From assembly GCA_905181735.1 (NCBI GenBank), contig CAJIYR010000003.1, positions 190,001 to 232,224 of the forward strand: DNA of 42,224 bases. Reading direction: 5' to 3'. The DNA comes from an uncultured Hyphomicrobiales bacterium (GTDB lineage Bacteria > Pseudomonadota > Alphaproteobacteria > Rhizobiales > TMED25). Position numbers and translations under genes: made by a program. Positions within the stretch are counted from its first letter, which is position 1, and each line of letters starts with the position of its first letter. Below, in pieces: positions 1 to 42,224 of the stretch. Below the pieces are notes generated by a model. That model worked only from the letters and a program-made list of their open reading frames with translations, made no database searches and was not told where the DNA came from.

Positions 1-2
1 TT

Positions 3-446
3 ACCTCTAGATATGGGATGAGAATGCATCCAGTTCTTGGGTATGAGAAAATGCATCGTGGAGACGATTACCAAGCCAGTCTGAATAGCCCTATAGTCGC
101 TACAGCAGACGGACAGATTGATTTCATAGGCGAGAAAGGAGATTATGGAAACTATATCAGAATAAACCATAAAAGCGGATTACAGACAGCCTATGCTCAC
201 CTCAATAAATATAGCAAGAGTATTAAAAGAGGAGATTCAATTAAACAAGGAGAAATTATTGGTTATGCAGGATCCAGCGGATTGAGTACCGGCCCACATC
301 TGCATTACGAAGTAATAAGAAATGGAGAAAAAATTGACCCTAGTAATTTTACTAAAGAAATTACTAGGGTCAATTTAGAAGACAATGAACTTCTGTCTTT
401 TAAAAAAGAACGCAATAAAATAATACAATTAATGGAGGCTTATTAG
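3..446 (+). CDS. M23-family metallopeptidase, C-terminal part (cut by window start)
   Basis: Murein-endopeptidase-type domain (LytM/peptidase M23) that cuts or senses peptidoglycan in the periplasm. The reading frame is open from base 3 (residues TSRYGMRMHP), so the ATG at 18 is internal and the N-terminus lies outside the window. Visible zinc-site motifs are the HP after GMRM, HRGDDY (the H-x-G-x-D box) and GPHLHYEV (the HxH box), all of which suggests an active peptidase rather than a degenerate EnvC/NlpD-type activator. The tail after the domain is about 30 residues and charged. It stops at 444-446 directly against the GTG of the next gene, so the two are probably cotranscribed. Substrate and partner cannot be told from this part. 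Confidence 0.9.
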   Translation, partial: TSRYGMRMHPVLGYEKMHRGDDYQASLNSPIVATADGQIDFIGEKGDYGNYIRINHKSGLQTAYAHLNKYSKSIKRGDSIKQGEIIGYAGSSGLSTGPHLHYEVIRNGEKIDPSNFTKEITRVNLEDNELLSFKKERNKIIQLMEAY

Positions 447-1229
447 GTGCAAAAAAGCGCAATCAGTGAATTGTATTCGTACCCATTGAAAGGATTGAAT
501 GGGCAACAAGTAAGCGTTGTCGAAATACAAAAAAATAATATGTTTCCACTAGACAGAATATTCGCAATTGAAAATAATAATAATAAATTTAACGAACTAG
601 ACCCAACTCATTTTAAGAAGACAGCCTTTCTAGTACTAATGAAATACGAAAAACTAGCATTACTTCAAACAACTTATAACCATGAAACAAATATTCTTAC
701 TATCAAAGTAAATAATGAAATAGTAGCTAAAGGAAATATTCAGGAATCAAAAGGAAGAGAAACTATTGAATTATTCTTTTTAAAGTATATGAAGTTTACA
801 AAGGATCAGGCCGTAAGAATAGTTTCAGCTGAGAATCATAATTTTTCAGATATAAAAGAAAAATATGTGTCTATCATAAACCTAGAAACAATAAAATCCT
901 TATCAGAGATTGCAGGATTTTATATTGATCCTATAAGATTTAGAGCCAATATCTACCTAAAAAATCTAGATCCATGGGAAGAAGTAAGCTGGCTAAATAA
1001 AGCTATTTTATCCAAATCATCAGAGCTTCTCGGCATAAGAGAAATATCGAGGTGCGCTGCAACAAATGTTAATCCAAAAACAGGATATAGGGATATAAAT
1101 ATTCCTAACTTACTTTTAAAAAATTTTGGTCATATGAATTGTGGAATATACGCTCAAGTAACTAAAGGGGGGTTCTTGAAAAAAAATGATACCTTAACGA
1201 TTAAAGAGTTTAGCTCTGACTATTTTTAA
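447..1229 (+). CDS. MOSC domain protein with N-terminal beta-barrel domain
   Basis: 260 residues. The first ~100 residues match the MOSC N-terminal beta-barrel domain (SYPLKGLNG near residue 11) and the rest the MOSC domain. The conserved cysteine of the family is at about residue 203 in SRCAATNVNP, followed by the MNCGIYAQV segment. MOSC proteins are sulfur carriers, and YcbX/mARC-like members bind molybdenum cofactor and reduce N-hydroxylated compounds; YcbX takes electrons from a separate reductase. No fused ferredoxin domain is seen here. The start is GTG immediately after the previous stop codon (TAG-GTG), which implies translational coupling. The exact substrate is unknown. Confidence 0.85.
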   Translation: MQKSAISELYSYPLKGLNGQQVSVVEIQKNNMFPLDRIFAIENNNNKFNELDPTHFKKTAFLVLMKYEKLALLQTTYNHETNILTIKVNNEIVAKGNIQESKGRETIELFFLKYMKFTKDQAVRIVSAENHNFSDIKEKYVSIINLETIKSLSEIAGFYIDPIRFRANIYLKNLDPWEEVSWLNKAILSKSSELLGIREISRCAATNVNPKTGYRDINIPNLLLKNFGHMNCGIYAQVTKGGFLKKNDTLTIKEFSSDYF

Positions 1230-1260
1230 TTATCGGCTATTAATTTATATATTAAAATTC

Positions 1261-1785
1261 TTAATCATTTAACGTATCCGCTTTACTTAATTCTAATTCT
1301 TTTTTGATATTTATATTTTGCAAACTCACGTCAGAAATGTCACTTTTAACGCCTTCTTTACGTTCGTTATCTTTATAAACATTCTTCTTTGTATTATTAG
1401 AGCGATTCTTCGATTCATTAGTATTTGCAGATCTAATGTTCGTATCTTTATTTTGTTTTATTGGTTCATTAACATTAGCCTCAACGCTATTAGCTTTATC
1501 ATTTCTCTCAATATTACTAATTCTGTCATTCTCTATATTAATAGATACCAGTCTTTGATAGTGCTCTGCAAATTGCGAATAGCTTTCAGCGATAACCCTA
1601 TCCCCAGAACCTCCTAATTCACGAGCTAAAGTGGTATATTTTTCAACTATATGTTCTGCGCTACCTCTAATTTTTATATCAGGTCCATTGGATTCATATA
1701 CTTTTCCTGATCCTGAGAAATTCGAAGGCTGTCTGCTCCTATTTCTAATATTTCTTGGCTTCCTTGAATTCTGTATCATACACAT
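1261..1785 (-). CDS. DUF4167 domain protein
   Basis: 174 residues. Residues ~40-85 carry the DUF4167 signature: a G-S-A-x-x-I-x-E-K-Y core, then ARELGGSGDRVIAE and HYQRL. The N-terminus is rich in R, N and S (MIQNSRKPRNIRNRSRQ), typical of this alphaproteobacterial family and suggestive of nucleic-acid or ribosome contact, which is inference. The C-terminal half is low-complexity, rich in N, K and S, and not conserved. The gene follows prfA-prmC, its usual neighbourhood in alphaproteobacteria, but is separated from prmC by a 283-bp AT-rich gap, so it probably has its own promoter. A second in-frame ATG two codons downstream (1777-1779) is an equally good start. Function unknown. Confidence 0.85.
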   Translation of the reverse strand: MCMIQNSRKPRNIRNRSRQPSNFSGSGKVYESNGPDIKIRGSAEHIVEKYTTLARELGGSGDRVIAESYSQFAEHYQRLVSINIENDRISNIERNDKANSVEANVNEPIKQNKDTNIRSANTNESKNRSNNTKKNVYKDNERKEGVKSDISDVSLQNINIKKELELSKADTLND

Positions 1786-2068
1786 TCCACAACTAAAGTT
1801 TATTTAAAAACTATTTTAATATTAAGATTCGCAATATTGCGTTTAAATAATCAAGACAGTAAAAAAAATCCATAGTATCTATTGTTAAATTTTTCTATTC
1901 TCTAATAATTACTTACAATAGCATCATATATTACAGCTAAAATAACTTATGGATAATTTTGTTTGATCAATTCAGATTTATATTTTCTTAAAAATAATTT
2001 TATTTATTAAAATTACTTTCTGAATAATAACCAATATATAGATATAATTTTATTTTCCAAGTGATTTG

Positions 2069-2950
2069 TTAATTTAAATTATTACAGTTAGCAATTATTG
2101 CTCTCTTTTTCCCCGATAGATCAGTTTTTATATCATTGCTTTTAATAAAAAAACCTTCTTTTTTTAATATAGCGCTAACCAACTTAGATTGACCTAAGCC
2201 AATCTCTGTTATTAAAAAACCTCCATCACACAAGATATACCGAGATTGCTTCGCAATAGGCTGATAAAAACCAATACCGTCCATACCACCATCTAAAGCA
2301 ATCTTAGGATCATATATCCTTACATCTGGCGACAATGAGAAGATTTTATCTCTAGGGATATAAGGAGGATTTGAAACAATAATATTAAATGTATTTTTTT
2401 TCAAAGATTCTCCCCAGTTTCCCCGCAAAAACATTGCCCTTTTCTGAAGATTAAGTTCATTAGAATTATTAATTGCCGTTTTAATTGCATTATAACTAAT
2501 ATCAACTCCTAATCCCGTTGATCTTGGAAATTCTGACAGCAATGTCAGCAACAAGGCACCAGAACCAGTTCCTAAATCCAATATATTTATTTTTTCATTC
2601 TCATTTGGTATCTTCTGCTTTATCAAATTAATTATCAGTTCACTATCGGGTCTTGGATCAAGTACATACGGATTGATTATAAATTTTCTTCCATAGAATT
2701 CACGCCAGCCAATTATCCTAGAAACAGGCTCCCCTAGCATCCGCCTGTTAATATATGAATCAATAGTTTTAATATCATTCCCATTTATGGGTATTTGTGA
2801 ATCCATAATCAATCTTTCACGACTAATACCCATTGCAAATTCTATTAATATCTGACAGTCTAGTCTTGAATTTTTGATACCAGCTAAAGCAAGTTTATTT
2901 GAGAAAAAATTAATTGATTCTTGAATGCTTAAAGGCTCTTTATTTAGCAT
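2069..2950 (-). CDS. prmC: Peptide chain release factor N5-glutamine methyltransferase PrmC
   Basis: Cytoplasmic SAM-dependent enzyme that methylates the glutamine of the GGQ motif in release factors. An N-terminal helical domain (residues 1-~90) binds the release factor. The Rossmann domain has motif I ILDLGTGSG (~123-131) and the catalytic NPPY (194-197). The LDPRPDSE segment before it is the usual linker motif. Length (293) is normal. The ATG at 2950 lies 3 bp after the prfA stop, so it is cotranscribed with its own substrate, a classic arrangement. No abnormal features were seen. Confidence 0.95.
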   Translation of the reverse strand: MLNKEPLSIQESINFFSNKLALAGIKNSRLDCQILIEFAMGISRERLIMDSQIPINGNDIKTIDSYINRRMLGEPVSRIIGWREFYGRKFIINPYVLDPRPDSELIINLIKQKIPNENEKINILDLGTGSGALLLTLLSEFPRSTGLGVDISYNAIKTAINNSNELNLQKRAMFLRGNWGESLKKNTFNIIVSNPPYIPRDKIFSLSPDVRIYDPKIALDGGMDGIGFYQPIAKQSRYILCDGGFLITEIGLGQSKLVSAILKKEGFFIKSNDIKTDLSGKKRAIIANCNNLN

Positions 2951-2953
2951 TTC

Positions 2954-4036
2954 TCAATCAATACCAGAATTATCAGCCATCCGTCTTACTTGATCTTCTG
3001 AAAGAAGAGCTTCAACTAACTCGTAAAGACCCGGACCTTCTAATATATTATCTAGCTTATGCAATGTTAAATTTATTCTATGGTCAGTTATCCTCCCTTG
3101 AGGAAAATTGTAAGTTCTAATTCTTTCAGACCTATCACCTGATCCAACTTGACCCTTTCTTTCTTTAGCCCTTTCGTTATCCTTTATCATTTTTTCTCTC
3201 TCATAGAGCCTCGCTCGCAATACTTTCATACCTTTCTCACGATTCTTATGCTGAGATTTTTCATCCTGTTGAGAAACCGTTATACCAGTTAACAAATGTG
3301 TAATTCTAATAGCACTATCTGTTGTATTAACCGATTGTCCTCCAGGACCACTCGCGCGGAAAACATCAATTCTTATATCTTTATCTTCAATTTTTATATC
3401 AACTTCTTCTGCCTCCGGAAGAACTGCAACGGTTGCTGCCGATGTATGAATTCTTCCTGAAGATTCTGTTTGCGGAACCCTCTGAACGCGATGAACTCCT
3501 GATTCAAATTTAAGCTTTTGGTAAACATTGTTTCCTTCTATGCTAGCTATAAATTCTTTATAACCACCCATATCCCCATCATTTACATTCATTACCTCAA
3601 CCTTCCAAGAATTTAGATCAGCGAACCTGAGATACATTCTTGCCAGGTCACCAGCAAACAAAGCAGCTTCATTTCCACCTGTTCCCGCTCTAATTTCTAT
3701 TATGACACTCTTTTGATCGTCGATATCTTTAGGAACCAATGCTTTCTCTATATCTAGTTCTAACAATTTAAGCGATTGATTGATCTCTCGGATCTCTTCT
3801 TCAGCCATATCTAGTATAGCTTTATCATTTTCTGGCGAAGATATAATAGATTCTAGATCAGATATTTCATTTCTTAACGCAAGAAAATCTTTTATTAATT
3901 TAGCAACGGGTTCTATCTCTGCATATTCTTTAGCAAGACCAACGTATATATTCGCATTTTCTGTACTAGCTAGCATTTTAATCTGAATATCATTAAATTT
4001 TGATATCAGAGATTCTAATTTTTGTTCATTTAGCAT
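2954..4036 (-). CDS. prfA: Peptide chain release factor 1
   Basis: RF1, which reads UAA and UAG in the ribosomal A site and triggers peptide release. Key motifs with the ATG at 4036 as residue 1 (360 aa, the normal RF1 length): the RF1-type codon-recognition tripeptide P-Q-T at ~188-190 inside [20 protein letters not shown], and GGQ at ~232-234 in [11 protein letters not shown]. The P-x-T motif separates it from RF2 (SPF). The frame can be extended to a TTG at 4054, but ATG gives the family length. It sits between the rodZ-like gene and prmC on the minus strand. Several genes here end in UGA (prfA itself does), so RF2 must also be present outside the window. Confidence 0.96.
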
Positions 4037-4060
4037 ATTAATATTCTTAACCAAAAATAA

Positions 4061-4936
4061 TTATTTAATGTTTATAAGGTATTCATTTATATTTATATCA
4101 GATAATATTTCTTCCGACTTACCAGCTAAGACAAGTAATTTCTCTGCGTTATAAAATTTTAATCCACTCGCGTCATTTGTAGATAAATTATAATTTGAGC
4201 CTTTAGGAAATTTGTATTTATCACCTTTTTCAAATATTCTTGATATAATCATATTTCCTTTACTATTTTTAATTTCTACCCATACTTTATATTTAGCAAC
4301 CATAGAAATTTCTAGCACCGCACCTTCAAGAAAATTTTTATTTGTAAAATCTCTTTCTGTTTTAATTGAATCCTTAAGATAGACGGTTTTATTATCTGTT
4401 TCTTTTAGCATAACATCTATAATAGAGTTATTATTATTTATATTTTTTTCTTCTTGATCTTGACTAAAGATATTAAATTTTTGAGTATAATTAAAATTAT
4501 TAATATAATTAACAATATCATTTTTAGATTTATAAAAATGATAATTTATATCATCATCATTTATTAAAATAGATATAACAGTCAGCAAAAGAAAGCTAAA
4601 GAAACAAAATCTAAAAATATGTCTGAAAACACTTATCTTGTGGTATTTTTTATCTGCAGATAATATCTTTTCTAATTCATATTTTTTATAAAGCTCTTCT
4701 ATTAGAAGATCGTCATTTATACTTAAATAATTTGCATATAATTTTATACATTTTATAGTATATGGCCATCCAGGTAAAATATAATAATTTTCTTTTTCTA
4801 TAGAATCAAGGTATTCAATAGGTATATTTAAACGGTCAGCGCAGTGGGTTAAATCATACCCAGCAACCTCTCTTCCAGTTCGAAGTTTAGATCCAATATC
4901 AGATAAATGGGTTGTTTTTTTAGTATAGTTTTGAAT
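4061..4936 (-). CDS. RodZ-like protein: HTH + one TM helix + DUF4115; start codon probably ATT
   Basis: Bitopic membrane protein of the RodZ type, which links cell-shape cytoskeleton to the envelope. The frame from 4936 reads NIQNYTKKTTHLSDIGSK, then a helix-turn-helix_25 domain (LRTGREVAGYDLTHCADRLN, then IEYLDSIEKENYYILPG, ~residues 10-80), a basic stretch, a hydrophobic segment (FFSFLLLTVISILI, ~residues 108-121) and a periplasmic DUF4115 domain (VWVEIKNSKGNMIISRIFEKGDKY, here shortened: WVEIKNSKG, GDKYKFP, NASGL-like turn). The open frame begins after a TAA near 4957 and contains no ATG, GTG or TTG before 4588, which is inside the TM helix and cannot be the true start. ATT at 4934-4936 follows an AAGG with 9-nt spacing, so it is my preferred start (291 aa). 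A frameshift or sequencing error is the alternative. It lies between ptsP and prfA, a usual place for this gene. Confidence 0.82.
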   Translation of the reverse strand: MQNYTKKTTHLSDIGSKLRTGREVAGYDLTHCADRLNIPIEYLDSIEKENYYILPGWPYTIKCIKLYANYLSINDDLLIEELYKKYELEKILSADKKYHKISVFRHIFRFCFFSFLLLTVISILINDDDINYHFYKSKNDIVNYINNFNYTQKFNIFSQDQEEKNINNNNSIIDVMLKETDNKTVYLKDSIKTERDFTNKNFLEGAVLEISMVAKYKVWVEIKNSKGNMIISRIFEKGDKYKFPKGSNYNLSTNDASGLKFYNAEKLLVLAGKSEEILSDININEYLINIK

Positions 4937-4974
4937 ATTAGTTTGCCTTGCGAATAATTAACATATTATCATCT

Positions 4975-7257
4975 TTACTCCCATGAAAAAGATTCTATCT
5001 CAACCTTGTTGTCTTTTGCAAATTTAATTAAGATATCACGAATATTATGTTGATTTGTAGTCAAAATATTATCCATACATTCGGTAATTTGTTTTAGGTT
5101 GAGGGAAAGTATCATAGATTTTATTGCCCCTATATTAGAAGGAGCGATAGATAAATTTTTGAATCCTAAGCCTAATAATGCCATAGCTTCAAGTGGCTTT
5201 CCTGCAATCTCTCCACATAATGAAACTGGAATATTTGCGTTTTCAGCAGTAGTTATAATTTTTTTTAAGACTCTTAGGACGCTAATACTAATTGGATCAT
5301 ACCTTTTGGATAATTGGGCATGACCACGATCGCTTGCAAATAAATATTGTAATAAATCATTGCTTCCTATTGAAACAAAGTCAACCTTTTCATAAAGCTC
5401 CTCTAATTGCCACAATAAAGAAGGTACTTCAATCATTACACCTAAAGAATAACTCTTTGGGAGAGAATAACCCTTTAACTTAATAAAATTTAATTCCTTT
5501 AAAAAAATTTTCTTTGCTTCTACAAACTCACTTATATCTGCAACCAAAGGAAAAATTATATTTAAATTTTTATTACTTGATGCTTTTATTAATGCCCTCA
5601 TTTGCAATCTTAGAAGACTGGGTCTTTCCAAAGAGAATCTAAGAGCTCTCCAACCCAATGCTGGATTGTCTTCCTTCTTTCTTGAGAAATAAGGCAAGAC
5701 TTTATCGGACCCTATATCAAGAGTTCTAAAGGTAATAGGCTTTTCACCAGCCTCTTTAAAAACAGCACTGTAATAAGTTTCTTGTTCAGTTAATCTTGGA
5801 AATCTTGAAGAAACCATGAACTGCAATTCCGTTCTAAATAAACCAATTCCATCTGCATTAGTTAATTTTAAATAAGGCAAATCGATCATTAGTCCAGCAT
5901 TAATCATTAACCGTATTTGGCTACCATCTTGGGTGATTGCTGGTAAATTTCTTATATTGTCGTACTTTTTTTGCAGATTTGACTGTGTTAATAACTTATC
6001 TTGGAATAGATCTTCTACATTCTTCTCTTGTCTAATATGCAAAATACCTGCATTTGCATCGATTATAATCTTATCGCCATTCTCAATGATATCAACTATA
6101 TTTTCAACTCCGCCTAAGGATGGAATACCAAGAGCGCGAGCTACTATACTTACATGAGAATTCGGCGAAGCTTCTTCAATAACGAGACCTCTAATGTTAC
6201 TACTTGAATATTCAAGTAAATCTGCTGGCCCCATATTACGAGCAAATAATATTGTTTCATTATTTAAATCAATATTAGTATTTGTATCAATATCTCCAAC
6301 AATGTGTCTTAATAATCTATAGGATAGATCGTCTAAATCATAAAGTTTCTCTTTTATAAATGGATTTTTTTGCCTTAAAAGTTTTGCCTTTACATCAGAC
6401 TGAACAGATTGCACCGCACCTTCAGCAGTTAAACCTTTTTTGATCGCCTCAAATAACCTTTTCTCCCAACTTTGATCGTTAGCTAGCATCTGATAGGCTT
6501 CTAAAACACCCTTATCTTCGCCATTACTAATAATCTCTAGTCCATTGATTAATTTTTCTATATTATGCTTTAAGTCCTCTAATCCAATTGTTAATCTTTG
6601 ATTTTCAAATTCCGTGTCTTCAGAAATAATATTTAATACTTCAATTCTTTTTTCATGTAAAATAGCTGTACCAATTACTATACCTTGAGAAAGCACTAAT
6701 CCTTTTACTGTATGTGGTTTATTATGCCTTGGGTCGATCTCTTTTATTGCCAAGAAAGCTCCTAATTCTCCAGTGGCTATCATCTCTGCTATAACCATTG
6801 CAATAGTTTCGAGAACTTCAATCTCTTCTTCCGTATAGGAACGGTGCCTAACATTTTGTACAACAAGAACGCCAATTGTTTGCCCTCTTCTCAGAAGAGG
6901 AACGCCAAGAAAACTGTGATATATTTCTTCACCAGTTTCAGATCTGTAGGAAAAATTAGGGTGCAACTTAGCATCGGACAAAGCAAGTGATTCAGCTTTC
7001 TCAGCAATAATTCCAACCAAACCTTCGCCAGCATTCAAAATAGTTTTATGAACGGCAGCGGATTTTAAACCCTTAGTTGAGAATAGCTCTAATCTTTCAC
7101 CAGGAATTGCAACATACACAGAGCAAACCTCAGCAACCATGCTAGATGCTATTAAAGACGTAATATTATTTAACCTAGTTTGAGAATTTTGAGAGCTAGC
7201 CATTAACTCTCTTAACTCGCTTAGTAACAATCTAGATTTAATTGTTATCTCACTCAT
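4975..7257 (-). CDS. ptsP: Phosphoenolpyruvate--protein phosphotransferase of the nitrogen PTS (EI-Ntr)
   Basis: First enzyme of the PTS-Ntr regulatory phosphorelay: takes phosphate from PEP and passes it to NPr. The domain order is diagnostic: GAF domain (~residues 15-165), then the EI N-terminal domain, the phosphohistidine swivel domain and the PEP-binding barrel. The active-site histidine is H368 in SPNSHVSIVARALGIPSLGG. PEP-site motifs are DGIGLFRTELQFM (~470-482) and GSNDLLQY (631-638), and the catalytic cysteine is C681 in VSLCGEIAG. Full length at 760 aa. The GAF domain distinguishes it from sugar-PTS ptsI and is a glutamine/2-oxoglutarate sensor in studied homologues. It follows lysC by 32 bp in the same direction, probably in one operon. 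NPr and EIIA-Ntr are not in the window. Confidence 0.95.
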   Translation of the reverse strand: MSEITIKSRLLLSELRELMASSQNSQTRLNNITSLIASSMVAEVCSVYVAIPGERLELFSTKGLKSAAVHKTILNAGEGLVGIIAEKAESLALSDAKLHPNFSYRSETGEEIYHSFLGVPLLRRGQTIGVLVVQNVRHRSYTEEEIEVLETIAMVIAEMIATGELGAFLAIKEIDPRHNKPHTVKGLVLSQGIVIGTAILHEKRIEVLNIISEDTEFENQRLTIGLEDLKHNIEKLINGLEIISNGEDKGVLEAYQMLANDQSWEKRLFEAIKKGLTAEGAVQSVQSDVKAKLLRQKNPFIKEKLYDLDDLSYRLLRHIVGDIDTNTNIDLNNETILFARNMGPADLLEYSSSNIRGLVIEEASPNSHVSIVARALGIPSLGGVENIVDIIENGDKIIIDANAGILHIRQEKNVEDLFQDKLLTQSNLQKKYDNIRNLPAITQDGSQIRLMINAGLMIDLPYLKLTNADGIGLFRTELQFMVSSRFPRLTEQETYYSAVFKEAGEKPITFRTLDIGSDKVLPYFSRKKEDNPALGWRALRFSLERPSLLRLQMRALIKASSNKNLNIIFPLVADISEFVEAKKIFLKELNFIKLKGYSLPKSYSLGVMIEVPSLLWQLEELYEKVDFVSIGSNDLLQYLFASDRGHAQLSKRYDPISISVLRVLKKIITTAENANIPVSLCGEIAGKPLEAMALLGLGFKNLSIAPSNIGAIKSMILSLNLKQITECMDNILTTNQHNIRDILIKFAKDNKVEIESFSWE

Positions 7258-7289
7258 GTGTTAATTCCATTCATAAAAATGGTAAATAT

Positions 7290-8546
7290 TTAAATATTTT
7301 TATCCAAATTATAAGCGGTGTGTAGAGATTTTACAGCCATTTCTAAATGTTGAGCATCTATTAATACGCTTACTTTAATCTCTGATGTTGTTATAGCTAG
7401 AATATTAATCCCTTTTGCAGCTAAGGTTTTAAACATAAGTGCAGCAACCCCAGAATGACTCCTCATTCCAACGCCTATAACAGAGACTTTTACAATGTCT
7501 CTTGATCCTAATAATTTATCATATTGTATTGAATCTTTTAATGATTCTATCATGACCGTTGCTCTTTTAATATCTGAAGCTGGAACGGTAAATGTTAAAT
7601 CAGTATATTTCCCATCAGATGATATATTTTGTACAATCATATCAACATTAATACCATTGTCTGCTAAAGACCCAAAAACAAGAGCAGCAATACCAGGATT
7701 GTCATTTAATTTTGTTAATGTAATCTTAGCTTCATCTTTCGAATATGCTATACCGCTTACAACCTTATGTTCCAATATTTCATCCTCTTCGCAAACAATC
7801 GTACCAATTGATTTTTGGTCATTAATATTATCATCAATAGCATGATCATCAAATGTTGATCTGACGCGCATTGATAAACCGTTAGTCATCCCTAATTCAA
7901 CAGACCTTGTCTGAAGAACCTTAGCTCCTAGCGAAGCCATTTCTAACATTTCTTCATAGCTAACTTTTTCTAGTCTTTGGGCTTTTGGAACAATCCTTGG
8001 ATCCGCAGTATAAACACCATCAACATCTGTATATATATCACAAATATCTGCTTCTATAGCGCATGCTATTGCAATAGCACTCGTGTCCGAACCACCTCTA
8101 CCCAGCGTAGTTATTCTGTTTTTATTTGAAACCCCCTGAAAACCAGCAACAATAGAAATCTCATCTACATTAAAGTTATTCTCTAAATCATTTTTATCTA
8201 CATGCGTGATTCTTGCTGAACCGTGCATATCATCAGTTTTAATTGGAAGCTGCCAACCAAGCCAAGATTTTGCTTTTATACCCTTAGCTTTTAAAATCAT
8301 AGCTAATAATGCAGCGCTAGCCTGTTCTCCTGAAGAAATAAGTATGTCGCGTTCACTTAAATCTAAATTTCCTTCAATCTTATTAGCAAGGTTAATCAAG
8401 CGATCAGTCTCTCCTGCCATAGCCGATACAATTACTATTACACGAAATCCTTTATTAAATTCTCTCTCAATATGACCGGCAACATGCTGCATCCTTTCAA
8501 TATTTGCTAAGGATGTGCCTCCAAATTTCATTACAATTGTCTTCAT
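7290..8546 (-). CDS. lysC: Aspartate kinase
   Basis: Phosphorylates L-aspartate, the first step to lysine, threonine, methionine and diaminopimelate. N-terminal kinase domain opens with MKTIVMKFGGTSLAN and includes TLGRGGSDTSAIAIA and YTDVDGVYTADPRI. Two C-terminal ACT domains (from about residue 265 to the end; GVGMRSHSGVAALMF is in the second) allow feedback inhibition by amino acids. I set the start at ATG 8546 (418 aa) because it has a GGAG 10 nt upstream and gives the family N-terminus; the frame continues upstream to 8621 through a hydrophobic stretch unlike any aspartate kinase. It is divergent from ubiG, a common alphaproteobacterial layout, and leads the run lysC-ptsP-rodZ-like-prfA-prmC. 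Confidence 0.95.
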   Translation of the reverse strand: MKTIVMKFGGTSLANIERMQHVAGHIEREFNKGFRVIVIVSAMAGETDRLINLANKIEGNLDLSERDILISSGEQASAALLAMILKAKGIKAKSWLGWQLPIKTDDMHGSARITHVDKNDLENNFNVDEISIVAGFQGVSNKNRITTLGRGGSDTSAIAIACAIEADICDIYTDVDGVYTADPRIVPKAQRLEKVSYEEMLEMASLGAKVLQTRSVELGMTNGLSMRVRSTFDDHAIDDNINDQKSIGTIVCEEDEILEHKVVSGIAYSKDEAKITLTKLNDNPGIAALVFGSLADNGINVDMIVQNISSDGKYTDLTFTVPASDIKRATVMIESLKDSIQYDKLLGSRDIVKVSVIGVGMRSHSGVAALMFKTLAAKGINILAITTSEIKVSVLIDAQHLEMAVKSLHTAYNLDKNI

Positions 8547-8690
8547 AATAAAAAAACTCCAAAAGATCAAGGTAAGTAAGATATTAATTACTATCTTTGT
8601 TATATTTATTGATTTATTCAATAAAATGAAGATAATTAATATAACAAATATATGAAAATATAAAATTATAACAGGAAAAAGTTACTATTA

Positions 8691-9437
8691 ATGACAGCTA
8701 AAGAAACAATTGACCCAGATGAAATATTAAAATTTTCTAAAATTTCAGATGAATGGTGGGATATTAAAGGAAAATTCTCAGCCTTACATAAAATTAATCC
8801 AATACGTGTTAAATTTGTTATTGATAAAATAACTTCTCATCACAATATAAGCAATAAATACGAAAATCTACTTCACAACATAAATATTCTTGACGTAGGC
8901 TGCGGAGGGGGACTCTTGTGTGAGCCCCTTGCAAGACTTGGCGCCAATGTTACGGGGATAGATGCCGACAAAAAGAGTTTAGATGTTGCGATTAGTCATG
9001 CAAAAGATGAGAATTTATCCATCAACTACACTCATCTAACTCTTGAAGAAATTATAGCAGAACAAAAAAAATATGACGTAGTGATAGCAATGGAGGTGAT
9101 TGAACACGTTGATAACATTGAACACTTCATTCTACAATTATCAAATATTATTAATCCCAATGGAATAATAATATTTTCTTCAATAAATAGAAATATAAAA
9201 TCATTTTTATTGGCAATTATTGGAGCGGAATATATATTGAGATGGGTCCCGACAGGTACTCATAATTGGAATAAATTCATTACTCCTGAGGAGTTAGAAG
9301 GAATGCTTAAAACTAATAACATAGAGGCAACAGAAACTAAGGGTCTAGTATTTAATCCAATTAAATACTCTTGGGCACTATCTGACGACTCTACAGTTAA
9401 TTACATAATTGTAGCAAAACCTATTAATGCAGCATGA
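8691..9437 (+). CDS. ubiG: Bifunctional 3-demethylubiquinone-9 3-methyltransferase / 2-octaprenyl-6-hydroxyphenol methylase
   Basis: SAM-dependent O-methyltransferase acting twice in ubiquinone synthesis. Motif I is ILDVGCGGGLLCEPLARLGA (~residues 67-86), the acidic residue of motif II is in VTGIDADKK, and the UbiG-specific AMEVIEHVDN and RWVPTGTHNWNKFI segments are present. 248 aa, normal length. The ATG has AGGAAAA about 10 nt upstream. It is divergent from lysC and ends 10 bp from the convergent DUF1178 gene. Together with ubiC at 32747-33223 it indicates an aerobic ubiquinone pathway from chorismate. Confidence 0.95.
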   Translation: MTAKETIDPDEILKFSKISDEWWDIKGKFSALHKINPIRVKFVIDKITSHHNISNKYENLLHNINILDVGCGGGLLCEPLARLGANVTGIDADKKSLDVAISHAKDENLSINYTHLTLEEIIAEQKKYDVVIAMEVIEHVDNIEHFILQLSNIINPNGIIIFSSINRNIKSFLLAIIGAEYILRWVPTGTHNWNKFITPEELEGMLKTNNIEATETKGLVFNPIKYSWALSDDSTVNYIIVAKPINAA

Positions 9438-9447
9438 AATAATTATC

Positions 9448-9876
9448 TTAATTTTTATCATCTGGCATTTCAGGAAGAGGAACAATATCTATACCTTCTT
9501 CTATAAGCCCCTTGACATCATCTTGCGTTGCTTCTCCATATATTGATCTATCTTTGCTCTCTTTATAAAAAATCTTCCTGGCTTCGTTTGGAAAATCAGT
9601 TCCTACATAATCAGCATTTTTTTTAATTTCTTTCTTTATTTTTCTTAACGCATCCCTCATAACTCTTGAATTATTGTCATCTAATAATTTATCTGTTTTT
9701 AGAGCATTTGTTTTCTTTGGTATCCCAGGTGACATTAAAGCCTTTGATATATTGTTGGAATTGCATATTGGGCATAAAATTGAATTACTTTTTTCTTGTA
9801 TATTATATGATTTTGAATCTTTAAACCAAGAATCAAAATCATGTTCATTTCCACAAATAAGATTATATCTTATCAT
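9448..9876 (-). CDS. DUF1178 family protein
   Basis: 142 residues, matching the alphaproteobacterial/betaproteobacterial DUF1178 family. The start MIRYNLICGNEHDFDSWF is the typical N-terminus, with a zinc-ribbon-like arrangement: C9, the H12 region, and CPICNS (~35-40) forming C-x2-C. A conserved SKALMSPGIPKK follows. The middle contains VGTDFPNEARKIFY, also a family hallmark. Last gene of a grxC-nitrilase-DUF1178 minus-strand operon, an association seen in many alphaproteobacteria. Function is unknown; metal binding is inferred from the cysteines. Confidence 0.88.
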   Translation of the reverse strand: MIRYNLICGNEHDFDSWFKDSKSYNIQEKSNSILCPICNSNNISKALMSPGIPKKTNALKTDKLLDDNNSRVMRDALRKIKKEIKKNADYVGTDFPNEARKIFYKESKDRSIYGEATQDDVKGLIEEGIDIVPLPEMPDDKN

Positions 9877-9903
9877 AAATCAGTACCCTTATATTCTAAT
9901 ATC

Positions 9904-10734
9904 CTACAAGACATCGTAATCACATTCATACGACCAAGCAGGTATCTTATTTCTAGAATTCATAACTTCTTCTGTATTAATATCGGCAATAATAAAACAA
10001 GGATTATCATCAATTGCTTCTGCAAGAATTTCACCCCAAGGAGATACGATCAGACTGTGTCCGTAAGTCTCTCTTCCATTTTGATGCTTTCCAACCTGTG
10101 CTGGTGCAAAAATAAAGCATCCCGTTTCAATTGCCCTCGAACGCAACAATACATGCCAATGTGCTGATCCTGTATACTTTGTAAATGCAGATGGAACTGT
10201 TATAAACCTTGCGCCTCTAGTTGCAATAGATTTATACAGCCCAGGGAATCTTAGATCATAACAAATTGTTAAACCTATTTTACCCCAAGGTATATCTATA
10301 ATAGAAATTTTTTTACCTGATTCAAAAGTACTCGATTCACGATAAATTTCACCAGATTCTAGCTGAACATCAAACATATGTATCTTATCATAATACCCAA
10401 TAATTTTTCCGTTATTATTTATTATATAAGATCTATTAACAGCACGATAATCATCAATTTTTATAGACAGAGATCCTATGATTAAAAAAATATTTAATTC
10501 TAAAGCTAGGTCACATAAGGCTGTAATCGATTTATCTTCCTCTTCATAAGATATTTGATTAAACAATTGTTTTTTTGAATTAGCCATTAATAACGTTTGC
10601 TCTGGTGTGATTATTAAATCTGCTCCATTATCCTTAGCAGATCTAATTAATTCTAATACAGCAGGTAGATTTGTAGCGATATCAGTTCCTGTAGAAAGCT
10701 GCACACACGCAACCTTGAAATTAGAATTGATCAT
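9904..10734 (-). CDS. Carbon-nitrogen hydrolase, Nit1/Nit2 (omega-amidase-like) type
   Basis: Nitrilase-superfamily amidase with the complete Glu-Lys-Cys triad: E45 in TPEQTLL, K117 in YYDKIHMFDV and C158 in GLTICYDLRFPGLY. The CYDLRFP context and 276-aa length put it with the Nit1/YafV/omega-amidase branch. Enzymes of that branch repair deaminated glutathione or hydrolyse 2-oxoglutaramate. The neighbouring glutaredoxin favours deaminated glutathione amidase, but this is inference. The ATG at 10734 lies inside the end of grxC (14-bp overlap), so translation is coupled. Confidence 0.9.
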   Translation of the reverse strand: MINSNFKVACVQLSTGTDIATNLPAVLELIRSAKDNGADLIITPEQTLLMANSKKQLFNQISYEEEDKSITALCDLALELNIFLIIGSLSIKIDDYRAVNRSYIINNNGKIIGYYDKIHMFDVQLESGEIYRESSTFESGKKISIIDIPWGKIGLTICYDLRFPGLYKSIATRGARFITVPSAFTKYTGSAHWHVLLRSRAIETGCFIFAPAQVGKHQNGRETYGHSLIVSPWGEILAEAIDDNPCFIIADINTEEVMNSRNKIPAWSYECDYDVL

Positions 10735-10999
10735 CTAAATCTCTAGTATTCAACATTTTATCAAGCTTATTTTCTCTGTCGAGATTATGCAATTCGTTGC
10801 ATCCACCAATATGTATATCATTAATAAATATTTGTGGGACCGTTCTTTTGCCATTTGCTCTCTTAACCATAGAATCCCGAAGGAGTTTGTCCGAAGAGAC
10901 ATTAATTTCATTGTATAAATAATTTTTTTTATTAAACAACTTTTTAGCCGAGTCACAAAAATAGCAATTATCACCTGTATATATTTCTATCTTCTTCAT
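10721..10999 (-). CDS. grxC: Glutaredoxin 3
   Basis: Small thioredoxin-fold thiol oxidoreductase (92 aa) using glutathione. The redox pair is C12-Y-F-C15 (NCYFCDSAKK), followed by the cis-proline motif GKRTVPQIFIND and the GSH-binding GGCNEL. Most GrxC proteins have C-P-Y-C, so the missing proline in the active site is unusual and should raise or shift reactivity; this is inference from thioredoxin-fold chemistry. First gene of the grxC-nitrilase-DUF1178 operon; the usual comF upstream is absent, replaced by a divergent methyltransferase gene 128 bp away. Confidence 0.92.
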   Translation of the reverse strand: MKKIEIYTGDNCYFCDSAKKLFNKKNYLYNEINVSSDKLLRDSMVKRANGKRTVPQIFINDIHIGGCNELHNLDRENKLDKMLNTRDLDDQF

Positions 11000-11127
11000 T
11001 AAAATTAACTCTCATTTAATTATAATATATAAAATTAATTTGATTTATTAAAATATAATGTATTTATAATATTCAAATAATAGATCTAGTACTAATAAGA
11101 TATCATAAAATATGATTTTATATAAAC

Positions 11128-12006
11128 ATGAATATAAGAACAAATAATATAAAAAAAAAGATCTTCAACAAAGATGTTTTGAAGGCATGCAGAAAGAGAT
11201 CTTTAAAACTCATTCCTAAGTATTCTTTTTCTAATTATTTAAATGCAAACATTAGCGAGAGAATACAAGAGATCAATAAGAAATTTCAAAATTCCTTAAC
11301 GATAACAAATAATTTAGAAGATAGTCTTTGGGTAGAGAGTATAGGCTACAGAATAAAAAATAATTTCAATGGTTTGTTGTCAATGAACGATAAAAACAAG
11401 AATATAAATATGTTAATTGACGAAGAAATCTTACCCTTTAAGAATGAATGCTTTGATCTTATTGTTTCTAATCTAAATTTACATTCAACAGTTAATTTAG
11501 GAAAATTATTATTAGAAATAAACAAAACACTCATCCCGGATGGGTTGTTTATTGGATCAATGTTTGGTCGAGAAACTCTCAATGAGCTTAGATATTCACT
11601 CTTATCAGCAGAGACTGAAATAACGGGAAAAACATATCCTCGAATAATACCATTTACTGATATAAGAACATCTGGCGACCTTCTCTACAAAAGTGGCTTT
11701 AAATTATGTGTCTCTGATATTGATAGGGTTGTATTGGAATTCGACCAACCCATTGATCTAATACACCAACTGAGAGCAATTGGAGAAACCAACTATCTTA
11801 ATATTGATAGGTTACCTATAAATAAAAAAGTTTGGAAGAGAGCTTGCGAAATATATAAAAATAATTTTTCTAATAACAAGGGATTGGTAAAGGCTACATT
11901 TGATATAATAACATTAACGGGCTGGAAATATGATAAAAAACAGCAAGAACCTCTAAAACCTGGTAGTGCAACACATAAATTATCTGATGCATTAAATAAA
12001 AGATAG
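11128..12006 (+). CDS. NDUFAF5/BioC-like methyltransferase family protein with degenerate SAM motif I
   Basis: 292 residues, recognised from family-specific parts: N-terminal VLKACRKRSLKLIP, LPFKNECFDLIVSNLNLHS (motif IV-like, ~113-131), ETLNELRYSLLSAE, PRIIPFTDIRTSGDLLYKSGF and the C-terminal GWKYDKKQQEPLKPGSATHK, where homologues have a Gln-Gln-x-Pro-Leu-x-Pro-Gly-Ser-Ala tail. The mitochondrial relative NDUFAF5 acts in complex I assembly. Where homologues show the glycine-rich SAM loop (x-D-L-G-C-x-T/G-G), this protein reads SLWVESIGYRIKNNFNG, with no G-x-G. It may therefore no longer bind SAM in the normal way. Divergent from grxC; ends 13 bp before the convergent mutT. No in-frame stop is present, so it is under selection for length at least. 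Confidence 0.8.
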   Translation: MNIRTNNIKKKIFNKDVLKACRKRSLKLIPKYSFSNYLNANISERIQEINKKFQNSLTITNNLEDSLWVESIGYRIKNNFNGLLSMNDKNKNINMLIDEEILPFKNECFDLIVSNLNLHSTVNLGKLLLEINKTLIPDGLFIGSMFGRETLNELRYSLLSAETEITGKTYPRIIPFTDIRTSGDLLYKSGFKLCVSDIDRVVLEFDQPIDLIHQLRAIGETNYLNIDRLPINKKVWKRACEIYKNNFSNNKGLVKATFDIITLTGWKYDKKQQEPLKPGSATHKLSDALNKR

Positions 12007-12019
12007 GGTTGTAACAGTG

Positions 12020-12418
12020 TCAGAGCAAATCTCTTAATATCGGTATTAAAGGTATATCTGCCGGCAAAATATTATATTTTGTGATATCCCTTGCCTTAAC
12101 CCAACAAATATCCTGATCTTCCATAGGCATAACTAAACCATTCCATTTTCTGCATACATATAATAATAATACTAAGTAAAAACCACCATAATCATGTGTG
12201 TTAAATGTTAATGGAGCTAAACATGAACTTTCCACATCAATATTAAGCTCCTCTCTAAGTTCTCTAATCAAAGCAAGTTCTGGTGTTTCTTGGTCTTCAA
12301 TTTTACCTCCAGGAAACTCCCAATAACCTTCATATTCTTTTCCCGAAGGACGCTTATTAATCAACACTTTCCCATCAACATCAATTAGCGCACATGCAAC
12401 AACTGTTTTTATTACCAT
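12020..12418 (-). CDS. mutT: 8-oxo-dGTP diphosphatase (Nudix)
   Basis: 132-aa Nudix hydrolase, probably cleaning oxidised dGTP from the nucleotide pool. The Nudix box is complete: GGKIEDQETPELALIRELREEL (shown here in part: G-x5-E-x7-R-E-L-x-E-E at ~37-59). The start MVIKTVVACALIDVDGKVLINKRPSGKEYEGYW, in parts VLINKRP and GYWEFPGGK, is typical of MutT. The ATG at 12418 is 2 bp after the argJ stop, so it is translated in an operon with argJ, as in many alphaproteobacteria. Specific substrate is inferred from family and context. Confidence 0.9.
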   Translation of the reverse strand: MVIKTVVACALIDVDGKVLINKRPSGKEYEGYWEFPGGKIEDQETPELALIRELREELNIDVESSCLAPLTFNTHDYGGFYLVLLLYVCRKWNGLVMPMEDQDICWVKARDITKYNILPADIPLIPILRDLL

Positions 12419-12420
12419 GG

Positions 12421-13650
12421 TTATGACCTATAATCTGCATTTATAGTTATATATTGATGAGATAAATCACATGTCCAAATTCTACCAGAACCTTCGCCAA
12501 CACCAACATCAATCTTAATATTAATGTTTTTATTCTTCATATAATCTGCTACCATATCTTCTTTATAATTTATATCAACAACACCTTCGCTAGCAACAAG
12601 ATTATTACCAATCCATATCTTAACTTTATCTCTAGATGCAGGTTCACCCGCTTTACCAATTGCCATGACAATCCTGCCCCAATTTGGGTCTTCACCAAAT
12701 ATAGCTGTCTTAAACAACGGAGAATTCGCTATTGATTTTGCGATAATGTTTGCAGAATTATTACTAATTGCACCTTCTAAATCAATTGTCACAAATTTTG
12801 TTGCACCCTCACCATCTCTAACAATCTGTTTAGCTAAGTTTATAGCAACTTCCTTAAAAGAATTTATAAAGCCTTGAATTAGTGGGTCATTTATATCTTT
12901 AATGAGACGATGGTCTGCTTTATTTGAAGAAAATGCCAAAAAAGTATCACTTGTCGACGTATCTCCATCAACTGTAATGGCATTAAAACTTATATTCGTT
13001 GTCTCTCTAAGAATCTCTTGGAGCAAAGAGTGAGTTATATTAGCATTTGTAAACATAAAAGATAGCATAGTTGCCATATCTGGAGCAATCATACCAGACC
13101 CTTTAGCAATTCCATTAATTATTATTTCACAATTACCAATCTTACATACCTTTGATGCTAATTTAGGGAAAGTATCAGTTGTCATGATAGATTTTGCTGC
13201 ATCAATCCAAGTAGAAGTTGGCATTCGCAAATCAATAGTTTCAATTGCTTCGACTATCGATGATTCGTCCAAAAATTCTCCAATAACTCCAGTTGATGCA
13301 ATAGCAATGCCTTCAATATTACAATTAATATTTTTTGCAAGACTATTCACCATATTACTTACAGTTTGAACGCCACGTTTACCAGTAAATGCATTTGAAT
13401 TACCAGAATTAACTACTAAACCCCTAATTTTATCATAATTTATATTTTCCTTACACCATTCAACAGGTGCCGATGGACATAAAGAGCTCGTGTAAACACC
13501 CGCCGCAATAGCATCCTTATCAAACACAACAACAAGTAAATCTTCACGATTCTTGTATTTAGTATTTGTTTCAAAAGTATAAGTTTTTATTCCATCAATA
13601 TCTGGCAATCTTTCAAATATAATCTGGGATGATTCTGATTTATTAACCAT
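12421..13650 (-). CDS. argJ: Bifunctional glutamate N-acetyltransferase / ornithine acetyltransferase ArgJ
   Basis: Recycles the acetyl group in arginine biosynthesis by moving it from N-acetylornithine to glutamate. The nucleophile is T194 in KGSGMIAPDMATMLSFMF; the precursor is cut before this Thr to make alpha and beta chains. Other family motifs: LVVNSGNSNAFTGKRG (~78-93), IASTGVIGEFL (~117-127), VDGDTSTSDT and FGEDPNWGRI. 409 aa, normal. It is divergent from secA across 235 bp of AT-rich DNA that must hold both promoters. Whether it is monofunctional or bifunctional cannot be read from the sequence. Confidence 0.95.
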   Translation of the reverse strand: MVNKSESSQIIFERLPDIDGIKTYTFETNTKYKNREDLLVVVFDKDAIAAGVYTSSLCPSAPVEWCKENINYDKIRGLVVNSGNSNAFTGKRGVQTVSNMVNSLAKNINCNIEGIAIASTGVIGEFLDESSIVEAIETIDLRMPTSTWIDAAKSIMTTDTFPKLASKVCKIGNCEIIINGIAKGSGMIAPDMATMLSFMFTNANITHSLLQEILRETTNISFNAITVDGDTSTSDTFLAFSSNKADHRLIKDINDPLIQGFINSFKEVAINLAKQIVRDGEGATKFVTIDLEGAISNNSANIIAKSIANSPLFKTAIFGEDPNWGRIVMAIGKAGEPASRDKVKIWIGNNLVASEGVVDINYKEDMVADYMKNKNINIKIDVGVGEGSGRIWTCDLSHQYITINADYRS

Positions 13651-13885
13651 TCAAGTCTTCCTTAAAACAGACTATGCCGTTTAGAGTTTTTTCTTTGCTT
13701 AATTCATTTAATACTTATATACAAAATATAATTAATTTATTAATAAGTTCATGTATATGATTATATAAATAACTATTTAATATTATTGCAATATAATTAT
13801 ATGATAAATTATATCATACTGTGATTTAAAATTTGCATACAATAGATTTACGAACCCTAGGATATAAAAAGATTTAAGGATTTCA

Positions 13886-16609
13886 ATGTTTAATCTAAAA
13901 AAAATAACACAAAAGTTCTTGAACAAGCCCATAAAGAAACATCTGAAGCATTATCAGTCGCGTGTTACAAAAATTAATGAAATTGAAGAATCCTTTTCCC
14001 TATTAAGCGATCAGGAATTGAAAGACCATACGGAAAAATTCAAAGACAGAATTAAATCTGGAGAATCTCTAGATGACATATTAATACCCGTCTTTGCCGT
14101 AGTTAGAGAGGCCTCAAAAAGAACCTTAGGGCAAAGACATTTTGATGTTCAATTACTAGGAGGAATGGTTCTCCATGACGGCGGAATATCAGAAATGAAA
14201 ACCGGTGAAGGAAAAACTCTGGTGTCTACTCTAGCTGTATACCTAAATGCACTTGAAGGCAAAGGCGTTCATGTTATAACTGTAAATGACTACCTTGCTA
14301 AAAGAGATGCCAATTGGATGGGAAAAATATATAATTTTCTTGGTCTTAGCGTTGGTTGTGTAACAAATGGAATGGATGACAATCAAAGAAATCAGGCTTA
14401 TTCCTGCGACATAACCTATGGGACAAATAATGAATTTGGATTTGATTATCTAAGGGATAATATGAAACACTCTTTGGACCAAATGGTACAAAGAAGTCAT
14501 AACTTTGCAATTGTAGACGAAGTAGATTCAATCCTCATTGACGAGGCTAGGACTCCTTTAGTTATTTCTGGTGCTTATGAAAATAAATCTGATCTATACA
14601 TATTAATAAATAATATCATACCAAAATTAACAACTGAAGATTTTGAAATAGATGAAAAATCTAAGTCAGTTAATCTGTCTGACCAAGGTGTAGAAAATTC
14701 TGAAAAATTGTTAAAAGAAATAGACTTACTGAAGAGTAATTCATTGTATGACATTGAGAATGTAAGCTTAGTCCACCATATAAACCAAGCGGCGAAAGCG
14801 CATAAACTTTTTGAAAAAGATAAGGATTATATAGTAAAAGATCAAATGATTGTAATTATTGACGAATTTACAGGAAGAATGATGGAAGGCCGCAGATATT
14901 CTGAAGGTCTTCATCAAGCCATAGAAGCAAAAGAGAGCTGTCCAATACAATCTGAAAATCAAACTTTAGCATCAATCACATTTCAAAATTACTTCAGACT
15001 ATACACCAAACTTGGGGGTATGACAGGTACAGCCCAAACCGAAGCAGAAGAATTCATGGATATCTATGGGCTTCCGGTAATAGAAATTCCAACAAACATA
15101 GATGTTAGTCGTATTGATGAAAATGATGAAATCTACATGTCGATTGAAGAAAAGTATAATGCAATAGTTGATCTCATTAAAGATTGCTCAGAAAGAGGTC
15201 AACCAGTTCTTGTTGGAACCACATCAATAGAAAAATCTGAATATATAGCAACACTATTAGTAGAAAATAAATTTAAACGTATTGATTACGAGAAACCAAT
15301 GGATAAGGAAATAGACAATAAGTCATTTGCTGTATTGAACGCAAGATATCATGAGCAAGAAGCTAAAATAATCGAACAAGCAGGGAGACTAGGCGCAATA
15401 ACTATAGCAACAAATATGGCAGGTCGTGGAACAGATATTCAATTAGGTGGAAACCTTGAGTCAGAAATCGCTATCGTCAACTCAAGCCCTAATTCTGATA
15501 AATCTTCTGAAGCAGAAGTTACTGAAAGAGTGTTAAAAGAAAAAGAAAAAGTTATATTAAACGGCGGCCTTTATGTTATTGGCACAGAAAGACATGAGAG
15601 CAGAAGAATAGACAACCAATTACGAGGAAGGTCAGGTCGACAGGGAGACCCGGGTACATCTAAGTTCTTTCTAAGTTTACAAGATGATCTAATGCGAATT
15701 TTTGGATCAGATAAAATGGATGTGATGCTGAAAAAATTTGGACTTTCTGAAGGTGAGCCAATTGTTCATCCCTGGGTAAACAAAGCTCTTGAAAAAGCGC
15801 AATCAAAAATTGAAGCAAGAAATTTTGATACAAGAAAAAGCATACTTAAATTTGATGATGTTATGAATGATCAAAGAAAGGTTGTATTTGAGCAAAGAAT
15901 TGACTTGATGAAAGAAAGTGAGGCATCAGAGACTATAATTGATATGAGATATCAAACGATTGAAGATATAGTCGCTATATATATTCCGAAAAATGCCTAT
16001 CCTGAACAATGGGATGTCCTTGGCTTAAGAAATAAAATTAGAACTGCTCTTACACTCGACCTACCTATCGAAGAATGGGCGGATCAAGAAGGTGTTGCAG
16101 AAGAAGAGATAATAATTAAAATAAAGGATGAAGTAGATAGGGCAATGGCCTTAAAGAGTGTCAAGTATGGCTCTGATGCAATGAGGCAGATAGAAAAAAC
16201 AGTCCTTTTACAAATACTAGACCTTTTATGGAGAGAGCATATTGTAAAATTGGAACATTTAAGAACTATAGTAGGCCTAAGAGGCTATGGACAAAGAGAT
16301 CCTTTGCATGAATTTAAAACAGAATCTTTTGAGCTATTCGAATCGTTGTTAGAAAAACTTCGTGAATCTGTGACTGGCCATTTAATTAGAGTAGAGATAG
16401 TTGACAATAAACAAGAGAATGAGAAAAATAAGATTCAAGAAAATCACGAAGCAGATGCAAATAATGCTGAAAATTCAGTTAGAAAAACCGCATTATCCAA
16501 AAAAATTGACCCTATAGATCCTAGCACATGGGGTAAAGTTGCTAGAAATTCACCTTGTCCCTGCAACAGCGGGTTGAAATACAAGCAATGCCATGGAAAA
16601 AATGCTTAG
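13886..16609 (+). CDS. secA: Preprotein translocase ATPase SecA
   Basis: Motor of the Sec export channel at the inner membrane. 907 aa with all regions: Walker [12 protein letters not shown] (GEGKT at 107-111), Walker [14 protein letters not shown] (211-223), the preprotein-binding domain, the second helicase half with [15 protein letters not shown] and [12 protein letters not shown], and the C-terminal zinc tail [18 protein letters not shown] that binds SecB and lipid. Start ATG 13886 has AAGGAT upstream. Its end is 2 bp from the end of the convergent accA, leaving no room for a separate terminator. Confidence 0.98.
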
Positions 16610-16611
16610 GA

Positions 16612-17565
16612 TTAGATATTTCTTCCGATAGAAAGAAATCTTTCTCTCCTAGAATTCATAACCTCTTCAGGATTTAAGTGTCCTAAAATATTCAATTGGT
16701 TTTGTAATTCTTTCCCAGCATCGATGATTATCTTTTGCGGATCTCTATGTGCTCCACCTACAGGCTCTGCTATTATTGAATCAATAACACCAAACTCTAT
16801 CAAATCCTGTGCTGTTATCTTCATTGTGTTGGCGGCATAACTCGCTTTTGATGAATCTCTCCATAAGATAGAAGCAGAAGCTTCTGGCGATGCGACCGTG
16901 TATATTGAATGCTCTAACATTATTACTTTATTCGCAGAGGCTAGAGCAACGGCTCCTCCAGAGCCACCTTCTCCAATAATAAGCGAAACAAGCGGTACGC
17001 GAACATTTAAACAAACTTGCGTGCATCTTGCAATCGCTTCGGATTGCCCTCTTTGCTCTGCACCAATCCCTGGGTAAGCCCCTGCAGTATCAACGATTGT
17101 AATAATAGGTAGCTGAAAACGGTTTGCAATTTCCATTAATCTTCCGGCTTTGCGATAACCTTCCGGACTTGCCATACCAAAGTTATGTTTTATACGCTCA
17201 TCAGTTGAGGATCCTTTTTCATGACCTATAACCATGACGGATTTATCATTAAACTTTGCCAGCCCACCAATAATAGCATGATCATTTGAATATCTTCTAT
17301 CCCCAGAGAGCTCAATAAAAGATTCAAACAAAGTCTCTAAATAATCTTTAAAATGAGGCCTCAAAGGATGCCTTGCGACTTTTGTTTTTTGCCATGGAGT
17401 TAGTGATCCATAAATTTTTTCAAGAGCCTTATGAGTTTTCAGCTCTAATTCACGGATATTATTATCGAAGGATATATCTTGGTCTTCATTTGATAATAAT
17501 TTGAGCTCATTAACTTTTAGTTCTAGCTCTGCAACTGATTTCTCAAAGTCTAAATAATTTTGCAT
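16612..17565 (-). CDS. accA: Acetyl-CoA carboxylase carboxyltransferase, alpha subunit
   Basis: Transfers CO2 from carboxybiotin to acetyl-CoA with AccD, the first step of fatty-acid synthesis. 317 aa. Family segments: LTPWQKTKVARHPLRPHFKD (~55-74), ALIGGLAKF-like HAIIGGLAKF, GHEKGSSTDERIKHNFGMAS, PIITIVDTAGAYPGIGAEQRGQ and IGEGGSGGAVALA (oxyanion glycines). The N-terminal coiled coil is normal. No strong ribosome-binding site precedes the ATG. It is convergent with secA; xerD is upstream in the same direction, 94 bp away. Confidence 0.97.
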   Translation of the reverse strand: MQNYLDFEKSVAELELKVNELKLLSNEDQDISFDNNIRELELKTHKALEKIYGSLTPWQKTKVARHPLRPHFKDYLETLFESFIELSGDRRYSNDHAIIGGLAKFNDKSVMVIGHEKGSSTDERIKHNFGMASPEGYRKAGRLMEIANRFQLPIITIVDTAGAYPGIGAEQRGQSEAIARCTQVCLNVRVPLVSLIIGEGGSGGAVALASANKVIMLEHSIYTVASPEASASILWRDSSKASYAANTMKITAQDLIEFGVIDSIIAEPVGGAHRDPQKIIIDAGKELQNQLNILGHLNPEEVMNSRRERFLSIGRNI

Positions 17566-17659
17566 ATTTTTTTGTCTAGATAAATTTTAATTAATTAATA
17601 TATTTTATACTTATATTATCTAAAAGGTAAATTTATTATAAAATAATTCCAAAATATAA

Positions 17660-18592
17660 TTATTTCTTCGTGGACAAAGGGTGATGTTCTATAACCAACG
17701 ACTTCAATCTATCATCCAATATGTGAGTGTATATCTGAGTGGTAGATATATCGGAATGCCCTAACATTTGCTGAACAACCCTTAAATCTGCACCGCCAGA
17801 GAGCAAGTGACTAGCAAATGCATGTCTAATAACATGAGGAGAAATTAATTTTGGATTCAAACCAGCTTCTATTGATACCGCCTTTAAATCTTGTGCAAAT
17901 CTTTGTCTAGTGATATGTCCTGATTTGCTTCCAGAAGGAAATAAATAATGACTTAAGTTAATGTTTTTTGACATTTTAACCATATCTAAATATTCAAGAA
18001 TTTCTTTTTTGGCCAATTCAGTCAGTGGAACCAGTCTTTCTTTTCCACCTTTGCCTTTAATAGTTATGAATAGATCTTCACCCAATACCTGGTTTATCGT
18101 TAATCCTATAAGCTCACTAACCCTAAAGCCCGTAGCATACAATATCTCAACTTGACATAACAATCTCTGTAATTTTATCTTCTTAGAATCGGTAAGTTTC
18201 TTGTCCTTCGTTTTATTCTTAATAAAATCAAGGAGTCTTGTAATATTTTCTTCACTTAATACTTTTGGGAGCGGTCTTCCTAATCTTGGATTTTCTATTG
18301 TCTTAGCAGGATTTAATTTTATTAAATTTTCTTCGAATAGAAAATTGTAAAGCTGTTTAACTGCAGTAATTTTTCTAGCTAAACTTGAGCTGGCTATTCC
18401 AGTTTTACTTAATGCAGATATCCAGTTTCTAATATCACTTGTACTCGCATCTATTAAATTGATATTTTTCTTCACTAGAAAAGAGAAATACTGGTTAATA
18501 TCAGACTTATAGGCTACTAAAGTATTCTCTGAAGAATTCCTTTCAGCTGACAGCATTTCTATAAAAGACTCTATGTGTTGATCAAATTTCAT
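17660..18592 (-). CDS. xerD: Tyrosine recombinase XerD
   Basis: Site-specific recombinase that, with XerC, resolves chromosome dimers at dif. All six catalytic residues can be seen, numbered from the ATG at 18592 (310 aa): R157 (ATGFRVSELIGL), K181 (KGKGGKERLVPL), H253 and R256 (SPHVIRHAFASHLL), H279 (LGHSDI) and Y288 (TQIYTHI). N-terminal SAM-like DNA-binding domain at 1-~95. The frame can extend four codons to a TTG at 18604; ATG is preferred. The position beside accA and aroK is conserved in alphaproteobacteria and argues for XerD rather than a mobile-element integrase. Confidence 0.94.
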   Translation of the reverse strand: MKFDQHIESFIEMLSAERNSSENTLVAYKSDINQYFSFLVKKNINLIDASTSDIRNWISALSKTGIASSSLARKITAVKQLYNFLFEENLIKLNPAKTIENPRLGRPLPKVLSEENITRLLDFIKNKTKDKKLTDSKKIKLQRLLCQVEILYATGFRVSELIGLTINQVLGEDLFITIKGKGGKERLVPLTELAKKEILEYLDMVKMSKNINLSHYLFPSGSKSGHITRQRFAQDLKAVSIEAGLNPKLISPHVIRHAFASHLLSGGADLRVVQQMLGHSDISTTQIYTHILDDRLKSLVIEHHPLSTKK

Positions 18593-18765
18593 AATTTTTT
18601 TCAAGCATATTGTTAAATCAATTCATAATTTTTCAATATAACGAATACAAAAATAGTATTATTTCTCTTTAATTTAGTATTTATTAGAACTATCATCATA
18701 TATTTAAATACGTTAAAATTTTATTATAAACGTTGATATTATTAATTTTGTAAAAATACAGTAGT

Positions 18766-19287
18766 ATGAAATCTTTTTCTAATTCAAATATTATACTAAT
18801 CGGCATTATGGGTGTTGGAAAAAGTACAATAGGAGCATCGATTGCAAAATCATTAAATCTAGAATTCTATGATACAGATGAACAAGTCGAAAAGTACGAG
18901 AAAAAAAGTATCAATAGAATATTCGAAGATAGTGGAGAGGTTTACTTTAGAAGCGTAGAACAAACCGTAACGCTAAATTTACTAAAAAAGGAAAGATGCA
19001 TCATAGCCTTTGGAGGGGGTACTTTTATTAATGAAAAAATAAGAAATGCCGTATCTGAAGATAGTATATCCGTATGGTTAAGAGAAGATGTAAATATTAT
19101 TTTAAAACGCCTATTAAAAAATGAAAAAAGACCTTTAATTAAAAATAATCCTTCGTTGGTTATCAATAAATTAATTAATGACCGTTATCCAATTTATAAT
19201 TTTGCTGATATAAAAATTGATTGCAATAATGAAAATTTAAAAGAAATAAAATTAAGAATAATCAAAGAGATAAAAAATGAATTCTAA
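18766..19287 (+). CDS. aroK: Shikimate kinase
   Basis: Phosphorylates shikimate in aromatic amino-acid synthesis. 173 aa. Walker A GIMGVGKST (13-21), shikimate-binding D-T-D (YDTDEQVEK), FRSVEQ with the conserved R, and the FGGGTF (Walker B-like, ~84-89) loop; LID region ENKRPL-like NEKRPLIKNN. It overlaps aroB by 11 bp, so the two are translationally coupled. Divergent from xerD across ~170 bp. Confidence 0.96.
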   Translation: MKSFSNSNIILIGIMGVGKSTIGASIAKSLNLEFYDTDEQVEKYEKKSINRIFEDSGEVYFRSVEQTVTLNLLKKERCIIAFGGGTFINEKIRNAVSEDSISVWLREDVNIILKRLLKNEKRPLIKNNPSLVINKLINDRYPIYNFADIKIDCNNENLKEIKLRIIKEIKNEF

Positions 19288-20398
19288 TGCAGAAATAAAC
19301 TTTATAGAAATTAAACTAGTTAACGAATCTTATAAAATTTTCTTCGGTAAGGATTATATTGAAAATAGTGCCTATTACATTAAGGATTTCACAAAAACAA
19401 ATAAAATAGCAATTATAACCGATAAAAATACTGCTAATTTATACTTAAATAAAATCTCTAGGAGTCTATTAGATAATAAATATGAAGTTATTCATATAAT
19501 TCTTGAATCGGGAGAAAAAATTAAAAACTTATCTTCAGTAGAAAATGTTATTAACAATCTTTTAGAAAAGAGATTTGAGCGAAATGACTTAATTATTGGA
19601 CTAGGCGGAGGCGTAATTGGTGATCTTGCAGGATTCATTGCTTCAATAATACATCGAGGTGTAGATTTCATAAATTTTCCTACAACTCTTCTTGCTCAAG
19701 TTGATTCATCAATCGGTGGGAAAACAGGGGTTAATACGAAATATGGTAAAAATCTAATTGGATCCTTTAAACAACCGCTAGCTGTTTTTAGTGACACTGC
19801 CTCCCTTTCAACATTACCTATAAGAGAAATAAAAGCAGGTTATTCTGAATTGGTAAAACATGCTCTTATCAAAGACAAAGAATTATTTTTTTGGTTATGC
19901 AAAAACTGGAATGTGATTTTCAATCAAGACAAGGAAATAACCAAAGCCATAAAATGGAGTAGTAAAATTAAAGCTATGCTCGTCCAAGAGGACGTAAAAG
20001 AAAGAGGCAGTCGAGCTCTATTGAATCTAGGACACACCTACGCACATGCAATAGAATCTCTTCTAAAATATGACGGCACAATACTGCATGGAGAGGCTGT
20101 ATCTGTTGGTATACTTTTAGCTTATCAAACATCCTACTTATTGGGCCACAGTAAAAAAGATGAGTTAAATAAAATTATTGAACATTTTAATGATGTAGGA
20201 TTAGCAACGGACCTTAAAAAATATAATAAGAACAATATAAATTCAGATATATTATTAAATGCGATGAATAATGATAAAAAAGTTAAGTCCGGTCAAAAAA
20301 CCTTTATTATACCTCAGGGAATTGGGCAAGCATTCATTAGCAACGAAATAAATGATGAAATAATAAAAAGTGTTATTGATACTGCGCTGGCTTCATGA
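19277..20398 (+). CDS. aroB: 3-dehydroquinate synthase
   Basis: NAD- and metal-dependent cyclase, second step of the shikimate pathway. 373 aa. NAD-binding GLGGGVIGDLAGFIASI (~108-124), the family block INFPTTLLAQVDSSIGGKTG, metal ligands E in SELVKHALIKD, H in LGHTYAHAIE and H in LHGEAVSVG. Starts inside aroK. With aroK it supplies chorismate, which ubiC (32747-33223) also uses. Ends 22 bp before convergent bolA. Confidence 0.97.
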   Translation: MNSNAEINFIEIKLVNESYKIFFGKDYIENSAYYIKDFTKTNKIAIITDKNTANLYLNKISRSLLDNKYEVIHIILESGEKIKNLSSVENVINNLLEKRFERNDLIIGLGGGVIGDLAGFIASIIHRGVDFINFPTTLLAQVDSSIGGKTGVNTKYGKNLIGSFKQPLAVFSDTASLSTLPIREIKAGYSELVKHALIKDKELFFWLCKNWNVIFNQDKEITKAIKWSSKIKAMLVQEDVKERGSRALLNLGHTYAHAIESLLKYDGTILHGEAVSVGILLAYQTSYLLGHSKKDELNKIIEHFNDVGLATDLKKYNKNNINSDILLNAMNNDKKVKSGQKTFIIPQGIGQAFISNEINDEIIKSVIDTALAS

Positions 20399-20420
20399 TA
20401 TTTAAATTGCTTTACAATAT

Positions 20421-20696
20421 TTAACCGATCTCAGAGGATGTTGATGCTTTTATACTCAGAGCATGGATAACGGTAATCTCTTCTTCTAATATTTTATTGA
20501 CCATTCTGTGGCGATCGATCTTTGAACAACCATTGAATTTGTCCGAAATAACGGTAATATGGAAATGAGACTGACCTTCCTTACTCCATCCAGCATGACC
20601 TTGGTGCTTATGAGAATCGTCTCTTACATTAAGGTAACTTGGCTCAAGATATTTATTAAGTTTTTCTTCCAGAACTTTTGCAGTATTAATTTTCAT
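20421..20696 (-). CDS. bolA: BolA family protein
   Basis: 91 aa. The class-II KH-like BolA fold is marked by HKHQGHAGWSKEGQSHFHITV and the RHRMVNKIL helix with DR-H-R-V-type motif (KIDRHRMV). BolA proteins pair with monothiol glutaredoxins through 2Fe-2S clusters and affect cell shape and iron metabolism. The ATG has AGAGG 4 nt upstream, a strong site. It is divergent from the J-domain gene, 74 bp away, a conserved pairing with cobST in alphaproteobacteria. Confidence 0.92.
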   Translation of the reverse strand: MKINTAKVLEEKLNKYLEPSYLNVRDDSHKHQGHAGWSKEGQSHFHITVISDKFNGCSKIDRHRMVNKILEEEITVIHALSIKASTSSEIG

Positions 20697-20770
20697 ATTC
20701 CTCTAGTAAAAATGTGTTACAAATTATAATATGCAAAATAGTACACCATATAACAAGACAGGTAAACTGA

Positions 20771-21373
20771 ATGACATCTATTAATCCCAAATATTTTGAT
20801 AGTATTAGAATAAAGCCGAAGGGAAAAAAGGTTGAGGAAATTAAAACTTGTCAGTGGGAAGGATGCTCTTTACCGGCAACAAATAAAGCGCCCAAAGGCC
20901 GAGGGCAAGATGGTATATATATAAATTTTTGCATGTCACATGTTCGTGAATATAATAAAACTTATAACTATTTCGAAGGAATGAATCCAAAAGATGTATC
21001 GAAGTTTCAAAAAGAATCCCTTACTGGGAATAGACCTACTTGGAAATTAGGGGTAGAGAATGCTGGAGAAATGCCCGGTTATATGGCAAAAGATAGAATA
21101 AGATCTAGATTCGATGACAAGATAGGTATTCTAGAAGAAGGTATTGTAAACAAAAGTCCAGTAAAGAAACCAAAGGTAGGGAATGCAGCAAGGAAAGCCT
21201 TCCATGCACTTGGCCTTGATACGGATTCTGAAGGCGAAGCAATTAAAAATAAATACAAAATTTTAGTAAAAAGGCATCATCCGGATGCCAACGGTGGAAC
21301 CAGGGATGCGGAAGACCGTTTAGTTGAAATAATTAAATCATACCGATATCTAAAATCGGCAGGGTTTTGTTAA
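20771..21373 (+). CDS. J-domain protein with N-terminal Cys motif, next to cobS
   Basis: 200 aa. The J domain is C-terminal (~residues 142-200): AFHALGLDTDSEGEAIKNKY, then KRHHPDANGG with the essential H170-P171-D172 and YRYLKSAG. This would activate a DnaK-type Hsp70. The N-terminal part has TCQWEGCSLPAT and FCMSHVREYN: C27, C32, C54 and H57, which look like a zinc site. It heads the set J-protein-cobS-cobT with 32 bp and 12 bp gaps, a conserved unit in alphaproteobacteria, suggesting the chaperone helps the AAA+/VWA pair. Client unknown. Confidence 0.9.
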   Translation: MTSINPKYFDSIRIKPKGKKVEEIKTCQWEGCSLPATNKAPKGRGQDGIYINFCMSHVREYNKTYNYFEGMNPKDVSKFQKESLTGNRPTWKLGVENAGEMPGYMAKDRIRSRFDDKIGILEEGIVNKSPVKKPKVGNAARKAFHALGLDTDSEGEAIKNKYKILVKRHHPDANGGTRDAEDRLVEIIKSYRYLKSAGFC

Positions 21374-21405
21374 TAATATATTTAAAAAAATTGAAGGAAT
21401 AAAAA

Positions 21406-22392
21406 ATGACACAAAATAATGAGGCTAATATGAACAAAGAACCTGATATTACGTTATCTGTTGAAAAAACTTTTGGCTTTAAGTCAGATTTAGTTGTACC
21501 TGCATACTCAAAGCCAAATGAATATGTTCCTGAAATTGATGATACATACGTATTTGACCCACAAACAACTTTAGCTATTCTGTCTGGGTTTTCTCATAAC
21601 AGAAGAGTGATGGTTCAAGGATATCATGGTACAGGAAAATCAACTCACATTGAACAAGTAGCTGCTCGACTAAATTGGCCCTGTATTCGTATCAACCTCG
21701 ACAGTCATGTCAGTCGAATTGATTTAATAGGAAAAGATGCCATTGTACTAAAGGACGGCAAGCAAGTAACTGAATTTAAAGAAGGTATTTTACCTTGGGC
21801 ACTTCAATCAAATGTAGCGCTAGTTTTTGATGAATACGATGCAGGAAGACCTGATGTTATGTTTGTTATTCAAAGAATACTCGAGGTATCTGGAAAGCTA
21901 ACCCTACTTGATCAAAGTAAGGTTATTAAACCTCACCCTTATTTTAGAATGTTTTCTACAACAAATACGGTTGGTCTTGGTGATACAACAGGATTGTATC
22001 ACGGTACTCAACAAATTAACCAAGGCCAAATGGATAGATGGTCGGTTGTTGCAACTCTTAACTACCTTCCTCTTGAAGTTGAGACTTCAATTGTCATAAG
22101 GAAAGCAAAGAAATATGATACAAAAGAAGGTAAAGAAACCGTACAAAAAATGGTTAAGGTAGCAGAACTTACAAGAAATGCATTTGTAAATGGAGACCTC
22201 TCTACAGTTATGAGTCCAAGAACAGTGTTAACATGGGCTGAAAATACTGAAATATTTGGTGACACAAGCTTTGCATTTAAATTAACATTTCTAAATAAAT
22301 GTGATGAATTAGAAAGACCTCTTGTCTCAGAATTCTTTCAAAGATGCTTTAATGAAGAAGCAGATGATTCAGTAGCCAATTTAATTAAATAA
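21406..22392 (+). CDS. cobS: Cobaltochelatase CobS-type AAA+ ATPase
   Basis: MoxR-like AAA+ ATPase, 328 aa. Walker [10 protein letters not shown] (72-80), Walker [15 protein letters not shown] (F-D-E-Y-D ~141-145), sensor [20 protein letters not shown], which is highly CobS-specific. In aerobic B12 makers CobS and CobT drive cobalt insertion by CobN. Here cobN is not next to it, which is usual in alphaproteobacteria. Good SD (AAGGA). Cobalt chelation is the family role; the organism's use of it is not shown by this window. Confidence 0.93.
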
Positions 22393-22404
22393 TGAGTTAG
22401 CAAA

Positions 22405-24228
22405 TTGTCTGATCAAACAGAAAATATAAGTCAAGTTGATATCATAAAACGAGCTTTGACTGATACTACTCGATCTATTTCAGAAGATTCTGAAATAGAA
22501 GTTTTGTATGGTAATGAGCAAGCGGTATTAAGTGGTAAAAAAATAAAACTTACAGAACCCACTAACCTGTTATCAAGAGAAGAATTATCGATACTCAGAG
22601 GTAATGCAGATTTACTTGCCTTAAAAGTAAAAAGTCACAGCGATGAAATCTATTCGAAGCACAAGCCACGGGGGCGGCAAGCTCAGCAAATATATAATGC
22701 AATTGAAGAAGCTAGAATTGAAGCTCTTGGGTCAATAAACATGCCTGGATCTGCGTCTAACTTAAACGCAAGAAATGAATCAAATTATAAGAATTCTAAC
22801 CTAAATAACATAACCCGTAGAGATGAAGCGCCTGTAGCTGATGCTATCTCATTGCTAGCACGAGAAATATTAACAGGATTTCCTTCACCAAAGAATACAC
22901 GAGACTTCGTTAATTTATGGCGCCCATGGATAGAAGAGAAGGCAATAGCAGAGCTAGAATCATTAAAAGATAATATTCATGACCAAGAAATGTTTGCAAG
23001 TAAGATAGGGAGCCTCTTGACAGCCTTAGATATGGGAGACCAATTAGGTGACGGTGAAGAAAAGCTAGATAACTCTAACGAAACAGCTGATGAAAGTGTT
23101 GCCGAAGAAGATGGTTCTGAAACTGATAGTTCAGAATTATCAGATGAAATTGATCCGGATGATTCAGAAAATATGGAAGATACAGATGAGACAATGGATC
23201 TTGAGGATATGGAAGGAGAGGAAGACGGCGAAGAATCAACTGCTCCCGAAGATAGAAGAAATTCTGAAGATGAAGAGACAAATCGATTAAAGCAGCAAGC
23301 ATACAAAGTTTTTACAAATGAATTTGACGAGGAAATCACTGCCGAAGAATTATGTGATATGGAGGAGTTGGATAGATTAAGGAACTATTTAGACAAACAA
23401 CTATTAAGTTTACAAGGTGTAGTGGCAAGGCTTGCAAATAAACTGCAAAGAAAATTAATGGCTCAGCAAAATAGGTCATGGGATTTTGATTTAGAGGAAG
23501 GTATGCTTGATACAGCGAGACTAGTAAGGGTAGTTACAGAACCTATGTCTCCATTATCTTTTAAACTTGAGCGTGATACAGATTTTAGAGACACTGTTGT
23601 AACCCTGTTGTTAGATAACTCAGGTTCAATGAGGGGTAGGCCAATTATGGTTGCAGCAACATGCGCTGATATACTTACAAGAACATTAGAAAGATGCGGC
23701 GTTAAAGCTGAAGTGTTAGGTTTCACAACTAAAGCTTGGAAGGGAGGCCAATCAAGGGAGGCCTGGGCAGAAGCAGGGAAACCAAGTAAACCAGGAAGAC
23801 TAAATGACTTAAGGCATATAATTTATAAATCAGCCGACACTCCATGGAGAAGGGCAAAAAGAAATCTTGGTTTAATGATGAGAGAAGGCTTACTGAAAGA
23901 GAATATTGATGGTGAGGCACTAAATTGGGCACACGAAAGGCTTTTGGGTAGACCTGAGCAAAGAAAGATCCTCATGGTTATCTCAGACGGCGCTCCGGTT
24001 GACGACTCGTCTTTATCTGTTAATTCAGGGAATTATCTAGAGCGCCACTTAAGAAAGGTTATCGATAATATAGAGACCAATTCATCGGTAGAGCTCATTG
24101 CAATTGGAATAGGCCATGATGTCACTAGGTACTATAAGAAAGCTATTACAATAGTTGACGCTGAAGAACTAGGTGGTGCTATTACCGAAAAATTAGCAGA
24201 ACTATTTGATGAAAAAGCAAAGAATTAA
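22405..24228 (+). CDS. cobT: Cobaltochelatase CobT-type VWA protein
   Basis: 607 aa, partner of CobS. N-terminal CobT domain; acidic linker at ~214-292 made mainly of D, E and S; then a C-terminal von Willebrand A domain with a complete MIDAS motif D404-x-S406-x-S408 ([13 protein letters not shown]) and the later [10 protein letters not shown]. The start is TTG at 22405 (no ATG gives a family-like N-terminus) with a weak ribosome-binding site, so translation probably depends on the preceding cobS. Ends 9 bp before the convergent transporter gene. Confidence 0.93.
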
Positions 24229-24237
24229 GTCTAAAAA

Positions 24238-24867
24238 CTAAACCTTAACTTCTTTCCACACACCAATTTTATTTTTAATGATTGCAAATGGGAATAGTAG
24301 AGCTAATGCAACTATAAATTTTACAACTAAATCACCAACAGCCCATGAAAACCAACGAGGAACTTGAAGAAAATCCATACCAAAAAATGAAATTTGCGAT
24401 ATTGCAAAATCATCATTAGAGCCAAAAATAACAAAGCTTGCTGAAAATGCTATACTAAAGAAAATTATTGTATCTATCACAGAACCGATTGATGACGAAA
24501 TCAATGGAGCTTTCCACCATTTAGCATCTCTTAACTTACTAAATATTATAACATCTATTAATTGAGCCGTAAGAAAAGCTGTGCCAGAAGCAATGGCAAT
24601 ACGAGGCGTTGCAAACCAAATTGATAAGAATACTGCTACAATAAAGCCAAAAAACACAATCAATCGTGCTTTTTTCGGTCCGTAACGTCTATTTGTAATA
24701 TCTGTTATAAAAAAAGCAATAGGGTACGTGAAAGCGCCCCAAGTCAACAAATCAGATAGGCCTAAGGGTTTAAATGGGTATTGAACAAGTATATTAGACG
24801 CAACAACCACTAGTATCATGCATAACACTGGTATAAGAATTCTTGAACGTATTCTTGGACGTATCAT
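24238..24867 (-). CDS. yhhQ: Queuosine-precursor (preQ0/preQ1) transporter, VUT/YhhQ family
   Basis: 209-aa inner-membrane protein with about six hydrophobic segments. Family motifs: DLLTWGAFTYPIAFFITDI (the pattern L-x-W-G-x-F-x-Y-P), NRRYGPKKAR and GTAFLTAQLIDVIIFSKLR with the conserved WKAPL(I)SS. YhhQ imports 7-cyano-7-deazaguanine for queuosine tRNA modification. The start ATG at 24867 gives a basic N-terminus (MIRPRIRSRILIP). It follows rpmB by 9 bp in the same direction, so it is probably cotranscribed. Confidence 0.88.
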   Translation of the reverse strand: MIRPRIRSRILIPVLCMILVVVASNILVQYPFKPLGLSDLLTWGAFTYPIAFFITDITNRRYGPKKARLIVFFGFIVAVFLSIWFATPRIAIASGTAFLTAQLIDVIIFSKLRDAKWWKAPLISSSIGSVIDTIIFFSIAFSASFVIFGSNDDFAISQISFFGMDFLQVPRWFSWAVGDLVVKFIVALALLFPFAIIKNKIGVWKEVKV

Positions 24868-24876
24868 ACGAAGCTA

Positions 24877-25194
24877 TTATTCTGCGGCTACTTGGATTTG
24901 TTCTGTGGCAACTTGTTGCTTTGCTTTAATAACTCTTTTTTTAATCTCAAGTGCTTTTTGTGATAGATTTTCAGAAGATTCTTTAATTAAGAATTCATCT
25001 AAACCTCCTCTATGCTCTACGGAGCGCAGGGCATTTGCCGATACTCTTAAGTAAACTTTTTGACTAAGAATTTCAGACAACAATGTCACTTGATTTAGGT
25101 TAGGTAAAAAACGACGTCTATTTCTATTCTTTGCATGACTGACATTATTTCCAGTCATAACTGATTTACCTGTTAGCTCACAACGTCTTGTCAT
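24877..25194 (-). CDS. rpmB: 50S ribosomal protein L28
   Basis: Large-subunit ribosomal protein. [37 protein letters not shown] and [20 protein letters not shown] are family blocks. 105 aa, the longer alphaproteobacterial form with a lysine-rich tail, here ending [14 protein letters not shown]. Good SD (TTGGAGA). Divergent from the DUF3108 gene across 191 bp, a common alphaproteobacterial arrangement. Confidence 0.96.
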
Positions 25195-25385
25195 CAGTTT
25201 TCTCCAAAAAGTATTAATTTATTAATAGATTATATAAACACTTGCAATGGCCCAGTCAACTTGCAAATCAAACTTACTGTAAAATATTTATCTATTAATA
25301 AAAATGAGATAAAAAAAGAAGCCGATAAGCGTAATAATTTTAATATATTTGTTACAAATACTATATAAGAACATTACTAGTTGTT

Positions 25386-26300
25386 ATGCTTATGAGTATT
25401 GATTACAATTATAATAACAAAAATATTTATCAAAATCCTTTACTAAAAATGCTGAATAAAAAAATAAAATTCATTTTAAAGTTTTTAATCTTAGCGCTAA
25501 CAATATTTACGTTAGACGCTCCATTGGCATTGACAAAGAACGCCTTAGGTTCAGAACTATCAATTGAAAATAGATACGAGCTAAATGAACAAATAAACCT
25601 TAATTATTCTGTGCGATCTCTTGGTCTAAATATAGCCAGCGTTGAATTAGACTTTAACTTATCTGACTCTAAATACTGGTCTAACACAAAAATAAAGGCA
25701 AAAGGGATTGGTGGAATTTTTTCTAGTACTGAATGGACATTCGCTTCTAGAGGGAATCTAGAAAAGAAAAAAATATCTCCAAAATTTTATAGCAATCATA
25801 TCACAACAAAAAAAGGTAAAGGCTATGTTAGCATTACGTATAGAACAGAACTGTTAACAATATACGCACTCCCAGAAAATGATAAGGAAAGAGAAGATCT
25901 ATTAGCAATACACCTTGATACCAAAACAAAAGATCCATTATCAACTATAATAGAAATATCTTTATATAAAATAGATAACCCGTGCACAGGACATTGGAAA
26001 ATTACCGATGGAAGACGGATATTCTCTCTACAATTCAAGAAATTAGATTCGGATAAGGAGTCCAAAAATTTAATTGCCTGTGAATTAAAATATACCCCTA
26101 TTGCAGGTCAAAGTGAAAAGGAATTAGAAGAAGAGAAAGAGAAGCCCTCCCCTTATCATAAAATATGGTTCTCAAAGATTAAAATAAATGACAAAGTAGA
26201 TATACTAATACCAGTGATGATACATGCAAAAACTGATCTCGGTGTAACAAAGATAGATTTGAATGATATAACCATAAACGATATAGATATTGTCTTGTAA
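25386..26300 (+). CDS. DUF3108 domain protein, exported
   Basis: 304 aa as drawn. A hydrophobic segment (ILKFLILALTIFTLDAPLAL) preceded by lysines looks like a signal peptide or anchor, so the product acts in the periplasm or envelope. The DUF3108 body has NYSVRSLGLNIASVELDFNL, STEWTFASRGNLEKKKISPK, KDPLSTIIEISLY (D-P-x-S) and ITDGRRIFSLQF. A later ATG at 25449 would give MLNKKIKFILKF and a cleaner signal peptide; neither start has a clear ribosome-binding site. The family is of unknown function; it commonly neighbours rpmB in alphaproteobacteria. Confidence 0.82.
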   Translation: MLMSIDYNYNNKNIYQNPLLKMLNKKIKFILKFLILALTIFTLDAPLALTKNALGSELSIENRYELNEQINLNYSVRSLGLNIASVELDFNLSDSKYWSNTKIKAKGIGGIFSSTEWTFASRGNLEKKKISPKFYSNHITTKKGKGYVSITYRTELLTIYALPENDKEREDLLAIHLDTKTKDPLSTIIEISLYKIDNPCTGHWKITDGRRIFSLQFKKLDSDKESKNLIACELKYTPIAGQSEKELEEEKEKPSPYHKIWFSKIKINDKVDILIPVMIHAKTDLGVTKIDLNDITINDIDIVL

Positions 26301-26487
26301 TGAAACATATTAGTTAATATTTTAATATTTCAAACAAAAAATCATTTCAATAATATGTATACACAGTACTTAAATAACCATATATGGTGTAGAACAAAAC
26401 AAGAATAGGGTTATATAACTGATTCGGACATGTTATGTTCTATAACTGTTCTAATAGTTAAAATTATAACCATAATAATTAAAAGAC

Positions 26488-29010
26488 ATGATCAGAAAAT
26501 CTAAAAAAATAAAAGCAATACTAGGCCCAACGAATACAGGTAAAACATACTTATCTATAAGAACAATGATAAGCTATCAATCTGGTATGATTGGATTTCC
26601 GTTAAGATTACTTGCCCGCGAAGTATACGATCAATTGGCAAAAGAAATAGGGTTTGCTTCTGTTGCGCTAATTACTGGAGAAGAGAAGATAATACCAAAG
26701 AACCCTAGATTTTATATCTGCACAGTAGAAGCCATGCCGCTAGATATTGAAGTAGATTTTCTCGCCATTGATGAAATTCAATTAGCGTCAGATCCAGAAA
26801 GAGGACATATATATACCGATAGATTATTATATTCTAGAGGAACCCTTGAAACTATTTTTCTTGGCTCGCTTACAATAAAAAAACTTATTCTTAGGATAAT
26901 TCCTGATATAGAAATAGTCACTAGACCGAGGCTATCAAGCCTAACCTATTCTGGTCCAAAAAAAATTAGTAAACTTCCTAAAAGAACAGCAATCGTAGCA
27001 TTCTCAATTAACCGTGTTTATGAAATTGCAGATTTTATACGACAACAAAATGGAGGAGCCGCTGTTGTTTTAGGAGCTTTGTCCCCAAGAACGAGGAATG
27101 CACAAGTGGAGATTTATCAATCCGGTGCAGCAGACTATCTTGTAGCAACGGATGCCATAGGAATGGGTCTTAATATGGACATAGACCATGTAATGTTTGA
27201 CTCTTTAAAAAAATATGATGGAAAAAAATATCGATCCCTCTTTCCTATAGAAATTGCACAAATTGCGGGCAGAGCAGGTCGGTATAAAAATGATGGAACT
27301 TTTAGCATTTCTAATCACTTACCTCCGTTGGAACCAGAAGTAATCGATAATATTGAAAATCATAGATTCGAGTATAATAAATCTATTAAATGGAGGAATT
27401 CAGATCTTGATTTTACCAGCTTAAATAATTTATTAGCCAGCTTATCTGTATTGCCCCCTCATAAATTCTATTCTTTAAACAAGCAATGTGAAGATGTATT
27501 ATTCTTAGAACACATATCTACAACAGATCTAATTGCTCATCATTCCATGAGCGCTGAGAAAATAAAGCTGTTGTGGGAAATATGCCAAATGCCTGATTAC
27601 AGAAAAAATGGAACTGAAAATCATTCCACAATAATAGCAAAAGTCTATAATGACCTTACTGGTAAAGAGGGGTATGTAGACGACGCGTGGTTAAAAAAAG
27701 AAATAAAATATGCAAGCAATATAGATGGAGATATCGACAGTCTCTCTAATAAAATTTCTTATATAAGAACATGCAATTATATAACAAATAAAAAAAATTG
27801 GGTTAAAGATCATTTGTACTGGCAAGAACTTACAAGAAAAATTGAAGATAAGCTCTCTGACGCGCTACACAACAAACTTACAAACAGGTTTATTGACCGT
27901 CAGGCAAGTGTGTTGATTAATAATTCAAAAAATCAGAATTTTGCTAATATACAATTAGATTCTAACAACCAAATTATGATCGATGGAGAATTATTTGGCA
28001 ATATAAACGGTTTGAAATTTGTTAATACAAAAAATAATATTGGACTAAATGAAAATAAATCCGCTAAGTCTGCGCTGAATAAGATCGTGAGATTAGAGTT
28101 GGAAAAAATTACTAAAAATATTTTATCCTGCGAAAAACATGACTTTAGATTAGATGACAATAATCATATTATATGGAATTCTTGTCCTATTGCAGAGATA
28201 AGAAAAGGAGGGAATATTCTTAATCCTAATATCCGCTTAATCAAAGATAATTTTCTATCAGCAAATAATGAAGAAAGAATATCTAAGAAGGTAATTTTTT
28301 GGTTGGATAAATATATATCCGATACATTAAGTGATCTAATAAAATTAAATAATAATAATTCATTAAAAGGTTACCTATCTGGCCTTAAATACATAATGGT
28401 AGATAATCTTGGAATTGTCGATCGCAATGAAATACCTATAAGAGTAAATGACTTAACTAAAGAAGAAAAAATCATTCTTAGATCTTATGGTGTGTATATC
28501 GGCGGAATATACATATATATGAAAAAACTTCTTAAACCAGAGCCAACGAGATTAAAATATATTCTCAATAAATTATATTATGAGAATACGATAGAGAAGA
28601 ATGTAAATTCGCTATACGGGAAAACATCATCAAAATATGACCCTAAAACCCCAAAAGAAATATATGATATAATTGGTTACAAGATATGCGATCCATTTAT
28701 TATAAGAATTGATATATTTGAGAGATTATTAAATAATATTCGCGATGGAATGAATTCCAAAGAAAATTCATCTAATAAATCTTTTACGGTAACACCAAAA
28801 ATGTTAACATTAGTAGGCTGTTCAAAAATTGATTTTGAGAAGATTCTTATCTCGATTGGATACAGGATAAATAAAAAAGATAAAATTACCCAAGAAAATA
28901 CGTGGGTTAGAAAAAGAATGATTAATTCAAATAAAGTTGAAGAGAAGATTGATAAAAAAAATCTAAATCCATTTTCTATACTATCTTCAATGAATAATGC
29001 TTCAAATTAA
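26488..29010 (+). CDS. SUV3-like RNA/DNA helicase
   Basis: 840 aa, superfamily 2 helicase related to mitochondrial SUV3. Walker A GPTNTGKT (13-20), then MIGFPLRLLAREVYDQL typical of the SUV3 family, DEIQ box at 95-98 (FLAIDEIQLASD), LATDAIGMGLN-type VATDAIGMGLNMDI and QIAGRAGR (~262). The C-terminal half (~320-840) is Lys/Asn rich and poorly conserved. Mitochondrial SUV3 works in RNA degradation, and a role in RNA turnover is inferred. It is followed by fdxA and carD, conserved order in alphaproteobacteria, but the small S4-domain gene that often sits between helicase and fdxA is absent here. Confidence 0.88.
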   Translation: MIRKSKKIKAILGPTNTGKTYLSIRTMISYQSGMIGFPLRLLAREVYDQLAKEIGFASVALITGEEKIIPKNPRFYICTVEAMPLDIEVDFLAIDEIQLASDPERGHIYTDRLLYSRGTLETIFLGSLTIKKLILRIIPDIEIVTRPRLSSLTYSGPKKISKLPKRTAIVAFSINRVYEIADFIRQQNGGAAVVLGALSPRTRNAQVEIYQSGAADYLVATDAIGMGLNMDIDHVMFDSLKKYDGKKYRSLFPIEIAQIAGRAGRYKNDGTFSISNHLPPLEPEVIDNIENHRFEYNKSIKWRNSDLDFTSLNNLLASLSVLPPHKFYSLNKQCEDVLFLEHISTTDLIAHHSMSAEKIKLLWEICQMPDYRKNGTENHSTIIAKVYNDLTGKEGYVDDAWLKKEIKYASNIDGDIDSLSNKISYIRTCNYITNKKNWVKDHLYWQELTRKIEDKLSDALHNKLTNRFIDRQASVLINNSKNQNFANIQLDSNNQIMIDGELFGNINGLKFVNTKNNIGLNENKSAKSALNKIVRLELEKITKNILSCEKHDFRLDDNNHIIWNSCPIAEIRKGGNILNPNIRLIKDNFLSANNEERISKKVIFWLDKYISDTLSDLIKLNNNNSLKGYLSGLKYIMVDNLGIVDRNEIPIRVNDLTKEEKIILRSYGVYIGGIYIYMKKLLKPEPTRLKYILNKLYYENTIEKNVNSLYGKTSSKYDPKTPKEIYDIIGYKICDPFIIRIDIFERLLNNIRDGMNSKENSSNKSFTVTPKMLTLVGCSKIDFEKILISIGYRINKKDKITQENTWVRKRMINSNKVEEKIDKKNLNPFSILSSMNNASN

Positions 29011-29081
29011 TTTTATTATCTGTTATACAATTCATTAGCTAGCATAGATAATATATAAATATTTGATCAGTCGGAGAGTAA

Positions 29082-29420
29082 ATGACTTATATAGTGAATC
29101 AAGCATGTATAAAATGTAAATATATGGATTGCGTTGAGGTATGTCCGGTAGATTGCTTTTATGAGGGAGAAAATATGCTTGTCATTCACCCTGACGAATG
29201 TATCGATTGTGGTGTCTGTGAACCTGAATGCCCTATAGATGCAATAAAACCAGATACAGAACCAGGTTTAGAAAAACTATTAGAACTAAATACTAAATAT
29301 TCTAACATATGGCCTAATATAACTATTAAAAAAGAATCACCCTTTGACGCAGAAAAATATAAAGATTTAGAAGATAAATTAGTAAATCATTTCTCATCTA
29401 CTTCAGGTGAAGGCGATTAA
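29082..29420 (+). CDS. fdxA: 7Fe ferredoxin FdxA
   Basis: Seven-iron ferredoxin, 112 aa. The cysteine pattern is C9, C12, C17, C21, C25 and C40, C43, C46, C50. C9/C17/C50 fit the 3Fe-4S cluster and C21/C40/C43/C46 the 4Fe-4S cluster. The C-terminal extension (~residues 60-112) is typical of the FdxA group. The ATG has CGGAGAG upstream, a strong ribosome-binding site. Lies between the helicase and carD. The redox partner is unknown. Confidence 0.95.
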
Positions 29421-29567
29421 TATCCTCATTTTTTATATTTCAATTTAGAGAGCCTATTAAAGCGGAGCTTGTACAAAAGAAGCAGGCGATGTATTCCCGG
29501 GTAATAAATTAGTCAGATTTATTGGCTAAGTAATCTTTTAAATAAATAAAAAGGAACTATTTTTAAA

Positions 29568-30128
29568 ATGGTAGAAAATAACATCGCTAAAGAATTTTTA
29601 ACCGACCAACATGTTATTTACCCTTCTCACGGAGTTGGAAAAATAATCGATATTGAAACACAAGAAATTGCCGGAACAGTTCTTGAACTATATGTTATCT
29701 TTTTTTCCCATGAAAAGATGACGCTGAGGGTACCTGTTAGCAAATCAAAAAATGCTGGAATCCGTAAATTGTCGAGTTTAGATTTACTTAAAGATTCATT
29801 CACTATCTTAAGAGGAAATGCAAAAGTTAAACGCACCATGTGGAGCAGAAGAGCTCAAGAATATGAAACAAAAATTCATTCTGGAAACATATTATTAATA
29901 GCAGAAGTTGTAAGAGATCTGTATAAAGATGCAAAATTGACAGAGCAGTCATATTCCGAAAGACAACTGTATGAAGCAGCCTTAGAATTAATGGCAAGGG
30001 AAGTTTCTGTAGCGCATGATATTTCAGAAAAAGAAGCGGTTGTGAACATAGAAATCGAATTAACCAAAGGATTAAAATCAAAAGCAGAGAAAGAATTAGC
30101 TGCTAGTGCTGGTGCTGCGGAAGCATAA
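29568..30128 (+). CDS. carD: CarD family transcriptional regulator
   Basis: 186 aa. N-terminal RNA-polymerase-interacting Tudor-like domain opens with DQHVIYPSHGVGKIIDIE and includes LRVPVSKSKNAGIRKLSS; the C-terminal helical domain begins at NAKVKRTMWSRRAQEYETKI and contains the W that wedges promoter DNA. CarD stabilises open complexes and in alphaproteobacteria controls rRNA and growth genes. AAGGA 12 nt upstream of the ATG. Followed by a rho-independent terminator at 30194-30227. Confidence 0.95.
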   Translation: MVENNIAKEFLTDQHVIYPSHGVGKIIDIETQEIAGTVLELYVIFFSHEKMTLRVPVSKSKNAGIRKLSSLDLLKDSFTILRGNAKVKRTMWSRRAQEYETKIHSGNILLIAEVVRDLYKDAKLTEQSYSERQLYEAALELMAREVSVAHDISEKEAVVNIEIELTKGLKSKAEKELAASAGAAEA

Positions 30129-30193
30129 AACCAAGTAATATTGGTGGCTGTTAGCCTCTATAGTCCGTTCCTTGGAATTAGAAGTATGACTGT

Positions 30194-30227
30194 AAGTTAT
30201 TCTTTTATAAAGAAGTAACTTTTTTAT
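30194..30227 (+). terminator. Rho-independent terminator after carD
   Basis: Arms AAGTTATTCTTT and AAAGAAGTAACTT (one bulge) around a short TA loop, followed by a run TTTTTATATTTTTTTT. 66 bp after the carD stop, on the same strand and before tRNA-Arg. Energies not computed. Confidence 0.75.
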
Positions 30228-30264
30228 ATTTTTTTTATTTGATTTATATTAAGTTATTTTTAGT

Positions 30265-30341
30265 GATCGCGTAACTCAGTTGGATAGAGTGCCAGATTCC
30301 TAATCTGGAAGTCGGTGGTTCAAATCCACCCGTGATCACCA
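30265..30341 (+). tRNA. tRNA-Arg (anticodon CCT)
   Basis: Full cloverleaf by hand. Acceptor GATCGCG pairs with CGTGATC (one G-U), D stem ACTC/GAGT, anticodon stem CCAGA/TCTGG with loop TTCCTAA (anticodon CCT), T stem GGTGG/CCACC with loop TTCAAAT, then A discriminator and an encoded CCA. Decodes AGG. The 3' part is repeated, with 4 mismatches over 25 bases, near 30989-31013, so this gene may have served as an integration site. Confidence 0.95.
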
Positions 30342-30381
30342 CTTTTATAAGATATATAAAAAAAGTAATCAGAGAGTAATT

Positions 30382-30411
30382 AAAAAAATAACCACGATCA
30401 CCAACATCGTG
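30382..30411 (-). terminator. Rho-independent terminator after the cytochrome c gene (minus strand)
   Basis: On the minus strand, CACGAT-loop GTTGGTG-ATCGTG (30411 to 30393) is followed by GTTATTTTTTTA. It lies 35 bp downstream of the cytochrome c stop at 30446. The hairpin contains GATCACCA on +, which also matches the 3' end of the tRNA-Arg just upstream. Confidence 0.65.
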
Positions 30412-30445
30412 TCATGTTTGAAATACCTAAAATCTTGAATTAAAA

Positions 30446-30919
30446 TTAATTATTGTTCGTACTTTCATATTGGTCTTTAATTGAGTCCGGCCAAATAGAT
30501 TTAACATAGGCCAATATAGACCAAATTTCATCATCCGTTAGATCGTCGTTTCCAATCATCTTACCTTTATAATTAGGGTCCATTTTCTTAAAACCATAAC
30601 GAATTATATTAAATAATGTTTCAAAATCATGGTGCCAGGCATGACCTGTACCATTTAATGGTGGGGCATAATTATGACCATCAGAGTCTTTTTCAGTATT
30701 CCATTTAGGCTGACCTTCTAATTTATTCCCATGGCATGAAGCGCAATTATTTAAATACAGCGATGAACCTAATAGAATTTGTTCCGAGGCACTTTCCATA
30801 CTCACTGAATTTGAGAATTTGTTATCATTACGATTCTTCTCATTAAAAAAAACTAATACTATAAAAACGAAAATAAAAAGAAAGATAACTATTGAAAAGT
30901 AATTAAATATATTTTTCAT
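30446..30919 (-). CDS. Membrane-anchored c-type cytochrome (class I, single heme)
   Basis: 157 aa. N-terminal hydrophobic segment (IVIFLFIFVFIVLVFF, ~10-25) with no evident cleavage site, so it is probably anchored with its heme domain in the periplasm. Heme-binding C59-A-S-C62-H63 (NNCASCHGNKLEGQ); the distal methionine is M113 or M121 (KKMDPNYKGKM). The end DDEIWSILAYVKSIWP is the usual last helix of class-I cytochromes c. Ribosome-binding site AAGGGAAC precedes the ATG. It sits just after tRNA-Arg(CCT) and before a degenerate tRNA end. The electron partner is unknown; pseudoazurin at 35018-35458 is another possible carrier of this cell. Confidence 0.9.
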   Translation of the reverse strand: MKNIFNYFSIVIFLFIFVFIVLVFFNEKNRNDNKFSNSVSMESASEQILLGSSLYLNNCASCHGNKLEGQPKWNTEKDSDGHNYAPPLNGTGHAWHHDFETLFNIIRYGFKKMDPNYKGKMIGNDDLTDDEIWSILAYVKSIWPDSIKDQYESTNNN

Positions 30920-30988
30920 CTTGTTCCCTTTTAGTTATTCATTCATTTATGAAAGAAGTTTTTCATCAATAAATACCTATATCATCTT

Positions 30989-31013
30989 CGGTTCAAATAC
31001 ACCCAAGATCACA
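30989..31013 (+). repeat. Degenerate copy of the tRNA-Arg(CCT) 3' end (possible old attachment site)
   Basis: GGTTCAAATACACCCAAGAT at the left end, then CACAA, aligns with the tRNA T-loop to CCA end at 30317-30341 with 21 of 25 positions equal. No D or anticodon arm is found before it, so it is not a tRNA gene. Such short repeats of tRNA ends mark the far side of integrated elements. Confidence 0.5.
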
Positions 31014-31068
31014 AACTGTTAAGATATAGAATATTGTGATAATCCTAATAAAAAAAACGGAAAAGTAA

Positions 31069-31111
31069 AATAATGTAAGATTACATCACAGGTGATTAAT
31101 CTTACATTATT
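31069..31111 (-). terminator. Long near-perfect hairpin, probable terminator of the CNNM gene
   Basis: Arms AATAATGTAAGATTA (31069-31083) and TAATCTTACATTATT (31097-31111), 15 bp perfect, extended inside by ATCAC/GTGAT with one bulge, leaving almost no loop. On the minus strand it is followed by TTTTACTTTTCCGTTTTTTTT. It is 25 bp past the stop of the minus-strand CNNM gene. The + side also has AGTTTTTA, so it may work in both directions. Confidence 0.7.
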
Positions 31112-31135
31112 TAGTTTTTATAGAATTCAAATAAA

Positions 31136-32431
31136 TTAAACTTTTTCGATTAAAATCTTCTCAACCCTATGATCTTTAATCTCTTCAACAGTAAATTTGA
31201 ACCCAGAATCTTCAATATAGTCCCCTACTTTAGGCAATTGACCTAATTTATTCATTATCAATCCAGACAATGTATTAGCATTACCATCTTCATCCGATTC
31301 ATAACCGATGGCCCTTTCAACGTCAACTAAAGGGGCCAAACCATGAGCTATCCAATGATCGTCATTCTTTATAATATCGAATTCACTTTCAACATCATCT
31401 GTTTCATCAGCAATTTCTCCAACGAGCTCCTCAAGCAAATCTTCCATTGATACAAGACCGGCAAAAGAACCATATTCATCTATCATAAATGCTATGTGAC
31501 TTCTTTCCACTCTCATTCGATCAAACAAATCCTTTATCTTAGAAGTTTCTGGCACAATCATAGGCTCTCTTGCAAATTTTTCTAAATTATTCCAAGGTTC
31601 GTCTTCTCCATTTAGCAGTGCATCAATCATATCTTTAACAATGATAACCCCCACTAATTTATTATCTTTGTCTAAAAGAGGAAATCTTGAATGTTGAGTT
31701 TCTCTTATTATATCTTTATTCTTAGCATTATCTCCGCTTAACATTAAACAATGACATTGTCCTGAAGAGATCATCACATCTTCAACAAGGCGCTCGTCAA
31801 AGTTAAAGAGATTGTAGAGCATTTGGGCTTGTTCTTCATTCATTTCTCCATGTTTCACGGATACATCAACCAACCCCTTTATTTCTTCGTGTGTATAAAT
31901 ATCTTCATACGTAGAGCCTTTTACACCCAGACCACTTAATATGCCACTTGAAGTAGCTTTTAGTACTTTGTTTAAAGGATAAGCTATAAGGTAACTAATA
32001 TATAGAGGGTAAGCACACCAAAGCATTACAACTTCAGGGTTCCTGATTGCAAATATTTTTGGAACTTGTTCTCCGGCTACAATATGCAGTGAAGAGAATA
32101 TAACAAAACCAATCAGAAAAGCTACGAGATGAATTAAATCAGGTGGCAATACATTGGCCAGGACAGGCTCAAGTAATGCAGCAACAGTTGGCTCTCCAAC
32201 CCAACCCAAACCAAGCGATGCCATTGTTATGCCAAGCTGGCAACAGGCTAAATAACTTTCTTGATACTTTAGTATATATTGTGAAAGTTTAGCACCAAAT
32301 TTATCTTCGGATGCTAATTGTTGTATTCTTAGAGGTTTTGTTTTTACTATAGCAAATTCAGCAGCTACATAAAACCCATTTGCTACTAGACAAAAAAATG
32401 CGATTAACAAATTCGTTACCGTACCACCCAT
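31136..32431 (-). CDS. CNNM/HlyC-CorC family membrane protein with CBS domains
   Basis: 431 aa. N-terminal DUF21 membrane domain with about four hydrophobic segments (LLIAFFCLVANGFYVAAEFA; ACCQLGITMASLGLGWVGEP typical), then two CBS domains (~205-330: SRFPLLDKDNKLVGVIIVKD and FDRMRVERSHIAFMIDEYGS) and a C-terminal CorC_HlyC domain ending in HRVEKILIEKV. Family members act as magnesium or divalent-cation exporters; the name hemolysin is historical. Monocistronic: hairpin terminator downstream and a 315-bp gap upstream. Confidence 0.9.
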   Translation of the reverse strand: MGGTVTNLLIAFFCLVANGFYVAAEFAIVKTKPLRIQQLASEDKFGAKLSQYILKYQESYLACCQLGITMASLGLGWVGEPTVAALLEPVLANVLPPDLIHLVAFLIGFVIFSSLHIVAGEQVPKIFAIRNPEVVMLWCAYPLYISYLIAYPLNKVLKATSSGILSGLGVKGSTYEDIYTHEEIKGLVDVSVKHGEMNEEQAQMLYNLFNFDERLVEDVMISSGQCHCLMLSGDNAKNKDIIRETQHSRFPLLDKDNKLVGVIIVKDMIDALLNGEDEPWNNLEKFAREPMIVPETSKIKDLFDRMRVERSHIAFMIDEYGSFAGLVSMEDLLEELVGEIADETDDVESEFDIIKNDDHWIAHGLAPLVDVERAIGYESDEDGNANTLSGLIMNKLGQLPKVGDYIEDSGFKFTVEEIKDHRVEKILIEKV

Positions 32432-32746
32432 TTTATTTTAACTTTCTCACTTTCTTTTAACGTTTATATTAATAGCAATAAAAATTCCAAGCAAACGTGT
32501 ACAACGTTTACTATTAAATTTTAATGATATTTAATGATAAAATATTTAATTGACACTCACTATAAATCCTATGTGATGCCTCGAAACATTATTCTTAATA
32601 AAATGTTTCAACTGACTATTAAGAGTAATTATAATATTATAAATTAACAGTGTCTATAATAATTTTAAAAAATACTATAATCTACCCTAGAAAGTAGCGT
32701 GGAAGCTAAAGAATGATAACTGGGAAAATGATTATTCAATAAATTA
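32432..32746. other. 315-bp gap with two inverted repeats
   Basis: No coding frame seen. It holds an inverted repeat of AAACG/CGTTT around TGTACAA near 32493-32509 and a hairpin GAAACATTATT/AATAAAATGTTTC at about 32582-32608. Neither is followed by a T-run, so they look more like protein-binding sites or a leader structure of the CNNM gene than terminators. A promoter for the CNNM gene must lie here. Confidence 0.5.
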
Positions 32747-33223
32747 TTACGCATAAAGTGACTCCAAAAAAATTTCAGAAACGAGTAATTTGGTTTTCCC
32801 AATTTTAAAAGTTGAACGTCTAGCCCATGATTCATTGAAGCTCCCTACTTCAAGATGGCCGCGTTTAATCTCTGGATCATTAAATAAAATTTCTCCTAAT
32901 GGTTTAGCTCCAATTTTTAAAATTTCCTTTGTATCTTGTGTTAAAGGAATTAATGATCGAGCAATAACTACAGGAATTTCAGATCCGATAAGCTCTACTT
33001 CCCTAACAATAAAAGTTTGATTGCCAGTAGCTTCAAGTAGCTTTAATTCACAATCATAGGGAATATCCTGTTCTTGAGAGATAACATGAACTTTGAAGTC
33101 TTTATATTTATCTCTGAGCTTTGCAGTTAAAGATTGGCCATCCAGCAGCCAGTTACAGACATGTCCAGGCACTCCTTCTTGAGGATTAAAAATTCGCCAT
33201 TGAAATTTGTCTGGATTGAACAT
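32747..33223 (-). CDS. ubiC: Chorismate pyruvate-lyase
   Basis: Turns chorismate into 4-hydroxybenzoate and pyruvate, first committed step of ubiquinone synthesis. 158 aa. Recognised from blocks shared with E. coli UbiC: NWLLDGQSLTAKLRD, IVREVELIGSEIPVVIARSL (conserved R and E of the product site), IGAKPLGEILF and SWARRSTFKIGKTKLLVSEI, then FL near the end. N-terminus is about the usual length. No operon partner (ubiA) is beside it. Works with ubiG (8691-9437) and chorismate from aroK/aroB in this window. Confidence 0.88.
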   Translation of the reverse strand: MFNPDKFQWRIFNPQEGVPGHVCNWLLDGQSLTAKLRDKYKDFKVHVISQEQDIPYDCELKLLEATGNQTFIVREVELIGSEIPVVIARSLIPLTQDTKEILKIGAKPLGEILFNDPEIKRGHLEVGSFNESWARRSTFKIGKTKLLVSEIFLESLYA

Positions 33224-33325
33224 AGGTTATTTATTTTACAAGAGTAATAAGCAGTTGTTTTAAGGTTAAAAATGCTTAAATCTTCCTTTACTATCAATTA
33301 TTGTTTTATCAAATTCATCGCACAA

Positions 33326-33868
33326 TTAATTATCACCAATTGTTTTGATTATTGCACCCATCAATATGAATGCTACCCTACAAATTTTATCTCCTCTGTT
33401 GACCCAGGCATGACTAGTTCCTTGTTGTACAACTATATCACCTGCTTTTAAATCAACTTCATTATCGTCAAGCAATAATGTTATTTCACCTTCAAGAACA
33501 ATTGCATAATCCGTAGTTTCAGAACGATGCATAAATGGGTGCCTATCGCTTACTATGGAGGTTTCACCAACACCTAAATCTGCAAAATAACTTTTACCAT
33601 CTATGGCTTGCTTACCATCTTCCTCCGGTTCGAATTCAGATACCCTTAAAACAGTCCCCTTAGATTCAGGAAACATGATAAATTCTTGATCTGCGTCTTT
33701 ACTATTATTTGGCTTATGTGGAAATTCATTACTCTGCCATATATTTGTCAGACTAACACCAGGTCTGGAAGATTTTTTCATGATATTTGTTGCGTGGCTA
33801 TCGGATATAATTATTCCTTTTCCTGCCTTATCATGACCTGTAACAATTCTTCTGGTTGGTTTACTCAT
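33326..33868 (-). CDS. Cupin domain protein
   Basis: 180 aa. The C-terminal cupin_2 barrel has HPFMHRSETTDYAIVLEGEI (first motif, with H and E) and GDIVVQQGTSHAWVNRGDKI (second motif, G-D-x-x-x-x-x-G-x-x-H). The N-terminus MSKPTRRIVTGHDKAGKGII and the SEFEPEEDGKQ segment match a cupin type common in proteobacteria near aromatic or oxidative metabolism; those are often unnamed. The conserved histidines suggest a metal site. The substrate is unknown. It stands alone upstream of ubiC. Confidence 0.85.
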   Translation of the reverse strand: MSKPTRRIVTGHDKAGKGIIISDSHATNIMKKSSRPGVSLTNIWQSNEFPHKPNNSKDADQEFIMFPESKGTVLRVSEFEPEEDGKQAIDGKSYFADLGVGETSIVSDRHPFMHRSETTDYAIVLEGEITLLLDDNEVDLKAGDIVVQQGTSHAWVNRGDKICRVAFILMGAIIKTIGDN

Positions 33869-34075
33869 ATTTTTACTTAAGTTAAATTATTACGATTTTA
33901 ATATGCTTATTTATAGATTAAAGGTGATAAAATTCAAATAGATAAATCTATAAATACTTTTTTAATAGGCTATGAATAAAAAATTAAATTCATATTAGTA
34001 TTATTTATAAATCTTTCCTTGCCAGTTTATGATAAGACATTTAATAATTATTGATTATTTGTATATTTTTTATAT

Positions 34076-34152
34076 GCGCCGGTAGCTCAGTTGGATAGAG
34101 TACTTGACTACGAATCAAGGGGTCGGGGGTTCGAATCCTCCCCGGCGCACCA
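34076..34152 (+). tRNA. tRNA-Arg (anticodon ACG)
   Basis: Acceptor GCGCCGG/CCGGCGC, D stem GCTC/GAGT, anticodon stem CTTGA/TCAAG with loop CTACGAA (anticodon ACG, read as ICG after deamination), T stem GGGGG/CCTCC with loop TTCGAAT, A discriminator and encoded CCA. The 3' end faces a minus-strand integrase fragment 15 bp away, the classic arrangement of an element inserted at a tRNA end. Confidence 0.96.
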
Positions 34153-34166
34153 CTTAATGAAAAAAT

Positions 34167-34346
34167 TTATGAATTCTCATATGATAAAATATCTATAATT
34201 TCCAACGCTTTTAGAACATTATGTCCATGATTGATAGCCTCATGTCTAAAATCATGAAATCTCACTCTCTTAACCTTTGCTGTTTTTCTGAGTCTTTTCC
34301 ATGCCGAAGCGATAGCAGAGTTTGTTGTATCGAAAACATATTCAGT
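34167..34346 (-). pseudogene. C-terminal fragment of a tyrosine integrase
   Basis: Open frame TEYVFDTTNSAIASAWKRLR, then KTAKVKRVRFHDFRHEAINH, GHNVLKALEIIDILSYENS and TAA at 34167-34169. FHDFRHEA is the H-x-x-R box of tyrosine recombinases, preceded by the usual WKR..KAG-like helix, but the LGH and tyrosine boxes are missing and there is no start codon or catalytic N-terminal part. The piece begins right after the stop of the MORN-repeat gene, in the same frame. It is a remnant of an integrase that used tRNA-Arg(ACG), so accessory genes to its right probably arrived this way. Confidence 0.75.
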
Positions 34347-34634
34347 TTAATAAACTAACTTACCGTTCACATAGTTCTCTTTAAATTCTAACTGCCCATT
34401 ACCATGACAGGTAATCTGTTCACCGTGTAACTTTCCGTTCACATAGTTACGTTTATACCATAACTGTCCCTTCTTACGATACATAACGAATTCACCGTGT
34501 CGCTTACCATTCATATAATTCTTTTTGGATTCTAACTGTCCATTTTTACGATACACAACATATTCACCGTGTAGCTTCTCACCTATAAAATATCGTTTTA
34601 TCATAACGATGGTAATGAATAGTAGTTTTTTCAT
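34347..34634 (-). CDS. MORN-repeat (MORN_2/YwqK-like) protein
   Basis: 95 aa from ATG 34634 (a TTG two codons earlier is also in frame). Three to four repeats of ~22 residues with the pattern GKxHGExxxYxxNGQLxxKxNYxN: GEKLHGEYVVYRKNGQLESK, GKRHGEFVMYRKKGQLWYK, GKLHGEQITCHGNGQLEFKE. MORN_2 repeats make beta-hairpin ladders; YwqK is listed as an antitoxin in some annotations, but no toxin is seen here. The N-terminus has a short hydrophobic run (LLFITIVMI). Its stop is directly followed by the integrase fragment. Function unknown. Confidence 0.7.
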   Translation of the reverse strand: MKKLLFITIVMIKRYFIGEKLHGEYVVYRKNGQLESKKNYMNGKRHGEFVMYRKKGQLWYKRNYVNGKLHGEQITCHGNGQLEFKENYVNGKLVY

Positions 34635-34703
34635 ACCCAATCTTTCTCAGCTATCTTTTTAACACATTTATCAAACTCAAGAGTAGAGTATATAATTTAG
34701 TTA

Positions 34704-34943
34704 TTAATTAAAATATCCCATTGTGTAACAAACACCAACAATACTTATCAATCCAAGTACTGCATTAGTAATAATAAGGGATAGCTCTTTCCACAAAATA
34801 CCCACAACACACCAAAGCATTCCCCCTGTAACCATTATTATAATTCCTAGGGGATATATTTCAAGTGAGTTTACACCTGCACCAACCATTAAGACTAAAG
34901 TTCCTAGCCACTTCAATATGTTTGCAGTGTTACTCTTTTTCAT
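34704..34943 (-). CDS. Small membrane protein, three hydrophobic segments
   Basis: 79 aa. Segments ILKWLGTLVLMVGAGVNSL, YPLGIIIMVTGGMLWCVVGI and LSIITNAVLGLISIVGVCY (approx., second to last written without its first residues) are membrane-spanning; the N-terminus MKKSNT is basic. Spacing and the K-E before the last helix recall the small PQ-loop/SemiSWEET-like or PnuC-like half-transporters, but no diagnostic P-Q motif is present, so no function is given. It lies between the MORN gene and pseudoazurin, in accessory DNA. Confidence 0.6.
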   Translation of the reverse strand: MKKSNTANILKWLGTLVLMVGAGVNSLEIYPLGIIIMVTGGMLWCVVGILWKELSLIITNAVLGLISIVGVCYTMGYFN

Positions 34944-35017
34944 AGCTTAACATCTTTTGCATTTCAATAGAAATTAATTGTTAATATTACCAAGGTATGT
35001 CGGAATATTTTTAAAGG

Positions 35018-35458
35018 CTAGGAATCGATGCTTTCAATCAATTTAGCTAATTTCTTTTTACTCATTCCAACAACCTTACTAGCGGAAATTTCATTAATAT
35101 TGGTTGTATCTTTACCTACAATTACCAAAGCAATCATCCCCATACTTTTATGAGGCGTACACTGGTATAAATACACTCCTGGTTGATCAAATGTGTATGA
35201 ATATTCTTTGCTTGTCTTGCTTTTCTTTGGAATATCCATGCTTCCTGGGACCGTTATGAACTCTACATTATGACCCTTGGATGTTGGCGTCCATTTCACT
35301 GTATCATTAACGTCTATATTAATAATATCTTGCGAATATACCATTTTTTGACCGTCTTCGCGTTTGTTAAGCATTTCAATACTATACTCAGCTGAATGAG
35401 CATTTGGTACATTTATACTTAATAAAAATAATACACAGAAACATAATAATTTTTTCAT
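35018..35458 (-). CDS. Pseudoazurin (type I blue copper protein)
   Basis: 146 aa with a signal peptide (MKKLLCFCVLFLLSINVPNA, cleavage near HSA-E). Periplasmic electron carrier. The four copper ligands fit: H63 (SKGHNVEF), C100, H103 and M108 (YQCTPHKSMGM), with the usual 3- and 8-residue spacing after Cys. The C-terminal two-helix extension (SKKKLAKLIESID-like) is typical of pseudoazurins, which feed denitrification reductases or cytochrome oxidases. No denitrification gene is in the window. Good SD (AGAGGAAT). A 14-bp palindrome lies ~80 bp upstream. Confidence 0.92.
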   Translation of the reverse strand: MKKLLCFCVLFLLSINVPNAHSAEYSIEMLNKREDGQKMVYSQDIINIDVNDTVKWTPTSKGHNVEFITVPGSMDIPKKSKTSKEYSYTFDQPGVYLYQCTPHKSMGMIALVIVGKDTTNINEISASKVVGMSKKKLAKLIESIDS

Positions 35459-35537
35459 TCAATTCCTCTAATAAATATTAATAAGTTACAATAAATATAT
35501 AGGCATCAAATGATATTAAAACAGGGTCAAAGGAAAT

Positions 35538-35551
35538 TTATTTGCAAATAA
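35538..35551. promoter_or_regulatory. Perfect 14-bp palindrome upstream of pseudoazurin
   Basis: TTATTTGCAAATAA reads the same on both strands. It is about 80 bp before the pseudoazurin ATG and 92 bp past the DUF4396 stop. It does not match the FNR box (TTGAT-N4-ATCAA). A regulator site is possible, but AT-rich DNA makes short palindromes by chance. Confidence 0.35.
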
Positions 35552-35642
35552 TAATTCTATATTTGAATATAATTTAAAGATGTAAAATCAGTCATTATGA
35601 CCAAGCCAACATAACCACATAGGCTCAACGGATTGAAGACTT

Positions 35643-36086
35643 TTAATGGCAGGCTTTATTGTATACCTTCAACTTGTAGTAATTATAAGGCAACGGCGTT
35701 ATGAAACCTGCTAACAACATAATCGGAATTATCCCCAATGTCAGCATAGCTCCTCCCGTTAACAATACATCAGTTAGATTCATTGCAATCTCCATTGATA
35801 TCATAGATATAAGAGACATCTTAATCGCAACTTGGAAAGCTGACTTAAGATTCATTTGCCTACTCAATATTATTGTTTCCAGTAAAATTGAAGTCATAAG
35901 CCCATTAAAAATAGCTAACAACATAATGATAATGACTGGCGCACTTGCATTTGTGAACTGAAAATATGCTATGGTTCCAAAATCACCAATTGAGCATCCA
36001 ATTAAGCACCAAAGAGTGTTATAACTTGCTCTTTTCCAAGTATGCTTACATTGCCAATTTATCTTTAAACGAGTTAATAAATTCAT
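35643..36086 (-). CDS. DUF4396 family membrane protein ending in Cys-His
   Basis: 147 aa from ATG 36086, which shares its A with the TauE stop (TAATG), so it is translationally coupled; a GTG at 36110 is less likely. Family segment TWKRASYNTLWCLIGCSIGD (C-x3-C in the first TM helix) and C-terminal PLPYNYYKLKVYNKACH. About four hydrophobic segments. The cysteines and the Cys-His at the very end suggest metal handling; the family has no assigned role. It is the last gene of the riboswitch-controlled cbtB-cbtA-TauE-DUF4396 operon. Confidence 0.78.
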   Translation of the reverse strand: MNLLTRLKINWQCKHTWKRASYNTLWCLIGCSIGDFGTIAYFQFTNASAPVIIIMLLAIFNGLMTSILLETIILSRQMNLKSAFQVAIKMSLISMISMEIAMNLTDVLLTGGAMLTLGIIPIMLLAGFITPLPYNYYKLKVYNKACH

Positions 36087-36850
36087 TATATTCCTGTGAA
36101 CGCATTCCAAATTAGTTTAACGCCTATTGCTATAAAGAGTAATAAAAGTAATCTTTTAAATGTTTCTGCGACAATTCTTTTTCGAATTTCTCTTCCGATT
36201 CGCATGCCAATAAGAGCAGCTATTCCGCAGACAATGGCCAATGGAATTGTCTCTGTTATTAATATCCCTGTACTAATATATCCAACAGTTGCAGGGATAA
36301 CCGCAACTAAAAATAAGAATCCAGTAGTATCAACAAATTCCTCTTTATCAGCTTTTCTTAATATTAAATACATAATAATTGGGACACCCCATATAGAGGT
36401 TAGTCCTCCAATTATACCAGAAATACTTCCCATAAAAATTTGCCAATATTTATCATTCCTAATATCAAAGGACCACGATTTTCTAAATAAATTATCCAAT
36501 GCGAAAATTATTACCATACATCCAATAAGTAACTTTAATGTCTGATCACTGAGGGAAGCTGTTAAAAACGAAGTACAAGAAACACCTAAAAACATAAATA
36601 AAGCAAAAATTTTATATTTTTTAGCGATGGATCTTGGACTTTTAGCGGTAGAGAATTGTAATATATTAGCCATAATCACTGGGATAACATTCAATCCAAT
36701 TGCTTGTAATGGGGAGATAAAAGTTGTCAAAATTGCCAGAGAGGTCATAGGCAATCCAATCCCTGTAATGCCTTTAACGATTCCTGATATAATAAAGATT
36801 AATATAAACAGTGAATACAAATAGATTGGCTCAAAACCAGTACCAAACAT
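36086..36850 (-). CDS. TauE/SafE family membrane permease
   Basis: 254 aa, about eight hydrophobic segments. Family features: SGIVKGITGIGLPMTSLAIL (G-x-x-K-G-x-x-G-x-G), the matching second half GSISGIIGGLTSIWGVPIIM and the GMRIGREIRKRI loop. Most members are predicted sulfite/organosulfonate exporters or sulfur transporters, often unverified. Here the gene lies between cbtA and DUF4396 under a cobalamin riboswitch, so a cobalt- or metal-related role is a plausible inference. AAGGAAA ribosome-binding site before the ATG. Confidence 0.85.
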   Translation of the reverse strand: MFGTGFEPIYLYSLFILIFIISGIVKGITGIGLPMTSLAILTTFISPLQAIGLNVIPVIMANILQFSTAKSPRSIAKKYKIFALFMFLGVSCTSFLTASLSDQTLKLLIGCMVIIFALDNLFRKSWSFDIRNDKYWQIFMGSISGIIGGLTSIWGVPIIMYLILRKADKEEFVDTTGFLFLVAVIPATVGYISTGILITETIPLAIVCGIAALIGMRIGREIRKRIVAETFKRLLLLLFIAIGVKLIWNAFTGI

Positions 36851-36875
36851 TATTTAATTTCCTTGAATAAAATAT

Positions 36876-37577
36876 TTATACTTTTTTATAAAAATAACCC
36901 ATCACTATTGATAACATTAACCATAGAACTGCTCCAGATGCTATAGTAGAAAAAATAAACTTAAATACAAGGTCAGAAGGTAAGTTATTAACCGGGCTAA
37001 CCTTTATAAATAATATTATCACTATATGGGGAATTATTAACATAACGAAATTAATTATTCTCCATTTAATTTCTTTCTTATAAACAAACAATCCCAACCC
37101 AATAACAGAAAAAGATGCCGTTAGAAGCCAAAGAAATTGTCGTAACATTATATCTGCTTGCAAGGTTCCTGGTGGCTGAGGAGATATACTAATTGAAGGC
37201 AATAGACAAAAACTTAAAAAACCAAAAAAACCTATTAAAAGTATACGTTTATAATCCAAACTATAATTTATTAAAGTAAGGGTAGAGGCAAAGAAAAAGC
37301 TAAAACCCGTTGCTATTAGTATATTAGCAATAAATGAAAAAATAGTTCTCTCCAGATCATAGCCAAATATATGAGCACCTACTTCTTCATTGTGATGATG
37401 AACTTCTTCATTATGATGATGGTCTTCATGTATGTTTATCGTCTCTACAGAAGACAATGATTCATAAAATTCAGCTTGATCAATCATCGGTTGAATTAAC
37501 AATAGATGAAAAAAAGTAATTAAAATACCAACAATAAAGCCAGTCACAAGACTGCTTATTAATAATTTCTGTGTCAT
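36876..37577 (-). CDS. cbtA: CbtA family cobalt transporter subunit
   Basis: 233 aa with five or six hydrophobic segments. CbtA features: N-terminal VTGFIVGILITFFHLLLIQP with I-x-x-A-E, then a histidine-rich loop EDHHHNEEVHHHNEE (~51-65), ERTIFSFIANIL, and LPSISISPQPPGTL. CbtA/CbtB units were predicted from comparative genomics as cobalt transporters controlled by B12 riboswitches. The His-rich loop is a likely metal collector. It follows cbtB by 10 bp in the riboswitch operon. Confidence 0.9.
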   Translation of the reverse strand: MTQKLLISSLVTGFIVGILITFFHLLLIQPMIDQAEFYESLSSVETINIHEDHHHNEEVHHHNEEVGAHIFGYDLERTIFSFIANILIATGFSFFFASTLTLINYSLDYKRILLIGFFGFLSFCLLPSISISPQPPGTLQADIMLRQFLWLLTASFSVIGLGLFVYKKEIKWRIINFVMLIIPHIVIILFIKVSPVNNLPSDLVFKFIFSTIASGAVLWLMLSIVMGYFYKKV

Positions 37578-37587
37578 ATTTCTAGAT

Positions 37588-37773
37588 TTAATGACAAGGA
37601 AATGTTATGGAATGCCGAACATCGTGAGCTGCATTATGAATAATCTCAGAATGAGAAAAGCCAGCCCCAAAAATTAAAACCGAACCAAACAAAATACCAA
37701 TCGCTGCTGATAAGTATCTGTCTGATAAAACCAAATATTTTTGGTCTCTAGTTATGTTAATTGTACTATTCAT
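37588..37773 (-). CDS. cbtB: CbtB family cobalt transporter small subunit
   Basis: 61 aa, one hydrophobic helix (YLSAAIGILFGSVLIFGAGF). The C-terminal block SEIIHNAAHDVRHSITFPCH is diagnostic: three His residues and a terminal Cys-His act as metal ligands. First gene of the operon, with a GGAGGG ribosome-binding site 8-13 nt before the ATG and a cobalamin riboswitch immediately upstream. Confidence 0.92.
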   Translation of the reverse strand: MNSTINITRDQKYLVLSDRYLSAAIGILFGSVLIFGAGFSHSEIIHNAAHDVRHSITFPCH

Positions 37774-37808
37774 AATTTCACCCTCCGTGTGTTTATTAAC
37801 TTAATATA

Positions 37809-37944
37809 AAATCATCAGCTGGTATCTGGCTTATAGTTAAAATTAACTAATCACAGTTGCGGGGGCAGCTACGGAATTAAAACATTTCCTACCGTATTCC
37901 CATAATAAAATTGCATTATTACAATTTATAAAACCAATGAATTT
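37809..37944 (-). promoter_or_regulatory. Cobalamin (B12) riboswitch upstream of cbtB
   Basis: On the minus strand: GGGAATacGGTAGGAAAT, then TTCCGTAGCTGCCCCCGCAA, CTGTGATTAG, and AGCCAGATACCAGCTGATG, in order and spacing of the AdoCbl aptamer core. AGCTGCCCCCGCAACTGT is the highly conserved L5/P5 block and AGCCAGATACC the B12-box-like J6/3 segment. Proposed P1: AAATTCAT near 37944 with ATGATTT near 37815; P2: TGGT with ACCA. The ribosome-binding site lies only ~14 nt past the aptamer, so control at translation start is likely. B12 is expected to switch the operon off. Confidence 0.9.
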
Positions 37945-38033
37945 GTTTAAACGCTATAGATTACATTCATTAAAGTCAAATTATAACTAATCTATATTAT
38001 CTATAAATTTAAAACTAGTTACAATAACTTAAC

Positions 38034-39755
38034 TCAATCAGAATTGATTAGTTTTTTTGTTTGATGTTGACTAAGAAAAATATCTCCACTCAAATCTTTC
38101 AATAAACTAGTGCCTTCCAACTTATCCATTACTGGCCCCTTTACCTCTGAAAGATGGAATTTAATATCTCCCAACATTAGCCTTTCATTAATAATATTTA
38201 GCGATTCAAGCGCGCTCATGTCGATTGCGTTCACCGCGGAACACATAAGAATAACGTGCTTAAGATCAGGCTTTTTAGCAACTTCAGAGTAAATTCTATC
38301 TTCTAAAAAACGTGTATTTGCAAAATATAGACTTTCATCAACTCGAATAGTTAAAACTTGGGGGTTTACTAAAACGTCATGTCGCAATACATTACGATAG
38401 TGTTCGGTTCCTGGAACCTGTCCTACGATTGCAATGTGCGGACATGATGACTTGTAGATACGGGTTAGAATTGAGATTAGGACACCAGCAATTACACCAA
38501 GCTCAACCCCCATTATAAGTGTCACACTCATTGTTGCTGCGACGGCTGCAAAATCAGCCTTAGAATAAATCCATGTTTTTTTTAAAATCGAAAAATCAAC
38601 AAGCGCAAGCACAGCTACAATTATAGTTGCAGCAAGAGTTGCTTTGGGGAGGTAAAAAATTAATGTTGTTAAGAATAGCGATGCGACACCAAGGCCTATT
38701 GCGGTGAATGCTCCAGCTGCTGGTGTCTCGGCTCCAGCATCGTAGTTGACTATAGAGCGTGAAAAACCACCTGTAACTGGAAAGCCACTAGTGAATGCCG
38801 CACCAACATTAGCAACGCCAAGGCCAATGAGTTCTTGGTTAGGATCGATACGTTGCCGTTTTGTTGCCGCTAGAGTTCGAGCAATAGAGATCGATTCAAT
38901 AAATCCAATAAGTGACATTAATATTGCTGAACCAATTAGACTAGTCCAGATATCTATAGAAAACGACGGCAAAGATATGGGTGGTAGACCTTGAGGAACT
39001 TCACCAACAACTTTGACCCCTCGTTCAGTAAAACTAAAAATCCATGCAATCAACGTTGTTATAACGATAGCTATAATTGGCCCAGCCTTAGCAAAAATAT
39101 TACTGGCGCGTTGATTAATACCAAGCTTTAAAAGAAGTGGAAGAAATCCCTTGCGCACCCAGAGTAGAAAGGCTGTTGTCAGACTGCCGATCAGCAAGGT
39201 GATCCAGTTCAACTCTGTGATACTTTCTCTTAGGGATATAGTAATCTCCAATATATTATGCCCATCTGCGTTGATACCAAAGATATGTTTCATCTGGCTT
39301 GCGGCGATAATAATGCCAGAGGCCGTAATAAATCCTGTAATCACCGGGTGAGATAGAAAATTCGCTAAGAACCCTAATCGAAAAAGACCAAGTCCTAATA
39401 GAATAATTCCTGACATAAAAGCGAGGGTAATTGCAGCCGCAATGTATTCTGGCGTACCAGGAATTGCTATTTTACCAACAGCGGCGGCCGTCAAGAGCGA
39501 AACCACTGCTACTGGACCAACGGCAAGCACGCGACTGGTACCAAATATAGCATAAAGCACAATAGGAAACATTGATGCATAAAGACCCATTTCAGGGGGT
39601 AACCCTGCTAACAAGGCGTAAGCTAATGACTGAGGAATCAACATAACCGTTACAACAACAGCCGCCACAAGGTCATTAGTAAATGTGACTTGGTTATAAG
39701 TTCGTCCCCAATCAAATATAGGTAAAAATTTTGATATGCGAGACATGTTACTCAT
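38034..39755 (-). CDS. SulP family anion permease with STAS domain
   Basis: 573 aa. SulP membrane domain of about 10-14 hydrophobic segments beginning NDLVAAVVVTVMLIPQSLAY (~residues 28-47) with AGLPPEMGLYASMFPIVLYA; cytoplasmic STAS domain at ~445-565 containing VRIDESLYF and MCSAVNAIDMSALESL-type nucleotide-binding loop. Usually sulfate or bicarbonate uptake; in BigR operons the SulP permease is thought to move oxidised sulfur species out. It overlaps the DUF442 gene by 4 bp (ATGA). Codon use looks GC-richer than the core genes. Confidence 0.92.
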   Translation of the reverse strand: MSNMSRISKFLPIFDWGRTYNQVTFTNDLVAAVVVTVMLIPQSLAYALLAGLPPEMGLYASMFPIVLYAIFGTSRVLAVGPVAVVSLLTAAAVGKIAIPGTPEYIAAAITLAFMSGIILLGLGLFRLGFLANFLSHPVITGFITASGIIIAASQMKHIFGINADGHNILEITISLRESITELNWITLLIGSLTTAFLLWVRKGFLPLLLKLGINQRASNIFAKAGPIIAIVITTLIAWIFSFTERGVKVVGEVPQGLPPISLPSFSIDIWTSLIGSAILMSLIGFIESISIARTLAATKRQRIDPNQELIGLGVANVGAAFTSGFPVTGGFSRSIVNYDAGAETPAAGAFTAIGLGVASLFLTTLIFYLPKATLAATIIVAVLALVDFSILKKTWIYSKADFAAVAATMSVTLIMGVELGVIAGVLISILTRIYKSSCPHIAIVGQVPGTEHYRNVLRHDVLVNPQVLTIRVDESLYFANTRFLEDRIYSEVAKKPDLKHVILMCSAVNAIDMSALESLNIINERLMLGDIKFHLSEVKGPVMDKLEGTSLLKDLSGDIFLSQHQTKKLINSD

Positions 39756-40186
39756 ATTCTTTGTAAAAAATTAGCAGCGATTTTTGGGCCAAGTGATGCC
39801 AGATCATATCCTGCTTTTTTGGCAATATAGAGTATTTCCTCAGCCAAGAAACCCTTCTTAGCCTTATTAATTGCCCACAATGATGCTGCACGATGTCCAC
39901 TTCGACAATAGATGAAAACCGGTCCACTTTCTTTATTTGTTAATGCCTCGAATGCCTGAACGTCTTCCTCTGTGATTTTCCCTGAAACTACTGGTACCTG
40001 ATAAACCTTTACGCCTATACCGTTGCTAATTAGTTTTATATTGGCGAATGTTGGCTGACCTAGATCTTCGCCTTCTGGACGTGCAATAATAATTGCATTG
40101 AAGTTCCTGAAATTTTTTTTAGTGATATCATCTAAAGAAATTTGTGATCCAACAAAAGTTTGGGAATCAAGTTGTATTGTTTGCAT
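39752..40186 (-). CDS. DUF442/TIGR01244 family sulfurtransferase
   Basis: 144 aa. The active-site loop CRSGHR (C94-R99, six residues with catalytic Cys as in rhodanese-type enzymes) is in FIYCRSGHRAASLWA; IARPEGEDLGQPTF is the other family block. In Agrobacterium and Xylella this domain is fused to the N-terminal side of the Blh metallo-beta-lactamase protein; here it is a separate gene next to it. Likely moves sulfane sulfur to or from the persulfide dioxygenase. Overlaps SulP by 4 bp. Confidence 0.88.
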   Translation of the reverse strand: MQTIQLDSQTFVGSQISLDDITKKNFRNFNAIIIARPEGEDLGQPTFANIKLISNGIGVKVYQVPVVSGKITEEDVQAFEALTNKESGPVFIYCRSGHRAASLWAINKAKKGFLAEEILYIAKKAGYDLASLGPKIAANFLQRI

Positions 40187-40240
40187 TATAAGTCTTTCTT
40201 CGCAGATTTTTGTTATTGCTTTTACTATTAAATTAACATT

Positions 40241-41125
40241 TTAGAGCTTATTAATTGGAACTTTCAGAGCTGGTCGACCAGCTTCGTCTGTAGGAATTTC
40301 ACCAGCGCGCATGTTTACTTGAAGTGCTGGAATAATAAGTTTTGGCATAGCCAATGAGGCATCTCTTTCGGTACGTAATTTTATAAATTTTTCTTTGCTG
40401 GTACCATAACCTACATGAATGTTGTGAGCTTTCTCGTCTCCAACTGTCGTTTCCCACCTAATATCACGTCCATTGGGGCCATAATCATGACACATGAACA
40501 GGCGCAATGCATCAGGCAAGCTCAAAATTTTTTGAATTGATACAAACAAGTCCTCCGCATTTCCACCAGGAAAATCAACCCGTGCTGATCCACCGTCTGG
40601 CATAAATAATGTGTCACCAATAAATGCTGAGTTACCAATGATATGCACCATACACGCAGGCGTATGGCCAGGAGTTGCAATAACAAATGCTTCCAGAGAT
40701 CCAATTTTATAGACATCGCCATCTTCAAATAAGACATCAAATTGTGAACCATCACGCTGGAAATCTGTTCCTTCATTAAAAATTATACCCCAAGTTTCTT
40801 GAACCTCAAGGATTTTCTTGCTAATTCCAATTTTCCCTCCAAGCTTATCCTGAAGATAGGGCGCTGCAGACAGGTGATCCGCATGAACGTGGGTCTCAAT
40901 TATCCATTCAAGTGTAAGGTGATTAGATGAGATGTATTCTATAATTTCATTGGCATGGTTGTAAGTAATCTGCCCAGAAGCATAGTTGATATCCAACACA
41001 GAGTCCACGACAGAGCAAGCCTTTGTGGTTGGATCCGATACCACATAACTAATCGTGTTGGTGTTAAGATCAAAGAAAGCTTTTACATCTGGTTTAATTG
41101 ATAAATCGATGGGATTAATGCTCAT
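40241..41125 (-). CDS. blh: Persulfide dioxygenase-like MBL-fold hydrolase (Blh type)
   Basis: 294 aa. Metallo-beta-lactamase fold with the iron-site motif T78-H-V-H-A-D-H84 (ETHVHADHLSAAPYLQD), a second His in ATPGHTPACMVHI, and the characteristic MCHDYGPNGRDIRWETTVGD near the C-terminus of Blh/PDO type enzymes. Oxidises glutathione persulfide to sulfite, detoxifying H2S. Start ATG 41125 has AAAGGAG 6 nt upstream, one of the best ribosome-binding sites here. Member of the BigR operon. Confidence 0.9.
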   Translation of the reverse strand: MSINPIDLSIKPDVKAFFDLNTNTISYVVSDPTTKACSVVDSVLDINYASGQITYNHANEIIEYISSNHLTLEWIIETHVHADHLSAAPYLQDKLGGKIGISKKILEVQETWGIIFNEGTDFQRDGSQFDVLFEDGDVYKIGSLEAFVIATPGHTPACMVHIIGNSAFIGDTLFMPDGGSARVDFPGGNAEDLFVSIQKILSLPDALRLFMCHDYGPNGRDIRWETTVGDEKAHNIHVGYGTSKEKFIKLRTERDASLAMPKLIIPALQVNMRAGEIPTDEAGRPALKVPINKL

Positions 41126-41153
41126 TGAATTCTCCTTTTAAAAATCATATTGA

Positions 41154-41570
41154 TCAGTGTGAAATTAATGACGTTAATTTTGCTGCAACCATTCCAATCA
41201 ACATTGCTGGAACGAAAATAAGCGTTCCTTTAGCCACTAGAGGAAGAGATGTTAATGCTGGCCCTGGACAGAATCCTCCAAGCCCCCAACCAACACCAAA
41301 TATTGCAGCGCCTGCAAGTAAGCGAAAATCAAAATCTGTCCTTGTAGGTAGATGGAATACGTCACTAAAAAATGGCGCCTTACGTTTCTGAACTATCCAG
41401 AAACCTGGCATTGCAACCAAGATTGCTCCACCCATTACGAAAGCTAGACTTGGGTCCCAACTACCGAAGAAATCTAGAAAATTTTGAACTTTTAACGGAT
41501 TTACCATTCCTGACAATATTAAACCAGTCCCAAAAATTAATCCGGCTATAAGAGTGCTTAAGATACGCAT
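41154..41570 (-). CDS. YeeE/YedE half-transporter (DUF6691)
   Basis: 138 aa membrane protein with four hydrophobic segments. Contains GGFCPGPALTSL, the G-x-C-x-G sulfur-binding signature of the YeeE/YedE (TsuA-like) family, and starts LSTLIAGLIFGTGLILSGMV. It follows its partner by 3 bp. The pair corresponds to the two halves (PmpB and PmpA) of the thiosulfate/sulfur-compound permease in BigR operons. The direction of transport is unknown. Confidence 0.88.
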   Translation of the reverse strand: MRILSTLIAGLIFGTGLILSGMVNPLKVQNFLDFFGSWDPSLAFVMGGAILVAMPGFWIVQKRKAPFFSDVFHLPTRTDFDFRLLAGAAIFGVGWGLGGFCPGPALTSLPLVAKGTLIFVPAMLIGMVAAKLTSLISH

Positions 41571-41573
41571 CGA

Positions 41574-42008
41574 TTAACCTCCCACAACGTGTCGAAGAAC
41601 CAGAACCGTTACAAAAGCTGTTGTCATGAAAGTACCAGTAGCAACGATCGATCTTCCTGATATACGGGATATTCCACATACACCATGTCCACTTGTGCAG
41701 CCGTTACCCAACACTGATCCAAATCCAACAAATAAACCAGCAATTCCAAGAAGAATATAATTATCTGATACAACCTGAACTGGAATCTCTCCTTGAATAA
41801 GAAACCATAAAGGAGCTGAAAGAAGGAGTCCTATAATAAAGATTAAACTTTGAGGTAGTTCAATTCTATCAATAGACGGAGGTAAAATGCGTGAAATAAT
41901 ACCGCTGATACCTGCTATACAACCATGAGAAATCATGAGTATAACTGCAGAAAAACCTATAAGGGCTCCACCTACCAAAGATGTCAAAGGGGTGAATTGA
42001 GTTTCCAT
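41574..42008 (-). CDS. YeeE/YedE family half-transporter, first gene of BigR operon
   Basis: 144 aa, four hydrophobic segments. The signature GNGCTSGHGVCGISRISGRS has the conserved cysteines for sulfur-compound handling; another, ISHGCIAGISGII, is in the first helices. Works with the next gene as a pair of half-transporters. Good ribosome-binding site AGGGAA. Divergent from the bigR gene with an inverted-repeat operator between them. Confidence 0.9.
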   Translation of the reverse strand: METQFTPLTSLVGGALIGFSAVILMISHGCIAGISGIISRILPPSIDRIELPQSLIFIIGLLLSAPLWFLIQGEIPVQVVSDNYILLGIAGLFVGFGSVLGNGCTSGHGVCGISRISGRSIVATGTFMTTAFVTVLVLRHVVGG

Positions 42009-42067
42009 TTTTAAATTCCCTATAATATTTTTGTTCTTTATAAAACTTGTTAATATACATTTTTATG

Positions 42068-42101
42068 ATATGATAATATAATTATATGAATATTATCATA
42101 T
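42068..42101. promoter_or_regulatory. Probable BigR operator: perfect 12-bp inverted repeat
   Basis: ATATGATAATAT (42068-42079) and ATATTATCATAT (42090-42101) are exact complements with a 10-bp spacer. It lies in the middle of the 125-bp space between the two divergent genes. BigR of Xylella/Agrobacterium binds an AT-rich inverted repeat between its gene and the operon, so position and shape fit a site that controls both. Confidence 0.7.
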
Positions 42102-42133
42102 GTAAAGAGAAACTTTAAAAAGAAAGATTTTAA

Positions 42134-42224
42134 ATGAAAGAGATGGAAGAAAATGCGTTAAAGGCGGCAAACTTCTTAAAAGGTATAGCAAGCCAACATC
42201 GATTAGTTATTCTCTGCCAATTAG
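42134..42224 (+). CDS. bigR: ArsR-family repressor, BigR-like (N-terminal part, cut by window end)
   Basis: 30 residues visible: MKEMEENALKAANFLKGIAS then QHRLVILCQL. The pattern A-x-x-L-K-x-I/L-A-x-x-x-R-L-x-I-L-C-x-L is the start of the ArsR winged-helix domain and specially close to BigR/SqrR. These sense sulfide by disulfide or tetrasulfide formation between two cysteines. Only one cysteine is seen so far (in ILCQL); the other would lie outside the window. The divergent sulfur operon supports the name. Confidence 0.85.
   Translation, partial: MKEMEENALKAANFLKGIASQHRLVILCQL

Follow-up and report, generated by a model that had tools for sequence, protein, structure and literature searches.

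Gene order at the locus

The window, that is, the whole 42,224-nt stretch of DNA analyzed here, belongs to a genome of 1.39 Mb (97.7% complete) from a family of OCS116/Rhodobiaceae-like marine Alphaproteobacteria. The members of this family have small genomes, and several of them come from the sea. The genus of the window (genomes G000 and G001) is referred to as g1 and its sister genus (G002 to G013) as g2. The locus comprises the following features:

37800–37953, minus strand: cobalamin riboswitch aptamer (RF00174; cmscan 58.6 bits, E = 3.8e-12; core alignment)
37774–37799, minus strand: expression platform/ribosome-binding region (leader comparison; CACGGAGGGTGA 5' of the cbtB ATG)
37588–37773, minus strand: cbtB, predicted cobalt transporter small subunit, C-terminus ...HDVRHSITFPCH (PF09489, 70.3 bits; TIGR02459 above cut-off)
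36876–37577, minus strand: cbtA, membrane subunit of the predicted cobalt transporter, containing a His-rich loop (PF09490, 134.5 bits; TIGR02458, 132 bits, below the cut-off of 182.9)
36086–36850, minus strand: TauE/SafE (TSUP) permease (PF01925, 110.9 bits, profile positions 2–237 of 237)
35643–36086, minus strand: DUF4396 membrane protein, short form, C-terminus -ACH (PF14342, 113.7 bits versus a cut-off of 27)
35018–35458, minus strand: pseudoazurin-like cupredoxin, 184 bp downstream of DUF4396 (PF00127, 58.5 bits; TIGR02375, 96.3 bits, below cut-off)
34076–34152: tRNA-Arg(acg) beside a cupin gene

The four genes from cbtB to DUF4396 are separated by 10, 25, and −1 bp, and TauE and DUF4396 overlap in the sequence TAATG, exactly as stated in the original prediction. 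The latter had placed the aptamer core 35 bp before cbtB, whereas the aptamer was measured to end 26 nt before the ATG. In a simple site scan, promoter-like sites in the operon region were at chance level. On the minus strand, the region has a single terminator-like site, a weak one within cbtA, and terminator-like sites were about as frequent as expected by chance (2 versus a mean of 1.1 in shuffled sequences). No convincing terminator or promoter was found between the four genes. The four genes may well share one transcript in g1. In the sister species, the same gene order is preceded by a riboswitch of 62.8 bits, and the four proteins are 92–97% identical to those of the window.

A B12 riboswitch and cbtBA form a known cassette

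The claim that a cobalamin aptamer precedes cbtB was borne out. The match to RF00174 clearly exceeds the gathering score of 31.5 bits, and the conserved core of the aptamer could be aligned. It is the single copy in the entire genome. Family genomes with CbtA likewise have one RF00174 match each, directly upstream of cbtBA, and none was detected in family genomes without CbtA. In the rest of the order, RF00174 is usually found a few hundred bases upstream of CbtA. When folded alone, the leader performed no better than its shuffles (z = 0.75), which does not count against the aptamer. The CbtB and CbtA proteins are encoded by adjacent genes and reach the cut-offs of PF09489, PF09490, and TIGR02459, while that of TIGR02458 was not reached. 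Rodionov and colleagues reportedly described B12-riboswitch-controlled cbtBA as a predicted cobalt transporter. The literature treats the transport of cobalt by CbtAB as a prediction (PMC4771312, PMC2667541).

The element CACGGAGGGTGA just 5' of the cbtB start shows no difference among the nine family genomes compared. This is consistent with control through the ribosome-binding site, the mode depicted for RS3 of Pseudomonas denitrificans. In this organism, coenzyme B12 suppresses transcription of cbtB 43-fold (PMC8123684), and the window's cbtB would, by analogy, be subject to a similar B12-dependent repression. The locus shares with the RS3-cbtBA-cobEM system of P. denitrificans (PMC8123684) the RF00174 leader directly before cbtB-cbtA, the conserved aptamer core, the G-rich ribosome-binding site before cbtB, and, very probably, a host that produces B12. 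It differs in that cbtBA is followed by TauE and DUF4396 instead of cob genes and in that its RF00174 element is the sole one in the genome. Literature searches at the level of titles and abstracts, combining TauE with the cobalamin riboswitch and OCS116 with cobalamin, returned nothing relevant.

The genomes were screened for B12 genes one gene family at a time. The window's genome carries a late cob cluster (cobP, cobW, cobN, cobO, cobQ, cobD, cobC, cobT, and cobS) as well as CbiC/CobH. It also encodes two B12 users: NrdJ, a class II ribonucleotide reductase, and MetH, whose frame of 1237 amino acids contains the B12-binding domain. Judging from these genes, the organism very probably makes B12 and needs cobalt. 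CobN was present in all CbtA-containing family genomes searched for it (8/8), and the three genomes without CobN (G005, G008, and G011) also lack CbtA. In G006, CobN is present, and CbtA is missing only because the contig ends inside TauE. Elsewhere in the order, visual inspection of protein starts and lengths often placed CobW- and CobN-like genes next to CbtA. The data support that riboswitch, cbtB, and cbtA co-occur and track B12 synthesis within the family, in agreement with the predicted B12-repressed cobalt transporter. Judged by its sequence, the riboswitch-cbtBA unit is the already known B12-repressed cobalt-uptake cassette, for which transport is predicted.

Corrinoid uptake by CbtBA was rejected as an alternative because the genome was found to encode CobN, CobS, and CbiC along with the late cob cluster.

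The distribution of B12 users varied within g2. Six genomes (G002, G003, G006, G007, G009, and G010) contain CobN and CobS and gave no match to PF02310, so that no MetH was seen. NrdJ was found in G002, G003, G006, G007, and G010, and it was not found in G009 (73% complete). G005, G008, and G011 showed the opposite pattern for CobN (absent) and MetH (present).

TauE outlives the cassette

The window's TauE resembles other members of the TauE/SafE (TSUP) family PF01925 in matching the full-length profile, and the family name would suggest transport of sulfite/sulfonate-type anions; what sets it apart is its place behind cbtBA in this family of bacteria. All nine family genomes with cbtBA, which span two genera, have TauE behind it. 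The seven g2 genomes among them share the arrangement MFS permease, riboswitch, cbtB, cbtA, TauE; in most, genes for proteins of 95 and 164 aa, tRNA-Arg, and cupin come next.

In the three g2 species G005, G008, and G011, TauE is retained in the same synteny, with 61–62% identity to the window's protein. Except for the missing cassette, their locus is intact and consists of the MFS gene, approximately 160 bp, TauE, and then, where the contig continues, the 95-aa protein. Profile searches of these genomes, which are 90% (G005), only 75% (G008), and 99% (G011) complete, revealed no CbtA, RF00174, CobN, CobS, or CbiC, and NrdJ and MetH-like proteins were present. The three species are thus apparent B12 auxotrophs. 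The TauE tree unites them in a single clade with 98/98 support that is nested in g2, and lineages carrying cbt genes stand next to this clade in both g2 and g1, so that one loss suffices. In the simplest history, riboswitch-cbtBA and B12 synthesis would have been lost together in one event, with TauE staying in place. Since TauE is kept in three species without B12 synthesis, riboswitch, and cbtBA, it is not obligately tied to cobalt uptake. This natural loss separates a B12-cobalt module (riboswitch, cbtB, and cbtA) from its neighbors.

Given the constant position of TauE behind cbtBA in nine genomes and two genera, joint expression may be of some benefit. TauE might even be a genuine, if dispensable, partner of CbtBA, transporting for instance a sulfur compound, a ligand of cobalt, or a counter-anion, with DUF4396 being a passenger. 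The conservation of TauE between the genera (62–67% identity, compared with ~27% for CbtA, which diverges much faster; window 36876–37577 and loci L084 to L090) would be in line with such a role. In the CbtA tree, which has long branches, a single clade for the family was not rejected (p-AU 0.56). Two findings speak against a partnership: TauE was retained in identical synteny after cbtBA and B12 synthesis had been lost, and a comparison of match positions in genomes of other families showed no TauE match beside a CbtA match. The closest TauE relatives found outside the family within the order are ~36% identical and occur in other contexts. We consider the partner role unlikely and favor TauE as an older resident of the locus with its own function.

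DUF4396 is a probable newcomer in g1

DUF4396 was found in 13 of 14 family genomes, including the B12 non-producers G005, G008, and G011. Its position inside the riboswitch-cbtBA-TauE operon is restricted to the two genomes of g1. In g2, DUF4396 and CbtA are on different contigs wherever both were found, and DUF4396 is flanked by uracil-DNA-glycosylase-like and dehydrogenase-like genes (judged from protein sequence, not by profile). Of the 60 DUF4396 loci examined, 20 came from relatives and 40 were spread across the class; the flanks were approximately 5 kb, some of them cut by contig ends. CbtA and CbtB were found at the locus of the sister species (L041), and none of the other 59 loci had either gene nearby. 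The CbtA and CbtB profiles each recovered 49/49 control loci, by construction, as they were built from those controls. One weak CbtA match (L208, E = 0.005) overlapped the DUF4396 frame itself.

In a tree of 45 short-form DUF4396 proteins (149 alignment columns, bootstrap unsettled), the window's copy falls inside a supported group of 22 that contains copies from other families, and outside the g2 copies. A common clade of the g1 and g2 proteins was rejected (p-AU 0.016). This grouping points to horizontal acquisition and suggests that the window's DUF4396 arrived behind TauE from another lineage. The site of the presumed insertion is variable. The tRNA-Arg(acg)-cupin pair is conserved (window, L041, L085, L087, L157, and L160), and the stretch between TauE and the tRNA differs between the genera. 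In the window, DUF4396, the pseudoazurin-like gene, and small genes occupy this stretch; the 95-aa and 164-aa genes of g2 were not found in the window. The pseudoazurin-like gene also occurs in the sister species (83% identity) and was not found in the 40 class-level DUF4396 loci.

As a separate observation, a glutamine riboswitch (RF01739, 61.8 bits) is located approximately 430 bp downstream of DUF4396 in G010 (L038, 8368–8420, plus strand).

A lead toward copper

DUF4396 is scarcely present in the literature searched. Its structure model, calculated from six sequences, had a mean pLDDT of 65 and was too poor to use; a PDB fold search with it yielded no match at E 0.001 or better. At 10 short-form DUF4396 loci, an adjacent MerR-type regulator ends in C-x7-C-P-I-(I/L), and two further loci gave partial matches. 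We take this ending to be the pattern of CueR, a Cu(I) sensor. A CueR-like profile built from three of these regulators, which match it by construction, detected no such regulator in 49 CbtA loci. A Cys-His C-terminus was present in 44 of the 49 loci found by the short-form profile, this ending being the selection rule for the 44 short forms. The CueR-type neighbors provide a testable lead toward a copper role of DUF4396.

The window's copy is a typical short form (PF14342) with a full profile match, a CxxGCxIGD-type motif, and the C-terminal Cys-His, and it groups in the tree with CueR-linked copies. Unlike these, it lies behind TauE in a B12-riboswitch operon, and no CueR gene was found beside it. 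A role in copper handling is possible for this copy.

Discussion

We assign a probability of roughly 0.78 to the following reading: the locus consists of the known riboswitch-cbtB-cbtA cassette, a TauE permease that is an older resident with its own function, and a DUF4396 protein that is a horizontal newcomer and probably handles copper. With plentiful coenzyme B12, the leader RNA would bind B12 and turn off cbtB along with the cbtA gene that follows. Under B12 shortage, CbtBA would be made and import cobalt for the CobN chelatase. As the cassette stands in front of TauE, the latter can share its transcript, but it survives without the cassette. DUF4396 would have been gained in the ancestor of g1 by insertion downstream of TauE, within the variable stretch beside the tRNA-Arg gene, and would be read through from the operon.

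In a variant of this scheme, TauE of this family would serve cobalt import as a B12-regulated accessory and, once B12 synthesis was lost, would have been retained for another substrate; in one genus, a copper-type DUF4396 gained by horizontal transfer would have come under the B12 riboswitch. Copper and cobalt handling would then be linked. We regard this variant as quite unlikely.

The original prediction had gone further and proposed a four-part metal uptake or trafficking system. It can draw on the tight spacing and overlap of the genes, on the occurrence of all four in order in two species, on TauE behind cbtBA throughout the family, and on the Cys-His C-terminus common to DUF4396 short forms and CbtB. 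In the genomes compared, however, gains and losses of the four genes do not coincide. B12 non-producers that lack cbtBA still carry TauE and DUF4396, no Cbt genes were found near DUF4396 in 59 other loci, and DUF4396 was apparently acquired from another lineage. The absence of co-occurrence in other genomes, which was named as an argument against the proposal, applies to DUF4396 outside g1; co-occurrence of TauE with cbtBA does exist and was seen in one family only. The histories of riboswitch-cbtBA, TauE, and DUF4396 do not fit a single uptake system, and joint cobalt uptake or trafficking by CbtBA, TauE, and DUF4396 under B12 repression is very unlikely. The case cautions against inferring function from tight gene spacing.

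It is very unlikely that CbtBA carries a different substrate from cobalt, for instance a corrinoid or copper, in a role shared with DUF4396 and the azurin. In favor of such a role, the cobalt specificity of CbtA is described as experimentally unconfirmed (PMC4771312), the DUF4396 family adjoins CueR-like regulators, and an azurin-like gene lies downstream in the window. However, the occurrence of CbtBA follows corrin synthesis rather than the use of corrinoids: it is lacking in the apparent auxotrophs that have NrdJ and MetH, which fits cobalt and neither corrinoid nor copper.

The operon described here, with its cassette, resident TauE, and DUF4396, adjoins a further group of genes on the minus strand (38034–42008). 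They encode a SulP permease with a STAS domain, a phosphatase/rhodanese-like protein, a protein with a metallo-beta-lactamase fold, and DUF6691 and Sulf_transp proteins, and the group looks like a sulfur-handling cluster.
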